A DNA stretch of 64,000 nucleotides from Acidisphaera sp. S103. GTDB lineage: Bacteria > Pseudomonadota > Alphaproteobacteria > Acetobacterales > Acetobacteraceae. Positions within the stretch are counted from its first letter, which is position 1, and every line of letters starts with the position of its first letter. The notes beneath the pieces are model-generated. The model ran no database searches, had not been told where the DNA came from, and saw only the letters and a list, made by a program, of their open reading frames with translations. The stretch covers positions 58,223-122,222 of the forward strand of contig NZ_LMUJ01000063.1 in the NCBI RefSeq assembly GCF_009765975.1, written 5' to 3'. This document shows positions 1 through 64,000 of the stretch, one piece after another. A program made the translations under genes and the position numbers.

Positions 1-54
1 GTCACCATGGCCGTATCGTCCCCACCGTTGGCCTCGCCCATGCCGTTGCCTTAC

Positions 55-133
55 CGTCATGGCCGGGCGCGTCCCGGCCATCTTCGCACCGGCGGACGAA
101 GCGCGGATGGCCGGGACACGCCCGGCCATGACG
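55..133. repeat. REP-like interspersed palindrome
   Basis: Two 28-base arms, at 55-82 and 106-133, are reverse complements with one mismatch. The spacer holds a smaller inverted repeat (CTTCG/CGAAG). The core words GGCCGGGC and CCCGGCC recur at 20,095, 50,346 and 53,049, so this is one member of an interspersed family. It lies just past the 3' end of the Rieske ferredoxin gene and may help terminate or stabilise that transcript. Positions 1-54 and 134-182 show nothing I can name. Confidence 0.75.
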
Positions 134-182
134 ATAGGACAATGGTGAAATCACCGTGGTCGGGGAGTTAGGCATCCTCAGA

Positions 183-500
183 TCATCCCGGGATTTGCAC
201 CAGCAGGTCGTCGCCCTCCGCCTTGATGGGGTAGACGGCGATGTCCTCATCGGCCGGGGCGGACATGGCCTTGCCGGTGCGGATGTCGAACTGGGCGGCG
301 TGCAGCGGGCATTCGATGCAGCCGTTTTCCAGCCAGCCGTCCGACAGCAGCGCGTATTCGTGGGAGCAGACGTTGTCGGTCGCGCAAAATTCGCCGCCTG
401 GCAGATGGTAGATGGCGACTTCCTTGCCGCCAGCCCGGACGCCGAGGCATGCGCCCTCCGCCACGTCGCTCTTCGCGGCTACCCGCACCCACTCACTCAT
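183..500 (-). CDS. Rieske [2Fe-2S] ferredoxin of dioxygenase type
   Basis: This 105-residue protein is a stand-alone Rieske domain. It shows both iron-sulfur half-motifs: C45-S-H47 and C64-P-L-H67, the latter within ECPLHAAQF. The length fits the soluble ferredoxins that pass electrons to aromatic-ring dioxygenases, or the NirD-like small subunits. It has no signal peptide, so it should be cytoplasmic. It is last in a same-strand run with two short-chain dehydrogenases, which suggests a catabolic operon. No ferredoxin reductase is visible here. The dioxygenase subunits at about 50.4-52.2 kb are a possible but unproven partner. Confidence 0.9.
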   Translation of the reverse strand: MSEWVRVAAKSDVAEGACLGVRAGGKEVAIYHLPGGEFCATDNVCSHEYALLSDGWLENGCIECPLHAAQFDIRTGKAMSAPADEDIAVYPIKAEGDDLLVQIPG

Positions 501-558
501 CGGTCTCTCCGTTACGTTGATACGGGCAGCATGCCAGGGGATGGCGCCGAGGCCAACC

Positions 559-1302
559 TCAGCCCACCAGTTTTCCGCCGTCGACTGGGATGATCCAACC
601 GGTGGAGGAGGTCAGGTGGACCACCGCGGCCATCACCGCTTGGGCGACTTCGTCGGCCTGGACGACGCGTTTCAGCGGCGTGGTGGCGGCGACCCGCTCG
701 ACCATTGCCGTGGTACGCCCGGGGACGAAGGCTGTGTCTACCGCCGCGGGGGATACTGTCAGGACGCGGATTTCCGGCCCCAGCACACGGGCAAGCGACA
801 GCGCCATGGTATCCAGCGCCGCTTTGGAGGCCCCGTAAGCGATGTTGCTGCCGGTGCCGACAATCGCGGCTACGCTGGAGATATTCACGATCACCGCGTC
901 GCCCGACCGTTTCATCAACGGCGCAAATGCTCGTATTGTCGCGAACGGACCCCGCACGTTGGCGGCGAAGATCGAGTCGATCAGGTCGTCGGTCAGCGCT
1001 TCCAGATCGGCATGCGGGATCATGCGGGTGAAGCCGGCGGAATTCACCAGCACGTCGCAGCGCCCGTATTCGCGTTCCACGATAGCGGCAGCTTCGCGGA
1101 TCAGCGGCGTTTCCAGCATCGGGATGCGCATGGCGCGGTGGCCGGAGCCGGGCAGGGACTTGGCAACGCTCTCGGCCTGGTCAGGTTTGCTGTTGTAGCC
1201 GACGACGATCTTCGCGCCCGACTGGGCCATGCGGTGTGCAGAGGCCGCTCCGATCGCGCCGCTGCCGCCGGTGATGACGGCGACTTTGTCTTGCAGGTCC
1301 AT
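559..1302 (-). CDS. short-chain dehydrogenase/reductase (FabG-like)
   Basis: This is a 247-residue classical SDR. The NAD(P)-binding motif TGGSGAIG is at 11-18, NSAG is at 87-90, and the catalytic residues are present: N115, serine in NISS (142-143), Y156 and K160 in YGASK. The likely reaction is oxidation or reduction of an alcohol/ketone; the substrate cannot be read from sequence. I chose the ATG at 1302 because the glycine-rich strand begins a few residues later, as in the family; the longer reading frame would run into the upstream gene. Only 13 bases separate it from the preceding SDR, so the two are probably cotranscribed. Confidence 0.88.
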   Translation of the reverse strand: MDLQDKVAVITGGSGAIGAASAHRMAQSGAKIVVGYNSKPDQAESVAKSLPGSGHRAMRIPMLETPLIREAAAIVEREYGRCDVLVNSAGFTRMIPHADLEALTDDLIDSIFAANVRGPFATIRAFAPLMKRSGDAVIVNISSVAAIVGTGSNIAYGASKAALDTMALSLARVLGPEIRVLTVSPAAVDTAFVPGRTTAMVERVAATTPLKRVVQADEVAQAVMAAVVHLTSSTGWIIPVDGGKLVG

Positions 1303-1315
1303 GCTTCGAGCCTTT

Positions 1316-2098
1316 TCAGAACATCGGCCCGCGATTGGCCGCGCCGCCGTCGATGGTGATGATCGTCCCGGTTGTGTAAGCCGACAAGTCCGAGGCCAGG
1401 AACGCGACCATCGTGCCGATTTCCGGGGGTGTGCCGGCGCGGCCCATGGGCAGCGGCTTGGTGTACTCCTCCCACCGGTTTTCATCGCCGAACTGGTTTT
1501 GCGCCCGTGTTTTCATCAAGGTCACCAGCCGATCGGTGGCAATCGCGCCTGGGTTGATGCCGACGACGCGAAGACCGTCATCGCCCGCTGAACCACCGAG
1601 CGCCCGGGTGAACGCCATCAGCGCGGCGTTGCCGGTGGACCCGGCGATGTAGGTGCGGTCCATCTTCTCGCCGGCCATGCCGAGGATGTTGATGATCACG
1701 CCCCGCTTCCGCGTTTTCATTTCGGCGTAAAAGCGGCGGCACATGTTGATGTAGCCGAAGACTTTCAGGTCCCAGGCGGTGCGCCAGCGGTCCTCGGTGA
1801 TCTGTTGCAGGTCGCCGCCGGGGATGGCGCCGGCGTTGTTCACCAGGATGTCGATATCGGCGTGCTGTTCCGCCAAACGATCGACGTTGCGGCTGTCGGA
1901 CAGATCGTAGGCATGCACCTGAACGTTGACGTTATACCGGCCGGCAAGACGTTCGCGCGCGGCATCGAGATCAGACTGCGTGCGCGACACCAGAATAACG
2001 TTGACGCCCTCGGCGGCAAGACACTCGGCGCTGGCAAGGCCGATGCCCTTGGAAGCGCCGGTGATCAGCGCGGTACGGCCGCGCAGGTTCAGATCCAT
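1316..2098 (-). CDS. SDR-fold protein lacking the usual catalytic residues
   Basis: This 260-residue protein has a clear SDR Rossmann start (TGASKGIG, 13-20) and NNAG at 87-90. The active site is abnormal: the segment that normally reads NISS is NILG (137-140), and the YxxxK motif reads YIAGS, so serine stands where the lysine should be (Y150/S154). I recall a subgroup of bacterial SDRs with this YIAG..GNAAL pattern, so it looks like a conserved variant rather than a fresh mutation. The ATG follows a GGGAGGA ribosome site. It is the first gene of the three-gene run with an ordinary SDR and a Rieske ferredoxin. Confidence 0.82.
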   Translation of the reverse strand: MDLNLRGRTALITGASKGIGLASAECLAAEGVNVILVSRTQSDLDAARERLAGRYNVNVQVHAYDLSDSRNVDRLAEQHADIDILVNNAGAIPGGDLQQITEDRWRTAWDLKVFGYINMCRRFYAEMKTRKRGVIINILGMAGEKMDRTYIAGSTGNAALMAFTRALGGSAGDDGLRVVGINPGAIATDRLVTLMKTRAQNQFGDENRWEEYTKPLPMGRAGTPPEIGTMVAFLASDLSAYTTGTIITIDGGAANRGPMF

Positions 2099-2154
2099 TG
2101 TCGTTCCTCCCGGTTATTGGAAGCGGGATAGAACGGAGAGGCGGTCAGCGCAAA

Positions 2155-2308
2155 TCAGGGCGATGAGACAGCCAGGCCGAGCGGTTTTGCGGCTTTGATC
2201 ATGTGGCGGTCGAAGGTTGCGAACCGCGTTGCCCGGGAACTGGAGGCCAGATGCAGCGCTTCGGCGAAAATCCATGCCGGCCTGGTGCCATGCCAACGCC
2301 TGGCGGAT
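2155..2308 (-). pseudogene. 3' remnant of a VapC-type (PIN-domain) toxin gene
   Basis: The reading frame ending at 2155 gives AEALHLASSSRATRFATFDR followed by a KAAKPLG-like end, the typical C-terminal third of VapC PIN-domain nucleases (ADALHLA...FATFD). Immediately upstream, the words ALAWHQAGMDF continue the family pattern but in another frame. One extra T in the run near 2266-2269 explains the shift. No start codon or N-terminal part is attached. The matching 5' piece lies about 1.1 kb away at 3377-3499, so I read this as the tail of an interrupted toxin gene. Confidence 0.7.
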
Positions 2309-2372
2309 TTTGGTTTCGCCTTGGCGACTATCCGGAGGTTGACGGATACTTCAAATCGCAATAGAATCCTCT

Positions 2373-3263
2373 TTATGGGAGGCCTTGGCGTTTCATCTCT
2401 GCATGTGCCGCATCGGCCATTTGCATTGCCTTAGCAATGTGGGGCGGCAGCACTGAGAATCTTTCGCCGATGATAATGGCGGGATACTCAAGCGGTACAT
2501 TAGAAACCCCAACGGGCATGCCGGTTAATATCGCAACAGGCGTCTGGGTTCCTCGAAACAGATCAACCAACGCGTTGCCGACATCCGATAGATGCGCTCC
2601 TTGCGAACCTGTGCTGTATATAAAGACGCCCTCTGTCGGGTTGTCGGAGGCAAGCCGATATACACCGACTCGTATGCCAGCAATGAAAAATGCATCCCGT
2701 AATGAGTTCGCGAACCAGCGAGGTTCTGCTGTTGCATTGTGGATGATGGAAATTTCGGGCAGCTTGCCACGCAACTCTTGAATCAGGTCAAATTGCCTTT
2801 GGTCGGTCATGCGGGGCTGTAATCTGGCCTCTAACTCTGTTCGCTTGAGATCGACCTCGGCAGACCTCGCGTTGGCCTCAGCCGCGCGTACTTCTGCTGC
2901 TGCGGCCACCTGGACAGCCTCAGCTAATTTAACAGTTGACCGCCTTCGAAGTTCGGTTTGATACCGTCCGTCCATCCTGCCAAACAGAACTTCTCCAACG
3001 ATACCGATGGCAATGAGGGCGTCCGCCGCCGCTGAGCCCCACCTATTCCACAACGAGTCGTAGGAGGGGTGGACGCTCGCAAGCGCGAATTCTGCTGCAA
3101 CTGAGACAACCACCACCACGGCGCACCACCATTCCCAGCGCTCGCAGGATGACGACGCGTTTTCTATAGCGTCATCCGTGGCGTTCGTCGTGCCATTCCG
3201 CAAACGCCATGCAGGGAATGAATTTGGGGCCGGGTTGGCGCGGGGGGCACTATTGTTCGCCAT
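2373..3263 (-). CDS. hypothetical two-helix membrane protein with coiled coil
   Basis: I do not recognise the function of this 296-residue protein. It has two membrane helices (about 45-65 and 77-95), then a strongly alanine/glutamate/arginine-rich stretch (about 100-150) that should form a coiled coil, then a soluble domain of about 145 residues with no motif I can name. This layout is shared by many uncharacterised bacterial proteins. GGAGAAA lies about 13 bases before the ATG. Its base composition is visibly lower in GC than its neighbours, and it sits between the two halves of a broken toxin gene, so it probably arrived by transfer. Confidence 0.7.
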   Translation of the reverse strand: MANNSAPRANPAPNSFPAWRLRNGTTNATDDAIENASSSCERWEWWCAVVVVVSVAAEFALASVHPSYDSLWNRWGSAAADALIAIGIVGEVLFGRMDGRYQTELRRRSTVKLAEAVQVAAAAEVRAAEANARSAEVDLKRTELEARLQPRMTDQRQFDLIQELRGKLPEISIIHNATAEPRWFANSLRDAFFIAGIRVGVYRLASDNPTEGVFIYSTGSQGAHLSDVGNALVDLFRGTQTPVAILTGMPVGVSNVPLEYPAIIIGERFSVLPPHIAKAMQMADAAHAEMKRQGLP

Positions 3264-3376
3264 TGTATTCGCTATCTTTCTCCTGACCAGTTTGTATCTG
3301 CAATAACAACTGGAACTGTACCCTCGGCCAATTGTTGTTCGTCGGCAACATCGCCCCCGGCTGGACTGGTCGCCAG

Positions 3377-3499
3377 TTAGCCCGTCTCATTATCTCCTAG
3401 GGCGGCCCCAAAGATGTCCGGGTGAAGCGCCCGCTTGTATTGTCCGAGACCGTCCTTCGCCAGAAGGCGGGCGACGAGGTCAGTATCGATCGTGAGCAT
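3377..3499 (-). pseudogene. 5' remnant of the same VapC-type toxin gene
   Basis: A 40-codon frame starts with MLTIDTDLVARLLAKD, the usual VapC N-terminus with the first conserved aspartate of the PIN active site. It overlaps the antitoxin gene end by 20 bases, as toxin genes in such pairs often do. After about residue 24 the resemblance is lost and a stop follows at 3377. The C-terminal part of a VapC-like sequence is found beyond the inserted gene, at 2155-2308. The toxin is therefore very unlikely to be functional. Confidence 0.65.
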
Positions 3500-3746
3500 G
3501 CCGAGCACAGACCTCCGCTTCGATCGCGGCATTCATCTCTTCGACCGTTCGTGCTGGGCCATCGTATTTCAGGCAGCCGGCCACATCTTCCAGCCGTGTG
3601 ACCCGACCCTTTTTGATCGGCCGCAGAAGGACGCCATCCCCCGTGTCTTCCACGATGAAATCGGTGCCGGGTTCCCACCGATGCAGATCCCGCACCGCCT
3701 TGGGCAGGGTGATCTGACCCTTGGAGGAGAGCCGGGTGGTTTCCAT
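3480..3746 (-). CDS. AbrB/MazE-type antitoxin
   Basis: This 88-residue protein begins METTRLSSKGQITLPKAVRD, the signature of the swapped-hairpin AbrB/SpoVT DNA-binding fold found in VapB and MazE antitoxins. The C-terminal half is a helical tail (EEMNAAIEAEV) of the kind that wraps the toxin. I used the internal ATG at 3746 because the fold starts there; the longer frame begins with a TTG and an unrelated leader. The partner toxin overlaps its 3' end but is broken, leaving an orphan antitoxin. It should still be able to bind DNA and repress its own promoter. Confidence 0.85.
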   Translation of the reverse strand: METTRLSSKGQITLPKAVRDLHRWEPGTDFIVEDTGDGVLLRPIKKGRVTRLEDVAGCLKYDGPARTVEEMNAAIEAEVCARHAHDRY

Positions 3747-3778
3747 GGAAGCAGGTTTAAGACGCGGTAAGACGAATA

Positions 3779-4696
3779 TCAATCAGAGCGGGGAAGCGAG
3801 ATCCGGTAGAACGCCAACGCGTTCCCAGCAAACAGCTTCCGGCGGTCCTCATCCGGCAGACCCGCCGTGACGTATTTGAACTGGCAATAGATCCAGTCCC
3901 AACTCGCCTTCACGCCGTCCACCGGGTGGTTCGAGGCGAACATGCAGCGGTCCACGCCGAACATGCCGATCGTTTCGCGGATCACCGAACCATTGACCTG
4001 CAATGTCCACGGCTTGCCCTTCACCGTCAGGCCGGAAATCTTGCACCAGACATGCGGGCACGATGCCAGTGCCTCCATCCCGCGTTTCCACGCTGCCAGT
4101 TGTTCCTTGGATCGATCCAGCGGGTATCCGGTGTGGTTCAGGACGATGCGCAGGTCGGGATGTTCGCGGCAGACCTCGGCGGCTTCTTCCAGGTGATACC
4201 AAGGCACCCGCAGGTCCCAGGACAGGTTGTATTTGGTCAGCAGGCCGAGGCCCTTGCGCCAAACAGGGTCTTGTAGACTGCGTTTTTCACCGCGCACCGA
4301 GTCGTTCGGACCGCTCGCGATTACCGGTTTGGTGCGGATGCCGCGCACCAGCGGATTGGCGGCCTGCGCGGCGATGATGTCCTCGGCATTGGGCGTGTCG
4401 ACCCAGGCATGCGCGACGATGGCGTTCGGCATGCCGGTCTCGGCGGCGATGCGGGTCAGCCACTCGGTTTCCGCCAATTGCTGGCTGCGGTCCGCTTCGG
4501 CCTCGACGTGGACCGTGGCGATGACGTTGTGCAGGGCGGTGTCGCGCCGGTATTCCGCCGGCAGGTAGGTGCGCTGGATGCGGGAATAATCACCGAGCCA
4601 GCCATGCTCCCCCGACACGAGCCAGGGGTAGCGGATGGCGGCTTCGAGGTCCCACAGATGGTGGTGAGCGTCGACGATCGGTAGGTCTTTGTCCAT
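3779..4696 (-). CDS. amidohydrolase family 2 metal-dependent hydrolase
   Basis: This 305-residue protein starts with the TIM-barrel metal motif DAHHHLWD (H11, H13). Further barrel-edge residues are H188 in LNHTG and the ASNHPVDG segment at 254-261, where many relatives have an aspartate. It matches the COG3618/PF04909 group, which includes lactonases and decarboxylase-like enzymes acting on small organic acids. No signal peptide is visible. It is divergent from the flavin monooxygenase at 4766 with 69 bases between them. The substrate is unknown; the setting suggests degradation of a cyclic or aromatic compound. Confidence 0.87.
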   Translation of the reverse strand: MDKDLPIVDAHHHLWDLEAAIRYPWLVSGEHGWLGDYSRIQRTYLPAEYRRDTALHNVIATVHVEAEADRSQQLAETEWLTRIAAETGMPNAIVAHAWVDTPNAEDIIAAQAANPLVRGIRTKPVIASGPNDSVRGEKRSLQDPVWRKGLGLLTKYNLSWDLRVPWYHLEEAAEVCREHPDLRIVLNHTGYPLDRSKEQLAAWKRGMEALASCPHVWCKISGLTVKGKPWTLQVNGSVIRETIGMFGVDRCMFASNHPVDGVKASWDWIYCQFKYVTAGLPDEDRRKLFAGNALAFYRISLPRSD

Positions 4697-4765
4697 GTTG
4701 AATAGGTAAGCAGGGATTGGCCGGTTAGGCTACAGTTGGCGGGTTCGAAAGAGCGGAGGAAGTCC

Positions 4766-6235
4766 ATGAGCACGCAGGTTCTGATTGCCGGTGCCGGCCC
4801 GGTTGGGCTGACCATGGCGGCGGAGTTGGCGCGTTACGGTGTGTCGGTGCGCATCGTCGAGAAAGCGGCACAGCGGACAGACAAATCCAAGGCGCTGGTG
4901 CTATGGAGCCGCACCCTGGAATTGCTGGATCGCTCGGGATGCGGCAGCGCCTTCATAGCCGCCGGCCATAAGGTGGACGCCGCCAACATCGTCGCCGGCA
5001 ACAAGACCATCGGCCACGTGACCTTCGCCGACGTGGCCAGTCCCTACCCCTACGCGCTGATGTTGCCGCAATCGGAAACCGAGCGCCTGCTGGAGACACA
5101 TCTGGCCGCCCTGGGGGTCAAGGTCGAACGCCAGGTCGAACTCATGACGTTCGCCGACAAGGGCGATGCGGTCACCGCAACCTTGCGGCATGCCGACGGC
5201 CACGAGGAAACACTGCAAACCGCCTGGCTGATCGGCTGCGACGGCGCCCACAGCACGGTCCGCCACACGCTCGGCCTGTCGTTTCTCGGCGATACCCTGC
5301 AGACCGACTGGATCCTGGCGGACATCCACATGTCGGGGCTGCCGATACCGGACTCGGAAATCGCGGTCTATTGGCACGAAGACGGCGTGCTGGCGGAGTT
5401 TCCGATTGCCCCGGGCCGCTATCGGATCATCGCCGATATCGGTCGCTCGCAAGGCGACCATCCGTCCGATCCGACCCTGGATCAGGTCCAGGCCGTGGTC
5501 GATCGTCGCGGCCCCGGCGGTCTGCGCCTGTCCGATCCGATCTGGCTGGCAGGCTTTCGGATCAATGAGCGCAAGGTGAAGGACTACCGATCCGGCCGGG
5601 TCTTCGTCGCCGGCGACGCCGCCCATGTCCACAGTCCCGCTGGCGGCCAGGGCATGAACACCGGCATGCACGACGCCATCAACCTGGCCTGGAAACTCGC
5701 CCTTGTCTGTCACGGCGCCGGCGGTTCGGAGAAACTGCTCGACAGCTTCAGCGTCGAACGCAGTGCCATCGGTGAGCAGGTGCTCGCCAACGCCGGCCGC
5801 CTGACCGCGATCGCCGTGATGAAGAACCACACGGCGCAGATGGTCAGGAACCTGGCCGCCGGCTTCCTGTTCGGCCTGTCGCCGGTGCGGCACCGGATGG
5901 CGGACACGATGGCGGAGGTAACCCTGGGCTATCCAGACAGCCCGCTGAACGGTCCGTCCGCGCACGGACTCGGCGGCCCCGCTCCCGGCGAACGGGCAGC
6001 GCCGGTTGCTGGACAAACCCCGGTCGGGGCGGGCAGCACACCACGCTTCGCGCTGTTCGCGGCGCCTGGTGAGGCGGTGTCGGCGTTGTTGCAGACGTAT
6101 CAGAACCTGCTGGAACCGACGGTCAGGCCGCCATTCGCCAGCGGCGGCCTGTGGCTGGTGCGTCCGGACGGCTACGTCGCATGCGTGGCCAAGGATGCCG
6201 TGGTCATCGCCGATTATCTGCGCGGTTTCACTTGA
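4766..6235 (+). CDS. FAD-dependent monooxygenase, class A hydroxylase (PheA/TfdB type)
   Basis: This 489-residue flavoprotein has the GxGxxG dinucleotide fold at the start (GAGPVG, 9-14), the DG motif GCDGAHSTVR (about 157-166), and the GD motif VAGDAAHVHSPAGGQG (about 281-296) that contacts the FAD ribityl chain. The C-terminal 100 residues form the thioredoxin-like tail seen in phenol-hydroxylase relatives. The expected reaction is NAD(P)H- and O2-dependent hydroxylation of an aromatic ring. I placed the start at the ATG at 4766, preceded by GGAGGA; an upstream in-frame start lacks such a site. The neighbours support a role in aromatic breakdown. Confidence 0.9.
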   Translation: MSTQVLIAGAGPVGLTMAAELARYGVSVRIVEKAAQRTDKSKALVLWSRTLELLDRSGCGSAFIAAGHKVDAANIVAGNKTIGHVTFADVASPYPYALMLPQSETERLLETHLAALGVKVERQVELMTFADKGDAVTATLRHADGHEETLQTAWLIGCDGAHSTVRHTLGLSFLGDTLQTDWILADIHMSGLPIPDSEIAVYWHEDGVLAEFPIAPGRYRIIADIGRSQGDHPSDPTLDQVQAVVDRRGPGGLRLSDPIWLAGFRINERKVKDYRSGRVFVAGDAAHVHSPAGGQGMNTGMHDAINLAWKLALVCHGAGGSEKLLDSFSVERSAIGEQVLANAGRLTAIAVMKNHTAQMVRNLAAGFLFGLSPVRHRMADTMAEVTLGYPDSPLNGPSAHGLGGPAPGERAAPVAGQTPVGAGSTPRFALFAAPGEAVSALLQTYQNLLEPTVRPPFASGGLWLVRPDGYVACVAKDAVVIADYLRGFT

Positions 6236-6300
6236 AGCGCAGGTGATCCGACGATCGTGTTCATTCGTAGTACGGTGGCAATTTAAACTGTAAGCCGCCC

Positions 6301-7719
6301 ATGACGAATGCCCCCGTGATCGTTTGGTTCCGCAACGACCTTCGGTTGGCCGATCACGCCGCCCTGCACGCCGCCGTCGACTCGGGCCGTCCGGTACTGC
6401 CCGTCTACATCTTGGACGACACGGCGGACCGCTGGGCCATGGGCGATGCCTCGCGTTGGTGGCTGCACCATAGCCTCGCTGCCTTGGCCCAGGCGCTGAC
6501 GGGTGTTGGCAGCCATCTGACCCTCCGTCGTGGCGACAGCGTCGCGACCATCACCGAAATCGCCCGGAAAACCGGCGCCGCCGAGATCTTCACCGGCGGC
6601 TCCGCCGACCCTGGCGCTCGCCAGGTAAACCAGGAAGCGGTCAAAGCCCTGGATGGAAAACTCCGCCAGATGCGCACCACGACGCTGTTCCATCCCGACT
6701 CGGTGCGCACCAAAACCGGCGCCGCCTATAGCGTCTACACACCGTTCGCCAACGCCTGCCTGGCCTTGGGCGGCCCGAAATTGCCATTGCCCGCGCCGGA
6801 CAAAATCCCCACCGCGGACGCCCCGAAATCCGACCGCCTGGAAGACTGGAACCTTCTACCGACGAAACCGGATTGGGCCGCCGGCCTGCGCGACACCTGG
6901 ACGCCGGGTGAGGCCGGCGCGATCGCACGAACCGAAGCATTCCTCGCCCACGGCCTAACCCATTACCCCGATGCTCGGGATCATCCCGCCGACGACGGAA
7001 CCTCCATGCTGTCGCCACACCTGCACTTCGGCGAGATTTCCGGCGTCCAGCTCTGGCACATGGCCCATCGCCACCAGGCCGGCAAAGGCCGCGAGATGTT
7101 CATCCGGGAACTGCTGTGGCGTGAGTTCTGCGCCAACCTGCTATGGAACAATCCCGGCCTGCCCGATGCTCCCCTGCGTCTGGAATTCGAGCGGATGCCC
7201 TGGCGCAACGACAAGCCCGGCCGGGTGGCATGGCAAAAGGGCCGGACCGGCGTGCCGATTGTCGACGCCGGGATGCGCCAGCTCTGGCAAACCGGCTGGA
7301 TGCACAACCGGGTGCGCATGATCGTCGCCAGCTTCCTGGTCAAACATCTGATGATCCCCTGGCAGGACGGCGAGGCTTGGTTCTGGGACACGCTGGTTGA
7401 CGCCGACCTGGCCAGCAACGCCGGCAATTGGCAGTGGGTCGCCGGCTGCGGCGCCGATGCCGCCCCATATTTTCGGATTTTCAACCCGATCCTGCAAAGC
7501 CGGAAGTTCGACGCCGACGGCGACTATATTCGCCATTTCGTCCCCGAACTGGATCGCCTGGGCCCACGCCACATCCACGCCCCATGGGAGGCACCGGCCG
7601 AGGCCCTGGCCAATGCTGGCGTTACCCTAGGAAAAACCTATCCGAACCCAATCGTGGACCTGGCAATCGGCCGCGCCCGAGCATTGGAGGCGTACGGCCA
7701 AATCCGCTCGCGCGCGTGA
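6301..7719 (+). CDS. phrB: deoxyribodipyrimidine photolyase
   Basis: This is a 472-residue cryptochrome/photolyase. The N-terminal antenna domain begins VIVWFRNDLRLADH. The FAD-binding domain has RELLWREFCANLLWNNP and the long block GNWQWVAGCGADAAPYFRIF, which lines the flavin pocket. It splits pyrimidine dimers in DNA using blue light. The length is that of class I CPD photolyases. It runs towards rpoD, with only 3 bases between the two stop codons, so the genes are convergent. A cryptochrome-only role cannot be excluded, but the tryptophan-rich core favours repair. Confidence 0.92.
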   Translation: MTNAPVIVWFRNDLRLADHAALHAAVDSGRPVLPVYILDDTADRWAMGDASRWWLHHSLAALAQALTGVGSHLTLRRGDSVATITEIARKTGAAEIFTGGSADPGARQVNQEAVKALDGKLRQMRTTTLFHPDSVRTKTGAAYSVYTPFANACLALGGPKLPLPAPDKIPTADAPKSDRLEDWNLLPTKPDWAAGLRDTWTPGEAGAIARTEAFLAHGLTHYPDARDHPADDGTSMLSPHLHFGEISGVQLWHMAHRHQAGKGREMFIRELLWREFCANLLWNNPGLPDAPLRLEFERMPWRNDKPGRVAWQKGRTGVPIVDAGMRQLWQTGWMHNRVRMIVASFLVKHLMIPWQDGEAWFWDTLVDADLASNAGNWQWVAGCGADAAPYFRIFNPILQSRKFDADGDYIRHFVPELDRLGPRHIHAPWEAPAEALANAGVTLGKTYPNPIVDLAIGRARALEAYGQIRSRA

Positions 7720-7722
7720 AGC

Positions 7723-9666
<1,944 letters not shown>

Positions 9667-9727
9667 CGCTCAGGGCACTCCTTCATCCGACGGGTCACGG
9701 CGCGCGCGTGCCGCGACCCCACATTTA

Positions 9728-11557
9728 TCACACATCGGCGGCACCGACCCCGTCGGGCTCGCCGCTGCGAATTTTTGCCAATGCCTCGACCAGCGCTTTC
9801 TGGCGGCGCCACGTCTCCGGCGTCAGGTTTCGGGCTGCATCGGCTTCAGCCAAAGCGACTTCCTCGCGCAGAAGTTCCACATTGAGAAAGCCAAAAATAT
9901 GCCACCATCCTGATTCCGCCTCGGCTGGCATCGCATCCGACGAGGCGCACGCCGGCAAGGGCATGGGTGCCGCTGCCAGGACGTGCTGAACGTCATGCTC
10001 AAATCCAGATTTCGTGAGGTGGTCCATCAGCCCAGCAGAGTCAAGGGTTTCAGCGGATTCGGCCCAATGTTCGATCGCATCGCGCAGCCGGATCAGGGGG
10101 GGATCGACCGGCAGGGCATTGTAGGCCTGGGCGACGTCGTTCAGCAAAAATGGGTGCCGCAGCAGGATCGCGGTGAGGATTCGCGCCCGTTCGGCGGTCG
10201 CGTTATCCTGGTGCAGCACCGGCCGGGGAATACGCGGGCCGGAGGTCACACCCAACTGCGGACGGCGCTTGTCCCATTGCTGCCCTCGATTTTTCGCGGG
10301 GCGGGGCCGGCTGGCGAAGAACCGGTCCAGCAGGGCGCCGCGGTATTCGGCACCCAGCGCCTTATCGCCGATCCGGCCGGCGGTCTCGATCAGGCGGGTG
10401 CGAAAGGCCGCGCGCTTTTCCGGCGTGGCGTCGCCGATTTCCCCACGCACCATGTCATACAGCGCGTCGGACGGGGACTGGGCGGCGTCCAGCACCGCCT
10501 GGAACGCCGTCGGTCCGCCTTTGCGCACCAGGCTGTCGGGGTCGTCGCCGGCGGGCAGGGTGGCGAACCGCAATGACCGCGCCGGCGTCAGCATCGGCAG
10601 CGCCAGTTCCATCACCCGGGACGCCGCCCGCGCGCCGGCCCCATCGCCGTCGAAGCACAGCACCGGCGTGGGCGAGACACGCCACAGTTCTTCCAGTTGC
10701 TCCCCCGTCAGCGCGGTGCCGAGCGGCGCGACGGCCGCGGTAAAGCCCGCCTGGGCGGTGGCGATGACGTCCATGTAGCCTTCGACCACGATCAGCGTCC
10801 CGCCGTTGCGCACCCCATCCCTAGCCAGGTTCAAGCCGTACAGGTTGCGGCGTTTGGAGAACACCGCGGTCTCCGGCCCGTTGACGTATTTCGGTTGGCC
10901 GGCCCCCAGGATGCGACCGCCGAAGCTGATGATCGTGCCGCGACGGTCCAGGATCGGAAACATCACCCGCTGAGAAAACAGTTCGAACGTCCGACCGGTT
11001 TCCTCATCCCGGCGAAGCAGCCCCGCATCGATCAGTTGCTCGCTATCCACCCCCTGCCGTGACAACTCCGCCGTCAGCGCGCCGCGTTCGCCCGCCCAGC
11101 CCAGGCCGAAACGGATGATCGTCTCCTCCGTCAGCCCCCGGCCCAGCAAATAATCGCGCCCCACTCGGCCCTCGGGCAAACCCAGGCGGCGCTGATAATG
11201 CACCTGCACCGCTTCCAGCACCCCGACCACGTCGAGGCGCCGCCGTTCGGCCTCGGCGGCTTCCGGGGTGGGTTTGGGGACCTCCAGACCGGCTTCGGCC
11301 GCGAGTTGACCGACCGCTTCCATGAATGCCAGGCCCTGGCTTTGCATGACGAAGGTGATCACGTCGCCATGCGCGCCGCAGCCGAAGCAGTGATAGCCGT
11401 CGTCATAGACATAGAAGCTGGGGGTTTTCTCGCCATGGAAGGGACAGCAGCCTTTCCACTGCTTGCCGGACCGAGCCAGCTTCACCCGGCGCCCGATCAC
11501 CGCCGACAGCGGTGTGCGGGTTCGAAGCTCGTCCAGGAAGCTGGCGGGAAGGGCCAT
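9728..11557 (-). CDS. dnaG: DNA primase DnaG
   Basis: This is a 609-residue primase. The N-terminal zinc-binding domain has the CHC2 pattern C38-x2-H41 and C57-x2-C60, with KTPSFYVY between. The central Toprim catalytic core shows VVEGYMDVIA and the metal-binding CFDGDGAG. The C-terminal part should bind the DnaB helicase. The protein makes the RNA primers for replication. It begins 12 bases after the YqeY-like gene and is followed by rpoD, so all three are likely cotranscribed. Confidence 0.98.
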   Translation of the reverse strand: MALPASFLDELRTRTPLSAVIGRRVKLARSGKQWKGCCPFHGEKTPSFYVYDDGYHCFGCGAHGDVITFVMQSQGLAFMEAVGQLAAEAGLEVPKPTPEAAEAERRRLDVVGVLEAVQVHYQRRLGLPEGRVGRDYLLGRGLTEETIIRFGLGWAGERGALTAELSRQGVDSEQLIDAGLLRRDEETGRTFELFSQRVMFPILDRRGTIISFGGRILGAGQPKYVNGPETAVFSKRRNLYGLNLARDGVRNGGTLIVVEGYMDVIATAQAGFTAAVAPLGTALTGEQLEELWRVSPTPVLCFDGDGAGARAASRVMELALPMLTPARSLRFATLPAGDDPDSLVRKGGPTAFQAVLDAAQSPSDALYDMVRGEIGDATPEKRAAFRTRLIETAGRIGDKALGAEYRGALLDRFFASRPRPAKNRGQQWDKRRPQLGVTSGPRIPRPVLHQDNATAERARILTAILLRHPFLLNDVAQAYNALPVDPPLIRLRDAIEHWAESAETLDSAGLMDHLTKSGFEHDVQHVLAAAPMPLPACASSDAMPAEAESGWWHIFGFLNVELLREEVALAEADAARNLTPETWRRQKALVEALAKIRSGEPDGVGAADV

Positions 11558-11569
11558 CGCGGCGGCTGG

Positions 11570-12028
11570 TCAGGCGGACAGGCTGGCTTTGACCATCGGG
11601 CCGGCCTTGGCCATGTCCAGGCTGGCGGCGTGTTTGGCTCTCAGCACGGCCATCACCTTGCCCATGTCCTTGATGCTGGCCGCCCCGGTTTCCGCGACGG
11701 CGTCGGTGACGGCCTGGCGCATGGCGGCTTCGTCCATCTGGCTGGGGAGGAAGCTCTCGATCACGGCAATCTCGGCTTCCTCCTTGGCGGCGAGTTCCGG
11801 GCGGTTGCCCTTCGTGTACAGCTCCACCGATTCACGGCGGGATTTCACCATGCCGCGCAGCATGGCGACGACCTCCTCGTCCGGAACCTGGTCAATGCCC
11901 TTGGGACGGGCGGCGATGTCGGTGTCCTTCAGTTTGGCCATGACCATGCGCAACGTGGAGGTCCGAGCGGCGGTCCCGGCTTTCATCGACAGCTTGACCT
12001 GTTCGGTGAGGCTTTCTCTCAGGGTCAT
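11570..12028 (-). CDS. GatB/YqeY domain protein
   Basis: This 152-residue protein matches the YqeY family. It is rich in helices and contains KSRRESVELYTKGNRPELA and the typical closing motif GKVMAVLRAKH. The fold resembles the tail domain of the GatB amidotransferase subunit, suggesting tRNA binding, but the free-standing protein has no firmly assigned job. It sits directly upstream of dnaG and rpoD, where enterobacteria carry rpsU. This position is common in alphaproteobacteria. Confidence 0.93.
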   Translation of the reverse strand: MTLRESLTEQVKLSMKAGTAARTSTLRMVMAKLKDTDIAARPKGIDQVPDEEVVAMLRGMVKSRRESVELYTKGNRPELAAKEEAEIAVIESFLPSQMDEAAMRQAVTDAVAETGAASIKDMGKVMAVLRAKHAASLDMAKAGPMVKASLSA

Positions 12029-12116
12029 GGCAGCGCTCCTGCGCGAAAAATTGTCCCTGCACTATAGGCGGTAGCGGGGCGGCAGGCGACGGTCCTGCAC
12101 GCTGTGCCGCGGTGTT

Positions 12117-12581
12117 TCAGTCGTTCGGCGTGTCGTGATCCGGATGCTGGCGGCTGACGACCTCTCGCGTGGCATTTTCCGCCGTAGGGCTGTCGGGCCG
12201 TTGTCCGGGTGCCAGCAACCCGATCCAGGACAGGCGGGCCTCGGTGCCGAAGTTTTTCGTCATCGGCACCGAGGCCGGGGTATCGAGGCTGCCCGTTGTG
12301 ACCTCGATCGCGTCGCCATCCAGGTAATGGAACGTTAGCGGCGTGCCGCAGGACGAGCAGAAATGCCGTTCGGCGGCGGAGGAGCTTTGAAAGCTGGCGG
12401 GTTGGCCGCGGGTCCAGGTGAGGTTCGCGGTCTTCACCTTGGACAACGCCGCGAAGGGGCCGCCCACGGCTTTCTGGCACATGCGGCAGTGGCAGACGGT
12501 CGACTCCGGCGTCTCGAACAGCGCATAGCGAACCGCGCCGCACTGGCATCCGCCGGTCATGGTGGGTTGGGTTTTGTACAT
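12117..12581 (-). CDS. GFA-family (glutathione-dependent formaldehyde-activating fold) protein
   Basis: This 154-residue protein carries the zinc-binding cysteines of the GFA/CENP-V fold: C12-Q-C14, then C30-H-C32-x2-C35, and a later CSSC within [10 protein letters not shown]. Members bind zinc, and some bind glutathione adducts, but for most the substrate is unknown. I chose the ATG at 12581 because GAGGAGGAACCG precedes it; the longer frame starts upstream of that site. It is transcribed away from the carA fusion gene. The 99-base gap between them holds two palindromes that could affect both promoters. Confidence 0.88.
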
Positions 12582-12611
12582 CGGTTCCTCCTCTCTCGGC
12601 AACGGCGGTGG

Positions 12612-12673
12612 TGGAAAATATTTCCCAATCTTGCGACGGCGTGGTTGCGGTGGGAAATTACTTCCCTTACATT
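12612..12673 (+). promoter_or_regulatory. double palindromic operator and promoter of the HTH-carA gene
   Basis: Two 15-base palindromes fit GGGAA-N5-TTCCC: one at 12612-12626 (left arm TGGAA, one mismatch) and one at 12652-12666 (perfect arms). Their centres are 40 bases apart. The second lies exactly in the 17-base spacer between a weak -35 (TTGCGG, 12645-12650) and a -10 (TACATT, 12668-12673). Transcription from this -10 would begin at about the ATG at 12681. That fits the absence of any ribosome-binding site and predicts a leaderless message. A protein bound here would block the promoter. Confidence 0.6.
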
Positions 12674-12680
12674 ACCACGC

Positions 12681-14057
12681 ATGGCTATCTCGATCGACCA
12701 TATCATAGAACGGATGGGTGGGGCGGATGCCGCTGCCCGTTTGGCGGGCGTGGGCACCGAGGCTGTGCGCAAATGGCGTCAGAACGGCGCGATACCGTCG
12801 CGTCACTGGCCGGCCGTCAGTGCCGCCACCGGCCTGGTCATGGCCGACCTGCAAACCGATGCCACCAACAAGGCGAGTGCGATCATGCCCGACACGACCG
12901 ACACTGTGCCTGTTGGCGCCACCGCCGTCCTGGTGCTGGCGGATGGAACCCTGTTCTGGGGCCGCGGTTTCGGCGCGAACACAATGGCAACCGGCCCGGT
13001 GGGGGAGGTCTGCTTCAGCACCGGCATGACCGGCTATCAGGAAACCCTGACGGACCCGTCCTTCGCCGGCCAGATCATCACTTTCACCTTCCCGCATATC
13101 GGCAACGTGGGCACCAACACCGACGACATGGAGGCCACGACCATCGCCGCCCGGGGCCTGGTGGTGAAGCAGGACATCACCGACCCGTCCAACTGGCGCT
13201 CGACCCGGACGCTGCAGGCATGGCTGCTGGCGCAGGGGATTACCGGCATCGCCGGTGTCGATACGCGGGCACTGACCATCCGCATCCGCGACGGCGGTGC
13301 TCCGACCGGGGTGCTGGCGTTTCCCGCCGACGGACGGTTCGACCTGCCCGCCCTGCGTGCCCAGGCCGTCGCGTGGCCGGGCCTGGAGGGGATGGATCTG
13401 GCGAAGGACGTCACCTGCCGCCAGTCCTACACCTGGGACGAGACCACCTGGGCCTGGCCGAACGGATCGGGCCGGCAAGAAGCGCCGAAGCACCACGTGG
13501 TGGCGGTCGATTATGGGGCGAAGCGGAATATCCTGCGCTGCCTGGCCTCGGCCGGATGCCGGGTGACGGTCGTGCCCGCGACGGCGACGGCCGAGGACAT
13601 TCTACGGCACGAACCGGATGGCGTCTTTCTGTCGAACGGACCGGGCGATCCGGCGGCGACCGGTGAATACGCGGTGCCGGTGCTGCGGCAAGTGCTGGAC
13701 AGCGGCGTGCCGGTATTCGGCATCTGCCTGGGTCACCAGTTGCTGGCGCTTGCGCTGGGCGCGAAGACCTACAAGCTGGACCGCGGCCATCGCGGCGCCA
13801 ACCAGCCGGTGAAGGACCTGGCCACCGGCAAGGTTGAGATCACCAGCCAGAACCACGGCTTCGCGGTCGATGCGGAATCACTGCCGGCGAACGCCAAGGT
13901 GACGCACGTGTCGTTATTCGACGGCTCCAATGAGGGCATCGCCTCGACCGATCGGCCGGCGTTCTCCGTGCAGTACCATCCGGAAGCCAGTCCCGGCCCG
14001 TCCGACAGCCATTATCTGTTCGAACGCTTCGTGGCGATGATGGAACGGCGGACGTGA
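12681..14057 (+). CDS. carA: carbamoyl-phosphate synthase small subunit with fused N-terminal HTH domain
   Basis: The reading frame gives 458 residues. Residues 69-458 are an ordinary CarA: an N-terminal small-subunit domain ([14 protein letters not shown]) and a class I glutamine amidotransferase domain with the nucleophile cysteine in FGICLGHQ and the histidine/glutamate pair in [11 protein letters not shown]. It supplies ammonia from glutamine to CarB for pyrimidine and arginine synthesis. Residues 1-68 are extra and resemble a Cro-like helix-turn-helix ([20 protein letters not shown]). No stop separates the two parts. Canonical CarA could also start alone at the ATG at 12885, but that ATG lacks a good ribosome site. 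Operator-like palindromes lie just upstream. Confidence 0.85.
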
Positions 14058-14058
14058 C

Positions 14059-14322
14059 ATGGACATCACCGCCCTGCTGCTGATCACCGCCTTCCGCCAC
14101 CAGATCAACGAACCGAACATCGAGGCTGGCCACGCTCGGTTCGCGGAACTGGTGGGTCAGGAGATCGGCATCGATACGTTCTGCGATGTCGTCGCGGCCT
14201 GTCAGCGCGACGGCCTGATCCGCGAACCGATCCGCCTGCCGGAGGGCGCGCTACAGTGCCACTGGCACCTGGAACTGACCCCGAAAGGGGTCGCCGCGGC
14301 CCGTCGGTACCAAGACCAGTAA
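14059..14322 (+). CDS. small hypothetical protein between carA and carB
   Basis: This 87-residue protein is not recognised. It starts one base after the carA stop and ends 44 bases before carB, so it is surely part of the same transcript. The sequence looks like a small winged-helix or helical fold (ARFAELVGQEIGIDTFCDVV, then a C-terminal LTPKGVAAARRY resembling the end of winged-helix proteins). There is no signal peptide or membrane helix. Its place inside the operon suggests a link with carbamoyl-phosphate synthesis or its control, but nothing in the sequence proves it. Confidence 0.75.
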   Translation: MDITALLLITAFRHQINEPNIEAGHARFAELVGQEIGIDTFCDVVAACQRDGLIREPIRLPEGALQCHWHLELTPKGVAAARRYQDQ

Positions 14323-14366
14323 ATCCACCCGCACCCTTTAATTCGTCCTCGCCATAGGCCGCAGAC

Positions 14367-17300
14367 ATGCCCAAGCGCACCGACCTCAAATCCATCATGA
14401 TCATCGGCGCCGGTCCGATCATCATCGGCCAGGCTTGTGAATTCGACTACTCCGGTGCCCAGGCCTGCAAAGCCCTGAAGGCCGAGGGCTATCGCGTCAT
14501 CCTGGTCAACTCCAATCCCGCCACCATCATGACCGATCCGGGTCTTGCCGACGCCACCTACATCGAACCCATCACGCCCGACGTCGTCGAGAAGATCATC
14601 GCGCGAGAGAAACCAGACGCCCTGCTGCCCACCATGGGTGGTCAGACCGCGCTGAACACGGCGATGCAACTTCACGCCAGCGGCGCGCTCGAACGGCTTG
14701 GTGTCGAACTGATCGGCGCCAAGGCGGATGTGATCGACCGAGCGGAAGACCGGTTGAAATTCCGTGATGCGATGGCTGAGATTGGCATCGAATCCCCTCG
14801 CTCCGCCATCGCCCACACCATCGAAGAGGCTCGGGCCGCGCTGGCGATGACGGGATTGCCGTCCGTCATTCGCCCCAGCTTCACCCTGGGTGGCACAGGC
14901 GGCGGCATCGCCTACAACAGGGAGGAATTCGAACAGATCGTCGCCGGCGGGCTGGAAGCCTCCCCCACCACCGAGGTGCTGATCGAAGAATCGGTTCTTG
15001 GTTGGAAAGAATATGAGATGGAGGTCGTGCGTGACAGCGCCGACAACTGCATCATCATCTGCTCCATCGAGAATGTGGACCCAATGGGCATCCACACCGG
15101 CGATTCCGTCACCGTCGCCCCGGCGCTGACCCTCACCGACAAAGAATATCAAATTATGCGCGACGCCTCGATCGCGTGTCTGCGGAAAATCGGCGTCGAC
15201 ACCGGCGGATCGAACGTGCAGTTTGGCCTGAATCCCGTTGACGGCCGCATGGTCGTTATCGAAATGAACCCGCGGGTGTCGCGGTCCTCCGCCCTGGCGT
15301 CGAAGGCGACCGGATTCCCGATCGCCAAAATCGCCGCCAAGCTTGCCGTCGGCTATACCTTGGATGAACTGACCAACGACATCACCATGGTCACGCCGGC
15401 CAGCTTCGAGCCCACCATTGACTACGTCGTCGTCAAAATCCCCCGTTTCACCTTCGAGAAATTCCCCGGTACTCCGGCGCTGCTTACGACGTCGATGAAA
15501 TCGGTCGGTGAAGCGATGGCGATCGGCCGTTCCTTCCCCGAAGCCCTGCAAAAAGGTTTCCGTAGTATGGAAACCGGCCTGTCCGGACTCGACGAGATCG
15601 AACCGCCCGGCGACGGCGGACCAGATGCTTTCAGAGCCGCTCTGTCCTCTCCGACGCCCGATCGCCTGCTGATGGCCGCACAGGCCCTGCGCGCCGGCAT
15701 CAGCGTCGAGGACATCCACGACGCCACCAAATTCGACCCCTGGTTCCTGCGGGAACTGGAACGGATCGTGCTCGCCGAACGTGACGTCGCCGCATCCGGT
15801 CTGCCGACCGAGGCGGGTGCGCTGCGGCGCCTGAAGGCCTTGGGCTTCTCCGACAAGCGGCTGTCCCAACTGGCCGGCACAACGCCGGCCAAAGTTGCCA
15901 GCACGCGCGCCAACCTGGGCGTCACCCCGGTCTACAAGCGTATCGACACCTGCGCCGCGGAGTTCGCCTCCAAGACCCCCTACATGTATTCGACGTTCGA
16001 GGGCGGATACGGCACGCCGGTCTGCGAGGCCGACCCGACCGATCGGAACAAGATCATCATCCTCGGCGGCGGCCCGAACCGCATCGGGCAGGGGATCGAG
16101 TTCGACTACTGTTGCGTCCACGCCGCCTACGCGCTGAAAGAAGCCGGGTTCGAGACCATCATGGTCAACTGTAACCCCGAAACGGTCAGCACCGACTACG
16201 ACACCTCCGACCGGCTGTATTTCGAGCCGCTGACGGAAGAGGACGTCATCGCCCTGGTCCGGCGCGAACAGCAGAACGGCACCGTCCTGGGCTGCATCGT
16301 CCAGTATGGCGGCCAGACGCCGCTGAAGCTGTCACAGGCCCTGTCCCGTGAAGGCATCCCCATCCTCGGCACCTCGGCCGACGCCATCGACCTGGCGGAA
16401 GACCGCGAGCGGTTCCAGCAGCTTCTGCAACGCCTCGGCCTGCTGCAGCCGGACAACGGCATTGTCCGGTCGGTGGACGAAGCGGTGCAGGTCGCCGATC
16501 GCATCGGCTTTCCCGTGGTCATCCGCCCCAGCTACGTGCTGGGCGGGCGGGCAATGGAGATCGTCTACGACCACGCCGGCCTGAACCGCTATCTACGGGA
16601 GGCCGTACGCGTCTCCGGCGAGACCCCGGTGCTGATCGACCGCTACCTGAACGACGCCATCGAAGTGGATGTCGACTGCATTTGCGATGGCGAAACCGTC
16701 TACGTCGCCGGCGTGATGGAGCATATCGAGGAAGCCGGCATCCATTCGGGTGACTCAGCCTGCTCGCTGCCGCCGTACTCCCTGTCGCCGGCGATGATCA
16801 CCGAACTGAAATCGGAAACCGAGGCGCTGGCCAAGGCGCTGGGTGTCGTCGGGCTGATGAACGTCCAATACGCCATCAAGGACGACACGATCTACGTGCT
16901 GGAGGTCAATCCGCGTGCCTCCCGCACCGTGCCGTTCGTCGCCAAGGCGACCGGCGTGCCTGTCGCCAAGATCGGCGCCCGCGTCATGGCCGGGGCGAAG
17001 CTGGCGACCGATTTCAAGCTGGACGACGACTCAATCGCCCCGCACGTCGCGGTCAAGGAAGCCGTCTTCCCGTTCGCCCGCTTCCCCAACGTCGACACCA
17101 TCCTGGGGCCGGAGATGAAATCGACCGGCGAGGTGATGGGCCTCGATTCCAGCTTCGAGCGTGCCTTCGCGAAATCCCAGCTGGGTGCCGGGATCATCCT
17201 GCCGATGGCGGGGCAGGTGTTCCTGTCGATCAAGGATGCCGACAAGAAGGGTCTGCCCGCCCTGGCGCGCCGGCTTAATGAGATGGGGTTTTCGATCCTG

Positions 17301-17612
17301 GCCACCCGCGGCACCGCTGCCCGCATCCGGGAAGCCGGTTTCCCGGTCACCGTGGTGAACAAGGTCCTGGAAGGCCGTCCGCACTGCGTCGATGCCATCC
17401 GTTCGGGCGAGGTGCAGTTGGTGGTCAATACCGCCTCCACCCCGCAATCGGTCGCCGACAGCTTCGCCATCCGCCGTGGTGCCCTGACGCATGGGGTGCC
17501 ACACTATACAACCTTGGCGGGTGCCAGGGCCGCCGTGCACGCAATCGCGGCATTAAAAGCGGGAACGCTTGAAGTTGCGCCATTACAGTCCTATTTTCGC
17601 GGTTCGTTTTGA
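14367..17612 (+). CDS. carB: carbamoyl-phosphate synthase large subunit
   Basis: This 1081-residue protein has the full CarB plan: two homologous ATP-grasp halves (the first begins [20 protein letters not shown], the second near residue 555 with [20 protein letters not shown]), an oligomerisation region between them, and a C-terminal MGS-like allosteric domain (about 940-1081). It makes carbamoyl phosphate from bicarbonate, ammonia delivered by CarA, and two ATP. The length matches the family. It follows carA and one small gene in a probable three-gene operon. Confidence 0.98.
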
Positions 17613-17696
17613 ATCAAGCGCCGCGGTGGGGGACGACCCGGCCGCGGCGGTGTTACGTGATGCGTCCGCTTTGACCGAGGATTGAAGGACCACGCC

Positions 17697-18170
17697 GTGC
17701 AGAAGTTTCCGATGACTGCCCCCGGACTACGGCGGTTGGAAGAGGAGCTCCGGACCCTGCGATCGCAGGAGCGTCCGGCGGTTATCCGCGCCATAGCCGA
17801 AGCGCGATCGCATGGGGATCTGTCGGAAAACGCTGAATATCACGCCGCGCGCGAACGCCAGTCGTTCATCGAAGGGCGGATTCAGGAACTGGAGGAGATC
17901 GTCGGCGGTGTCGAGGTCATCGATCCATCAACCCTGTCCGGGTCCCAGGTGAAGTTCGGCGCCCACGTCAAACTGGTGGACGAAGAAACCGACAAGGAAG
18001 CCACCTACCAGATCGTCGGTGTCTATGAAGCCGACATCAAGGCCCGGCTGCTGTCGATTTCCTCGCCCCTGGCCAAGGCGCTGATCGGCAAGAAAGTGGG
18101 CGAGACCATCTCGGTGCCGGCCCCCGGCGGCGATCGGTCGTACGAAATCCTGGAAGTCAGGTTTGTTTGA
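17697..18170 (+). CDS. greA: transcription elongation factor GreA
   Basis: This 157-residue GreA starts [18 protein letters not shown]. The N-terminal coiled coil carries the acidic tip residues in [13 protein letters not shown], which reach the RNA polymerase active site. The C-terminal FKBP-like domain ends SYEILEV. It rescues backtracked polymerase by stimulating transcript cleavage. I use the GTG at 17697, which has GAAGGA 7 bases upstream; the TTG at 17682 would add five unlikely residues. It follows carB by 84 bases and may share its transcript. Confidence 0.95.
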
Positions 18171-18227
18171 TCAGGCCATTGCCTGCCGTCATCGCCGCGT
18201 CCGCATGCCTCTGGGCGAAGGCTCGCG

Positions 18228-19424
18228 ATGATCACGCTTGAGGATATCGAGCAGGCGGCCGGACGGATCGCCGGACGCGTGTTGCGGACGCCGATGGTGC
18301 CGTGTCACGCGATTTCGTGCCTGACCGGCGCCGAGGTTGTGCTGAAGCTGGACAATCTGCAAGTGACCGGCGCGTTCAAGGAACGCGGCGCCGCCAATCG
18401 CCTGGCAATGCTGACCGAAGCTGAACGAGCGCGTGGCGTGATCGCCATGTCGGCCGGCAACCATGCCCAGGCAGTCGCGCGTCACGCCAGTCTGCTGGGC
18501 ATCGCGGCCACGATCGTGATGCCGAAGTTCACGCCCTCCACCAAGGTGACCCGGACCGCGTCATGGGGCGCGAACGTGGTGCTGGTCGGCGAAACGCTGG
18601 CCGAGGCGGCGGCACACGCGCATGAACTGGCCGCGGCGCAGGCGCTGGTGTTCATCCACCCGTACGACGACCCTGGGATTATCGCCGGCCAGGGCACCAT
18701 GGCACTGGAAATGCTGCAGGATGCGCCCGATCTGGACGCACTCATTATCCCGACAGGCGGCGGCGGGCTGCTGGCCGGCTGCATGGTGGCGGCCTCCGCA
18801 TTGCGGCCCGGTATCGCCGTCTACGGCGCTGAGGTCGAAGCCTACGCTGCCATGGCGCAGCGTCTGGCTGGACGGTCGGTATCCGTCGGCGGCGCCACCA
18901 TCGCCGAAGGCATCGCCGTGCGCGATATCGGTGAAATTCCGTTCGAGATGGTCCGCCGCCGCATCGCCGGTGTCCTTGTCACGCCGGAACGGGCGGTCGA
19001 GGAAGCGATCGGCCTGCTGGCCGAGGGCGCGAAGACCGTGGCCGAGGGCGCCGGCGCCACCGGTGTGGCTGCGCTGCTGGCGTATCCGGAACGGTTTCGC
19101 GGCAAGAAGGTCGGTGTCGCCATCACCGGCGGCAACATCGACGCGCGCATCCTGTCCAACGTTCTGCTGCGCGACCTGTTGCGCGATGGACGCATTTTGC
19201 GGCTGCATCTGCAAATTCCCGATCGACCCGGTGTGCTGGCGGACATCGCCGGAAAAATCGGCGATTCCGGCGGCAACATTATCGAGGTGTCCCACCAGCG
19301 TCTGTTCGCATCCTCCTCGGTACAGGCCGCCGAACTGGAAGTGATGGTGGAAGCACGCGACAAAGCCCACGCCAACGCGATTGTCGAGGCGCTGGAGCAA
19401 AGCTACATCGTCCGTCAGGTATAA
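18228..19424 (+). CDS. threonine ammonia-lyase (PLP) with ACT domain
   Basis: This 398-residue enzyme belongs to the fold-type II PLP family. The cofactor lysine is K51 in TGAFKERGAANRL, and the phosphate-binding glycine loop is PTGGGGLLAG (about 175-185). The last 75 residues form an ACT-like domain (LQIPDRPGVLADIAGKIG), as in the short, catabolic-type threonine dehydratases. It converts threonine to 2-oxobutanoate and ammonia, feeding isoleucine synthesis or catabolism. Serine dehydratase activity is also possible. It starts 57 bases after greA. Confidence 0.92.
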   Translation: MITLEDIEQAAGRIAGRVLRTPMVPCHAISCLTGAEVVLKLDNLQVTGAFKERGAANRLAMLTEAERARGVIAMSAGNHAQAVARHASLLGIAATIVMPKFTPSTKVTRTASWGANVVLVGETLAEAAAHAHELAAAQALVFIHPYDDPGIIAGQGTMALEMLQDAPDLDALIIPTGGGGLLAGCMVAASALRPGIAVYGAEVEAYAAMAQRLAGRSVSVGGATIAEGIAVRDIGEIPFEMVRRRIAGVLVTPERAVEEAIGLLAEGAKTVAEGAGATGVAALLAYPERFRGKKVGVAITGGNIDARILSNVLLRDLLRDGRILRLHLQIPDRPGVLADIAGKIGDSGGNIIEVSHQRLFASSSVQAAELEVMVEARDKAHANAIVEALEQSYIVRQV

Positions 19425-19466
19425 GGCGATGCGCGCGGGATAAGCGCCGCATTTGTTGGAGGCCGA

Positions 19467-20057
19467 ATGGCGGATCTGCCCGAGGACAACCTTGCCGCCG
19501 CGGTCGACGAAGCGCTCGCCTGCAACGTCTGTGCATCGGTATTGCCGCTTGGTCCACGGCCGGTGCTTCGTGTCTCCGAAACCGCTCGGGTTCTCATCAT
19601 CGGCCAGGCGCCGGGCACCAAGGTGCATATGACAGGCGTGCCCTGGAACGACGCATCCGGCGATCGGCTGCGCGACTGGCTGCTGATGGACCGGGATCTG
19701 TTCTACGATCAGGCTCGTATCGCGATCGTGCCGATGGGACTGTGCTATCCGGGGCGCTTGCCGAAGGGCGGAGACGCACCGCCTCGCCCCGAATGCGCGC
19801 CATTGTGGCTGGACCGGTTCATCCGGCTGATGCCTCAGGTGCGGCTGACGCTGCTGGTCGGGTCGTACGCGCTGCGGCACCGGCTGGGGAAAGGTGCGAT
19901 GACCGACCGGGTGCGCCAGTTTCGCGATCTGGGGCCGGCGATCGTCCCGCTGCCGCATCCGTCCTGGCGGACCACGGGATGGGAACGGCGCAATCCCTGG
20001 TTCGGCGAGGAACTGCTGCCGGCGTTGCGTCAGGCGGTTGGGGAGGCGCTTAGATAA
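19467..20057 (+). CDS. uracil-DNA glycosylase superfamily protein
   Basis: This 196-residue protein shows motif A as GQAPGTKVHMTGVPWNDASG (46-65) and motif B as LPHPSWR (162-168) of the UDG superfamily. Four cysteines (C19, C22, C93, C110) are placed as in the iron-sulfur branch, so a 4Fe-4S cluster is likely. Such proteins remove uracil or related bases from DNA, but some members of this branch lack proven activity. It follows threonine ammonia-lyase on the same strand by 42 bases. Confidence 0.85.
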   Translation: MADLPEDNLAAAVDEALACNVCASVLPLGPRPVLRVSETARVLIIGQAPGTKVHMTGVPWNDASGDRLRDWLLMDRDLFYDQARIAIVPMGLCYPGRLPKGGDAPPRPECAPLWLDRFIRLMPQVRLTLLVGSYALRHRLGKGAMTDRVRQFRDLGPAIVPLPHPSWRTTGWERRNPWFGEELLPALRQAVGEALR

Positions 20058-20060
20058 TAC

Positions 20061-20140
20061 CAAGTCGCGTTGAGGCCGGCCAGTGATCCATCACGGCCCG
20101 GCGCCGGGCCATGACGAGGCTGGCATGTCAGCGCGACTTG
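20061..20140. repeat. 80-base imperfect palindrome, REP-like family
   Basis: The outer arms read CAAGTCGCG at 20061-20069 and its reverse complement CGCGACTTG at 20132-20140. The centre is the perfect 16-base palindrome GGCCCGGCGCCGGGCC at 20095-20110, flanked by ATCAC/ATGAC words like those in the repeat at 55-133. It lies between the convergent glycosylase and porin genes, a typical place for interspersed palindromic elements. Confidence 0.7.
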
Positions 20141-20186
20141 TTGGGATAGACGGTGTCGCGGACCTCATGCGAGGGCCGCACGTCGG

Positions 20187-20218
20187 AATCGGCCCGAGCG
20201 TAATTGCCCGGGCCGATT
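20187..20218 (-). terminator. hairpin terminator of the porin gene
   Basis: The arms AATCGGCCCG (20187-20196) and CGGGCCGATT (20209-20218) form a perfect 10-pair stem with a 12-base loop. It begins 9 bases past the porin stop codon. The flanking sequence has only a short T-rich stretch, so it may work as an intrinsic terminator or as a 3'-end stabiliser. Confidence 0.6.
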
Positions 20219-20226
20219 CAGTCGTT

Positions 20227-21723
20227 TTACCAGGTCAACACAGTCGAGAACGTCACGCCCTGATAGCGCGCGTCGACGGTCTTGCCATCGGTCCCCGTGG
20301 TGAAGTCGAAATCACCCTGGTGACGTTGGGCGTACTGATATTCGAGGACCAATTGAAGTCCGGGCGCCACTTTGTAGTTGCCGCCAACGGCGAGTTCAAA
20401 CTCATGACGCTGCGAAGTCCCTACCAGGTCGCCCTGGCCCTGTGAATCGATGACACCGAACTGCGAACCCAGGGTAATCGGGCCATTGGCATAGGTTAAC
20501 CCAAACAGTTCCGCGTTCATCGACGCGCCACCGGTTGGACGTTCCGCAAGCGCACCGTTGACCGCACCCCCGATGTAGTCGAGCGCCGCGGTGATATTGT
20601 AGCTGGTGACGGCTACGCCCGCCTTGTAGAAATTCAGGTTATCGTAACGAATATCGCCCGTGCCGGCGCCCGGCGCGGTCTTCACGATGGTAATGGCCGT
20701 CGGATCTTCCTTGCCGGCGGTTTCCCAGAAGCCATAGGTCTTGAAGTCCACCGCGCCGAAGTTGTGTTGATACCGCAAGCCGACGGCGACCTGATTGAGC
20801 CAGCGTGTGGGGTCGTTGCCGGAGGAGAGGTTGATGCAGTTGTCGCTAGCCTGACCGCACGTCGCGCTCTGCAACGGACCGCTGCCCGAATCGTTTGAGA
20901 ATGCATTGCCTTCGTTCGCCGCGTACTGCACGCCCAAGTCAAATCCATAGAATTGCGGCGACAGGTAGACGACCTTGCTGTTGCCGTAGTCCGCGGCGGA
21001 CTGTGACAGCCAGACGAAGGGGGGGATGACGTTGCTGGGCGCGGATTGCTGCGGTCCACCGCCGTTCAAACCGGTCTCGCCAGCATCCCAGCACTGCGAT
21101 GTGAAGATACAATTGTCAAACAGACCCAATACGCCGTCTGTCTGGCCAAGACGGACGATACCGGCCTGGTCCGTCGCCATATAGGTAAACGCCCGTCGCA
21201 CAAAAACCGTTTGGGCAGACGTATTGGCGCTCGGGCTCGACGCCGCCGTGCCGGAGGAACCGTTCGTGCCGCTCTCGAAATTCTCCCGCAGTTCGACGGA
21301 CGCACCGTAACGAAGGCCGTTCGCGGCCTGCGCATCGAAGCCCGGATACAGGCGCATATAACTGGAAACGCCAACCGGATTCAGCTTGAAACCGCTCGCC
21401 GCGCCACCAGCGGCCTGGCCTTTGTCGACACTGGTGAAATTCGCGCTGACATCGGTTTCCACGCGGCCGTTCAGATGGATGACAAGCGTCCCCGGTGCCG
21501 GAACCGCATAGGTGTTCGGGGGATACATCGTGCTGAGCGGTCCGGCCGCGACGCTGCCGGATGGGGTGTTGGCGATGCCCCAGGAATTATTGTTGTTGTT
21601 CGTGGCGGGACCGGAACCATAGGGCGCGGCCATCTGGCCCTGGGACGGATTGGCGGTCTGGGCATGTGCGAGCGCCATGGTCCCCCCAAGGAGGGCCACG
21701 CCGGCCAATAGGGTTTTTCGCAT
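20227..21723 (-). CDS. outer-membrane porin
   Basis: This 498-residue protein has a Sec signal peptide (MRKTLLAGVALLGGTMALAHA, cleavage likely after AHA). A low-complexity Q/N/G-rich start and a long series of alternating hydrophobic/polar strands follow. It ends in aromatic W (FSTVLTW), the outer-membrane insertion signature. It fits the general Gram-negative porins of alphaproteobacteria, passing small hydrophilic solutes. AGGAGATCGAG precedes the ATG. The unusually long AT-rich upstream region and a terminator hairpin downstream suggest a strongly expressed single-gene unit. Confidence 0.88.
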   Translation of the reverse strand: MRKTLLAGVALLGGTMALAHAQTANPSQGQMAAPYGSGPATNNNNNSWGIANTPSGSVAAGPLSTMYPPNTYAVPAPGTLVIHLNGRVETDVSANFTSVDKGQAAGGAASGFKLNPVGVSSYMRLYPGFDAQAANGLRYGASVELRENFESGTNGSSGTAASSPSANTSAQTVFVRRAFTYMATDQAGIVRLGQTDGVLGLFDNCIFTSQCWDAGETGLNGGGPQQSAPSNVIPPFVWLSQSAADYGNSKVVYLSPQFYGFDLGVQYAANEGNAFSNDSGSGPLQSATCGQASDNCINLSSGNDPTRWLNQVAVGLRYQHNFGAVDFKTYGFWETAGKEDPTAITIVKTAPGAGTGDIRYDNLNFYKAGVAVTSYNITAALDYIGGAVNGALAERPTGGASMNAELFGLTYANGPITLGSQFGVIDSQGQGDLVGTSQRHEFELAVGGNYKVAPGLQLVLEYQYAQRHQGDFDFTTGTDGKTVDARYQGVTFSTVLTW

Positions 21724-22262
21724 CTCGATCTCCTGATGGCTCGCGACCTGAGCCTATTGGTTTCAACTGATATCTTATTGATCACGGAAGCCGATCGTTT
21801 GGCTCCCGCGCCGTGTGGTCGCGGACCGCAATATGAATGTCGTTAACAAATGGAGAAGTGTAAATTTTGAGTTCACATGAATGAAATACAAATAATTGCC
21901 AATTTGTCACACTATATTAAAGGAAAAAAAGAATTTAATCTTGATTGTGAACGATTGGTTCATGAATCTGTGGATAGATATATTCAAGTCGTTATGATTC
22001 GCGGCAGGCGTATGTAGTACGTTATGTATGGGCATATGTCACAGTCCGGTTTTCTCTCCGTCCGACACATGATTAACCTGGAGACGTCATTCAACTGTAG
22101 CATTCATGGTCCGAAATCGTTTGACCTTGAACAAAGACTCATGAGTCGAAATTTACTGCATTACGACTGTGTTAGGCGCGGTTCGACGCCACGCCTTGCC
22201 TGATCCTGCACGACACGTCATGAATGGAACGTCATGACTTCAACGCCCCGTCAGGAGCCGCC
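21724..22262. other. long AT-rich intergenic region upstream of the porin
   Basis: This 539-base gap between divergent genes is clearly richer in A and T than its surroundings, especially 21,840-22,020. It must hold the promoters of the porin (leftward) and of the ABC binding protein (rightward). I could not single out a convincing -35/-10 pair. One small open frame (21877-22017) lies inside and is listed separately. Confidence 0.6.
21877..22017 (+). CDS. possible 46-residue AT-rich small protein
   Basis: The frame runs from ATG 21877 to TAG 22017 and encodes a mixed-charge peptide starting MNEIQIIANLSHYIKGKKEF and ending VVMIRGRRM. Its codons are AT-rich (AAA, ATA, TTA-type), unlike every confirmed gene in the window, and the only candidate ribosome site (GGAGAAG) is about 19 bases away, too far to be good. 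It may be a foreign small gene or simply a chance frame in porin-promoter DNA. I do not recognise a family. Confidence 0.25.
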   Translation: MNEIQIIANLSHYIKGKKEFNLDCERLVHESVDRYIQVVMIRGRRM

Positions 22263-23405
22263 ATGTCGCGCACCACCCTGTTGCTTGCCGGCCTGCTCGC
22301 CGCCGCCACCGCCGTCCCCGGCGCCGCCCGGGCGGCAGAACCGGTACGAATCGGCATCACCACCATCCTGAGCGGCCCGACCGCCGACCGCGGCCAGTCT
22401 GAGCAATACGGCGCGCAACTGGCGCTGAATGAGATCAATGAGGCAGGCGGCGTGCTGGGCCGGCCGGTGGAGGCATTTTACGCCGACAACGCCTGCAAGC
22501 CCGATATCGGCGTGCCCGCGACCAAGCGGCTGATCGAGCAGGAGCACGTCCCGGTCATCATCGGCGCGCTCTGCACGCCGGTGACGCATGCGATCGAGCC
22601 GGTGGTGCAGGCGGCGAAAGTGCCACTGCTGATCGCCACCTCGGCCGGGCAGGATTTCGTCGACCGGTCAGGCGTCGGCGGTAATGAATACCTGTTCAAG
22701 ACCATCCCGTCGGAGGTCGATATCGCCCGCGGATTGATCAAGTTCCTACGCACCAAGAACGTCAAATCCGTCGCCATCGCGGCTGCGGCCGGTGGTTTCC
22801 CCCAGGCCAACGCGGTGGCCTTCGCAAAGGCGGCACGGGATGCGGGCATGACGGTCACGGCGCAGGAAGTCATCGCGGCCGGCACCACCGATTTGGCCCC
22901 GTTGCTGGACAAACTGAAGGCCGGCTCGCCGGACGAATTATTGGTGATGCCGGGCGGCGCGACCGCGGCGTTCTTCAAAGCCTATGAAGCCTCAGGCTGG
23001 AAGGTCCCGGTCAGTGGCCGCTTTGAGCCCGGCGCCGCCCTGGGCGCGGTGTCACCCGCATTCCGCCAGGCCGGTGGCCTCGCGGGCATGACCAGTATCG
23101 CGGTATTCGCGCCGCTGATCGACAAGCCGGGGGTGAAGGCGTTCGTTGCGTCCTACCAGGCGCATTACGGGCTGGTTCCGACGCAGCGATCGTTCTTCGT
23201 GTACGAAGCGACCTACCTGGCGGTGGACGCCGTAAGGCGTGCCCATGCCGACAAGCCGGGCGCGATCGAGAAGGCCCTGAAGACGACGAGGATGGCCTCG
23301 CGCCTGGGCGGCACCTACGCGCCGGACGACCACAACCATGCGCACACGCCGCTGTTCGTTATTGGGCTGCGCGACGGTACGCCGGCGGTGATCGCAACGG
23401 AATAG
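22263..23405 (+). CDS. ABC transporter substrate-binding protein (Leu/Ile/Val family)
   Basis: This 380-residue protein has a Sec signal peptide (MSRTTLLLAGLLAAATAV..., cut after ARA). It continues with the periplasmic-binding fold start VRIGITTILSGPTADRGQ and the LNEINEAGGVLGRPVE block typical of LivK-like proteins. It would capture a small organic solute in the periplasm for an ABC importer. AGGAG precedes the ATG at 22263. No permease or ATPase genes accompany it. Its only partner is the enolase-superfamily enzyme 9 bases downstream, which suggests the ligand is that enzyme's substrate or product. Confidence 0.88.
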   Translation: MSRTTLLLAGLLAAATAVPGAARAAEPVRIGITTILSGPTADRGQSEQYGAQLALNEINEAGGVLGRPVEAFYADNACKPDIGVPATKRLIEQEHVPVIIGALCTPVTHAIEPVVQAAKVPLLIATSAGQDFVDRSGVGGNEYLFKTIPSEVDIARGLIKFLRTKNVKSVAIAAAAGGFPQANAVAFAKAARDAGMTVTAQEVIAAGTTDLAPLLDKLKAGSPDELLVMPGGATAAFFKAYEASGWKVPVSGRFEPGAALGAVSPAFRQAGGLAGMTSIAVFAPLIDKPGVKAFVASYQAHYGLVPTQRSFFVYEATYLAVDAVRRAHADKPGAIEKALKTTRMASRLGGTYAPDDHNHAHTPLFVIGLRDGTPAVIATE

Positions 23406-23414
23406 GGTTCGGAC

Positions 23415-24542
23415 ATGGCCGACGCGACTATCGACCGCATCCGCCTGTTCCTGGTCGAGAGTCCGATCAAGATGGCGCGTTTGCAGGGCGTGGGAAACGT
23501 CAAGGGTTCGGTCAAGCGCGTCCTGGTCGAACTGACCGCGAGCGACGGCGTCGTGGGATGGGGTGAGGCGGCCCCCTGGGAAGTCTTTACCGGAACCGCC
23601 GAGGCGGCCTTCGCGGCAATCGACGTCTATCTCCGCCCGCACATCCTCGGCAAACCGGTCAAACGCATACGAGCGCTGATGCTGGCGCTCGATCGCGTCC
23701 TGGTCGGACACCCCGAGGCGAAAGTCGCGGTCGAAACGGCGATGCTCGACATCGTCGGCCGATCCGCAGGGCTTTCGGTCGCCGATCTCCTGGGCGGCCG
23801 GGTGAGGGACACCATCCCGCTGTCATTTTCGATCGCCGATCCCGATTTCGCCGCCGATCTGGAACGGATGCGGGACATGGTTCCCGCCGGCAACGTCATC
23901 TATAAAGTCAAGACCGGCGTGAAGCCACACCGGGAGGACGTCGCCCATCTGGAGGCCATGCGCACCGCGTTCGGCGACACGATCGACCTGCGGATCGATT
24001 ACAACCAGGCCCTGAAACCGTTCGGCGCGATCAGCATTTTGCGCGATGTGGCGCAATTCGCCCCGACATTCATCGAACAACCGGTGCCGCGCGGCAACCT
24101 GGATGCGATGGCGTCGTTCGTCGCGGCGCTCGACACGCCGATCCTGGCGGATGAAAGCTGCTTCGACAGCCGCGACCTGCTGGAGATCATCCGTTTGAAA
24201 GCGGCGGACGCGATCTCCATCAAGCTGATGAAGACCGGCAGTCTGCTCAAGGCGCAGGATGTGATGGCGCTGGCCGATACGGCCGGGCTTCCCGGCTACG
24301 GCGGCACGCTGTGGGAGGGCGGGATCGGTCTCGCCGCTGGCACGCACCTGATCGCCGCGACCCCCGGCATCTCACTCGGCTGCGAATTCTATATGCCGCA
24401 CCATGTGCTGACCGAGGACGTGTTGGAGGAGCGAATCCCCAATCGAAACGGGCACGTCGTGGTGCCGGACGGCCCCGGTCTCGGCATCCGCGTCAGTGAG
24501 CAATCTGTGCGGGCAAATGCTCGGATTCTGGCCGAGGCCTGA
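23415..24542 (+). CDS. enolase-superfamily enzyme, muconate-cycloisomerase subgroup
   Basis: This 375-residue protein shows the catalytic residues of the MLE subgroup: K164-V-K166 (YKVKTG), metal ligands D195 (RIDYNQ), E221 (FIEQP) and D246 (LADES), and K270 on the far side of the barrel (SIKLMKTG). Such enzymes abstract a proton next to a carboxylate, giving cycloisomerisation, racemisation or dehydration. Muconate cycloisomerase fits the aromatic-catabolism flavour of the window, but dipeptide epimerase or another activity is possible. It is cotranscribed with the binding protein just upstream. Confidence 0.87.
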   Translation: MADATIDRIRLFLVESPIKMARLQGVGNVKGSVKRVLVELTASDGVVGWGEAAPWEVFTGTAEAAFAAIDVYLRPHILGKPVKRIRALMLALDRVLVGHPEAKVAVETAMLDIVGRSAGLSVADLLGGRVRDTIPLSFSIADPDFAADLERMRDMVPAGNVIYKVKTGVKPHREDVAHLEAMRTAFGDTIDLRIDYNQALKPFGAISILRDVAQFAPTFIEQPVPRGNLDAMASFVAALDTPILADESCFDSRDLLEIIRLKAADAISIKLMKTGSLLKAQDVMALADTAGLPGYGGTLWEGGIGLAAGTHLIAATPGISLGCEFYMPHHVLTEDVLEERIPNRNGHVVVPDGPGLGIRVSEQSVRANARILAEA

Positions 24543-24578
24543 AACCGCCATGACATAACCGGATTGTTCTGTCTGTAA

Positions 24579-26036
24579 TTATCGCCTTTTTTCCGTTCCG
24601 GTTCGTTCGTACACCTCCACATCGGGCTCGGTCGCGACGCGGCGCCAGTCGGGCGCAGACAACACCGTATGGAGACCCGCGATCGTGGCGATGCTGTCCC
24701 GATCCTGTGGCAGCAGTGCCAGGACCACCCTCTGGTATGGGCGGATACGGCCGGCAATCGAATCGGTGGGACGGAACAGCAGGATCGGCAGGGCAGGGGG
24801 CGCCTCGATCCCGAACGCCCCGACAATACCGACGCCGTCATTGCCGCGTGGCAGCAACACGACCCCGTCCCCAACCAAGGCAGCCGCCTCTGCCGCGGCG
24901 ACGCGATACGGTTGCATCGTTCGGGGTGACAGCAGCAGCCCGGCAATCCCTGCGAATTGGACGGCGAGGACGATGGGCAGGATCAGCGCGTTCCTTTTAC
25001 CCCTGGCGATCGGCCGTGATGCCCACGCGACCAGCAACGCAACGAACGGCAGCCCGAACGAAAAGTACCGCAGCTCGATCGGCGTGTTGTCGAACACGAA
25101 ACCCAACAGCAGCAGCCCGATCGGCGGCGCGACAGCCCCGGCCACCACCAGCCGGATCGCCACACCACCACGCCACGGCCGAGCCCTTACGAGCCAAACG
25201 ACCATCCCGACGGCCACCAGCCCGACGATCGCCTCCACGACCACCCGGCCAACGCCGTCGAAATACAACGGCAGCCCGCCGAACACCGAGGCGGTCTGGT
25301 ACTTTGCCAACCGCAACAAACTCGGCCAGATCGCGAACGGCGGGAACTGGCCCGGCCGGGCACCGTGCTGGGCCGCGAAAAACCAGACGTCCAGGGCCAG
25401 GAACGGCACAGCGGCCGGTACCGCGAGCCAGGCACCCGCCGCGACGATCACCGCCGCGGCAACGAAAACGGCCAGATAGTTGCAGCAGCACGCCGCCCCC
25501 AGGCACAGGCCGGCCAGCAACGGACGCCGCCGCAACAGCAGCGCGACCCCGCCCAGCGTCAGCATCTCCGCCGGAGCGAAACCGCGCGCTATCGCATTTG
25601 TATAGACAAACCCATAGCACCCCAGCGTCAGCAGCATCGCCGTGGCGGATCGGACTCCGCACCGCCGGGCGATCATCCCGGTCAGCCCCAGCGAAACCAG
25701 GCCGAACAGCACCGACAACATGCGGGCGGCGAACAGGCCGGGGCCGAACACTGCGCGCCAACCGACAACCGCCCAGAAATACAACGGCGGATGCACGTCG
25801 GTGGAACGCAGGTCGCGGGCAATGTCCGCCAGGCTGGCATGCCCGGTCTGTGCCGCCGCGACCATGCCGGCGGAGAACACGGTCTCGGGCCAATCCGGCC
25901 GCGGCGTGCCGGCGGTCAGGAATAAGGTGTATTGCTCATCATACTCCGCCCCGCGCCACCAGGCGGCGGACGTCAACACCAGGGCCGCCAGGCCCATAAC
26001 CGCGCACCAGGAACGAAATCTCACCGCGTTAACCAA
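24579..26036 (-). CDS. polytopic membrane glycosyltransferase (GT39-like)
   Basis: This 485-residue protein has about ten hydrophobic helices and, near the N-terminus, the acidic motif GAEYDEQYT (about 29-37) followed by STDVHPPLYFW, as in ArnT/dolichyl-phosphate-mannose-type transferases (family GT39/83). It would move a sugar from a polyprenyl carrier to an acceptor on the outer side of the membrane. The start is uncertain: the frame opens with TTG at 26036 without a clear ribosome site, and an internal start is possible. It is divergent from the GH5 gene. Its convergent neighbour ends 36 bases away. Confidence 0.75.
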   Translation of the reverse strand: MVNAVRFRSWCAVMGLAALVLTSAAWWRGAEYDEQYTLFLTAGTPRPDWPETVFSAGMVAAAQTGHASLADIARDLRSTDVHPPLYFWAVVGWRAVFGPGLFAARMLSVLFGLVSLGLTGMIARRCGVRSATAMLLTLGCYGFVYTNAIARGFAPAEMLTLGGVALLLRRRPLLAGLCLGAACCCNYLAVFVAAAVIVAAGAWLAVPAAVPFLALDVWFFAAQHGARPGQFPPFAIWPSLLRLAKYQTASVFGGLPLYFDGVGRVVVEAIVGLVAVGMVVWLVRARPWRGGVAIRLVVAGAVAPPIGLLLLGFVFDNTPIELRYFSFGLPFVALLVAWASRPIARGKRNALILPIVLAVQFAGIAGLLLSPRTMQPYRVAAAEAAALVGDGVVLLPRGNDGVGIVGAFGIEAPPALPILLFRPTDSIAGRIRPYQRVVLALLPQDRDSIATIAGLHTVLSAPDWRRVATEPDVEVYERTGTEKRR

Positions 26037-26181
26037 ATCTCAGTACTTTCGCGCCACCCTGCCGCCGCGTGTACCAGCCAATGGTTAACGGAGTACTGAT
26101 GCAGAACGTGTCTCCGCCGTCGGTGCGGCGATCGCGGCAGCCGGCGGAACGCTACGATCCCAGGGCCGCGAAAGCCTCGGT

Positions 26182-27387
26182 GTGACGCGTTGGTGGTTGG
26201 CGCTGGGGATCCTGACATGGCTGCTGGCCGACGGCGGCTGGGCCAATCCTGTGCCGCTCGCCTCGCCCCCCGCGCCTCCGCCGGCCTCTCCGTCATGGCC
26301 ATCCACCCCCAGTCGTTCCTGCGCGGATAACCCGGACGCACCTGGCCACGCCGGTGAACGCACAAAGTGCCAACCAGCCGCCGCCGCCGCCCTGACCCGA
26401 GGCATCAACATCACCGCCTGGTTCCGCTTTCCGGCCAGTCGCGATCCCGCCGCGTTGGCTGCCTACCTCAGCGACCAGGCGCTGGCCGACATCCGAACCG
26501 CCGGCTTCGACTTCGTGCGGCTGGCCGTCGACCCGGCCGTCGCCGAAACCCAGCGTCCGGTCCTGATCGCGGCGATCAAGCGCATCCAGCGACAGGGGCT
26601 GACCGTGGTGATCTCCCCGCAGCCGCACGATTGGCACCTGGAAACCGATCCCGCCGATCGGGAGCGGCTGCGCACATTCTGGCAAACCCTCGCTCCGGCG
26701 TTGCGGCCTCTGGACCCCGCGCGCACGGTGCCGGAAGTGCTGAACGAGCCGGTCTTCCCGCAGGACCCCACCGGCTGGGCGACTTTGCAGCATCAGATTC
26801 TGACCGTCATCAGACAGGCTTTGCCCAATGTGACCGTGGTGCTGACCGGCCAGGACTGGGGCAGCATCGGCGGCCTGCTGGCCCTGACGCCAGAGGCCGA
26901 CCCGAACGTCCTCTACAGCTTCCATTTCTACGATCCGGCGGAACTGACCTCGCTCGCCGCCTACCGACCCGGCCTGGACCGCGCCGCCCTGGCACGCCTG
27001 CCGTTTCCCGTGATCGACCGGCCGCGATGCGACGCGACCGCTGACGGAACCGCCGACTCCGCCACGCGGGACCTGATGCGGTACTACTGCGCCTTAGGCT
27101 GGGACGTGCCCCGCATCGCCGCAACAATCGACCAAGCCGCCACCTGGGGCCGGCTGCACCATGTGCGGCTGCTGGCCGGTGAGTTCGGCGCCAGCACGGC
27201 GCTCAACGCACCCGCACGCACCGCGTGGCTGAAAACAGTCCGCGCCGCGTTCGAGGCCCGCGGTATCGGCTGGGCCCTCTGGGGCTACGACGACGTCATG
27301 GGGCTGGCTGTCAGCCGCCCGCCCAGCCGCCGCCCGGCGCTGGATCGGGCCGTGCTGTATGCACTCCATATGACGACAAGGATGTGA
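26182..27387 (+). CDS. secreted glycoside hydrolase family 5 (cellulase-like)
   Basis: This 401-residue protein has an N-terminal signal peptide (LALGILTWLLADGGWA), a proline-rich linker (about 23-45), then a GH5 TIM barrel. The acid/base E189 is in VLNEPV, and the nucleophile E334 is in LAGEFGAS. HFY at about 248-250 lines the active site. It should cleave beta-linked glucans or mannans outside the cytoplasm. The start is a GTG at 26182 with a weak ribosome site. It may be a polysaccharide-synthesis accessory hydrolase together with the divergent membrane glycosyltransferase, though this is an inference. Confidence 0.85.
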   Translation: MTRWWLALGILTWLLADGGWANPVPLASPPAPPPASPSWPSTPSRSCADNPDAPGHAGERTKCQPAAAAALTRGINITAWFRFPASRDPAALAAYLSDQALADIRTAGFDFVRLAVDPAVAETQRPVLIAAIKRIQRQGLTVVISPQPHDWHLETDPADRERLRTFWQTLAPALRPLDPARTVPEVLNEPVFPQDPTGWATLQHQILTVIRQALPNVTVVLTGQDWGSIGGLLALTPEADPNVLYSFHFYDPAELTSLAAYRPGLDRAALARLPFPVIDRPRCDATADGTADSATRDLMRYYCALGWDVPRIAATIDQAATWGRLHHVRLLAGEFGASTALNAPARTAWLKTVRAAFEARGIGWALWGYDDVMGLAVSRPPSRRPALDRAVLYALHMTTRM

Positions 27388-27414
27388 ATACCCGCCAGGA
27401 GGGCGTGAGCCGAT

Positions 27415-28983
27415 ATGCGCAAAATGCAAAGCCTTGACCCCACCGATTGGACCGACCTGCGCGCCCTAGGGCACCGCATGATGGATGACATGTTCGACCA
27501 GCTCCAGGGCCTGCGCGACGGCCCCGTCTGGCGCCCGATGCCCGACGGCGCGCGCCAGCAGTTGCACCAGGTTCTCCCGCGAGGCCCAACCCCACCCGAA
27601 ACCGTCTATGAGACTTTCCAGCAACTGGTGCAGCCCTACACCACCGGCAACCTGCATCCGCGCTTCATGGGCTGGGTGCATGGCGGCGGCACGCCGATCG
27701 GCATGCTGGCGGAACTTCTGGCCGGCGGCCTGAATGCCAACCTGGGCGGGCGCGATCATGCGCCGATCGAGATCGAGCGCCAGGTGATCGCCTGGGCCGC
27801 CGAGATGCTGGGTTTCCCCAATGATGCCTCCGGCGTGCTGGTGACCGGCACCTCGATCGCCAACCTGATCGGCGTTCTGGTGGCACGTTCGGCCAGCCTC
27901 GGTCCGTGCGTCCGGCGCAACGGCGTGGGAAACACCAAACTGGTCGCCTACACCTCCGCCGCCGCCCACGGTTGCCTGCCCCGCGCGATGGAGATGGCCG
28001 GGCTCGGTCGCGATGCCCTGCGGATGATTCCGTGCGATGACCAAGGGCGGACGAAGCCGGACCTTTTGGCGGCGCGGGTCGCCGAAGACCGAGCGCGCGG
28101 CATGCGGCCCTTTCTGCTGGTCGGCACCGCCGGCACCGTGGATATCGGTGCGATCGACGATCTGACCGCGTTGGCCGACTTCGCCGCGACCCAGGACCTG
28201 TGGTTCCACGTCGATGCCGCGTTCGGCGCGATCGCGATGCTGGCCCCGAAACTGAGGCCGCTGCTGGCCGGGATTCAGCGTGCCGACTCGGTCGCCTTCG
28301 ATTTCCACAAATGGGCGCAAGTCCCCTACGACGCCGGCTGCATCATCGTCCGCGACGCCTCCCGCCAACTCGACACGTTCGCCGCCGAGGCCGCCTATCT
28401 GCGGCGCGAGGAACGCGGCCTGGCCGGCGGCGGCATCTGGCCCTGCGATCTGGGGCCCGATCTTTCGCGCGGATTCCGGGCGCTGAAGGTATGGATGACC
28501 CTGTCCGTCTACGGCGCCGATCAGATCGGAGCAGTCGCCCAGCAGACCTGCGACCTCGCCGCCACCCTGGCAGCCCGAATCGACCGTGAACCGGCGCTGC
28601 AACGCCTGGCACCTGTCGCGCTCAACATCGTCTGCTTCCGCTTCGTCGCCGCCGAGGGCGATCTGGACCGGCTGAACGCCGACATCGTCGCCGATCTGCA
28701 AGAGGCAGGGATTGCCGCGCCGTCCACCACGACCGTCGATGGCACGCTGGCGATCAGGGCGGCGATCGTGAACCACCGGACGAACCATGCCGATATCGCG
28801 ATCCTGGTCGACTCTGTGCTGGAACTGGGCCGCGCCCGGGCGGGGCAGGGGGCCGAAAAGAAAGTGCCCCCGGTTATTCACCGGGGGCAAGTGTACAGGG
28901 AGGCTTCACGTCTGGGAGACGCAGGGGCCAGAGGCCCCCTTCCAGCGACTGGCGCTGGAACTCTGGCGGCAGTGCCGCCGTAA
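27415..28983 (+). CDS. PLP-dependent group II amino acid decarboxylase
   Basis: This 522-residue protein belongs to the aromatic-L-amino-acid/glutamate decarboxylase group. The PLP lysine is K299 in FDFHKWAQ, the cofactor aspartate is D267 in HVDAAFG, and GWVHGGGTP near residue 86 is typical of this family. It would convert an amino acid, perhaps aromatic, to its amine. The family-like part ends near residue 478 (LELGRARAG). The last 45 or so codons read into a hairpin-rich element starting at 28865, so the C-terminal tail looks acquired by insertion. It follows the GH5 gene by 27 bases. Confidence 0.87.
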   Translation: MRKMQSLDPTDWTDLRALGHRMMDDMFDQLQGLRDGPVWRPMPDGARQQLHQVLPRGPTPPETVYETFQQLVQPYTTGNLHPRFMGWVHGGGTPIGMLAELLAGGLNANLGGRDHAPIEIERQVIAWAAEMLGFPNDASGVLVTGTSIANLIGVLVARSASLGPCVRRNGVGNTKLVAYTSAAAHGCLPRAMEMAGLGRDALRMIPCDDQGRTKPDLLAARVAEDRARGMRPFLLVGTAGTVDIGAIDDLTALADFAATQDLWFHVDAAFGAIAMLAPKLRPLLAGIQRADSVAFDFHKWAQVPYDAGCIIVRDASRQLDTFAAEAAYLRREERGLAGGGIWPCDLGPDLSRGFRALKVWMTLSVYGADQIGAVAQQTCDLAATLAARIDREPALQRLAPVALNIVCFRFVAAEGDLDRLNADIVADLQEAGIAAPSTTTVDGTLAIRAAIVNHRTNHADIAILVDSVLELGRARAGQGAEKKVPPVIHRGQVYREASRLGDAGARGPLPATGAGTLAAVPP

Positions 28984-29112
28984 CTGGTGAGAGGTGTTTA
29001 ATACCGCACCTGCGAAGCGAACCAGTGCCGAGAACCGGCAGCCGGCATGCTGCTGGCGCATGACTACTCAGAAGAGGCCGTGAAAAACGAATGCCTGGGG
29101 TGCGCCCTAGGC
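28865..29112 (+). ncRNA. candidate structured RNA, possibly a stand-alone HEARO/omega RNA
   Basis: About ten hairpins follow one another: 28865-28889 (10-pair stem), 28909-28921, 28924-28938, 28940-28960 (8 pairs), 28965-28979, an outer helix 28983-28988/29021-29026 enclosing 28992-29011, 29026-29040, 29041-29057 and 29093-29112 (8 pairs). Two stems contain G-T pairs (29044/29054, 29097/29108) that fold as G-U only if the plus strand is the RNA. The overall look, a strong first hairpin and a final CCTGGGG/CCCTAGG stem, reminds me of HEARO RNAs, the guide RNAs of IscB elements. No iscB gene adjoins it, and it overlaps the decarboxylase 3' end. Confidence 0.5.
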
Positions 29113-29179
29113 GAGACTCGGGGCCGGCAGACAGTCATAAACTGGCCGGAACGCTGATTTTACGCGAAAATTCAAGCGC

Positions 29180-30067
29180 TTAGTGCATCTCCGCGAGCCG
29201 AGCCAGCAGGAAGTCGCGGAACACGGCCACCCGCTTCGAATTCCGCAGTTCCTCCGGATAGACGAAGAAAACGTCCACCTTCGGCCCTTTCAGGTCGGTC
29301 AGCACGTGGACGAGGTCCGGATTCTCATTCACCAGGTAGTCCGGCATCGCGCCGATTCCCATGCCGGAGCGAACCGCCAGCAACACGGCGTGGATTGAAT
29401 TCACCTCCAGCAGCGCCCGGCGCGGATTGCCGGGCCGCCGGCCGGCGTCGGCGAGCCAGTTGACTTCCTGGATCGGCGGATGGTGCTGGCCGAACAGGAT
29501 CAGGCGATGCGCGTCGAGATCCTCCGCCCGCTGCGGCACCCCGTGCTTCTTGAGGTATTCCGGGGACGCGACGACATGCCACTGCATCGTCATCAGATGC
29601 CGCTGCACCAGATCGGGCTGCTTCGGCGGATGCATGCGAATCGCCACATCGGCTTCCCGCATCGCCAGATCGAGTTCGGCGTCATCCAGCAGCAGCGACA
29701 CCGACACGTCCGGATAGGCTTCCAGGAAGGCGTTCAGCCGAGGCGCCAGCCAGGCTGACCCGAAACCGACGGTTGTGGTTACCTTTATCCGGCCGGCGGG
29801 CTTTTCCTTGCTTTCCGTCAGCAGTGCCTCGGTAATCGCCAGTTTGGCGAACACCTCCCGCACTGTGCGGTTCAGCGACTCGCCCTGTTCGGTCAGGATC
29901 AGGCCGCGCGCATGGCGGTGAAACAACGGAACCTGGAGTGCCTCCTCCAGCGCGGAAATCTGACGCGATACGGCCGATTGGCTCAGGCTGAGCGTGTCTC
30001 CCGCATGCGTGAAACTGCCAGCCTCCGCCACGGCGTGAAACACACGCAGCTTATCCCAGTCCATCAC
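29180..30067 (-). CDS. LysR-family transcriptional regulator
   Basis: This 295-residue regulator has the N-terminal winged HTH (WDKLRVFHAVAEAGSFTHAG ... LSQSAVSRQISALE, about 4-55). An effector-binding domain of two Rossmann-like lobes follows. A GGGAGAG site precedes a GTG-ATG pair; either codon could start the protein. No divergent target gene adjoins it: the next gene upstream, trxB, reads in the same direction 137 bases away. Its regulon is therefore unknown. It ends 67 bases from the hairpin-rich RNA element. Confidence 0.93.
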   Translation of the reverse strand: MMDWDKLRVFHAVAEAGSFTHAGDTLSLSQSAVSRQISALEEALQVPLFHRHARGLILTEQGESLNRTVREVFAKLAITEALLTESKEKPAGRIKVTTTVGFGSAWLAPRLNAFLEAYPDVSVSLLLDDAELDLAMREADVAIRMHPPKQPDLVQRHLMTMQWHVVASPEYLKKHGVPQRAEDLDAHRLILFGQHHPPIQEVNWLADAGRRPGNPRRALLEVNSIHAVLLAVRSGMGIGAMPDYLVNENPDLVHVLTDLKGPKVDVFFVYPEELRNSKRVAVFRDFLLARLAEMH

Positions 30068-30204
30068 GAAGTCTCTCCCAGCGGCGAGGCGGGGTCGCGG
30101 CCGTGTTCAGTCAACCGCCCGCCATGCCTGTGTGCAGCGCGGCAAAGCTAACCATACTTTCACGAGTCATGTGACGGAATTTGAAGTCTTCCGGTAATTT
30201 TTGC

Positions 30205-31173
30205 TCAGTCTGCGGCCAATGAGGGACGGATTTCGTGTTCGGCGACGTATTTCTCGGCTTCCAGTGCCGCCATGCAGCCGGTTCCGGCCGCTGTGACCGC
30301 CTGGCGGAAGATTTTGTCCTGCACGTCGCCGGCCGCGAACACGCCGGGAACCGAGGTCCTTGTGCTTCCAGGCACGGTGCGGATGTAGCCGTCGGCGTCC
30401 ATGTCGACATGGCCGGCGAAGATCGCGGTGGTTGGGGAATGGCCGATGGCGATGAACACGCCATCCGCCGGCAGCACCGACTCGGCGCCCGTGGCGGTGT
30501 TGTGCAGGTGAACGCCGGTGACGACCTCGGGCGTGCCGCCGCCGACGATCTCCTTCACCGTGCTGTTCCAGATCACCTCGATCTTGGGATGGGCGAACAG
30601 CCTGTTCTGCAGGATTTTCTCGGCCCGCAGGCTGTCCCGGCGATGGATCAGCGTCACTTTCTCGGCGTGGTGGGTCAGATAAAGCGCTTCCTCCACCGCC
30701 GTGTTGCCGCCGCCGACCACCGCGACCGTCTTGCCGCGATAGAAGAACCCGTCGCATGTGGCGCACGCCGACACGCCGCGGCCTTGCAAGGTCTGCTCCG
30801 ACTCGAGACCGAGCCAGCGGGCTTGGGCGCCGGTGGCGATAACGATGGAGTCGGCCGTGTACAGGTCGCCCGAGTCGCCCTGGCACCGGAACGGTTGCTT
30901 CGAAAAATCCACGCTGGTGATCAGGTCGTGGATGACGTGGGTGCCGACATGGGTGGCCTGGGCCTCCATCTGCTCCATCAGCCACGGCCCTTGGATGACG
31001 TCGGCGAAGCCCGGGTAATTCTCAACGTCGGTGGTGATCATAAGCTGGCCGCCGGGCTGCATGCCCGCCACCAGGATCGGCGACAGGTTGGCGCGCGCGG
31101 CATAGATGGCGGCGGTATAGCCGGCGGGTCCGGCGCCGATGATCAGGACCTTGGTATGGTGGATTTGGCTCAT
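30205..31173 (-). CDS. trxB: thioredoxin reductase
   Basis: This 322-residue low-molecular-weight thioredoxin reductase has the FAD motif GAGPAG (13-18), the redox pair C137-A-T-C140 in SACATCDG, the NADPH motif [10 protein letters not shown] and the closing FAD motif FAAGDV. It uses NADPH to reduce thioredoxin in the cytoplasm. I used the ATG at 31173, which puts the usual short N-terminus ([15 protein letters not shown]) in place; the longer frame adds 15 residues that relatives lack. It is followed on the same strand by the LysR gene. Confidence 0.95.
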
Positions 31174-31288
31174 GCCTGAACATATCGGTGCGCCCGGGTT
31201 CGGGGCAAGCAACGCCATCGCAGCCGGCGATAGCCTGGTCGGCGTCGGATAAAAACACTCAAGGGAAACACGCGTGTACCGGGGATGG

Positions 31289-31364
31289 TGGTGGAGCTGA
31301 GGGGAATCGAACCCCTGACCTCCTCATTGCGAACGAGGCGCTCTCCCAACTGAGCTACAGCCCC
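31289..31364 (-). tRNA. tRNA-Ala (anticodon CGC)
   Basis: The minus strand folds into a full cloverleaf. The acceptor GGGGCTG pairs with CAGCTCC and includes the G3-U70 pair that marks alanine tRNAs. The D arm reads AGCTCAGTTGGGAGAGC, the anticodon loop is TTCGCAA (anticodon CGC, for codon GCG), the T loop is GTTCGAT, and A73 is followed by an encoded CCA. It stands alone between trxB and asnB. Confidence 0.97.
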
Positions 31365-31447
31365 ATCGCCGGTATCAGCGTCCGGCATGACACCGGTCGC
31401 GCGAGGCGCCCCTAATGATCGGAGCGTCCGGGGAAGTCAACAGGCTT

Positions 31448-33211
31448 TTACCGCGTCGAAAGTGTCTCCCACACATCGCCCGCCGGTGGCAGGCCCAGGA
31501 TGTGCCGGCGGTGCCACAATGCGTAGAACAGCAGTGCCCAACACGCGAAGCCGTGCCGCCAGCGGCGGATGTTTGCGAACAAGGCGGTCACCATCTCGGG
31601 GTGGGCGATCTCCGCCACGCCCGGCTGCGCGGCCACCAGCGGACCCAGGCGCGCACCCTGTGCTTTGATCCATTCGCCGACCGGCACGGTGAATCCGGAT
31701 TTGGGGGCGAAGGGCTGCGCGGCCGGCTGGTTCTTCTCCAGCCATTTCCGCAGGATCCATTTGCCCATGCCGCGCCGCAGTTTCATGTGGTCGGGCAGGC
31801 GATAGGCGGCGGCCATCACGCCGGAATCGAGGAACGGCGTGCGTCCCTCCACCGCATGGGCCATCATGCAGCGGTCCAGCTTCAGCAGCAGGTCGTGCGG
31901 CAGCCAGTCCGTCATGTCCAGCGCCTGGGCCGCCGCCAGCGGGGAGCGTCCGCCCTCGGCCGCCTGTAATTCGGCCGCGGCCATGCCGTCGTGCCAGGCG
32001 ACCGGCCGGTTGCGCAGGACCGGAACCTTGTCGAAATTGCCGCCGGCCCACATCGCCCGGCCGCCACGCCACCAGGGTAGCGTCGCCTGACGATAGCGTT
32101 TGTAGCCGCCGAAGATCTCGTCGCCACCCTCCCCGGTCAGCACGACCTTGACATCCTGGCGGGCTCGGCGGGCGAGGAACCAGGACGGGATGATGGCATA
32201 ATCCATGGTGGGATCGTCCATCGCGGCGACGATTTCCGGCAGATGCCGCCAGACCATCTTTTCGGTGACCTCGATCGACTCGTGCTTGGCGCCGACGGCG
32301 CGGGCGATCGCGGCGGCCTGTTCGCGTTCGTCGGCGGCGCCGGGGGCGTCGAAACCGGCGGTGAAGGCCAGCACCGGCTGGTCGTTGAGCCGAGCCATGA
32401 GGGTGATAAGGGTGGCGCTGTCGATGCCGCCGGACAGGAACATGCCATAGGGCACGTCGCTGCGCTGGTGCAGGTCGACACTTTCCATCAGCGCCTGGTC
32501 GAGTCGGCGCATCGCGGTGTCTTCGTCGATATCCTCGGGCGGTTCGGCGGGAACGGGGTTGATCCGACGCCGTTCCAGGATATGGCCGTCGGCGCAGGTT
32601 ATGCTCTCGCCGGGCAGGACGCGCTGGATGCCCTGGAAGATGGTATCGGCGCCGGTGGTGAACTGCAGTTGCAGCAGTTCCTCGACCGCGGCCGGCCGCA
32701 CGGCGCGCTTGACCAGGCCGGCTTCCAGCAGTGCCTGAGGTTCCGAACTGAAGGCCAGGCCGCCGTCGATCGTGGCGATGTAGAGCGGCTTGATACCGAA
32801 CGGGTCGCGCGTCAGGGTCACGGTGCGGCGCACCCGTTCATGGATGGCGATGCCGTACATGCCCCGAAGGTGCTTGGCATAGTCGAGCCCGTCGCGCAGC
32901 CACAGGTGCAGCGGCGGCTCGCAATCGCTGTTGGTGGCGAAGTTGACGCCGGGCAGCGACTCGCGCAATTCGCGGTAATTGTAGACCTCGCCGTTGGCGA
33001 CCAGAGTGGCAGGCCCGGCGAAAAACGGCTGGTCGCCGGTGGCAAGGTCGATGATTGCCAGGCGATTTTGCAGCAGCGCCACCCGGCCCATCACCGCATG
33101 GCCGGTGCCGTCGGGTCCGCGATGCTGCAGGGCGTCGATCAGCTTCGATAGGACCATGGGATCGGGTGGTGCGGCGCCGGAAGACAAGATCAGCCCAGCG
33201 ATGCCGCACAT
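31448..33211 (-). CDS. asnB: asparagine synthetase (glutamine-hydrolysing)
   Basis: This 587-residue protein has both AsnB domains. The N-terminal class II amidotransferase has catalytic C2 (MCGIAGL), RLAIIDL and NGEVYNY. The synthetase domain has the ATP-pyrophosphatase loop FLSGGIDSA (about 250-258) and GEGGDEIFGGYKRYR. It makes asparagine from aspartate, glutamine and ATP. Close relatives in polysaccharide clusters amidate sugars or lipopolysaccharide precursors; nothing here indicates such a role. The start at MCGIAG is fixed because the cysteine must be exposed at the N-terminus. Confidence 0.93.
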   Translation of the reverse strand: MCGIAGLILSSGAAPPDPMVLSKLIDALQHRGPDGTGHAVMGRVALLQNRLAIIDLATGDQPFFAGPATLVANGEVYNYRELRESLPGVNFATNSDCEPPLHLWLRDGLDYAKHLRGMYGIAIHERVRRTVTLTRDPFGIKPLYIATIDGGLAFSSEPQALLEAGLVKRAVRPAAVEELLQLQFTTGADTIFQGIQRVLPGESITCADGHILERRRINPVPAEPPEDIDEDTAMRRLDQALMESVDLHQRSDVPYGMFLSGGIDSATLITLMARLNDQPVLAFTAGFDAPGAADEREQAAAIARAVGAKHESIEVTEKMVWRHLPEIVAAMDDPTMDYAIIPSWFLARRARQDVKVVLTGEGGDEIFGGYKRYRQATLPWWRGGRAMWAGGNFDKVPVLRNRPVAWHDGMAAAELQAAEGGRSPLAAAQALDMTDWLPHDLLLKLDRCMMAHAVEGRTPFLDSGVMAAAYRLPDHMKLRRGMGKWILRKWLEKNQPAAQPFAPKSGFTVPVGEWIKAQGARLGPLVAAQPGVAEIAHPEMVTALFANIRRWRHGFACWALLFYALWHRRHILGLPPAGDVWETLSTR

Positions 33212-33398
33212 ACTATAGAATCTCTCCGAAAGCCGAGCCGTGCGAGAGCGATAGCCTAATTGGCCGCGCCTGTCGCCGGGGTTCTGGCGTTAGGGTTCTG
33301 GCGCCGGGTTCCGCTGATGCGGCCGTACCGCCGAACCCGATCCGGATGCCGCGAATGGCGGGCATGCACGAATCAGCGAAACGGCCTGCCTTGAACGC
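33212..33398. other. intergenic region with no recognised feature
   Basis: Between the start of asnB and the str-operon promoter I see only a short direct repeat (GGGTTCTGGCG, at about 33283 and 33294). Open frames on both strands here have no ribosome site or family resemblance. The asnB promoter must lie here on the minus strand, but I could not place it. Confidence 0.5.
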
Positions 33399-33427
33399 TT
33401 GACTCGGCTCGGGCGGGCTTCTAGAGA
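33399..33427 (+). promoter_or_regulatory. sigma-70 promoter of the str operon
   Basis: TTGACT at 33399-33404 and TAGAGA at 33422-33427 are separated by exactly 17 bases. The spacer is GC-rich (CGGCTCGGGCGGGCTTC), as in strong alphaproteobacterial housekeeping promoters. This would give rpsL a leader of about 225 bases. Confidence 0.6.
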
Positions 33428-33515
33428 TCGCGCCCTCGGCCAACCCAAGGATTACCTCATGGGATGGTCGTCGGTTCGCAGGCAAACGACGCACGCGGCG
33501 CCGCCCTTCCTTCAG

Positions 33516-33569
33516 GATGGGCTTAGGCCGTCTGCCCATCGTCACCCCGCTGGATGGGAGCTTCCCCAT
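33516..33569 (+). promoter_or_regulatory. rpsL leader with mutually exclusive hairpins
   Basis: Four segments alternate: GATGGGC (33516-33522), GCCCATC (33534-33540), GATGGG (33553-33558) and CCCAT (33565-33569). Segment 1 can pair with 2 (7 pairs), 2 with 3 (6 pairs), and 3 with 4 (5 pairs), but not all at once. Such alternation is what attenuators and ribosomal-protein binding leaders use. It lies about 90 bases upstream of rpsL in the untranslated leader. A regulatory role is an inference. Confidence 0.4.
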
Positions 33570-33660
33570 GCCGGTGGGCTTTGTCTGTTAAGCGACGATC
33601 GACCCAAGATCCGCGGCGAAGCCCAGTACGGATAGCGACTACGAAAAGAGAAAGAGGTCC

Positions 33661-34032
33661 ATGCCGACCATCAACCAGCTTATCGCCCATGGGCGCGAGC
33701 GGCCGAAGACCCGGAACTCGGTTCCGGCGCTGCAAGGCTGCCCGCAGAAGCGTGGGGTTTGCACGCGCGTCTATACGACGACGCCGAAGAAGCCGAACTC
33801 GGCGCTGCGTAAAGTCGCGAAGGTTCGTCTGACCAACGGCTATGAGGTGGTGAGCTACATTCCCGGCGAAGGCCACAATTTGCAGGAACACTCGGTGGTT
33901 CTGATCCGCGGCGGACGCGTGAAGGATTTGCCGGGCGTTCGTTACCACATCCTGCGTGGCGTGCTGGATACCCAGGGCCTGCCCAAGCGTCGTCAGCGCC
34001 GGTCGCTGTATGGCGCGAAGCGGCCGAAGTAA
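33661..34032 (+). CDS. rpsL: 30S ribosomal protein S12
   Basis: The 123-residue sequence is standard uS12: [20 protein letters not shown], then [17 protein letters not shown] around the loop that monitors decoding and where streptomycin-resistance changes arise. It acts in the 30S decoding centre. A ribosome site AGAAAGAGG precedes the ATG. It opens the str operon, with rpsG 12 bases downstream. It is not next to rpoBC; asnB and a tRNA lie upstream instead. Confidence 0.98.
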
Positions 34033-34044
34033 GAGGGCGATCGC

Positions 34045-34521
34045 ATGTCTCGTCGTCACCGCGCCGATAAGCGCGAAATCCTGCCGGATGCGAAGTTCGG
34101 CGATGTCGTCCTCAGCCGTTTCATGAACGCGCTGATGTACGACGGCAAGAAGTCGGCTGCCGAGGGCATCGTCTACAATGCCCTGGACGTCCTGAAGCGG
34201 CGTGGCGGCAGTGCCGCCGACCCGATCCGGATGTTCCATGAGGCGCTGGACAACGTGAAGCCGGCGGTCGAAGTCCGGTCGCGGCGTGTTGGCGGTGCCA
34301 CGTATCAGGTGCCGGTCGAAGTCCGGGCGGAACGGCGTCAGGCGCTGGCGATCCGCTGGATCATCGATGCGGCCCGCAAGCGCGGGGAGCATACGATGCA
34401 GGATCGTTTGTCCAACGAGTTGCTGGATGCGGTGAACAACCGTGGTTCGGCGGTGAAGAAGCGTGAAGACACCCACCGGATGGCCGAAGCCAACAAGGCT
34501 TTCAGCCATTACCGCTGGTAG
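34045..34521 (+). CDS. rpsG: 30S ribosomal protein S7
   Basis: This 158-residue uS7 starts [20 protein letters not shown] and contains the conserved [19 protein letters not shown] and the hairpin [20 protein letters not shown], which contacts the E-site tRNA. It nucleates assembly of the 30S head, and in E. coli it represses its own operon. In most bacteria fusA follows directly; here the next gene, 64 bases on, is tuf. Confidence 0.98.
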
Positions 34522-34585
34522 CGTCAGCCTGCGTAAAATTTAGGTCACAACCCAAAAGATCCGGTGGATCTACGGAGATACGACG

Positions 34586-35776
<1,191 letters not shown>

Positions 35777-35788
35777 TAACGAAACGAT

Positions 35789-35821
35789 GCCGGTGCCCGA
35801 CCTTGTCGGTTGGGCACCGGC
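35789..35821 (+). terminator. strong hairpin terminator after tuf
   Basis: The arms at 35789-35802 and 35808-35821 pair over 14 positions (one G-T) around a TTGTC loop. The stem is GC-rich, starts 13 bases after the tuf stop and is followed by a short T-containing stretch. It separates the str unit from the S10 unit that begins with rpsJ. The 90 bases between this hairpin and rpsJ should hold a new promoter; TTGAGG at 35855 is a weak candidate -35. Confidence 0.75.
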
Positions 35822-35911
35822 GCTCGTTTCGGCGGGAACTAGGTGTGTGATCGTTTGAGGCGTCTCGTCCGAAAACGTGAATTACACGCTCAAGCAAAGT
35901 GTTAGCGAACG

Positions 35912-36220
35912 ATGGACAATCAGAATATCCGCATCCGCCTGAAGGCCTACGATCACCGCGTGCTGGACAACAGCACGAAGGAGATCGTGAACACGGCCAA
36001 GCGCACGGGTGCCCGGGTTCGCGGACCGATCCCGCTGCCGACCCATATCGAGCGTTTCACGGTGAACCGCTCCCCGCACGTGGACAAGAAAAGCCGTGAG
36101 CAGTTCGAGATCCGGACGCATCGGCGGCTGCTGGACATCGTGGAACCGACCCCGCAGACGGTGGACGCGCTGATGAAGCTCGACCTCGCCGCCGGCGTGG
36201 ATGTTGAGATCAAGATCTAA
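35912..36220 (+). CDS. rpsJ: 30S ribosomal protein S10
   Basis: This 102-residue uS10 ([20 protein letters not shown]) has the long loop residues of the 30S head and the [20 protein letters not shown] end. It is also NusE, part of antitermination complexes. It opens the S10 operon after the tuf terminator, and rplC begins 4 bases past its stop codon. Confidence 0.98.
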
Positions 36221-36224
36221 GACC

Positions 36225-36941
36225 ATGCCCCAACCATTACGCACCGGTCTCCTGGCCAAGAAGCTTGGTATGACCCGGATATTCAAGGATGACGGCACCC
36301 ATGTGCCCGTCACCGTCCTGCATCTGGACCAGGTCCAGGTCGTCGCCGCGCGCACGGAAGAAAAGGACGGTTACACCGCCGTCCAGATCGGCTGGGGCAA
36401 GGCGAAGGTGAAGAACGTTACGCAGCCTCAGCGCGGCCACTACGCGAAAGCGAAGGTCGAGCCGAAGCAGAAGCTGGTGGAATTCCGGGTTGCCCCGGAT
36501 GCGCTGTTGGAGCCGGGTGCGACCCTATCCGCCGCGCATTTCAGCGCCGGCCAGAAGGTCGATGTCTGTGGCACCTCCAAGGGCAAGGGCTTTGCCGGCG
36601 GCATGAAGCGCTGGAACTATGCCGGCCTTGAGGCATCGCACGGTGTGTCGGCCAGTCATCGGTCGCTGGGTTCGACGGGTAACCGGCAGGATCCCGGCAG
36701 GACTTTCAAGAACAAGAAGATGGAAGGCCATCTCGGCGTCGATCGGATCACCACCCTGAACTTGGAAGTGGCGGCCGTGGACGCGGATAAGGGCCTGCTG
36801 ATGATCAAGGGTGCCGTCCCGGGCAGCAAGAACGGCTACGTGCTGGTGCGCGATGCCATCAAGCGCGCGCGTCCGGACGATGCGGCTTATCCGGCGGCGC
36901 TGGTCGAAGCCCCCACGGCAGAAACACCGGTCGCGGGCTGA
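36225..36941 (+). CDS. rplC: 50S ribosomal protein L3
   Basis: This 238-residue uL3 starts [20 protein letters not shown] and carries the central extension [20 protein letters not shown], which reaches towards the peptidyl-transferase centre and holds the glutamine methylated by PrmB in other bacteria. The ATG at 36225 fits; the longer frame overlaps rpsJ and lacks homology. The C-terminus has about 20 extra, poorly conserved residues. Confidence 0.97.
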
Positions 36942-36952
36942 GGAACAGGCAG

Positions 36953-37603
36953 ATGCAGATCGATATCATCACGCTTGAGAATGCCGCCGCCGGTAGCGCC
37001 GAGTTGCCCGACGACATTTTCAAGATCGAGCCGCGCAAAGACATCATGGCGCGTGTTGTCCACTGGCAGTTGTCGAAGCGCCGCGGTGGCAACCACAAGG
37101 CCAAGGGGATGGCGGAAGTCTCCGGCACCACCAAGAAGCCCTACAAGCAGAAGGGCACCGGCAACGCCCGCCAGGGCAGCTTGCGGTCGCCGCAGTTCCG
37201 CACCGGTGGCGTCGTGCATGGCCCGGTTGTCCGCTCGCACGAATACAGCCTGAACAAGAAGGTTCGCCGTCTCGGGCTGATCTCCGCGCTGTCGCAGAAG
37301 CTGGCCGAGAACAAGCTGGTGGTGCTGGATGCCGCGACCCACGCGCCGAAGACCGCTGAGCTGGCGAAGAAGATCAAGGCGCTGGGCTGGACGTCGGCGC
37401 TGATCATCGACGGCGCGGTGGATGACGGCTTCATGCGCGCCTGCCGCAACATCCATAAGCTGGATGTGCTGCCGACCGTCGGCGCCAATGTCTATGACAT
37501 CCTGAACCACGACATGCTGGCGATCACGACCGCCGGGCTCGAGGGTTTGAAGGCGCGCATCAATGGTGCGCCGGCCGCCGCTGTTACGGGAGAGGCCGCA
37601 TGA
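36953..37603 (+). CDS. rplD: 50S ribosomal protein L4
   Basis: This 216-residue uL4 has the exit-tunnel loop [20 protein letters not shown] (about 62-81), where macrolide-resistance changes arise, and the conserved TGGVVHGP. In E. coli L4 also represses the S10 operon by binding its leader. Its stop overlaps the rplW start by 4 bases (ATGA), indicating translational coupling. Confidence 0.97.
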
Positions 37604-37920
37604 CCGTCGCACCGAAAAAGCCGCTGTCGAAAGAGCGGATGTACAACATCATTCGCGCCCCACTGATCACCGAGAAGATGACCGCTCTGACGGAGCTGAA
37701 TCAGGTCGGCTTCAAGGTCGCGATCGACGCTACCAAGCCCGAGATCGCCGCGGCGGTCGAGGCACTGTTCAGTGTGAAGGTCACTTCGGTGAACACGCTG
37801 ATCCAGAAAGGCAAGACCAAGCGCTTTAAGGGCCGTCCGGGCGTACGTTCGGATGTCAAGAAAGCCATCGTGACGCTGGCACCCGGCCAGTCGATCGATT
37901 TCACCACCAGCCTCGCATAA
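37600..37920 (+). CDS. rplW: 50S ribosomal protein L23
   Basis: This 106-residue uL23 contains [16 protein letters not shown] and [20 protein letters not shown]. It sits at the tunnel exit and is the docking point for trigger factor and the signal recognition particle. Translation is coupled to rplD through an ATGA overlap. Confidence 0.97.
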
Positions 37921-37932
37921 GGCTCGCGGAAG

Positions 37933-38763
37933 ATGGCACTCAGGCAATTCAATCCGGTCACGGCCAGCCTTCGCGGCACCGTGCTGATCAACCGTTCGGA
38001 ACTGTGGAAGGGCAAGCCGGTCAAGGGCTTGACCGAAGGTCAGCACAGCCATGGCGGACGTAACAATCATGGTCGCATCACCACAAGGTTCCGTGGCGGC
38101 GGGCACAAGCAGGCCTATCGCGTGGTCGACTTCAAGCGTCGCAAGTTCGACGTGGCCGGCGTGGTGGAGCGGCTGGAATATGATCCCAATCGCACCGCGT
38201 TCATCGCGCTGATCAAGTATGCGGACGGGGAACTGGCCTACATCCTGGCGCCGCAGCGCCTGAAGGTGGGTGATCCAATCATCGCTGGCGCTCGCGTAGA
38301 TATCAAGCCGGGCAACGCGATGCCGCTGGCCGCGATCCCGGTGGGCACGATCATCCACAACATCGAGATGAAGGTCGGCGCCGGCGGCAAGATCGCTCGG
38401 TCCGCCGGCACCTTCGCTCAGTTGGTCGGCAAGGACAGTGGCTACGCCCAGATCAAGCTGATGTCCGGCGAAGTTCGTATCGTCCGGTCGGAATGCATCG
38501 CCTCGGTCGGGGCAGTGTCCAATCCGGACAACATGAACCAAAAGCTGGGCAAGGCTGGCCGCATGCGGTGGCTGGGCTTCAAGCCGCACAACCGCGGTGT
38601 CGTCATGAACCCGGTCGATCATCCGCTGGGTGGTGGCGAAGGCCGCAGCTCCGGTGGACGTCATCCGGTCTCGCCATGGGGGCAGCCGGCGAAGGGTTAC
38701 AAGACTCGCGGCAACAAGCGGACGGATAGCCTGATCATCCGCCGCCGCAACAAGGGCAAGTAA
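37933..38763 (+). CDS. rplB: 50S ribosomal protein L2
   Basis: This 276-residue uL2 has the conserved [20 protein letters not shown] near residue 47 and the C-terminal [20 protein letters not shown] block, whose histidine is close to the peptidyl-transferase centre. It helps join the subunits. It lies between rplW and rpsS in the usual S10 order. Confidence 0.98.
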
Positions 38764-38764
38764 G

Positions 38765-39043
38765 ATGGCGCGTTCCGTATGGAAGGGTCCGTTCGTCGAC
38801 GGCTACCTGTTGGCCAAGGCCGAAGCGGCGAAAGCGTCCGCACGCAACGAGATCATCAAGATCTGGTCGCGTCGTTCGACGATCCTGCCGCAGTTCGTCG
38901 GCCTGACCTTTGGGGTCTACAACGGCCACAAATTCCTGCCCGTGCAGGTGAATGAGAACATGGTCGGCCACAAGTTCGGTGAATTCTCGCCGACCCGCAC
39001 CTTCAGCGGTCACGCGGCCGACAAGAAGGCGAGGCGCGGCTGA
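38765..39043 (+). CDS. rpsS: 30S ribosomal protein S19
   Basis: This 92-residue uS19 starts [20 protein letters not shown] and has [20 protein letters not shown] and the C-terminal [18 protein letters not shown]. It is part of the 30S head with S13. The start is a single base past the rplB stop. Confidence 0.98.
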
Positions 39044-39044
39044 G

Positions 39045-39437
39045 ATGAGCAAGCCATCCCATGATCGGGGCCTTCCGGACACCGAGGCCCAGTGCATCGT
39101 CAGCAACCTGCGGATCAGCCCGCGCAAGCTGAACCTGGTCGCGGCGATGATCCGTAACCTGCCGGCCGGTAAAGCCGTCGCCACGCTGACGTTCAGCAAG
39201 CGCCGTATCGCCGACCAGGTGAAGAAGGCGCTGCAAAGCGCCATCGCCAACGCCGAGAACAACCATTCGCTCGATGTCGATCGTTTGGTCGTGGCGCGCG
39301 CCGAGGTTGGCCGCTCCATCGTGATGCGCCGCTTCCATGCGCGTGGCCGCGGTCGCGCCGCTCGTGTGGAAAAATGGTTCAGCCATCTGAAGATCGTCGT
39401 GGCGGAACGCGCACAGGACGAAGGGGAGACCGCATAA
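39045..39437 (+). CDS. rplV: 50S ribosomal protein L22
   Basis: This 130-residue uL22 starts at the ATG at 39045 ([20 protein letters not shown]); a longer in-frame reading begins inside rpsS and is not credible. It has the [20 protein letters not shown] helix and the tunnel hairpin near [19 protein letters not shown]. The N-terminus is about 15 residues longer than in E. coli. Only one base separates it from rpsS. Confidence 0.97.
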
Positions 39438-39438
39438 T

Positions 39439-40116
39439 ATGGGTCACAAAGTCAATCCGGTCGGCCTGCGCCTCGGCATCAACCGCACCTGGGACAGCCG
39501 CTGGTTCGCCGGCACCGACTATTCCAAGTTGCTGCATGAGGACTTCAAGCTTCGCAGCCACCTGCGCACCAAGCTGCGCGGGGCCGGCGTGTCTCGCGTG
39601 GTAATCGAACGCCCTGCGAAGAAGCCGCGTGTTACGATCTACGCCGCTCGGCCGGGTGTGGTGATCGGCAAGAAGGGCCAGGACATCGAGACCTTGAAGA
39701 AGGATCTCACCAAGATGGCCAAGGCCGAGGTGTCGCTGAACATCGTCGAAATCCGCAAGCCGGAAATCGACGCGACCCTGGTAGCCGAGAACATCGCCCA
39801 GCAGTTGGAGCGTCGCGTGGCGTTCCGCCGGGCGATGAAGCGGGCGGTGCAGTCGGCGATGCGTCTGGGTGCCCAGGGCATCCGGATCAATTGCGGCGGC
39901 CGTCTTGGCGGCGCGGAAATCGCACGGGTGGAGTGGTATCGCGAGGGTCGCGTGCCGTTGCATACGCTGCGTGCCGACATCGATTACGGGATTGCGACGG
40001 CGAAGACGACCTATGGCACCTGCGGCGTGAAGGTGTGGGTGTTCAAGGGCGAAATCCTTGCCCATGACCCGATGGCTCAGGACCGCAAGGCCGCCGAACA
40101 GGCTCCGCAGCGGTAG
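39439..40116 (+). CDS. rpsC: 30S ribosomal protein S3
   Basis: This 225-residue uS3 starts [20 protein letters not shown], has a KH domain with [19 protein letters not shown] (about 74-92), and the C-terminal block [20 protein letters not shown]. It lines the mRNA entry channel and has helicase activity there in E. coli. The start follows rplV by one base. Confidence 0.98.
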
Positions 40117-40131
40117 ATGGAATTGTAGAAG

Positions 40132-40548
40132 ATGCTTTCTCCGAAACGGACAAAATATCGCAAGCAGCACAAGGGCCGCATCCATGGCTTGTCCAAGGGT
40201 GGCACCGCGCTGAACTTCGGCTCCTTCGGCCTCAAGGCCCTGGAGCCTGAGCGGATCACCGCGCGGCAGATCGAGTCCGCTCGCCGGGCGATTACGCGTG
40301 CGATGAAGCGCGCGGGGCGTGTGTGGATCCGGATTTTCCCGGATGTGCCGGTGTCGACGAAACCGGCCGAAGTCCGCATGGGCTCCGGCAAGGGCTCGCC
40401 GGAGTTCTGGGTGGCACGCGTCGCCCCGGGCCGCATCATGTTTGAGATCGACGGCGTGACGCCGGAACTCGCCCGCGAGGCGCTGACCCTCGGGGCGGCC
40501 AAGCTGCCGATCCGGACGAAATTCATCGCGCGGATCGGAGACGCCTGA
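40132..40548 (+). CDS. rplP: 50S ribosomal protein L16
   Basis: This 138-residue uL16 starts [20 protein letters not shown] and contains [19 protein letters not shown] and [19 protein letters not shown]. It organises the A-site tRNA region of the 50S subunit. Its stop shares one base with the rpmC start (TGATG). Confidence 0.98.
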
Positions 40549-40769
40549 TGGCCAAGAATGCGCTCTACAAGGCTGGCGATGTCCGGGCGAAGACGCCGGA
40601 TGAGCTGTCGGGGCTGCTGCTGGATCTGCGCAAGGAGCAGTTCAACCTGCGCTTCCAGCGTGCCACCGGCCAATTGGAAGGCACCGGCCGGGTGCGTGAA
40701 TGTCGCCGCGAGATCGCTCGCGTGAAAACCATCCAGGCGGAAAAGACTCGTTCCGCCGGTAAGTCGTAA
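40548..40769 (+). CDS. rpmC: 50S ribosomal protein L29
   Basis: This 73-residue uL29 has the two-helix pattern [20 protein letters not shown] and [20 protein letters not shown]. It binds near the tunnel exit beside L23. TGATG coupling to rplP and a 12-base gap to rpsQ keep it within the operon. Confidence 0.96.
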
Positions 40770-40781
40770 GGAGAGAGGGCG

Positions 40782-41099
40782 ATGCCAAGGCGCGTCCTGA
40801 CAGGGCGGGTGACCAGCGACAAGATGGACAAGACCATTACGGTTCTTGTCGATCGGCGCGTGATGCATCCGCTGTATAAGAAGTTCATTCGCCGGTCGAA
40901 GAAATACGCGGCGCATGATGAGGCGAATGTGTGCAAGATCGGCGATCTGGTTCGCATCGCCGAATGCGCGCCCATCAGCAAGCGCAAGACCTGGACCTTG
41001 ATCGAGCGCAATGGCGCGAACATCGATGGTGCCGAGGCCGAGAGCGCTGCCATCCTCGAGTCGGTTTCGGCGCCTTCCGCGCCCGCGCCGGCTGCGTAA
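40782..41099 (+). CDS. rpsQ: 30S ribosomal protein S17, with C-terminal extension
   Basis: This 105-residue uS17 starts [20 protein letters not shown] and has the core [20 protein letters not shown] and [17 protein letters not shown]. About 20-25 extra residues follow, rich in alanine and proline (ending [12 protein letters not shown]), which E. coli S17 (about 84 residues) lacks. The tail is probably disordered. It binds 16S rRNA in the body of the 30S subunit. Confidence 0.97.
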
Positions 41100-41111
41100 G
41101 GGAGACGGTCG

Positions 41112-41480
41112 ATGATTATTGTAGAGACCAATCTCGAGGTCGCCGACAACTCGGGCGCGCGTCGCGTCCAGTGCATCAAGGTGCTGGGCGGATCGAAGCG
41201 CCGGTTTGCCTCGGTCGGCGATGTGATCGTCGTGTCGATCAAGGAAGCCATTCCCCGCGGCAAGGTGAAGAAGGGCGATGTCCACCAGGCGGTGGTCGTG
41301 CGCACGTCGTTCCCGGTTCGCCGAGCCGATGGCAGCGCGATCCGCTTCGACCGCAATGCCGCCGTGCTGATCAACAAGCAGCAGGAGCCGATCGGCACCC
41401 GCATCTTTGGCCCGGTCGTGCGTGAGCTGCGTGGACGCAAGTTCATGAAGATCATTTCTCTCGCGCCGGAGGTGCTGTAA
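41112..41480 (+). CDS. rplN: 50S ribosomal protein L14
   Basis: This 122-residue uL14 starts [20 protein letters not shown] and has the conserved [20 protein letters not shown] and [20 protein letters not shown]. It forms an intersubunit bridge. Its stop overlaps the rplX start by one base (TAATG). Confidence 0.98.
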
Positions 41481-41800
41481 TGGCCGCGCGCATCCGTAAG
41501 GGCGACATCGTCCTGGTGACGACCGGCAAGAGCAAGGGCCAGCGCGGCGAAGTGCTGCGCGTGTTCCCGGCCGCCGATCGGGCGATCGTGCAGGGGGCTG
41601 CCATGGCGCGCCACCACACGAAGCCGACCGGGATGGGCCAGCCGGGCGGGATCATCGACAAGGAAGCGACGATCCACATGTCCAATCTGAAGCTGGTCGA
41701 CCCCAAGAGCGAAAAGCCGACCAAGGTCGGGTTCCGCGTGCTTGAGGGCGGCCGCAAGGTCCGCGTCGCCAAGGCGACCGGCGAAGTGATCGAAGGCTAG
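41480..41800 (+). CDS. rplX: 50S ribosomal protein L24
   Basis: This 106-residue uL24 contains the KOW motif [20 protein letters not shown] and ends [10 protein letters not shown]. It starts assembly of the 50S subunit. Coupling to rplN is through TAATG. rplE starts 4 bases past its stop. Confidence 0.97.
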
Positions 41801-41804
41801 TGCG

Positions 41805-42500
41805 ATGAGCGGAACGAAGAACCAGCCGAAAGGCAAGGCGGGCGGCAAGACCGCTGCCCCACGTGGTGGGAGCGGTGCGCCGGCCGGCAAGGAAGCCCAA
41901 CGCGCCGCTCGGCGGGTGGAAATGGTCGGCGTCGATGCGCCGGTCACCTCTCCCAGCGATCTGCCGCGCTTTCTGCAGCGCTACCGTAGCGAAGTGCGGG
42001 CGAAGCTGCAGGCGGAGTTCGGCTACAAGAACGAGATGCAGATTCCGAAGCTCGACAAGATCGTCATCAACATGGGTGTTGGTGAGGCGACGGGCGACCA
42101 GAAGAAGCTCGACGCCGCGGTGGCCGAACTGAACGCGATTGCTGGGCAGCGCCCGGTGAAGACGGTGGCCAAGAAGGCGATCGCCGGCTTCAAGATCCGC
42201 AAGGGTCTGCCGATCGGCTGCAAGGTCACGCTCCGCAAGGCGCGCATGTATGAATTCCTGGACCGTCTGGTCACCATTGCCATGCCGCGGCTGCGCGATT
42301 TCCGCGGCATCACCGGCAAGGGTTTCGATGGCCGTGGCAACTTCGCCATGGGTCTGAAGGAACAGATCATCTTCCCGGAGATCAACTACGACCGGGTGGA
42401 CGACATTCGCGGCATGGACATCCAGTTCGTGACCACCGCGAAGACCGATGCCGAAGCGAAGGCCCTGCTGAAGGCTTTCGATCTACCTTTCGCCAACTGA
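41805..42500 (+). CDS. rplE: 50S ribosomal protein L5 with N-terminal extension
   Basis: The core from about residue 55 on is ordinary uL5 ([20 protein letters not shown], then [19 protein letters not shown] and [13 protein letters not shown]). E. coli L5 has 179 residues; this frame has 231. The additional N-terminal stretch of about 50 residues is rich in K, G and A ([18 protein letters not shown]). The ATG at 41805 is 4 bases after rplX. An internal ATG at 41925, with GGTGGAA just before it, would give a shorter protein of 191 residues, still slightly long. The protein binds 5S rRNA. Confidence 0.95.
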
Positions 42501-42555
42501 GTATTTGGAAAACCCCTGGGCACATGCCCGGTAGGTTCCGGAGGATCTAAACAGG

Positions 42556-42861
42556 ATGGCCAAAACTTCCCAGGTCAACCGCAATAAGATGCGTGAGAAG
42601 ATGGCGAAGCGCGACAAGTCCAAGCGCCAGGTGCTCAAGGACGTCTTGATGGACAAGACGCTTCCGGTCGAGGACCGCTTCAACGCGTCTTTGAAGCTGG
42701 CGCAGATGCCGCGCAACGGCGCGTCTGTGCGGGTTCGCCTGCGCTGCGAACTGACCGGCCGCTCACGCGGCAATTATCGCAAGTTCAAGCTCTGCCGTAT
42801 CGCGCTGCGCGATCTGGCCAGTGCCGGGCAGATCCCCGGCATGGTCAAGGCGAGCTGGTAG
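42556..42861 (+). CDS. rpsN: 30S ribosomal protein S14 (zinc-free type)
   Basis: This 101-residue uS14 starts [20 protein letters not shown] and ends [20 protein letters not shown]. It lacks the paired CxxC motifs of the zinc form; only single cysteines are present. It is part of the 30S head near S3 and S10. The AGGATC ribosome site lies just before the ATG. Confidence 0.97.
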
Positions 42862-42874
42862 AGGGAACGGCACG

Positions 42875-43273
42875 ATGTCAATGTCCGATCCCGTCGGGGA
42901 TATGCTGACCCGCATCCGCAATGCCCAGCGCGCGCGCCACTCGGTCTGTGTGGCGCCGGCGTCGAAGCTGCGGGAGAATGTGCTGGGTGTGCTGAAGCGT
43001 GAAGGCTTCATCCGGGGTTATGCCTCGGAGCAGCTACGCCCAGGCGTCGCGCAACTGCGCATCGAGTTGAAGTACAACGAAGGTGAACCGGTCATCAAGG
43101 AGATCCATCGCGTCTCCAAGCCGGGCCGCCGGGTGTACTCCAAGATCAAGGAACTGCAACGGGTCTACGCTGGCCTGGGTATTTCCATCCTTTCCACGCC
43201 GGCTGGCGTGATGAGCGATGCCGAGGCTCGCGCTGCCAATGTTGGCGGCGAAGTCCTCTGCCGCGTGTTCTAA
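42875..43273 (+). CDS. rpsH: 30S ribosomal protein S8
   Basis: This 132-residue uS8 starts [20 protein letters not shown] at the ATG at 42875; a longer frame begins inside rpsN. It ends with [20 protein letters not shown] and GGEVLCRVF. It binds the central domain of 16S rRNA, and in E. coli it represses the spc operon by binding its mRNA. Confidence 0.97.
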
Positions 43274-43283
43274 GGGGCCGACA

Positions 43284-43817
43284 ATGTCACGCGTCGGAAA
43301 ATATCCGGTCGAAATTCCCGCCGGTGTGCAGGTTGCCATCGCCGGGGGCATGGTGACCGCGAAGGGTAAGCTTGGCGAACTGAAGTTGCCGCTGACCGAT
43401 TTGGTGCAGGCCACGGTCGACGGCAACAAGGTCAGCGTCAAGCCGCTGAACAACGAGACCCGCTCTCGCATGATGTGGGGTACGACCCGTGCGCTGATCG
43501 CGACGATGGTGAAGGGGGTATCCACCGGCTACACGAAGTCGCTGGAAATCACCGGCACCGGCTATCGCGCGGCCGTGCAGGGCAAGAACCTGGAGATCAA
43601 CCTCGGGTTCTCGCATCCGGTGGTGTTCCCGGTGCCCGATGGCATCAAGATCACCTGCGAGCGGCCGACCTCGATCAAGGTCGAGGGTATGGACAAGCGC
43701 CAGGTCGGCCAGGTTGCCGCGGAAATCCGGGGGTTCCGTCCGCCTGAGCCCTATAAGGGCAAGGGCGCGCGCTACTCCGACGAAGTCATCCGGCGCAAGG
43801 AAGGTAAGAAGAAATGA
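43284..43817 (+). CDS. rplF: 50S ribosomal protein L6
   Basis: This 177-residue uL6 starts [20 protein letters not shown] at the ATG at 43284 and has [20 protein letters not shown] and [20 protein letters not shown]. It lies near the factor-binding site. Its stop overlaps the rplR start by 4 bases (ATGA). Confidence 0.97.
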
Positions 43818-44176
43818 GCGCCAAGCACGATCTTTCCGTTCGCCGCAAAAGCCGGCTGCGCTACCAGATCAAGCAGAAATCGCACGGGCGTCCCCGCCTG
43901 TCGGTGTTCCGCTCGGGCAAGAACATGTATGCCCAGGTCATCGACGACGCGCAGGGCACCACGGTTGCCGCTGCCTCGACGCTGGACGCCGGCCTGAAGG
44001 CCGAACTGAAGACGGGGGCCGACAAGGCCGCCGCCGCGGCGGTTGGCAAGCTGGTCGCCGAACGGGCGCTGGCCGCCGGCATCAAGCAGGTGGTCTTCGA
44101 CCGCGGCTCCTATCTGTATCACGGCCGGGTCAAGACCCTGGCCGATGCCGCCCGCGAAGGCGGGTTGGATTTCTAG
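43814..44176 (+). CDS. rplR: 50S ribosomal protein L18
   Basis: This 120-residue uL18 contains [20 protein letters not shown] and ends [20 protein letters not shown] plus REGGLDF. It carries 5S rRNA into the 50S subunit with L5. Translation is coupled to rplF. Confidence 0.97.
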
Positions 44177-44186
44177 GGAAACACAC

Positions 44187-44789
44187 ATGGCACGTGAACC
44201 GAGAGAAGGTGGCGGCCGGGGCCGGGATCGCGAGCGCGGTGGCGACCGCGAGCCCGATGACGGCATCATCGACAAGCTGGTGACCATCAACCGCGTCGCG
44301 AAGGTGGTGAAGGGCGGACGTCGTTTCGCTTTTGCCGCCCTGGTGGTGGTTGGCGACCAGAAGGGCCGCGTCGGCTACGGCGCCGGCAAGGCACGCGAAG
44401 TGCCGGAGGCCATCCGCAAGGCGACCGAACGTGCCAAGCGCGGCATGATCCGGGTGCCGATGAAGGAAGGCCGCACGCTGCACCATGATGTCACCGGCCA
44501 CTTCGGCGCCGGTAACGTGATTCTGCGGTCGGCCACGGCCGGCACCGGGATCATCGCCGGTGGTCCGTTGCGCGCAGTGTTCGAAACGCTCGGGATTGGC
44601 GACGTCGTGGCGAAAAGCCTCGGCAGCCGGAACCCGCATAACATGGTGAAGGCGGCGTTCGCGGCGTTGCAGAAATGCGCCAGCCCGCGTTCGGTGGCGA
44701 CGCGTCGTGGCAAGAAGGTGCCGGAACTGTTCGGCCGCCGTGACGTCCCGAACGCTCCGCCGGCACAGGAGGCTACGGCCAATGCCTAA
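44187..44789 (+). CDS. rpsE: 30S ribosomal protein S5
   Basis: This 200-residue uS5 starts at the ATG at 44187 and carries an Arg/Gly/Glu-rich leader of about 25 residues ([20 protein letters not shown]). The double-stranded-RNA-binding part follows ([20 protein letters not shown]) and then [20 protein letters not shown]. It helps decoding accuracy. Its 3' end overlaps the rpmD start by 8 bases. Confidence 0.96.
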
Positions 44790-44964
44790 GGTTCGCGTGA
44801 CGCAAACCCGTTCCGCCCTCGGCCGCCTACCCGGCCAGAAGGAAACCCTGGTCGGTCTCGGCCTGAACAAGCTGCGGGCGACCCGTGAACTGGAGGATAC
44901 GCCTTCGATTCGCGGGATGATCCGCAAGGTTGCCCACCTGATCAAGGTGGAGGAGCTGTCCTGA
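44782..44964 (+). CDS. rpmD: 50S ribosomal protein L30
   Basis: This 60-residue uL30 starts [20 protein letters not shown] at the ATG at 44782, within the last codons of rpsE, and ends [15 protein letters not shown]. The longer open frame through rpsE is not homologous. The usual spc order rpsE-rpmD-rplO is kept. Confidence 0.95.
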
Positions 44965-44965
44965 C

Positions 44966-45457
44966 ATGAATCTTAACGAACTGCGCGACAATCCCGGCGC
45001 GCGCCTGAAATTCAAGCGGCTTGGCCGCGGTATTGGTTCAGGCAAGGGGAAGACATCCGGCAAGGGCGTCAAGGGCCAGAAGGCGCGCGAAGGCGTGTCG
45101 CTGAATGGCTTCGAAGGCGGTCAGTTGCCGATCTATCGGCGGTTGCCGAAGCGTGGCTTCTTTAATCATTTCCGCAAGTCGTACGCCCCGGTGAATCTGG
45201 GCGCACTGGATGCGGCGATCGAGGCCGGCAAGATCGACGGTTCTCAGCCGATCACCGAGGCGATCCTGTTCGCGGCCGGCCTGGCGACGCAGAACAACAA
45301 GGACGGCATCCGGTTGTTGGCGGAAGGCACGATCACGCGCGCCATCACCATCACCGTCTCCGGCGCTTCGGTGACGGCGAAGGCAGCGGTTGAAGCGGCG
45401 GGTGGGTCGGTGACGACGACGGTTGCGCCGAAGGCGGCAGCGGCAGAAGCAGCCTGA
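44966..45457 (+). CDS. rplO: 50S ribosomal protein L15
   Basis: This 163-residue uL15 has the glycine-rich N-terminus [20 protein letters not shown] and [20 protein letters not shown], followed by an alanine-rich tail ([15 protein letters not shown]). It helps late 50S assembly. It is the last gene before a clear intrinsic terminator at 45479, so the long S10-spc transcript appears to end here. Confidence 0.97.
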
Positions 45458-45478
45458 CCTCCAACGTGATGAAGCGAA

Positions 45479-45515
45479 AGCCACGTGGGCGGTTTTAGCC
45501 GCCCCGTGGCTTTTT
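45479..45515 (+). terminator. intrinsic terminator after rplO
   Basis: The arms AGCCACG/CGTGGCT (45479-45485 with 45505-45511) continue into GGGCGG/CCGCCC (45487-45492 with 45499-45504) around TTTTAG, with one bulged T. A run of T (45511-45515) follows directly. This is a textbook rho-independent terminator inside what is one operon in E. coli. Confidence 0.88.
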
Positions 45516-45517
45516 GC

Positions 45518-45546
45518 TTGACCGGCATCCGGCTTGCGCCAAATTA
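45518..45546 (+). promoter_or_regulatory. sigma-70 promoter for secY
   Basis: TTGACC at 45518-45523 and AAATTA at 45541-45546 are spaced by 17 bases. The site lies 3 bases after the terminator T-run and 25 bases before the secY ATG, so it can restart transcription for secY-adk. Confidence 0.6.
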
Positions 45547-45570
45547 AGTCCGATCACAAAGGGAAATCCC

Positions 45571-46896
45571 ATGGCATCCGCTGCCGAACAGCTTGCGGCT
45601 AATCTCAATCTGGGCGTCTTCTCCAAGGCGACCGAACTGAAGCAGCGCATCTGGTTCACCCTTGGGGCGCTGGTCGTCTATCGCCTGGGAACCTACATCC
45701 CCATTCCAGGCGTCGACCCGTCGGTGATGGCGCAGATGATGTCGCAGCATGGCGGCGGCCTGTTCGGCATGCTGGACATGTTCACCGGCGGCGCGCTGAA
45801 GCGGCTGACCGTATTCGCGCTGAACATCATGCCTTACATCAGCGCCAGCATCATCATCCAGTTGATGACCAGCGCCATTCCGACCCTGGAAGCCCTGAAG
45901 AAAGAGGGCGAAAGCGGCCGCAAAAAGCTCAACCAGTACACCCGCTACCTGACGGTGCTGATCGCCGTGTTCCAGTCCTACGGCATCGCGGTCAGCCTGG
46001 AGACGATGAATGGCGCCGTGATCGACCCCGGCTGGTTCTTCCGTTTCTCCAGCGTGATCACCCTGGTTGGCGGCACCATGTTCCTGATGTGGGTGGGTGA
46101 GCAGATCACCGCCCGAGGCATCGGCAACGGCACCAGCCTGATCATCATGGCCGGCATCGTGGCCAATCTGCCCACAGCCTTCGCATCGATGCTGGAAATG
46201 GGGCGGACCGGTGCGTTGTCGCCCTTCTTCATCCTGATATTCCTGGTGATCGCCGTCGCCACGATCGCGATCATCGTGTTCGTGGAGCGAGCGCAACGGC
46301 GCATTGCCGTGCAGTACCCCAAGCGCCAGGTCGGGAATCGGATGTTCGGCGGCGACTCGACGCATATTCCGCTGAAACTCAACACCTCGGGCGTCATTCC
46401 GCCGATCTTCGCCAGTTCGATCCTGCTGATCCCGGCGGCGGTCGCCGGATTTGCCACCAACGGTCCGGCCTGGCTGCAGGCGATCGGGGCACAGCTAGGG
46501 CAGGGTCAGCCGCTGTATCTGGGCCTGTATGCGTTCATGATCATCTTCTTCTCCTACTTCTACACCGCGGTGGTGTTCAATCCGGAGGAGACAGCGGACA
46601 ACCTGAAAAAATACGGCGGCTTTATCCCCGGCATCCGGCCGGGCAGCGCGACAGCCGAGTATTTCGACCGGATCCTGACCCGGTTGACCACGGTCGGCGG
46701 CATCTACCTGGTGGCGGTCTGCCTGTTGCCGCAAATTCTGATCACCGACTACGGATTGCCGTTTTATTTCGGCGGCACCTCGATCTTGATCGTCGTATCG
46801 GTTACAATGGACACCGTGACGCAGATTCAATCGCATCTGCTCGCACATCAATACGAAGGTCTTATTCGTAAGACACGGGGCAAGGGGCGTCGGTGA
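45571..46896 (+). CDS. secY: preprotein translocase subunit SecY
   Basis: This 441-residue protein has ten membrane helices and the SecY signatures [20 protein letters not shown] and [20 protein letters not shown], with [15 protein letters not shown]. It forms the protein-conducting channel with SecE and SecG. I use the ATG at 45571 ([20 protein letters not shown]); the longer frame runs through the promoter. Its stop overlaps the adk GTG start by 4 bases, so translation is coupled. Confidence 0.97.
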
Positions 46897-47543
46897 AACT
46901 CATTCTGCTAGGCCCTCCCGGGGCGGGGAAGGGCACCCAGGCTAAGCGCCTGGAGGAACGGTACGGGATCGTGCAGATCTCCACCGGCGATATGCTGCGG
47001 GCCGAGGTTGCTGCCGGCAGTGCCATCGGCAAGGAGGCCAAGGCGGTCATGGAGGCGGGGCAACTCGTCTCCGACGATATCCTGGTCCGCATGCTGGCGT
47101 CCCGGCTGGAGCAGCCGGATGCGGCCAAGGGGTTCATCCTCGACGGCTTCCCGCGTACCGTGCCGCAGGCTCGGGCACTGGATCGGATGCTGCAGGACAA
47201 GGGCCTTCGGCTCGACGCCGTGGTGGAACTGAAGGTGGACGACGCCGCGCTGACCGATCGGATCGCCGGCCGCTTCACCTGCGCGAAATGCGGCACCGGC
47301 TACCACGACGTATTCAAACCTACGGCGAAGGCTGGGGTCTGCGACTCGTGCGGGTCGACCGAGTTCGTCCGCCGAGCCGACGATAACCGGGAGACGGTGG
47401 CAGCGCGTCTGGAGGCCTATCATCAGCAGACCGCGCCGATCATCCCGCACTACGCGGCGACGGGGATTCTCAAAACCGTCGACGGAATGGCCGATATCGA
47501 TGAGGTTACCCGCCAGCTCGACCGCGCATTGGCCGGGGTTTGA
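46893..47543 (+). CDS. adk: adenylate kinase, zinc-containing long form
   Basis: This 216-residue kinase has the P-loop [10 protein letters not shown] (7-16), the DGFPRT motif, and a LID domain with four cysteines in two CxxC pairs ([12 protein letters not shown] and GVCDSCGS). That is the zinc-binding form known from Gram-positive bacteria and from Paracoccus. It interconverts ATP + AMP and 2 ADP. It starts with GTG, overlapping the secY stop (GTGA). Confidence 0.97.
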
Positions 47544-47584
47544 TACTTATGTTGAGTTCCTCACGCAGAGTTGATAAGTCTTCG

Positions 47585-47612
47585 TTGACTCCTGCACAGC
47601 AGAAACTATAGT
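47585..47612 (+). promoter_or_regulatory. strong sigma-70 promoter for rpsM-rpsK-rpoA-rplQ
   Basis: TTGACT (47585-47590) and TATAGT (47607-47612) are spaced by 16 bases; five of six bases match the consensus in each hexamer. It is one of the best promoter-like sequences in the window. Transcription should start near 47619. Confidence 0.75.
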
Positions 47613-47723
47613 CCCGCGCTCCGGCGCAGCCCCATATGGGGGTTTGGCGCCGCTTGCGCGTATTTCAGCCTTTCGGGGCAGTTAAAGGGTCCGGGTCAGT
47701 CGCCGGACGACAGGAGAGTAAGC
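47613..47723 (+). promoter_or_regulatory. structured leader of the alpha operon
   Basis: The roughly 105-base leader folds into at least two hairpins: CCCC-ATAT-GGGG at 47630-47641, nested between GGCGC/GCGCC words, and GTCCGG/CCGGAC at 47689-47694 with 47703-47708, directly before the ribosome site AGGAGAG (47712-47718). In E. coli the corresponding leader is bound by S4, but rpsD is not in this operon, so which protein, if any, binds here is open. Confidence 0.4.
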
Positions 47724-48101
47724 GTGGCGCGTATTGCCGGCGTGAATATCCCGACGAATAAGCGAGTGACCATTGGGCTTCGCTATATCTATGGCATCGG
47801 CCCGACCAAGGCCGCTGCGATCTGTCAGCAGCTTAGCATTCCGGACGATCGCCGGGTCAACCAGCTTTCGGATGACGAAATCCTCCGCATCCGCGAACTG
47901 ATTGACCGTGAGTATCGCGTGGAAGGCGATCTGCGGCGTGAAGTGGCGATGAACATTAAGCGGCTGATGGACCTGGGCTGCTATCGCGGCTTGCGGCATC
48001 GCCGTGGCCTGCCGGTGCGCGGTCAACGGACCCACACGAACGCCCGCACCCGCAAGGGCAAGGCGGTGGCGATCGCCGGCAAGAAGAAAGTCACCAAATA
48101 A
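47724..48101 (+). CDS. rpsM: 30S ribosomal protein S13
   Basis: This 125-residue uS13 starts with GTG ([20 protein letters not shown]) behind AGGAGAG and has the C-terminal [20 protein letters not shown]. It contacts the P-site tRNA and the intersubunit bridge in the 30S head. It opens the alpha operon under its own promoter. Confidence 0.97.
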
Positions 48102-48160
48102 GATAAGCCAGAAGGCTTATCTCATCGAAAGCGTTATGCCGCGCCGGTTTTCGGCGCGGC
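48101..48160 (+). promoter_or_regulatory. two hairpins between rpsM and rpsK
   Basis: The first stem pairs AGATAAGCC (48101-48109) with GGCTTATCT (48114-48122) around AGAA. The second pairs GCCGCGCC (48138-48145) with GGCGCGGC (48153-48160) around GGTTTTC. Neither is followed by a long T run, so partial termination, RNA processing or protection is more likely than full termination. Confidence 0.5.
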
Positions 48161-48187
48161 TGGCAGTTGAAGCAGGATCAAAGACAC

Positions 48188-48583
48188 ATGGCGAAACCCG
48201 CCGCAGCCGCTCGGCCTCGCCGCAAAGAGCGTAAGAACATCATCGCAGGCGTGGCGCATGTCGCGGCCACGTTCAACAATACGGTGATCACCATCACGGA
48301 TGCCCAGGGCAACGCTATCGCATGGTCGTCCGCGGGCAGCCAGGGCTTCAAGGGCAGCCGCAAAAGCACCCCGTATGCTGCCCAGGTCGCGGCCGAGGAT
48401 GCCGGCAAAAAAGCGCGTGAGCACGGTATGGAGACGTTGGAGATTGAGGTCAGCGGACCTGGTTCGGGACGCGAAAGCGCCCTGCGGGCGTTGCAGGCGG
48501 TCGGCTTCCAGGTTTCGACCATCCGCGACATGACCCCGATTCCGCACAATGGCTGCCGGCCGCGGAAGCGCCGGCGGGTTTGA
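48188..48583 (+). CDS. rpsK: 30S ribosomal protein S11
   Basis: This 131-residue uS11 starts [20 protein letters not shown] at the ATG at 48188 and has [20 protein letters not shown] and the C-terminal [18 protein letters not shown]. It lines the platform near the mRNA exit. The AGGATC site precedes the ATG. Unlike in E. coli, rpsD does not follow. Confidence 0.97.
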
Positions 48584-48701
48584 AGTTCGCGTTCGCGCCG
48601 GCCGGCGCCGTCCGGCCAGGGGCGGACCAGAAGGCCGAGGTTTTTGACACTGTCCAGGGGACATCAACCGCGCCCGACGCGGTTCGAAAGGTGTTGGTAG
48701 T

Positions 48702-49733
48702 ATGAGGCAGAGCGCAGTTATCCAGAGAAATTGGCAATCTCTGATCAAGCCTGAGAAACTGGAAGTCGAGCCAGGCGCCGATCCGTCGCGCGTCGCCACC
48801 GTCGTCGCCGAACCGCTGGAGCGTGGCTTCGGCATGACGCTCGGCAATGCGATCCGCCGCATCCTGCTGTCCTCGCTGCAAGGCGCGGCCGTCACCGCGG
48901 TGCAGATCGATGGTGTGCTGCACGAATTCAGCAGCGTGCCCGGCGTTCGTGAGGACGTGACGGACATCGTGCTGAACATCAAGCAACTCGCGTTGCGGAT
49001 GCACGGTGAGGGCCCGAAGCGGATGACGCTGACCGCTACCGGCCCGGGCGAGGTCCGCGCCGGTCAGATCCAGTCCGGTCATGACATCGACATCATGAAC
49101 CCCGAACTGATCATCTGTACCCTGGACGACGGGGTGAAGCTGGGCATGGAGTTCACGGTCAACCTGGGCAAGGGCTATCAGCCGTCCAGCGTCAACCGTC
49201 CGGAAGATGCCCCGATCGGGCTGATCCCGGTGGACAGCATCTACTCGCCGGTGCGCCGCGTGTCTTACAGCGTTGCCCCGACCCGCGTGGGTCAGGTCAC
49301 CGACTACGACAAGCTGCTGCTGACGGTGGAAACCAACGGCGCGGTGACGCCGGAAGATTCCGTCGCGCTCGCGGCTCGCATTCTGCAGGACCAGCTACAG
49401 CTCTTCATCAACTTCGATGAGCCCCAGCAGATCCGCACGGAGGAGCCGCAAGACGATCTGCCGTTCAACCGTAACCTGCTCCGTAAGGTGGATGAGCTAG
49501 AACTGTCCGTCCGTAGCGCCAACTGCCTGAAGAACGACAACATCGTCTACATCGGCGATCTGGTGCAGAAGTCCGAACAGGAGATGCTGCGCACACCGAA
49601 CTTCGGCCGCAAGTCGCTGAATGAGATCAAGGAAGTGCTGACGTCCATGGGCCTCGGCCTGGGCATGAGCGTGGCCGGTTGGCCGCCTGAGAATATCGAA
49701 GACCTGGCTAAGCGGCTCGAAGAGCCGTTCTGA
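48702..49733 (+). CDS. rpoA: RNA polymerase alpha subunit
   Basis: This 343-residue subunit has the N-terminal assembly domain ([20 protein letters not shown], about 47-66) and the C-terminal domain that contacts UP elements and activators ([20 protein letters not shown], about 260-280). AAGGTG lies just before the ATG. The 118-base gap to rpsK contains GC-rich inverted repeats but no clear terminator. The gene is followed by a pair of palindromic repeats before rplQ. Confidence 0.98.
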
Positions 49734-49822
49734 GCATGATCGCGCTTGGCGGATACGCCAGAGCGCGTGAATCATGCGATCAAACGAGGGCATGATCGCG
49801 CATCCAGAGCGCGTGTATCATG
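49734..49822. repeat. tandem palindromic repeats between rpoA and rplQ
   Basis: Two related units lie at 49734-49777 and 49790-49822. Each begins GCATGATCGCGC and ends with CAGAGCGCGTG, one base, then ATCATG, so each folds on itself through GCATGAT/ATCATGC. The first also holds TGGCG/CGCCA. They look like an interspersed palindromic element that entered directly after the rpoA stop codon. Confidence 0.65.
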
Positions 49823-49893
49823 TGGGAATACAAGGTGTAGACCGGCTTCAGGTCGCCTGAAGGCGGCCTGGGCTGGAATAGGGAAACAGATCA

Positions 49894-50313
49894 ATGCGTC
49901 ACGGATTGTCCGGCCGGAAGCTCGGCGTTACCTCCACTCATCGCCTGGCCATGTTCCGGAACATGGCGCATGCGCTGCTCAAGCATGAGCAGATCACCAC
50001 GACCCTGCCGAAGGCGAAGGAACTCCGCCCCGTCGCGGAAAAACTGATCACCCTCGGCAAGAAAGGCGGCCTCGCCAACAAGCGGCTGGCCTATGCCGAA
50101 CTGCGGGACGACGTGATCGTCACCAAGCTGTTCAGCACGCTGGCCGATCGCTACAAGGCCCGCGCCGGCGGTTACACCCGTGTGCTGAAAGCCGGCGTGC
50201 GCTATGGCGACGCGGCCGACATGGCGGTGATCGAGCTGATCGACCGCGACGTCTCCGCCAAGGGCATGGACAGCGGTCCGGTCCAGGCGAAGGAAGAAGA
50301 CACCGAAGAGTAA
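49894..50313 (+). CDS. rplQ: 50S ribosomal protein L17
   Basis: This 139-residue bL17 starts [20 protein letters not shown] and contains [20 protein letters not shown] and [20 protein letters not shown]. It has an acidic tail (AKEEDTEE). It surrounds the tunnel exit. It is the last ribosomal gene of the window, 160 bases after rpoA. Confidence 0.97.
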
Positions 50314-50345
50314 TGCCAACAGCCCATTGAGGCCGACTCTTGCTC

Positions 50346-50424
50346 CGTCATGGTTCGGCGGCAGTCCGGGCCATCTGCGACGGTAAGGTGCTGGATCAGA
50401 TGGCCGGACGCGAGCCGGCCGTCG
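50346..50424. repeat. REP-like inverted pair after rplQ
   Basis: The arm at 50346-50377 (CGTCATGGTTCGGCGG...) and the arm at 50397-50424 are imperfect reverse complements. The second arm also folds on itself (GGCCGG/CCGGCC). The family words match the elements at 55-133 and 53042-53078. It lies between the convergent genes rplQ and the dioxygenase small subunit, where it may act as a two-way transcription barrier. Confidence 0.65.
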
Positions 50425-50431
50425 CAATCGT

Positions 50432-50905
50432 CTAAAGCGGGATCGCCAGCAGCGTATCGATTCTGTCGCTGTCCAGCACTACCAGCCGCTCCTGGAATCG
50501 ATAGGCGCCACCAGACGTATCGATCCGATCCAGATAGCGCCCGGTCGCGAACAAAGACGTCGCGCCGTCCCCCATGACCCGAACCACGATGAAATGCGAG
50601 TGGACGCAGGCAACAGCCCCGTCCATGCCTTTGAACCGGATCGGGCCGATCACGTGCCGGTAGCGGTGCGGCTCAAACAAATTGGCGCGGCGGATTGAAA
50701 ACACCCGGTCGAGCATCATCCCCTGAGAGGCCGCGTACATCACCCCCTGCCGCATCCCCGCTTCGTGGTTCGACCGGCTGATCACCAGGTAACGGCACGG
50801 GTCGGCGAACAGATCCGGCCATTCCTCCAACCGGTCCTCGTCGATCGTTTCGGCATATGCGCCGATCAGTTCCTGCACACCAAGGCGGATCGCAAGGTCG
50901 TCCAT
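50432..50905 (-). CDS. aromatic-ring-hydroxylating dioxygenase small (beta) subunit
   Basis: This 157-residue protein has the SnoaL/NTF2-like cone fold of dioxygenase beta subunits, with the typical start VQELIGAYAETIDEDRLEEW and the later HSHFIVVRVMGDGATSLFAT. The beta subunit stabilises the alpha subunits and has no metal. I use the ATG at 50905, 2 bases after the alpha-subunit stop codon; the longer frame lies within the alpha gene. The two genes are clearly cotranscribed. Confidence 0.88.
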   Translation of the reverse strand: MDDLAIRLGVQELIGAYAETIDEDRLEEWPDLFADPCRYLVISRSNHEAGMRQGVMYAASQGMMLDRVFSIRRANLFEPHRYRHVIGPIRFKGMDGAVACVHSHFIVVRVMGDGATSLFATGRYLDRIDTSGGAYRFQERLVVLDSDRIDTLLAIPL

Positions 50906-50907
50906 GC

Positions 50908-52152
50908 TCAATCGCCCATCAGCGCGCGGTAATGTTTCCAGAAGCCACGGATCGCCGCCTCGCTTGCTCTGAACGATTGCGATTCGGCCTCGTGTCCGCC
51001 CATCATGACGATGCCGGCGCCGTCGTCGTTGTATTGCAGGGCACGCTGCACGAATCCGCCGATGCACCCGTCTTCCATCGCGATATACCCCGCCGGACCG
51101 ATCAGGTTGCCCTGACGCAACCGGCGTTCGGTCATCGCTTCGTCATCGGTGTCGAAGCCGAGATGGATCCATTCCAGCTCCGTCCGGTCGACGCCACGGG
51201 GACGGATCACCCGCACCGCGATCGTATTGCGCACCTGCTGCAACACCATGCCTGGCATGATCGTCAGGATCTGCACGGATACCCCGTCGCCATACTCATC
51301 GACTGATTCGACTACCGATCCATCCTGCAACCGGAACTCGCTGTCGGAGCGCAAGCCGGCGTCCTTGTAATCAGCATCCTCCGCCGCGTAGTCGAGCTTG
51401 GCGAAACTGTAATGATTGCCGCCATCGCGGTTGATGAAGATACCGCCGGGCATGCTTAAACGGTTGATCCGGAAGGTCGTCAGAAACAGATGCAGGATCG
51501 AGGCGTGGTAGGTGTCCTTCACGTTCTCGAAATAAAGTTTCCAGTTGTTGGGCAGAATCTGGGTATTGCGCCCCAGCAGGGTCGGCGTGCGGTTCATCAC
51601 CCGCTTCAGCCCGCGCGTCACATCCTCGCCAAGCCAGCTCTCCAGGTCCGGTGTGGAGTCGGAGAACGTGCCGAACACCAGCCCGCCAAGCTCCGCGACC
51701 CGCAGACGCCGCAGGGTGTGGTCTTCCTTGCGGAATTCCGATGGCATGCCGCCCTGGCGCTGGACGCCGTGCTCGAACGCCACGCCGGTCAGTTGCCCGG
51801 TCAGGTTGTAGATCCAGCCGTGATAGATGCAGCCGAATTCCTTGACGTTGCCCTGCCGTTCTAGACACAGCAGGTTGCCGCGGTGGACGCAGCGGTTGAC
51901 GAAGGCGTTGATCGCACCCGCCTGGTCGCGGACCACGATCACGGCGGCCTCGCCGATCGTGGTGGACACGAAATCGCCCGGCTTCGTCAGTTCCACCGCC
52001 AGGCAGAGGTAGTTCCAGGTCGGTCCCTGGAACAGCCGCTCCTGCTCGCGGTCGTACTGTGCCTGGTCGGTATAGACCCGGAACGGCACCTCGCTGATGC
52101 CGTTCGAGGGCCAGGAAACACCGTGGTCGGCGGTCAGTCCGGATTGAGACAT
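50908..52152 (-). CDS. Rieske aromatic-ring-hydroxylating dioxygenase large (alpha) subunit
   Basis: This 414-residue protein has the Rieske cluster ligands C88-V-H90 and C108-x2-H111. The catalytic domain has the bridging aspartate D213 and iron ligands H216 and H221 in VKDTYHASILH. It resembles the benzoate/anthranilate-type oxygenases that insert O2 into an aromatic acid, giving a cis-diol or catechol. Electrons must come from a reductase or ferredoxin not adjacent here; the Rieske ferredoxin at 183-500 is the only candidate in the window. The beta subunit follows directly. Confidence 0.92.
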   Translation of the reverse strand: MSQSGLTADHGVSWPSNGISEVPFRVYTDQAQYDREQERLFQGPTWNYLCLAVELTKPGDFVSTTIGEAAVIVVRDQAGAINAFVNRCVHRGNLLCLERQGNVKEFGCIYHGWIYNLTGQLTGVAFEHGVQRQGGMPSEFRKEDHTLRRLRVAELGGLVFGTFSDSTPDLESWLGEDVTRGLKRVMNRTPTLLGRNTQILPNNWKLYFENVKDTYHASILHLFLTTFRINRLSMPGGIFINRDGGNHYSFAKLDYAAEDADYKDAGLRSDSEFRLQDGSVVESVDEYGDGVSVQILTIMPGMVLQQVRNTIAVRVIRPRGVDRTELEWIHLGFDTDDEAMTERRLRQGNLIGPAGYIAMEDGCIGGFVQRALQYNDDGAGIVMMGGHEAESQSFRASEAAIRGFWKHYRALMGD

Positions 52153-52311
52153 GCGCGCACTCTCCTCCCGATTTTCATCGACGCTACGCCAGATCGAGGG
52201 GCACGTGAAGCCTTGGCGCCCCGGCCAGGGGATCGCCTACGGGCCGATGATGAACATTTTCGCTACTTATTAGCAACGAGAAACGCGACCCGGTTCCACG
52301 CCGGCGACCCG

Positions 52312-52992
52312 TCAGGACGCCAGGCGCGCCGCGCCAATGATGTGACCGTCTTCGGTTTGCAACAGGACGGCGAAGCCTTCCCCCACCGGCGGCGCCTGTC
52401 GCAACGCGACCGGGACCCCGGACCAGGCACCCACAGGCGTCAGTGAGCGGACGACGTTGGACTCCAGCAAGGTGCGCCCGCTGTTCTCGCCGCGGCCGAT
52501 CGGGGTTTTGTGCGAGAAGTCGAAGCCAACGAGCAGAACCTGGGCTTTTCCGGTTCCAGCCCCGACCTTGATCAGCAAGGTTTGCCCGTCGCGCGCGACA
52601 CTGACCGGGACGGTTTTATGGGCGGCTGAGGCGATCGCTTTCAGTCCCTGTGACCGGTCGGACCCGACAAAACCGATCGCACCGTCCACCACGATCTGCG
52701 GCGTATAGACGCCGTCCTCACCCAGGCGAAGAGCGTAGTCCCGCTGCCGAACGGTGGCGACCTCAAGCGAATACGGGTCTTTCCAACCGAGGTAATCCCA
52801 ATAGGTGACGTGGAACGCCAGGGGCAGGACATCGTGCCGCTGATGGGCGAGGTCCGTCAGGAACGCATCTGCCGGCGGGCAGGAGGAACAGCCTTGCGAC
52901 GTGAACAACTCCACGACCGTGGGTGCTTCCTGGGCATGGCCGGCGGTCGCCAGGGCGGCGGCAAGCCCAAGTCCGACGATCACGGTGCGCAT
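52312..52992 (-). CDS. secreted DUF1223 thioredoxin-fold protein
   Basis: This 226-residue protein has a signal peptide (MRTVIVGLGLAAALATAGHA, cut near residue 20). The DUF1223 start follows: VVELFTSQGCSSCPPADAFL, with C35 and C38 as a CxxC pair, then FHVTYWDYLGWKDP. The fold is thioredoxin-like, but the family's function is unknown; a periplasmic redox role is plausible. GGGAG precedes the ATG at 52992. It stands alone between the dioxygenase operon and a REP-like palindrome. Confidence 0.88.
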   Translation of the reverse strand: MRTVIVGLGLAAALATAGHAQEAPTVVELFTSQGCSSCPPADAFLTDLAHQRHDVLPLAFHVTYWDYLGWKDPYSLEVATVRQRDYALRLGEDGVYTPQIVVDGAIGFVGSDRSQGLKAIASAAHKTVPVSVARDGQTLLIKVGAGTGKAQVLLVGFDFSHKTPIGRGENSGRTLLESNVVRSLTPVGAWSGVPVALRQAPPVGEGFAVLLQTEDGHIIGAARLAS

Positions 52993-53041
52993 AAAATCTC
53001 CCTTTTCACGTTTACACCTCGTCGCGTTCAAGCCGACGTTT

Positions 53042-53078
53042 GCTTCGTCATGGTTCGGCGCCAGTCCGAACCATGGCC
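53042..53078. repeat. REP-like palindrome
   Basis: CATGGTTCGG (53049-53058) pairs perfectly with CCGAACCATG (53066-53075) around CGCCAGT. The flank TTCGTCATGG matches the arm at 50346, and the family words match those at 55-133. It lies upstream of the DUF1223 gene and downstream of the LysR gene. Confidence 0.65.
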
Positions 53079-53187
53079 CGGGTAAACTGGTGTAAGTGGC
53101 CCGATATTACCCGCGTTTCCCGGTAACGGGTTGTGAACCTTCCGAAAGGTGGGCGCCTTACCCAACCGGGGACACGAACCGTCGGCT

Positions 53188-54081
53188 TTAACCTTGAATG
53201 ACCCCAAGCCGAGCCAGGTATGACGCCGCGAATTCCACGAACGCCCGCACGCTGGGACGCATCATGCCGCCGGAAAACACCAGTTGGACGGGTTCCGCCG
53301 CCGGCTCGAAATCCGCCAGCAGGCGGACCAGCGAACCGGCCTTGAGTTCTTCCACCACCTGATAGGATAGCGCCCGGGCGACGCCAGACCCGGACCGGAC
53401 CGCGACCAGCATCGCCTCGACATCGTTCACCGTCAGCCGTGGCGTCAACCGCACCACACGCTCCCGCCCGCCGTCGCGAAACCGCCACTCCGGCAGCCCG
53501 CCGCGTGCGAACGAAACGATCGTCGCATGCCCCGCCAGGTCGCCCGGCGTCAGCGGTGTGCTCTGCGCCGCCAGATAGGCGGGACTGGCCACCACCATGC
53601 GCCGCACCGCCCCGACCCGGCGTGCCATCAGGCCCGAATCCGCCATCGCCCCGATCCGAACCGCGACGTCCAGCCCTTCCTCGACCAGGTCCAGATTGCG
53701 GTCCGCCAGTTCCAGTTCAACGCGCAAATCCGGATGTTCGGCCTGGAACGCCAGAACGCACGGCGTCACATGCCGGCGGCCGAACACCACCGGCCCCGTG
53801 ACCCGCAACGTACCGCGCAACGCAGCCTCCATGGGCGCCTGCATCGCCTCCGCATACAGATCCAGCAGCATACGAGCACGGTCGGCCAGGGCGCGCCCGG
53901 CTTCGGTCGGGGCGAGGCGGCGTGTCGTCCGCTCCACCAGCCGGGCACCGATCCGCTGCTCCAACGCCGCGATCGTCCGCGTGACGGCGGGGGGCGATCG
54001 CCGCAATCGCCGCCCCGCCGCCGCCAGGCCGCCGGTATCCAGCACCGCCACCAGCACCGCCATCTCGTCCAGCCGGTCCAT
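53188..54081 (-). CDS. LysR-family regulator, divergent from a PNPOx-like gene
   Basis: This 297-residue LysR protein has the N-terminal HTH (LDEMAVLVAVLDTGGLAAAG ... PPAVTRTIAALEQRIGARL) and a C-terminal effector domain. It belongs to the DsdA/AaeR-like subgroup that begins MDRLDEM. It is transcribed away from the PNPOx-like gene at 54162, with an 80-base shared promoter region, which is the classic layout for a LysR regulator and its target. The inducer is unknown. Confidence 0.93.
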   Translation of the reverse strand: MDRLDEMAVLVAVLDTGGLAAAGRRLRRSPPAVTRTIAALEQRIGARLVERTTRRLAPTEAGRALADRARMLLDLYAEAMQAPMEAALRGTLRVTGPVVFGRRHVTPCVLAFQAEHPDLRVELELADRNLDLVEEGLDVAVRIGAMADSGLMARRVGAVRRMVVASPAYLAAQSTPLTPGDLAGHATIVSFARGGLPEWRFRDGGRERVVRLTPRLTVNDVEAMLVAVRSGSGVARALSYQVVEELKAGSLVRLLADFEPAAEPVQLVFSGGMMRPSVRAFVEFAASYLARLGVIQG

Positions 54082-54161
54082 GCTACTCTTTCACTAAATG
54101 GAAGACTGAGTTTCCATCGCACCATCTACCATCCAATCATCGCAACAGCCACATTGGCGGC

Positions 54162-55145
54162 ATGACCCAGACACTCTTTCATCCAGGCGAGCTTGCGGCC
54201 CAGGCACTGGCCGGTGTCGTATCGCGCACCCCCCCGATCCGCGATTGGATGCCCGACCAGCACCGCGCGTTCTTCGGTCTGCTGCCGTTCCTGCCGATCG
54301 CCACGGCCGGGGCCGATGGCGCGCCGGCGGCAACCATCCTGACCGGTCCGCCCGGCTTCATCGCCAGCCCCGACCCCACCACACTGCACATCGCCGCCCG
54401 TCCTGACCGTGCGGACCCCGCCGCGCCCTTCTTTCTCCCGGGTGCACCGGTTGGCCTGCTTGGTATCGACCTGGCGACACGGCGCCGCAATCGCGCCAAC
54501 GGCATATTGCGTTCCAGCGATCCCGATGGGCTGACGATCTCGGTCACCCAAAGCTTCGGCAATTGCCCGCAGTATATCCAGACCCGCCTCTGGCAAGATG
54601 GAGCCGCCACGCCAGCCCTCCCGGTCGAGTATCTAACCGGCCTCGATCCCGCCGCGCGCAGCCTGATCGCCAACGCCGATACGTTCTTTGTGGCCACCAA
54701 CAGCGGCGGCGGCGCAGGCAGCATGGGGGGCATGGACATCAGCCACCGCGGCGGCCGGCCCGGCTTCGTCGGCATCGCCGGCGACACCCTGACCATCCCC
54801 GACTTCCACGGCAACGGCTACTTCAACACCCTCGGCAACCTGCTGCTGGACCCGCGTGTCGCGCTGCTGTTCGTGGACTGGACGGATGGTACCGTGCTGC
54901 ATCTCCGTGGCACGGTCGAAATCCTATGGAACCAGGATGGCGGCCTCGATGGAGCGGAGCGTCTGTGGCGGATTTCGATCACCGACGGCTGGCGCCGCCG
55001 CGGCGCTTTGCCCCTGCGATGGTCGTTCCAGACCTATGCGCCGCAAACCCTGCGAACCGGGGTCTGGAACGCCATTCAAGATGACCGCGACGGTGGAATC
55101 CCCTGGCCACCAGCCGTCGCCGACCCGTTGTCCCCTGGCTTCTGA
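54162..55145 (+). CDS. pyridoxamine-phosphate-oxidase-like flavin-binding protein
   Basis: This 327-residue protein has a split-barrel FMN-binding fold of the COG3576 type: HRAFFGLLPFLPIATAGADG near the start, GFVGIAGDTLTIPDFHGNGY and FNTLGNLLLDPRVALLFVDW in the second half. The FNTLGN..NP/DPRVALLF pattern is diagnostic. Such proteins bind FMN and are thought to reduce or oxidise small molecules; some sit with sulfur or ferredoxin domains, which are absent here. It is divergent from the LysR regulator that probably controls it. Confidence 0.85.
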   Translation: MTQTLFHPGELAAQALAGVVSRTPPIRDWMPDQHRAFFGLLPFLPIATAGADGAPAATILTGPPGFIASPDPTTLHIAARPDRADPAAPFFLPGAPVGLLGIDLATRRRNRANGILRSSDPDGLTISVTQSFGNCPQYIQTRLWQDGAATPALPVEYLTGLDPAARSLIANADTFFVATNSGGGAGSMGGMDISHRGGRPGFVGIAGDTLTIPDFHGNGYFNTLGNLLLDPRVALLFVDWTDGTVLHLRGTVEILWNQDGGLDGAERLWRISITDGWRRRGALPLRWSFQTYAPQTLRTGVWNAIQDDRDGGIPWPPAVADPLSPGF

Positions 55146-55384
55146 TCCTGGGTGTAGTCCCCGACAGCGGAGCCGTACAGCGACGTCTGCTGACCAAGCA
55201 ACGCCGCCATCACCGCGGCGGACAGTGGTGGCTTGGTCGGAATCAGCAGGATCGGTTGCTCACCGTTGGCGGTGGGCGGACTAGGCTTGGCCTGTGTCTG
55301 CGCGGAGGTCTGAATCGCCGCAAGGGCTGGAGTCAGTGGCGCCGGAACGGTCCCACCTATTCCAGATATGGCGCTCGACGACAT
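55076..55384 (-). CDS. small hypothetical protein overlapping the PNPOx-like gene
   Basis: This 102-residue protein starts at the ATG at 55384 (MSSSAISGIGGTVPAPLTPA). It is rich in A, P, T and Q, with a possible short helix PLSAAVMAALLGQQTSLYG. I do not recognise a family. The last 70 bases overlap the 3' end of the convergent PNPOx-like gene on the other strand, so the extreme C-terminus is doubtful. Low complexity makes it either a small surface/secreted factor or a spurious frame. There is no transport signal. Confidence 0.45.
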   Translation of the reverse strand: MSSSAISGIGGTVPAPLTPALAAIQTSAQTQAKPSPPTANGEQPILLIPTKPPLSAAVMAALLGQQTSLYGSAVGDYTQDQKPGDNGSATAGGQGIPPSRSS

Positions 55385-55513
55385 GTTCGTAATCCCATCT
55401 GAGGGTCCTCGATACCGCCTCATGAAAAAGCAAACCGCGTGCCAACCTAAGTGCCTTGATTCGTTAATGAATTACCCCTCATTGGCTCGGCAAAACCTGC
55501 CCATCGGCAGGAT

Positions 55514-57616
55514 TTACCCGGCACGTCTTGCCGGGATAGAGACGGTTTCCGGGTCGCCGGAATACAGCGCCATCATCCGTTTCAATGCCTGCTCATCGGA
55601 CAGGATCGCGGCCTTTTCCGCCGCATCCAGCGCCGGCCACGCGGTTTCCAGACAGGTTGCCTCGGCCAGTTTCGCCGACCCCGTCAACAGCGGAACGTTC
55701 AGCGGATCGATCCCAGGCCGGCGTCCCGGCGGCAGCATTTGCCGATGCGCGGCCAGCAAGACCGGGTCGCTCAACAGCGCCGTCACGCTGTCGGCCACGG
55801 GTTCGCCCCATGCTTGCTGGTACAGTGCCACGGCGCGGCGCAGCACGTCCGGTGGATGCATCTCCTCCGGTATCCGCAGCAATCCGGCACGCCGCAGTGC
55901 CAAACCCCAGGTGCGCCGCCCGGTCAGGGACGCCAGCGGCACCGCCAGCGCAAGGCCCAGCACGACCGGCAGCATCCACAGCGCCAAATAAGGCGACACC
56001 GCCCAGGCGCCGATGCCCAACAGCACGCCCAGGATGGTATGCCGCCGGTACAGCCGGACGACATCGCCCAACGGCACCCCGCCATCGTCGCGCCGCTGCG
56101 CGTTCCAGCCCGAATCCCGCCCCAGCAGGATAGCCACCACGTCGATCGACTGAGTGATCATCACCACCGGCGCCAGCAATCCCGCGATCAGCGTCTCCAG
56201 CACCAGGCTGACCACCAAACCAAAAATCCCGCCGCAGCCGCGCCGCAGATTGCGGTGGACCATGACCGAGAACATGCCGAGCAGCTTCGGCACCAGCAGC
56301 AATCCCATCGTGCCGGTGAACACCCACATCGCTCGGATCGGGTCGATCACCGGCCATTGGGGAAACAATGACTTGCCGTTGGAGGGGAAATAGTCCGGCG
56401 GGATAAACCTGGCCTGCAATGCGATCAGGACCCCGCTTAGCAGGAACAGCAACCACAGCGGAGCCGTGATGTAAGAACCGATGCCGGTCATCAGATGCAT
56501 CCGGCTGACCCAGTTCAGGCCGCGCGCCGGCAAGACCGCCATGTGCTGCAAGTTGCCCTGGCACCAGCGCCGGTCGCGCACCGCCAGGTCCATCAGCGAC
56601 GGCGGACTCTCCTCGTAACTGCCTTCCAGGCCCGGCATCATGTGGATGGCCCAGCCGCCGCGGCGCATCAGGGCGGCCTCGATGAAATCGTGGCTCATGA
56701 TGTGGCCGCCGAACGGTTTGCGGCCCCGCAGCTCCGGCAACCCCGCCTGTTCGGCGAACGCGACCGTGCGGATCAGCGCGTTGTGGCCCCAGTAATTGCC
56801 CTCGGCGCCGTGCCACCAGGCGATGCCGTGTGCGATCACCGGGCCATACACCCGCCCGGCGAATTGCTGCATCCTGGCGAACAATGTGGTGCCGCCGGTG
56901 ATGATGGGCAGCGTTTGGACAAGGCCGACGTCCGGATGGGCCTCCATCGCGCGCACCAGCGCGACCAGCGTGTCGCCACGCATCACGCTGTCGGCGTCCA
57001 GGATCAGGAACTGAGGATAAGCCCCGCCGAACCGCCCGACCCAATCGGCGATATTGCCGGCCTTGCGCGCCGTGTTTTTCGCGCGGTGCCGGTAAAAGAC
57101 GCGCCCCGCCCCGCCCGTCCGCTCGCGCAGGCCCAGGAACGCCTTCTCCTCCTCGATCCACGCTTCCGGGTTGGTCGTGTCGCTCAGGATGAAGATGTCA
57201 AACCAGTCGCTGGCGTTCTGGCCGCGCAGTTCCTCGTCGATCGCCTCCAGCCCGGCCATGATGCGCGTGGGCGATTCGTTGTAAGTCGGCATCAGCAGCG
57301 CGGTACGGCTGGCAGGTAAGGTCCCCGGCGCCAGCAGCCGGCGTCCGCCGCCCGCCATCACCGAAACGAACCCGGCAATCGCGCTGGTGAACGACAACGC
57401 AATCCAGGCGAACAGCGCTACGAACAGCGCCAGCATGAACACCGCCAGCGGCGTCACCCCATTGACCGCCAGGACGCGATACATCTCCCGCGCGCCAAAC
57501 CCGGTCAGGACAATGGCGCCGCCGATCACCAGCAGACGCCGCAATCCCATGGCCGCGGGTGACGATGCAAACCGGCGCACCCGCTTCGGGGCCTGACGCA
57601 AAGATTGCGTCGGCAT
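55514..57616 (-). CDS. opgH: glucan biosynthesis glucosyltransferase OpgH
   Basis: This roughly 700-residue membrane glycosyltransferase of family GT2 starts at the ATG at 57616, with GGAGGCG 12 bases upstream. It has two early membrane helices, the cytoplasmic catalytic domain with LMPTYNESPTRIMAGLEAID, the DAD metal motif (LILDADSVM) and the QRRRW-like RRWCQGNLQH, then a block of C-terminal helices. It polymerises UDP-glucose into periplasmic glucans. An upstream start at 57679 would overlap opgG. It follows opgG in a two-gene operon. Confidence 0.93.
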   Translation of the reverse strand: MPTQSLRQAPKRVRRFASSPAAMGLRRLLVIGGAIVLTGFGAREMYRVLAVNGVTPLAVFMLALFVALFAWIALSFTSAIAGFVSVMAGGGRRLLAPGTLPASRTALLMPTYNESPTRIMAGLEAIDEELRGQNASDWFDIFILSDTTNPEAWIEEEKAFLGLRERTGGAGRVFYRHRAKNTARKAGNIADWVGRFGGAYPQFLILDADSVMRGDTLVALVRAMEAHPDVGLVQTLPIITGGTTLFARMQQFAGRVYGPVIAHGIAWWHGAEGNYWGHNALIRTVAFAEQAGLPELRGRKPFGGHIMSHDFIEAALMRRGGWAIHMMPGLEGSYEESPPSLMDLAVRDRRWCQGNLQHMAVLPARGLNWVSRMHLMTGIGSYITAPLWLLFLLSGVLIALQARFIPPDYFPSNGKSLFPQWPVIDPIRAMWVFTGTMGLLLVPKLLGMFSVMVHRNLRRGCGGIFGLVVSLVLETLIAGLLAPVVMITQSIDVVAILLGRDSGWNAQRRDDGGVPLGDVVRLYRRHTILGVLLGIGAWAVSPYLALWMLPVVLGLALAVPLASLTGRRTWGLALRRAGLLRIPEEMHPPDVLRRAVALYQQAWGEPVADSVTALLSDPVLLAAHRQMLPPGRRPGIDPLNVPLLTGSAKLAEATCLETAWPALDAAEKAAILSDEQALKRMMALYSGDPETVSIPARRAG

Positions 57617-57651
57617 CGCCAAGGGCGCCTCCGCCGGCAGCGAGCGAAAAA

Positions 57652-59175
57652 TTACCCCTGGGTCCATCGGTAGACCCATGTTTCGGTCAGCGGCTGGTCG
57701 CCTTGCATCAGCCGCGCATGCAGTTCCACCAGCTTATTATCCTGCGTGTCGAGTTCGATACTCACACGCCAGCCGTGCACCTCCGGGTTCGACTGCGTGA
57801 CGGCGCTGACGATCTTGCCCTTGTTCGCACCGGCATCCAGCGTAGGCGGCGCATCCGCTTTCAACGCCTTCAGTGAATCACCGACGAAATCGACGATGAA
57901 CTGCCGGTGCTTCTGATCGAACGACAGGCCGCACCGCGTCTGCATCGTTTGCGCCAGCTTCACCACGCCAGGCGGCGCCCAACACCAGTGCAGCCGATAG
58001 TTCAGCAAATACTCACCCTTGGCGTGCAACGGATCATGCGGCCGCCAGAACGCCACCATATTGTCGTTGACCTCACGGTCGCTCGGAATCTCGACCAGTT
58101 CCACGACGCCCTTGCCCCAATCGCCGATCGGCTCGACCCAGAGTGACGGCCGCTGCTCGTAACGGCTTTCCAGGTCCTGGTAATCGACGAACGCCCGCTT
58201 GCGCTGCATCAGGCCGTAGCCGCGCGGGCCGGCGTCTTCGAAGGAACTGACCTGCAGGTCGTGCGGATTGGCCAGCGGGCGCCAGATCGCGTCGTCATGC
58301 CCGGTGTGCAGTTGCAACCCGTCCGAGTCATGCACCGCCGCCCGCCAGTCGTCGAACCGCACCCGATCGTTGGCATCGAACAGGAACATGCTGGTCAACG
58401 GCGCCAGGCCGGCCTCGGTGATGTCGACGCGCGGGTAGGTAGCCGTTTCGGTATCGAAAATCGTATCCTCGCCGGGCCGGATGGTGAACCGGAACGCCGC
58501 CGTCGTGCTCGGGCTGTCCAGCAATGCATGGATGACGATGATGTCGGCGCCCGGCGCAGGGCGCTCCAGCCAGAACGACCGGAACACCGGAAATTCCTCG
58601 CCCGCGGAATCCGCCGTCTTGATGGCGAGGCCGCGAGCCGACAGGCCATAGCCCTGGCCCTTGGCGACGGCGCGGAAGTAGCTTGCTCCCAGGAAGGCGC
58701 ACACTTCGTCGGCCTCGTCGGCATGATTCAACGGGTAGTGAATGCGAAATCCCGCGAATCCCATATCGCCGGTGGCGGGTGGCACTTTGTCGAAAGTGAA
58801 CATGTCGGGGCTGTACCGGATCGGCTCCGCCTTGCCGTCGGCGACTTCGAAGATATCGACGCGATCGTGATAGATGTAGCCGCGGTGGAAGAATTCGGCG
58901 GTGAACTTCCGCCCCTGGCCGTGCCACTGCGCCTTGGCTGGAACGAAGCGGATTCCCTGGTAGGCGGAGAAATCCAAATTCTTGAACGGCGCGGGAAGGG
59001 TGTCCTGCGGTGCCTTATACGGTTGCAGCGCCAGTTGGCGCGCCATGTTCCGCACCGTCGCGCTGTCGAACGGCGAGGGTGCCGGCGCCGGTGCCGGATC
59101 GGCGGCGGACGCATGGTCGGCGACGGCCAGCAGCGGCAGGGACGCGCTGGCACCCAGGAACATGCGGCGAAGCAA
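57652..59175 (-). CDS. opgG: periplasmic glucan biosynthesis protein OpgG/OpgD
   Basis: This 507-residue protein has a twin-arginine-like leader (LRRMFLGASASLPLLAVA, cut after ASA). The MdoG fold follows: FKNLDFSAYQGIRFVPAKA, then FRIHYPLNHADEADEVCAFL and MQRKRAFVDYQDLESRYEQR. It works in the periplasm on the growing glucan backbone. I chose the TTG at 59175 because CGGAGG lies 6 bases upstream; the longer frame also begins with TTG but lacks a site. The Tat leader is more typical of OpgD, so either name could apply. opgH follows. Confidence 0.9.
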   Translation of the reverse strand: MLRRMFLGASASLPLLAVADHASAADPAPAPAPSPFDSATVRNMARQLALQPYKAPQDTLPAPFKNLDFSAYQGIRFVPAKAQWHGQGRKFTAEFFHRGYIYHDRVDIFEVADGKAEPIRYSPDMFTFDKVPPATGDMGFAGFRIHYPLNHADEADEVCAFLGASYFRAVAKGQGYGLSARGLAIKTADSAGEEFPVFRSFWLERPAPGADIIVIHALLDSPSTTAAFRFTIRPGEDTIFDTETATYPRVDITEAGLAPLTSMFLFDANDRVRFDDWRAAVHDSDGLQLHTGHDDAIWRPLANPHDLQVSSFEDAGPRGYGLMQRKRAFVDYQDLESRYEQRPSLWVEPIGDWGKGVVELVEIPSDREVNDNMVAFWRPHDPLHAKGEYLLNYRLHWCWAPPGVVKLAQTMQTRCGLSFDQKHRQFIVDFVGDSLKALKADAPPTLDAGANKGKIVSAVTQSNPEVHGWRVSIELDTQDNKLVELHARLMQGDQPLTETWVYRWTQG

Positions 59176-59264
59176 TGGCAACCTCCGTAAGGGAATGTTA
59201 CCGAGATGGCATGTCAACGCCTCTGAATTGTGGCGGTGCGGCGCACGTTCCCGTGAGACGTTGC

Positions 59265-59627
59265 CTATGCCGGATCAATTTCCCTTTCGATCGTCGCGCC
59301 CAGGTCGCGTTCCGCAACGGCCAGGTCGTGGCTGGCCTGCAAATCGACCCAGAACTTCGCACCCGTCCCGAAATATCGCCCCAACCGCAGCGCCGTTTCC
59401 GCCGTCACCGCCCGTCGCCCGCGGACGATATCGGTGATGCGATTGGCCGGCACCCGCAGCTTCAACGCCAGCGCATTGGCGGTCAGATTGCGTGCCGTCA
59501 GTTCGTCGGCAAGGGTTTCCCCAGGATGGGACGGCGGCAGGGCCACGCCATCGGGGTAGTGGAAGCCCTCCTCGTCATCCGGACGGGAAGCCGGAGGGAC
59601 AGCGCGTGCCATGACCATCTGATCCAT
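59265..59627 (-). CDS. higA: HigA-type antitoxin
   Basis: This 120-residue protein has the XRE-type HTH in the form typical of HigA: HPGETLADELTARNLTANAL then LRVPANRITDIVRGRRAVTA and LRLGRYFGTGAKFWVDLQAS. It neutralises HigB and represses the operon. An acidic/proline-rich stretch of about 30 residues precedes the HTH. It starts 28 bases after higB, the reversed toxin-first order usual for hig systems. Confidence 0.92.
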   Translation of the reverse strand: MDQMVMARAVPPASRPDDEEGFHYPDGVALPPSHPGETLADELTARNLTANALALKLRVPANRITDIVRGRRAVTAETALRLGRYFGTGAKFWVDLQASHDLAVAERDLGATIEREIDPA

Positions 59628-59655
59628 GCTTGCCCTCGGGCGTTTGTCCCGGGGG

Positions 59656-59934
59656 TCAGTGCGGGTCCAGGATGTGAAGGTCATAGGCGTCCCCGTCCTT
59701 GAAGCGGAAATGGATACGCCAGGGCCCGTTCACGTCGACCGACCAGAAATCCCGCTTGTCACCTTTCAGCTTATGCAGTCCCACACTGTTCAACCCGGCC
59801 AAAGCCTGAAGGTTGGACGCCGTATTGATCTGCCGAAGCCGACGATGCGCGAGCGTGACATCCATGCCGGAAAACCTGGACTTTCCTTGTTCGACGAACT
59901 GCCGCGTCGCGGAGCCCTTGATCGAGCGGATCAT
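59656..59934 (-). CDS. higB: HigB/RelE-type mRNA interferase toxin
   Basis: This 92-residue toxin starts MIRSIKGSATRQFVEQGKSR and has LHKLKGDKRDFWSVDVNGPW plus RIHFRFKDGDAYDLHILDPH, the family pattern of ribosome-dependent mRNA cleavers. I use the ATG at 59934; the longer frame adds a non-homologous leader that overlaps the promoter. It is followed by its antitoxin gene higA. All recognisable core residues are present, so the pair looks active. Confidence 0.9.
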   Translation of the reverse strand: MIRSIKGSATRQFVEQGKSRFSGMDVTLAHRRLRQINTASNLQALAGLNSVGLHKLKGDKRDFWSVDVNGPWRIHFRFKDGDAYDLHILDPH

Positions 59935-60000
59935 GCGTATCCCCTTCCACCCCCGACGATGGGCGCCGGAGGTTAAGGAATGGTTTACGCCCGCGGAAAA

Positions 60001-60036
60001 AACATAATATACCACACGTAGTATGTCAAGGATACT
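60001..60036 (-). promoter_or_regulatory. promoter and operator of higBA
   Basis: On the minus strand, a perfect -35 TTGACA (60029-60024) and TATGTT (60006-60001) are 17 bases apart. Two dyads built from ATAC/GTAT overlap them: 60009-60024 and AGTAT-N7-ATACT at 60020-60036. Together they cover the spacer and the -35, as expected for HigA autorepression. Confidence 0.75.
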
Positions 60037-60269
60037 ATCCACCTCATACGATACAGAATTCTCCGGCTTCGCGTTAACCGATTTTGAGACCTGGGCTCAC
60101 GACCACTGACCACGCGTCCACGGACCTGTTTTCTCGTCAGGGGCACACCGGGAACGGCAATGTGTCCGTTCAAACCCCCCCAGCCCGTGGGATCGCGGCA
60201 TCGCCAGGCTTCTTGCAATGACATCATACGGTGGTCATCTGCCACACCACCCACGCCTGGAGACAGCAA

Positions 60270-62165
60270 ATGAGTGCAACCGCGACAAGCGGTGCGGCGG
60301 CGGAAACCTCGCCCGCCGACCGGCCGGTCACCGCCGTGGGGGCGCTGGCGGCGTTGGGCATCGTCTACGGCGACCTTGGCACCAGTCCGCTCTACACCTA
60401 CCAGGCCATCGTCGGCACCGTCGGCGGCCACCCGTCGGCACAGGACGCTCTGGGCCTGCTGTCGCTGGTGGTCTGGGCGCTCATCATCACCGTCTCGGTC
60501 AAATACTGCGTCTTCGTGATGCGCGCCGACAACCACGGTGAGGGCGGCATCCTGGCCCTGATGGCGCTGGTGACCCGGGGCCGTTCGGGTGGCGCGCTGA
60601 TCGTCGCCGGCCTGTTCGGCGCCGCGCTGATTTACGGTGACGGCATCATCACGCCGGCAATCTCCGTCCTGAGCGCTCTGGAGGGCGTCAACGTCGTCAC
60701 CGACGTGCTCAAGCCCTACGTGGTACCCGCCGCGCTGCTGGTGCTGCTGGCCCTGTTTGGTGCGCAGATGAAGGGTACCGCCAGTATCGGGCGCGTATTC
60801 GGCCCGATCATGCTGCTTTGGTTCGTGACCATCGCGATCCTCGGCGTATCCGGCATCGTGCGGCGGCCCGAGGTGATCGTGGCGATCGATCCCCTGCACG
60901 CGATCCGGTTTATCCTCACGCACGGCTGGCACAGTTTCGTGGTCCTGGGCGGCGTGTTCCTGGCGATCACCGGCGGTGAGGCGCTGTATGCCGACATGGG
61001 CCATTTCGGCCGCAATCCGATCCGGTCGTCCTGGTACACCGTCGTGTTGCCCGCGCTGCTGCTGTGCTACGCCGGGCAGACCGCCCTGCTGCTGGAAAAT
61101 CCCGGTCTGGATGGCAATCCTTTCTTCAAGCTGGCCCCAACCTGGGCGGTGGTCCCGCTGGTGGTGCTGGCGACCCTTGCCACCGTTATCGCCAGCCAGG
61201 CCATCATCACCGGCGCCTTCTCCCTGACGCGGCAGGCGATGCAACTTGGCTGGTTCCCGGGCCTGAACATCCGGCAGACCTCGGACGAAGAATACGGCCA
61301 GATCTACGTGCCGGCGGTGAACTGGACGATGATGGTCTGCACGCTGCTGCTGACCTACAGCTTCGGCAGCTCCGACAGCCTGGCCGGCGCGTACGGCACC
61401 GCCGTGTCCACGACGATGCTGCTGACCACCGCCTTGCTGTTCAACGCCATGCGAGACGTGTGGCGCTGGCCGGTCGTGGTCGCCGCACCGGTCAGCTTGC
61501 TGTTCCTGCTGATCGACCTGGCATTCTTTGGCGCCAATCTGCTGAAGATACGGGAAGGGGGATGGATACCGCTGCTGCTGGGTGTGCTGATCTTGATCGT
61601 GATGACGACCTGGCGCCGGGGCATCGAGGCGACCCGCCGGTCCCTGGTGCAGCGGCCGGAATCGATCGCCGAATTCCTGGCGACACTGAAGAGCGGCACG
61701 ATCGCTCGGGTTCCCGGAACCGCGGTGTTCTTCAGTCGCGGCGATGCGGCGGTTCCGGCGGTCCTGGTTGGTCACGTCGCCCAGATGAAGGCGGTGCAGG
61801 AAACCGTCATCAGCCTGACCGTGCGTTTCGAGGATTATCCGCGTGTCCCGCTGTCCGAACGCGCCTCGGTCGAGCCGGTAGCCGAGGGGTTTTGGCACGT
61901 CACGGTGCGCTTTGGCTTCATCGAGGTTCCCAATGTCGTTGCCGCGCTGGCCTGCGCCAAGGAAAAGGGCTGCATGATCAATCTGGATGACGCCGTCTAT
62001 TTCGCCGCCCACGATCAGGTTGTGCGTAGCAAGCGCGGACCGCGGATGGCCGCATGGCGGCGCGTGCTGTTCGCCGCGATGTACCGCAACGCCGTCCGGT
62101 CGCCCGATCGTTTCGATCTTCCGCCCGAGAAGTTTCTCGAGATCGTCCGCCAGATCGCGCTGTAG
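60270..62165 (+). CDS. kup: potassium uptake protein Kup
   Basis: This 631-residue inner-membrane protein has about 12 helices in the first 430 residues, beginning with the Kup signature GALGIVYGDLGTSPLYTYQ-like segment, and a cytoplasmic C-terminal domain of about 190 residues. Conserved parts include RADNHGEGGILALMALV and GDGIITPAISVLSALEG. It imports K+ with protons, useful at low pH. GGAG precedes the ATG at 60270. It is a single-gene unit next to higBA. Confidence 0.95.
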   Translation: MSATATSGAAAETSPADRPVTAVGALAALGIVYGDLGTSPLYTYQAIVGTVGGHPSAQDALGLLSLVVWALIITVSVKYCVFVMRADNHGEGGILALMALVTRGRSGGALIVAGLFGAALIYGDGIITPAISVLSALEGVNVVTDVLKPYVVPAALLVLLALFGAQMKGTASIGRVFGPIMLLWFVTIAILGVSGIVRRPEVIVAIDPLHAIRFILTHGWHSFVVLGGVFLAITGGEALYADMGHFGRNPIRSSWYTVVLPALLLCYAGQTALLLENPGLDGNPFFKLAPTWAVVPLVVLATLATVIASQAIITGAFSLTRQAMQLGWFPGLNIRQTSDEEYGQIYVPAVNWTMMVCTLLLTYSFGSSDSLAGAYGTAVSTTMLLTTALLFNAMRDVWRWPVVVAAPVSLLFLLIDLAFFGANLLKIREGGWIPLLLGVLILIVMTTWRRGIEATRRSLVQRPESIAEFLATLKSGTIARVPGTAVFFSRGDAAVPAVLVGHVAQMKAVQETVISLTVRFEDYPRVPLSERASVEPVAEGFWHVTVRFGFIEVPNVVAALACAKEKGCMINLDDAVYFAAHDQVVRSKRGPRMAAWRRVLFAAMYRNAVRSPDRFDLPPEKFLEIVRQIAL

Positions 62166-62225
62166 CGTCGACTTGCCCGAGCCTGACCGGTGTTATAGCA
62201 GGGGCCGGTAAAAAGGGGGAAACCG

Positions 62226-63257
62226 ATGATGATCCACCGGCGGCATGTGCTGGGGGCCGGGGTGGCTGCGCCGTTCATCTTGTCCGGTCGGGCGCGGGCG
62301 GCTTCCGTTGTGCGGTTCGGATCGGTTGGTGGACTGACCGACGCGGGTGTGTACCTGGCGGACGATCAGGGCTATTTCTCGGCGGCCGGCGTTGGCGTCC
62401 AAATGCTGCGCATGCCGAATGCGCCGTCACTGTTGACCGCCCTGGCGACGGGCCAGTTGGATGTCGCGGGGATATCCGTGACGCCGGGGCTGTTCAGCGC
62501 GATCACGCAGGGCGTGCAGATCCGCATTGTCGGGGATAAGCAGAGCGTCAGGCCGGGGTTTTCAGCCACCAGGCTTGTCGTGCGCAGTGGCTTCCCAACG
62601 GGCACGGAAGCGGCGCAGGTGGCGGCGCTGAAAGGCAAGGCGGTTGCGATCTCCTCCAAGGCGGCGTCGGTCGCGATGGTGTTGGGGAATTATCTGGCCG
62701 GGTTCGGCTTGAAGCCGACGGATATTCGCATGGTGGAATTGTCGTATCCCAGCATGGTTCCCGCTCTGGGCAGCGGGGCGGTGGATGCGGCGGTGGTGCT
62801 GGAGCCGTTTTTGTCCGAGGCGTTGCAGATGGGGGTTGCCCGGCAGGTGAACGACCTGGTGGCCGCGTCGGGCGGTACCGCCACCGAGGCCAGCACCAGC
62901 GTGCCGCTGGTGTACAGCGAAACGTTCGCCCGCGATCATGCCGCCGCACAAGGTTTCATGGATGCGTATCTGCGCGGTGTCCGGCTGTACAATGACGCCT
63001 TTGCGCGTGGCATCGACAAGGACAAGATCATTAGCATCCTGGCAACACGAGCCAAGCTGGATGCTGGCGTGATCCGCAATGGATTTCCGGCCGGGCTTGA
63101 CCCGAACGGCAAGGTCAGCGTGCGGTTCCTGCAACAATGCCAGGATTTCTTCGTGCAGCAGCATTACCTGCAGGCCCCGATCGACCTGAAGAAACTGGTC
63201 GATACATCGTTCGCCGACAGCACTGTCGCTCGCTTGGGGGAATACAAGTTCGGATGA
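62226..63257 (+). CDS. ABC transporter substrate-binding protein (nitrate/sulfonate/taurine type)
   Basis: This 343-residue protein has a twin-arginine-like leader (HRRHVLGAGVAAPFILSG, cut near RARA). The NMT1/SsuA-like fold follows: DAGVYLADDQGYFSAAGVGV, then LTALATGQLDVAGISVTPGL. It binds a small ligand such as a sulfonate, nitrate or a thiamine precursor in the periplasm. Its TGA stop overlaps the ATG of the ATPase gene by 4 bases. The permease gene presumably lies beyond the window. Confidence 0.9.
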   Translation: MMIHRRHVLGAGVAAPFILSGRARAASVVRFGSVGGLTDAGVYLADDQGYFSAAGVGVQMLRMPNAPSLLTALATGQLDVAGISVTPGLFSAITQGVQIRIVGDKQSVRPGFSATRLVVRSGFPTGTEAAQVAALKGKAVAISSKAASVAMVLGNYLAGFGLKPTDIRMVELSYPSMVPALGSGAVDAAVVLEPFLSEALQMGVARQVNDLVAASGGTATEASTSVPLVYSETFARDHAAAQGFMDAYLRGVRLYNDAFARGIDKDKIISILATRAKLDAGVIRNGFPAGLDPNGKVSVRFLQQCQDFFVQQHYLQAPIDLKKLVDTSFADSTVARLGEYKFG

Positions 63258-64000
63258 CGCAGGGGCGGCAAACAGCGCTTCAGGTCGCCGGGTTGCGAAA
63301 AGTATTCATCACCCGCCAGAACGCGGTGGTGGAAGCGATCGGCGGCGTATCGTTGGACATCGGCGCAGGAGAGGTCGTTGCGATCCTGGGTCCCAGCGGC
63401 TGCGGCAAATCCAGCCTGCTGCGCATTCTGGCGGGGCTGGACGAGGACTATGAGGGCCAGATCGATTGGTCGCTGGCCAACCCTCGCGGTTTGCCTGATC
63501 GGTTGCTGGCTGCGACCGTCTTCCAGGCGGATTCGACCATGCCGTGGATGACCGTCGAGAAGAACCTGCGTATCGGTCTGTCGGGGTTGAAGCTGACGGC
63601 TTCGGTGGCCGAGGAACGTATCGCCCGTAACCTTGCCCTGGTTGGCCTGGCGGCGTTCCGGCGGGCTTATCCGCACGAATTGTCGGGTGGGATGCGGCAA
63701 CGGGTCTCGATCGCCCGAGCGCTGGCAACCGATCCGCTGTTGCTGTTGATGGACGAACCGTTGGCCGCATTGGATGCGCAAACCCGGATCGTCATGCAGC
63801 AGGAACTGATCAACATCTGGCAGCGAACCAACTCCACCGTCGTCTACGTGACGCACGACATCGCCGAGGCGGTGACACTTGCCGATACGGTTGTGGTGAT
63901 GACCAGCCGGCCCGGCCGGATCAAGGCGGTGCGTTCGGTGCCGTTCGGACGGGATCGCGATGTGATCGCGTTGCGCCGAGAACCGGTCTTTCGCGAACTC
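63254..64000 (+). CDS. ABC transporter ATP-binding protein (SsuB/TauB type), cut by window end
   Basis: The frame runs 249 codons from the ATG at 63254 to the window edge without a stop. It has Walker A GPSGCGKS (46-53), the Q-loop VFQADSTMPWM, the signature LSGGMRQRV (about 139), Walker B LLLLMDEP and the H-loop VTHD. It is the motor of the importer whose binding protein lies just upstream. Only a few C-terminal residues should be missing. Confidence 0.93.
   Translation, partial: MTQGRQTALQVAGLRKVFITRQNAVVEAIGGVSLDIGAGEVVAILGPSGCGKSSLLRILAGLDEDYEGQIDWSLANPRGLPDRLLAATVFQADSTMPWMTVEKNLRIGLSGLKLTASVAEERIARNLALVGLAAFRRAYPHELSGGMRQRVSIARALATDPLLLLMDEPLAALDAQTRIVMQQELINIWQRTNSTVVYVTHDIAEAVTLADTVVVMTSRPGRIKAVRSVPFGRDRDVIALRREPVFREL

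Follow-up and report, generated by a model that had tools for sequence, protein, structure and literature searches.

The window (the whole 64,000-nucleotide stretch of DNA analysed here) carries a str operon in the order rpsL-rpsG-tuf, followed by rpsJ and then by further ribosomal protein genes in their usual order. Table 1 lists these genes and the other features discussed below; the identities of S12, S7 and EF-Tu are taken from NCBIfam equivalogs. Few features of bacteria are as well conserved as EF-G and the str operon. The locus resembles the classical rpsL-rpsG-fusA-tuf operon in the order and identity of rpsL, rpsG and tuf, with rpsJ next, but lacks fusA, the EF-G that serves the cell being of a different lineage and encoded at a different site. 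As the sequence-only reading had pointed out, and as the ORF coordinates bear out, rpsG ends at 34521 and tuf starts at 34586, 64 bases away, with no gene, and hence no str-operon fusA, between them. Inspection of this spacer found zero N and no coding remnant, and an RBS-like 'ggag' stands close before the tuf ATG. tuf itself is single in the genome, where a whole-genome profile search gave one full match and a next-best match of 80 bits.

Table 1. Features of the str locus of the window, and the half-length EF-G relatives found in other genomes
Feature	Position	Strand	Basis or remark
trxB, thioredoxin reductase	30205-31218	-	TIGR01292, 415 bits
tRNA-Ala, anticodon CGC	31289-31364	-	ARAGORN
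asnB-like asparagine synthase	31448-33211	-	TIGR01536, 392.9 bits; divergent from rpsL, in the place of rpoC
rpsL (ribosomal protein S12)	33661-34032	+	TIGR00981, 213.6 bits
rpsG (ribosomal protein S7)	34045-34521	+	TIGR01029, 227.7 bits
Spacer rpsG-tuf, 64 nt, usual slot of fusA	34522-34585	+	sequence
tuf (EF-Tu)	34586-35776	+	TIGR00485, 759.2 bits
rpsJ (S10)	35912-36220	+	ORF; S10 query matches the same place in relatives
Half-length EF-G relative	L030:1331-2530		conserved between rpsG and tuf
Half-length EF-G relative	L184:3310-4500		conserved between rpsG and tuf
Half-length EF-G relative	L185	-	395 aa; conserved between rpsG and tuf

The asnB, tRNA and trxB genes proposed upstream of the str genes were confirmed by profile matches and ARAGORN. 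The tRNA is the only one that ARAGORN finds in the 64 kb; its anticodon is unusual for alanine and reads the Ala codon GCG. The earlier remark that the operon is not next to rpoBC holds in so far as rpoC lies on contig C80, but this has no part in the loss of fusA. G013 (L121) and G039 (L116) likewise carry asnB upstream of rpsL. rpoC is beside rpsL in all four other genomes of the family that were examined (G035, G037, G040 and G045), and it is upstream of rpsL in Lichenicoccus, Bombella and Komagataeibacter, where it was located by an RpoC motif. None of these rpoC-linked relatives has fusA after rpsG. Since relatives without fusA keep rpoC at rpsL, the break from rpoC was a separate and later event inside the family.

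The sequence-only reading expected EF-G to be encoded elsewhere in this genome, and the whole-genome profile search found a single intact fusA on another contig (C85:174996-177071; 1015.7 bits against TIGR00484, EFG I). This is the sole match above the curated cut-off of the EF-G equivalog (659.4 bits); the next best is a separate, EFG II-like gene on C74 (348.7 bits), and the rest are fragments of at most 122 bits. All five domains are present (GTP_EFTU, EF-G_D2/GTP_EFTU_D2, EFG_III, EFG_IV and EFG_C), and the P-loop, DTPGH and the G4 region are intact. The gene has a GTG start after GGAGG and, as seen by eye, a hairpin and T run downstream. Its CAI is 0.791, that of tuf 0.822 and those of nine other genes 0.598-0.689. 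Here fusA stands alone, and its codon usage resembles that of tuf. Judging from its location, co-transcription with the genes for S12, S7 and EF-Tu would no longer be possible, and to this extent the proposed uncoupling of EF-G dosage from theirs stands. A GTG start looks common in the family, as 22 of the 30 extracted copies begin with V (e.g. L127:5991) and the rest partly reflect how the copies were cut.

Scanning 17 neighbour proteins gave no sign of a conserved new home for fusA in the family. The neighbours differ between genomes: the window's genome has DUF1800/DUF1501 genes and ketoacyl synthases, others have MFS, FlgI, ABC transporter or PEPcase genes; a DUF1800-type gene adjoins fusA at 11 of 20 loci, the window's own included. 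In two species of the window's genus, G031 (L128:7640-10324) and G014 (L129), fusA precedes rpsL by about 0.6 kb and has the DUF1800/DUF1501 neighbours that it has in the rest of the genus. Because a hairpin and T run separate the two genes in G031, fusA is probably an accidental neighbour of rpsL there and not a member of its operon; alternatively, the proximity could be a remnant of linkage.

The absence of fusA had been read as a trait of this genome. Instead, it extends across the family (Acetobacteraceae) as sampled: fusA was found within 1 kb after rpsG in none of the 35 genomes in which both genes were located, out of 46 including the window's own. tuf follows rpsG directly, with a spacer of 35-112 nt, in 23 family sequences, window included; Lichenicoccus roseus, Bombella apis and Komagataeibacter xylinus are among the 23. 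Three more family loci have no measurable spacer, one with an N run inside tuf (L113) and two at a contig edge (L116 and L129). In most family genomes lacking the adjacency, fusA and rpsG are on different contigs, which alone is no proof of separation; tuf was seen right after rpsG only in the 23 sequences. The comparison of str order with relatives that the sequence-only reading had called for gave the normal order outside the family, with fusA directly after rpsG in 23 of the 24 other Alphaproteobacteria in which both genes were located (32 genomes sampled); the 24th is G071, whose contig stops 107 bases after rpsG. In the set of 80 named rpsG loci, the next gene is EF-G in 76, tuf in three, all Acetobacteraceae, and a half-length EF-G relative in one (L030). 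The nearest named S7 relatives of the window are from Komagataeibacter (90% identity), Lichenicoccus (87%) and Bombella (87%). Besides its str rpsG, G045 has a second, shorter S7 match (C1:2112061-2112420; profile positions 38-154, 179.7 bits).

We refer to the EF-G of the str operon as A and to a separate EF-G lineage outside str as B. In local alignments the EF-G of the family is 53-61% identical to alphaproteobacterial str copies, little above its identity to gammaproteobacterial ones. In trees it falls outside the alphaproteobacterial str copies, which form a group of their own (97/94 in a 39-row tree), and instead groups with the off-operon EF-Gs of G078/G092/G093/G096, G059, G314, G138, G249, G071 and an Azospirillum thermophilum plasmid. 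The clade of family and B has SH-aLRT support of 99 in a 74-row tree and 100 in a 58-row tree; in the 39-row tree, together with two off-operon gammaproteobacterial copies, it has UFBoot 100 and SH-aLRT 99. Thus, the family EF-G shares a clade with the off-operon copies of genomes that have both types, and it shares their signature sites as well. At 19 alignment columns the family has the residue of B, which is rarely that of A, and Y51, N92, N118, L121, L441, L443 and a one-residue deletion at 326 occur in none of 28 str rows and none of 12 outgroup rows. Both B motifs are present in all 30 family EF-Gs extracted, and also in Lichenicoccus, Bombella and Komagataeibacter. Type also goes with place in the 23 loci that the class search gave: S7 adjoins all 21 that carry the A signature, and the two carrying the B signature lack both S7 and S12 over about 1.5 kb around them. 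Since trees, AU test (below), the 19 signature sites and the deletion agree in separating it from A, the sequences indicate that the EF-G of the family belongs to the other EF-G lineage and is not a relocated str gene. Another 25 columns, at which A and B agree and the family differs, may reflect later changes in each lineage.

Two other candidates for the replacement were rejected. To our knowledge, EFG II is a divergent EF-G-like subfamily that always occurs beside another EF-G; it is not the replacement here, as the family EF-G is type I and the EFG II-like copy is the separate gene on C74. spdEFG1 has a three-residue insertion (KDG) in switch I, according to Margus et al. (2011, PMC3150367), and the family's switch I aligns with type A without an insertion. 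G088 (L189), B by bit score, falls among A in the 74-row tree. L051 and L257 are the same sequence, and G093 and G341 look like one genome.

Genomes with an A adjoining rpsG and a B at another place, Azospirillum-type ones among them, number at least five (G059, G314, G138, G249 and G335); this count rests on the best 30 places of a search that matched 259 of 288 genomes, and further B copies may exist. Their A copies score 995-1015 bits, whereas most A copies in genomes without B score about 1064-1165 bits, one reduced genome giving 1026; this would fit a relaxed constraint on A in the presence of B. The A. thermophilum plasmid carries a B 76% identical to that of G078; rpsM and rpsK are on the same plasmid (NZ_CP029358.1, L283), with an ISAs1 transposase close by.

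In G078, G092 and G093, three of the 43 genomes of their order that were searched, no full type I EF-G other than B is present, and a protein of 395-399 residues occupies the place in str between S7 and EF-Tu. This half-length copy has no domains beyond the G domain and domain II, as scans of two of the three showed; arginine stands in for its P-loop lysine, and DTPGH is lost. Its dN/dS between G092 and G093 is 0.18, compared to 0.19 for B in the same pair; towards G078 it is 0.39-0.45, compared to 0.17-0.19 for B. On these ratios the copy is not simply decaying. The tree would allow A or B for it (UFBoot 90; AU test for B, p 0.506); we call it A because of its place, W51 in G092/G093, T67 and the lack of a deletion at 326. 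Three states are found among these genomes: A with B, half-length A with B, and B alone.

A parallel case is G207, from another family (f118), in which rpsG and tuf are 39 nt apart and EF-G is off-operon. Its EF-G is 75% identical to that of the window's genome and groups with the family's at 100/100. Within G207's own family, G375 (whole gene) and G299 (part) keep EF-G after rpsG, that of G375 being A-type by tree. S12 and S7 of G207, in a tree that left out L215, did not group with those of G375 and G299; they are placed outside the window's family by a marginal result (AU p 0.044, long branch). From the sequences, it looks as if G207 acquired a family-type EF-G by transfer and afterwards lost its str copy.

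The genome of the window lacks A in str and has one B, of separate ancestry. We consider it probable that the str EF-G was displaced by its off-operon relative and then lost, rather than moved. The ancestor of the family would have held a second, full-length EF-G of lineage B outside str. B would have taken over translocation and, by inference, recycling; A would then have become dispensable and been deleted, joining rpsG to tuf, with B left as the only full type I EF-G, as in the window's genome today. As no other full type I EF-G is present, B would do both translocation and recycling alone. The order of events, with A lost after the takeover by B, is likewise deduced.

How B arrived is a separate matter, and an ancient vertical paralogy bears on this point only, not on the displacement. 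Here A and B would both have been present in an early alphaproteobacterium, most lineages having lost B and the family A. B is indeed sister to all alphaproteobacterial str copies in rooted trees, as this history would have it. However, in an RpoC tree (G080, G045 and G067, for which fragments were extracted, being left out) the lineages bearing B are scattered, requiring four changes, of which at least three are forced by starred branches, and the B-bearing clade of G078 is nested among A-only genomes. G207 has a family-like B while its relatives have A, and the B clade also takes in two plasmid copies from Gammaproteobacteria. The scatter favours either lateral spread of B or many losses. 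We therefore regard vertical paralogy as a credible, though not the likelier, account, and lean slightly towards lateral gain of B over an old duplication.

In simple relocation, the str fusA itself would have moved in the ancestor of the family and then evolved fast. This agrees with the one EF-G per genome in the family and with its long stem branch (0.42-0.59), which leaves some room for long-branch attraction. The best match of the family EF-G among solved structures is EF-G 6not, at 943 bits far ahead of E. coli EF-G at 826 bits, and at 31 columns the family agrees with A against B. Of these columns 15 are inside insertions of B, and the agreement may reflect later changes in B itself. 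Against relocation, forcing the family with the str copies gave p 0.0048 in the AU test (delta lnL 50.7), the deletion and substitutions common to family and B are in none of the 28 str rows, and A and B coexist in at least five genomes; we think relocation improbable. An assembly gap or deletion artefact in the contig, which the sequence-only reading had named as what would overturn its claim and for which a draft genome of 116 contigs gives some room, has a negligible chance of explaining the missing fusA, because the junction has no N and recurs in 23 family sequences.

Several described systems bear on displacement by B. EFG I is normally in str, and a supplementary legend in PMC3150367 mentions two single-EFG genomes, unnamed in the text, with the gene outside str; these could be members of the window's family. 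The EF-G described here is like that EFG I in scoring above the equivalog cut-off with five domains, and differs in the family-wide off-str state with a distinct B-type EF-G. In Atkinson (2015, PMC4342817), gcEFG2 is a second EF-G copy of unknown function in some Cyanobacteria and Alpha- (nine), Beta- and Gammaproteobacteria, whereas B has no full-length EF-G partner in the window's genome. The off-operon copies on Catenovulum and Legionella lytica plasmids group with B, at a position in the clade supported by 80/43, and have the 326 deletion; they may be gcEFG2. Pseudomonas aeruginosa has a str and an off-str copy (EF-G1A/EF-G1B), and the assays in PMC3832671 assign translocation to the off-str copy, a precedent for such a role; unlike in the present case, the two are 84% identical and neither has been lost. 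P. putida EF-G2 (6n0i) is no nearer to B than is E. coli EF-G. We found no report of a replacement of EF-G in Acetobacteraceae in the open literature, subscription journals lying mostly outside the search, and in the passages searched of a phylogeny of the family (PMC10715153) the relevant terms occur once only, in a reference title.

A family-wide swap suggests that even a core factor of protein synthesis is replaceable. A family living on a non-orthologous EF-G offers a natural experiment on whether a paralogue can take over translocation and recycling entirely, and a str operon without fusA also tests the worth of co-transcription with S7 and EF-Tu. Genomes with A and B and the conserved half-length str copy offer testable intermediate states. 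Across Alphaproteobacteria, one annotation covers two lineages, which makes fusA an unsafe marker for phylogeny or typing. Taking all cases together, one might tentatively propose that an off-operon EF-G has repeatedly taken the place of the str EF-G in Alphaproteobacteria. Coexisting copies would divide the work, the str copy evolving faster; in one clade it would have been cut to the G domain and domain II, without P-loop lysine or DTPGH, and selection would maintain it, still encoded between S7 and EF-Tu, as a protein without GTPase activity that may act as a regulator or ribosome-binding partner. The window's family would be the end state, a once-secondary EF-G doing everything. We hold this wider picture to be possible but doubtful.

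Two plasmid records, Shewanella baltica pSbal03 (L284, 16.8 kb) and a Pseudomonas chlororaphis plasmid (L295, 16.6 kb), carry rpsG-fusA-tuf; they are either real plasmids or circularised pieces of chromosome.
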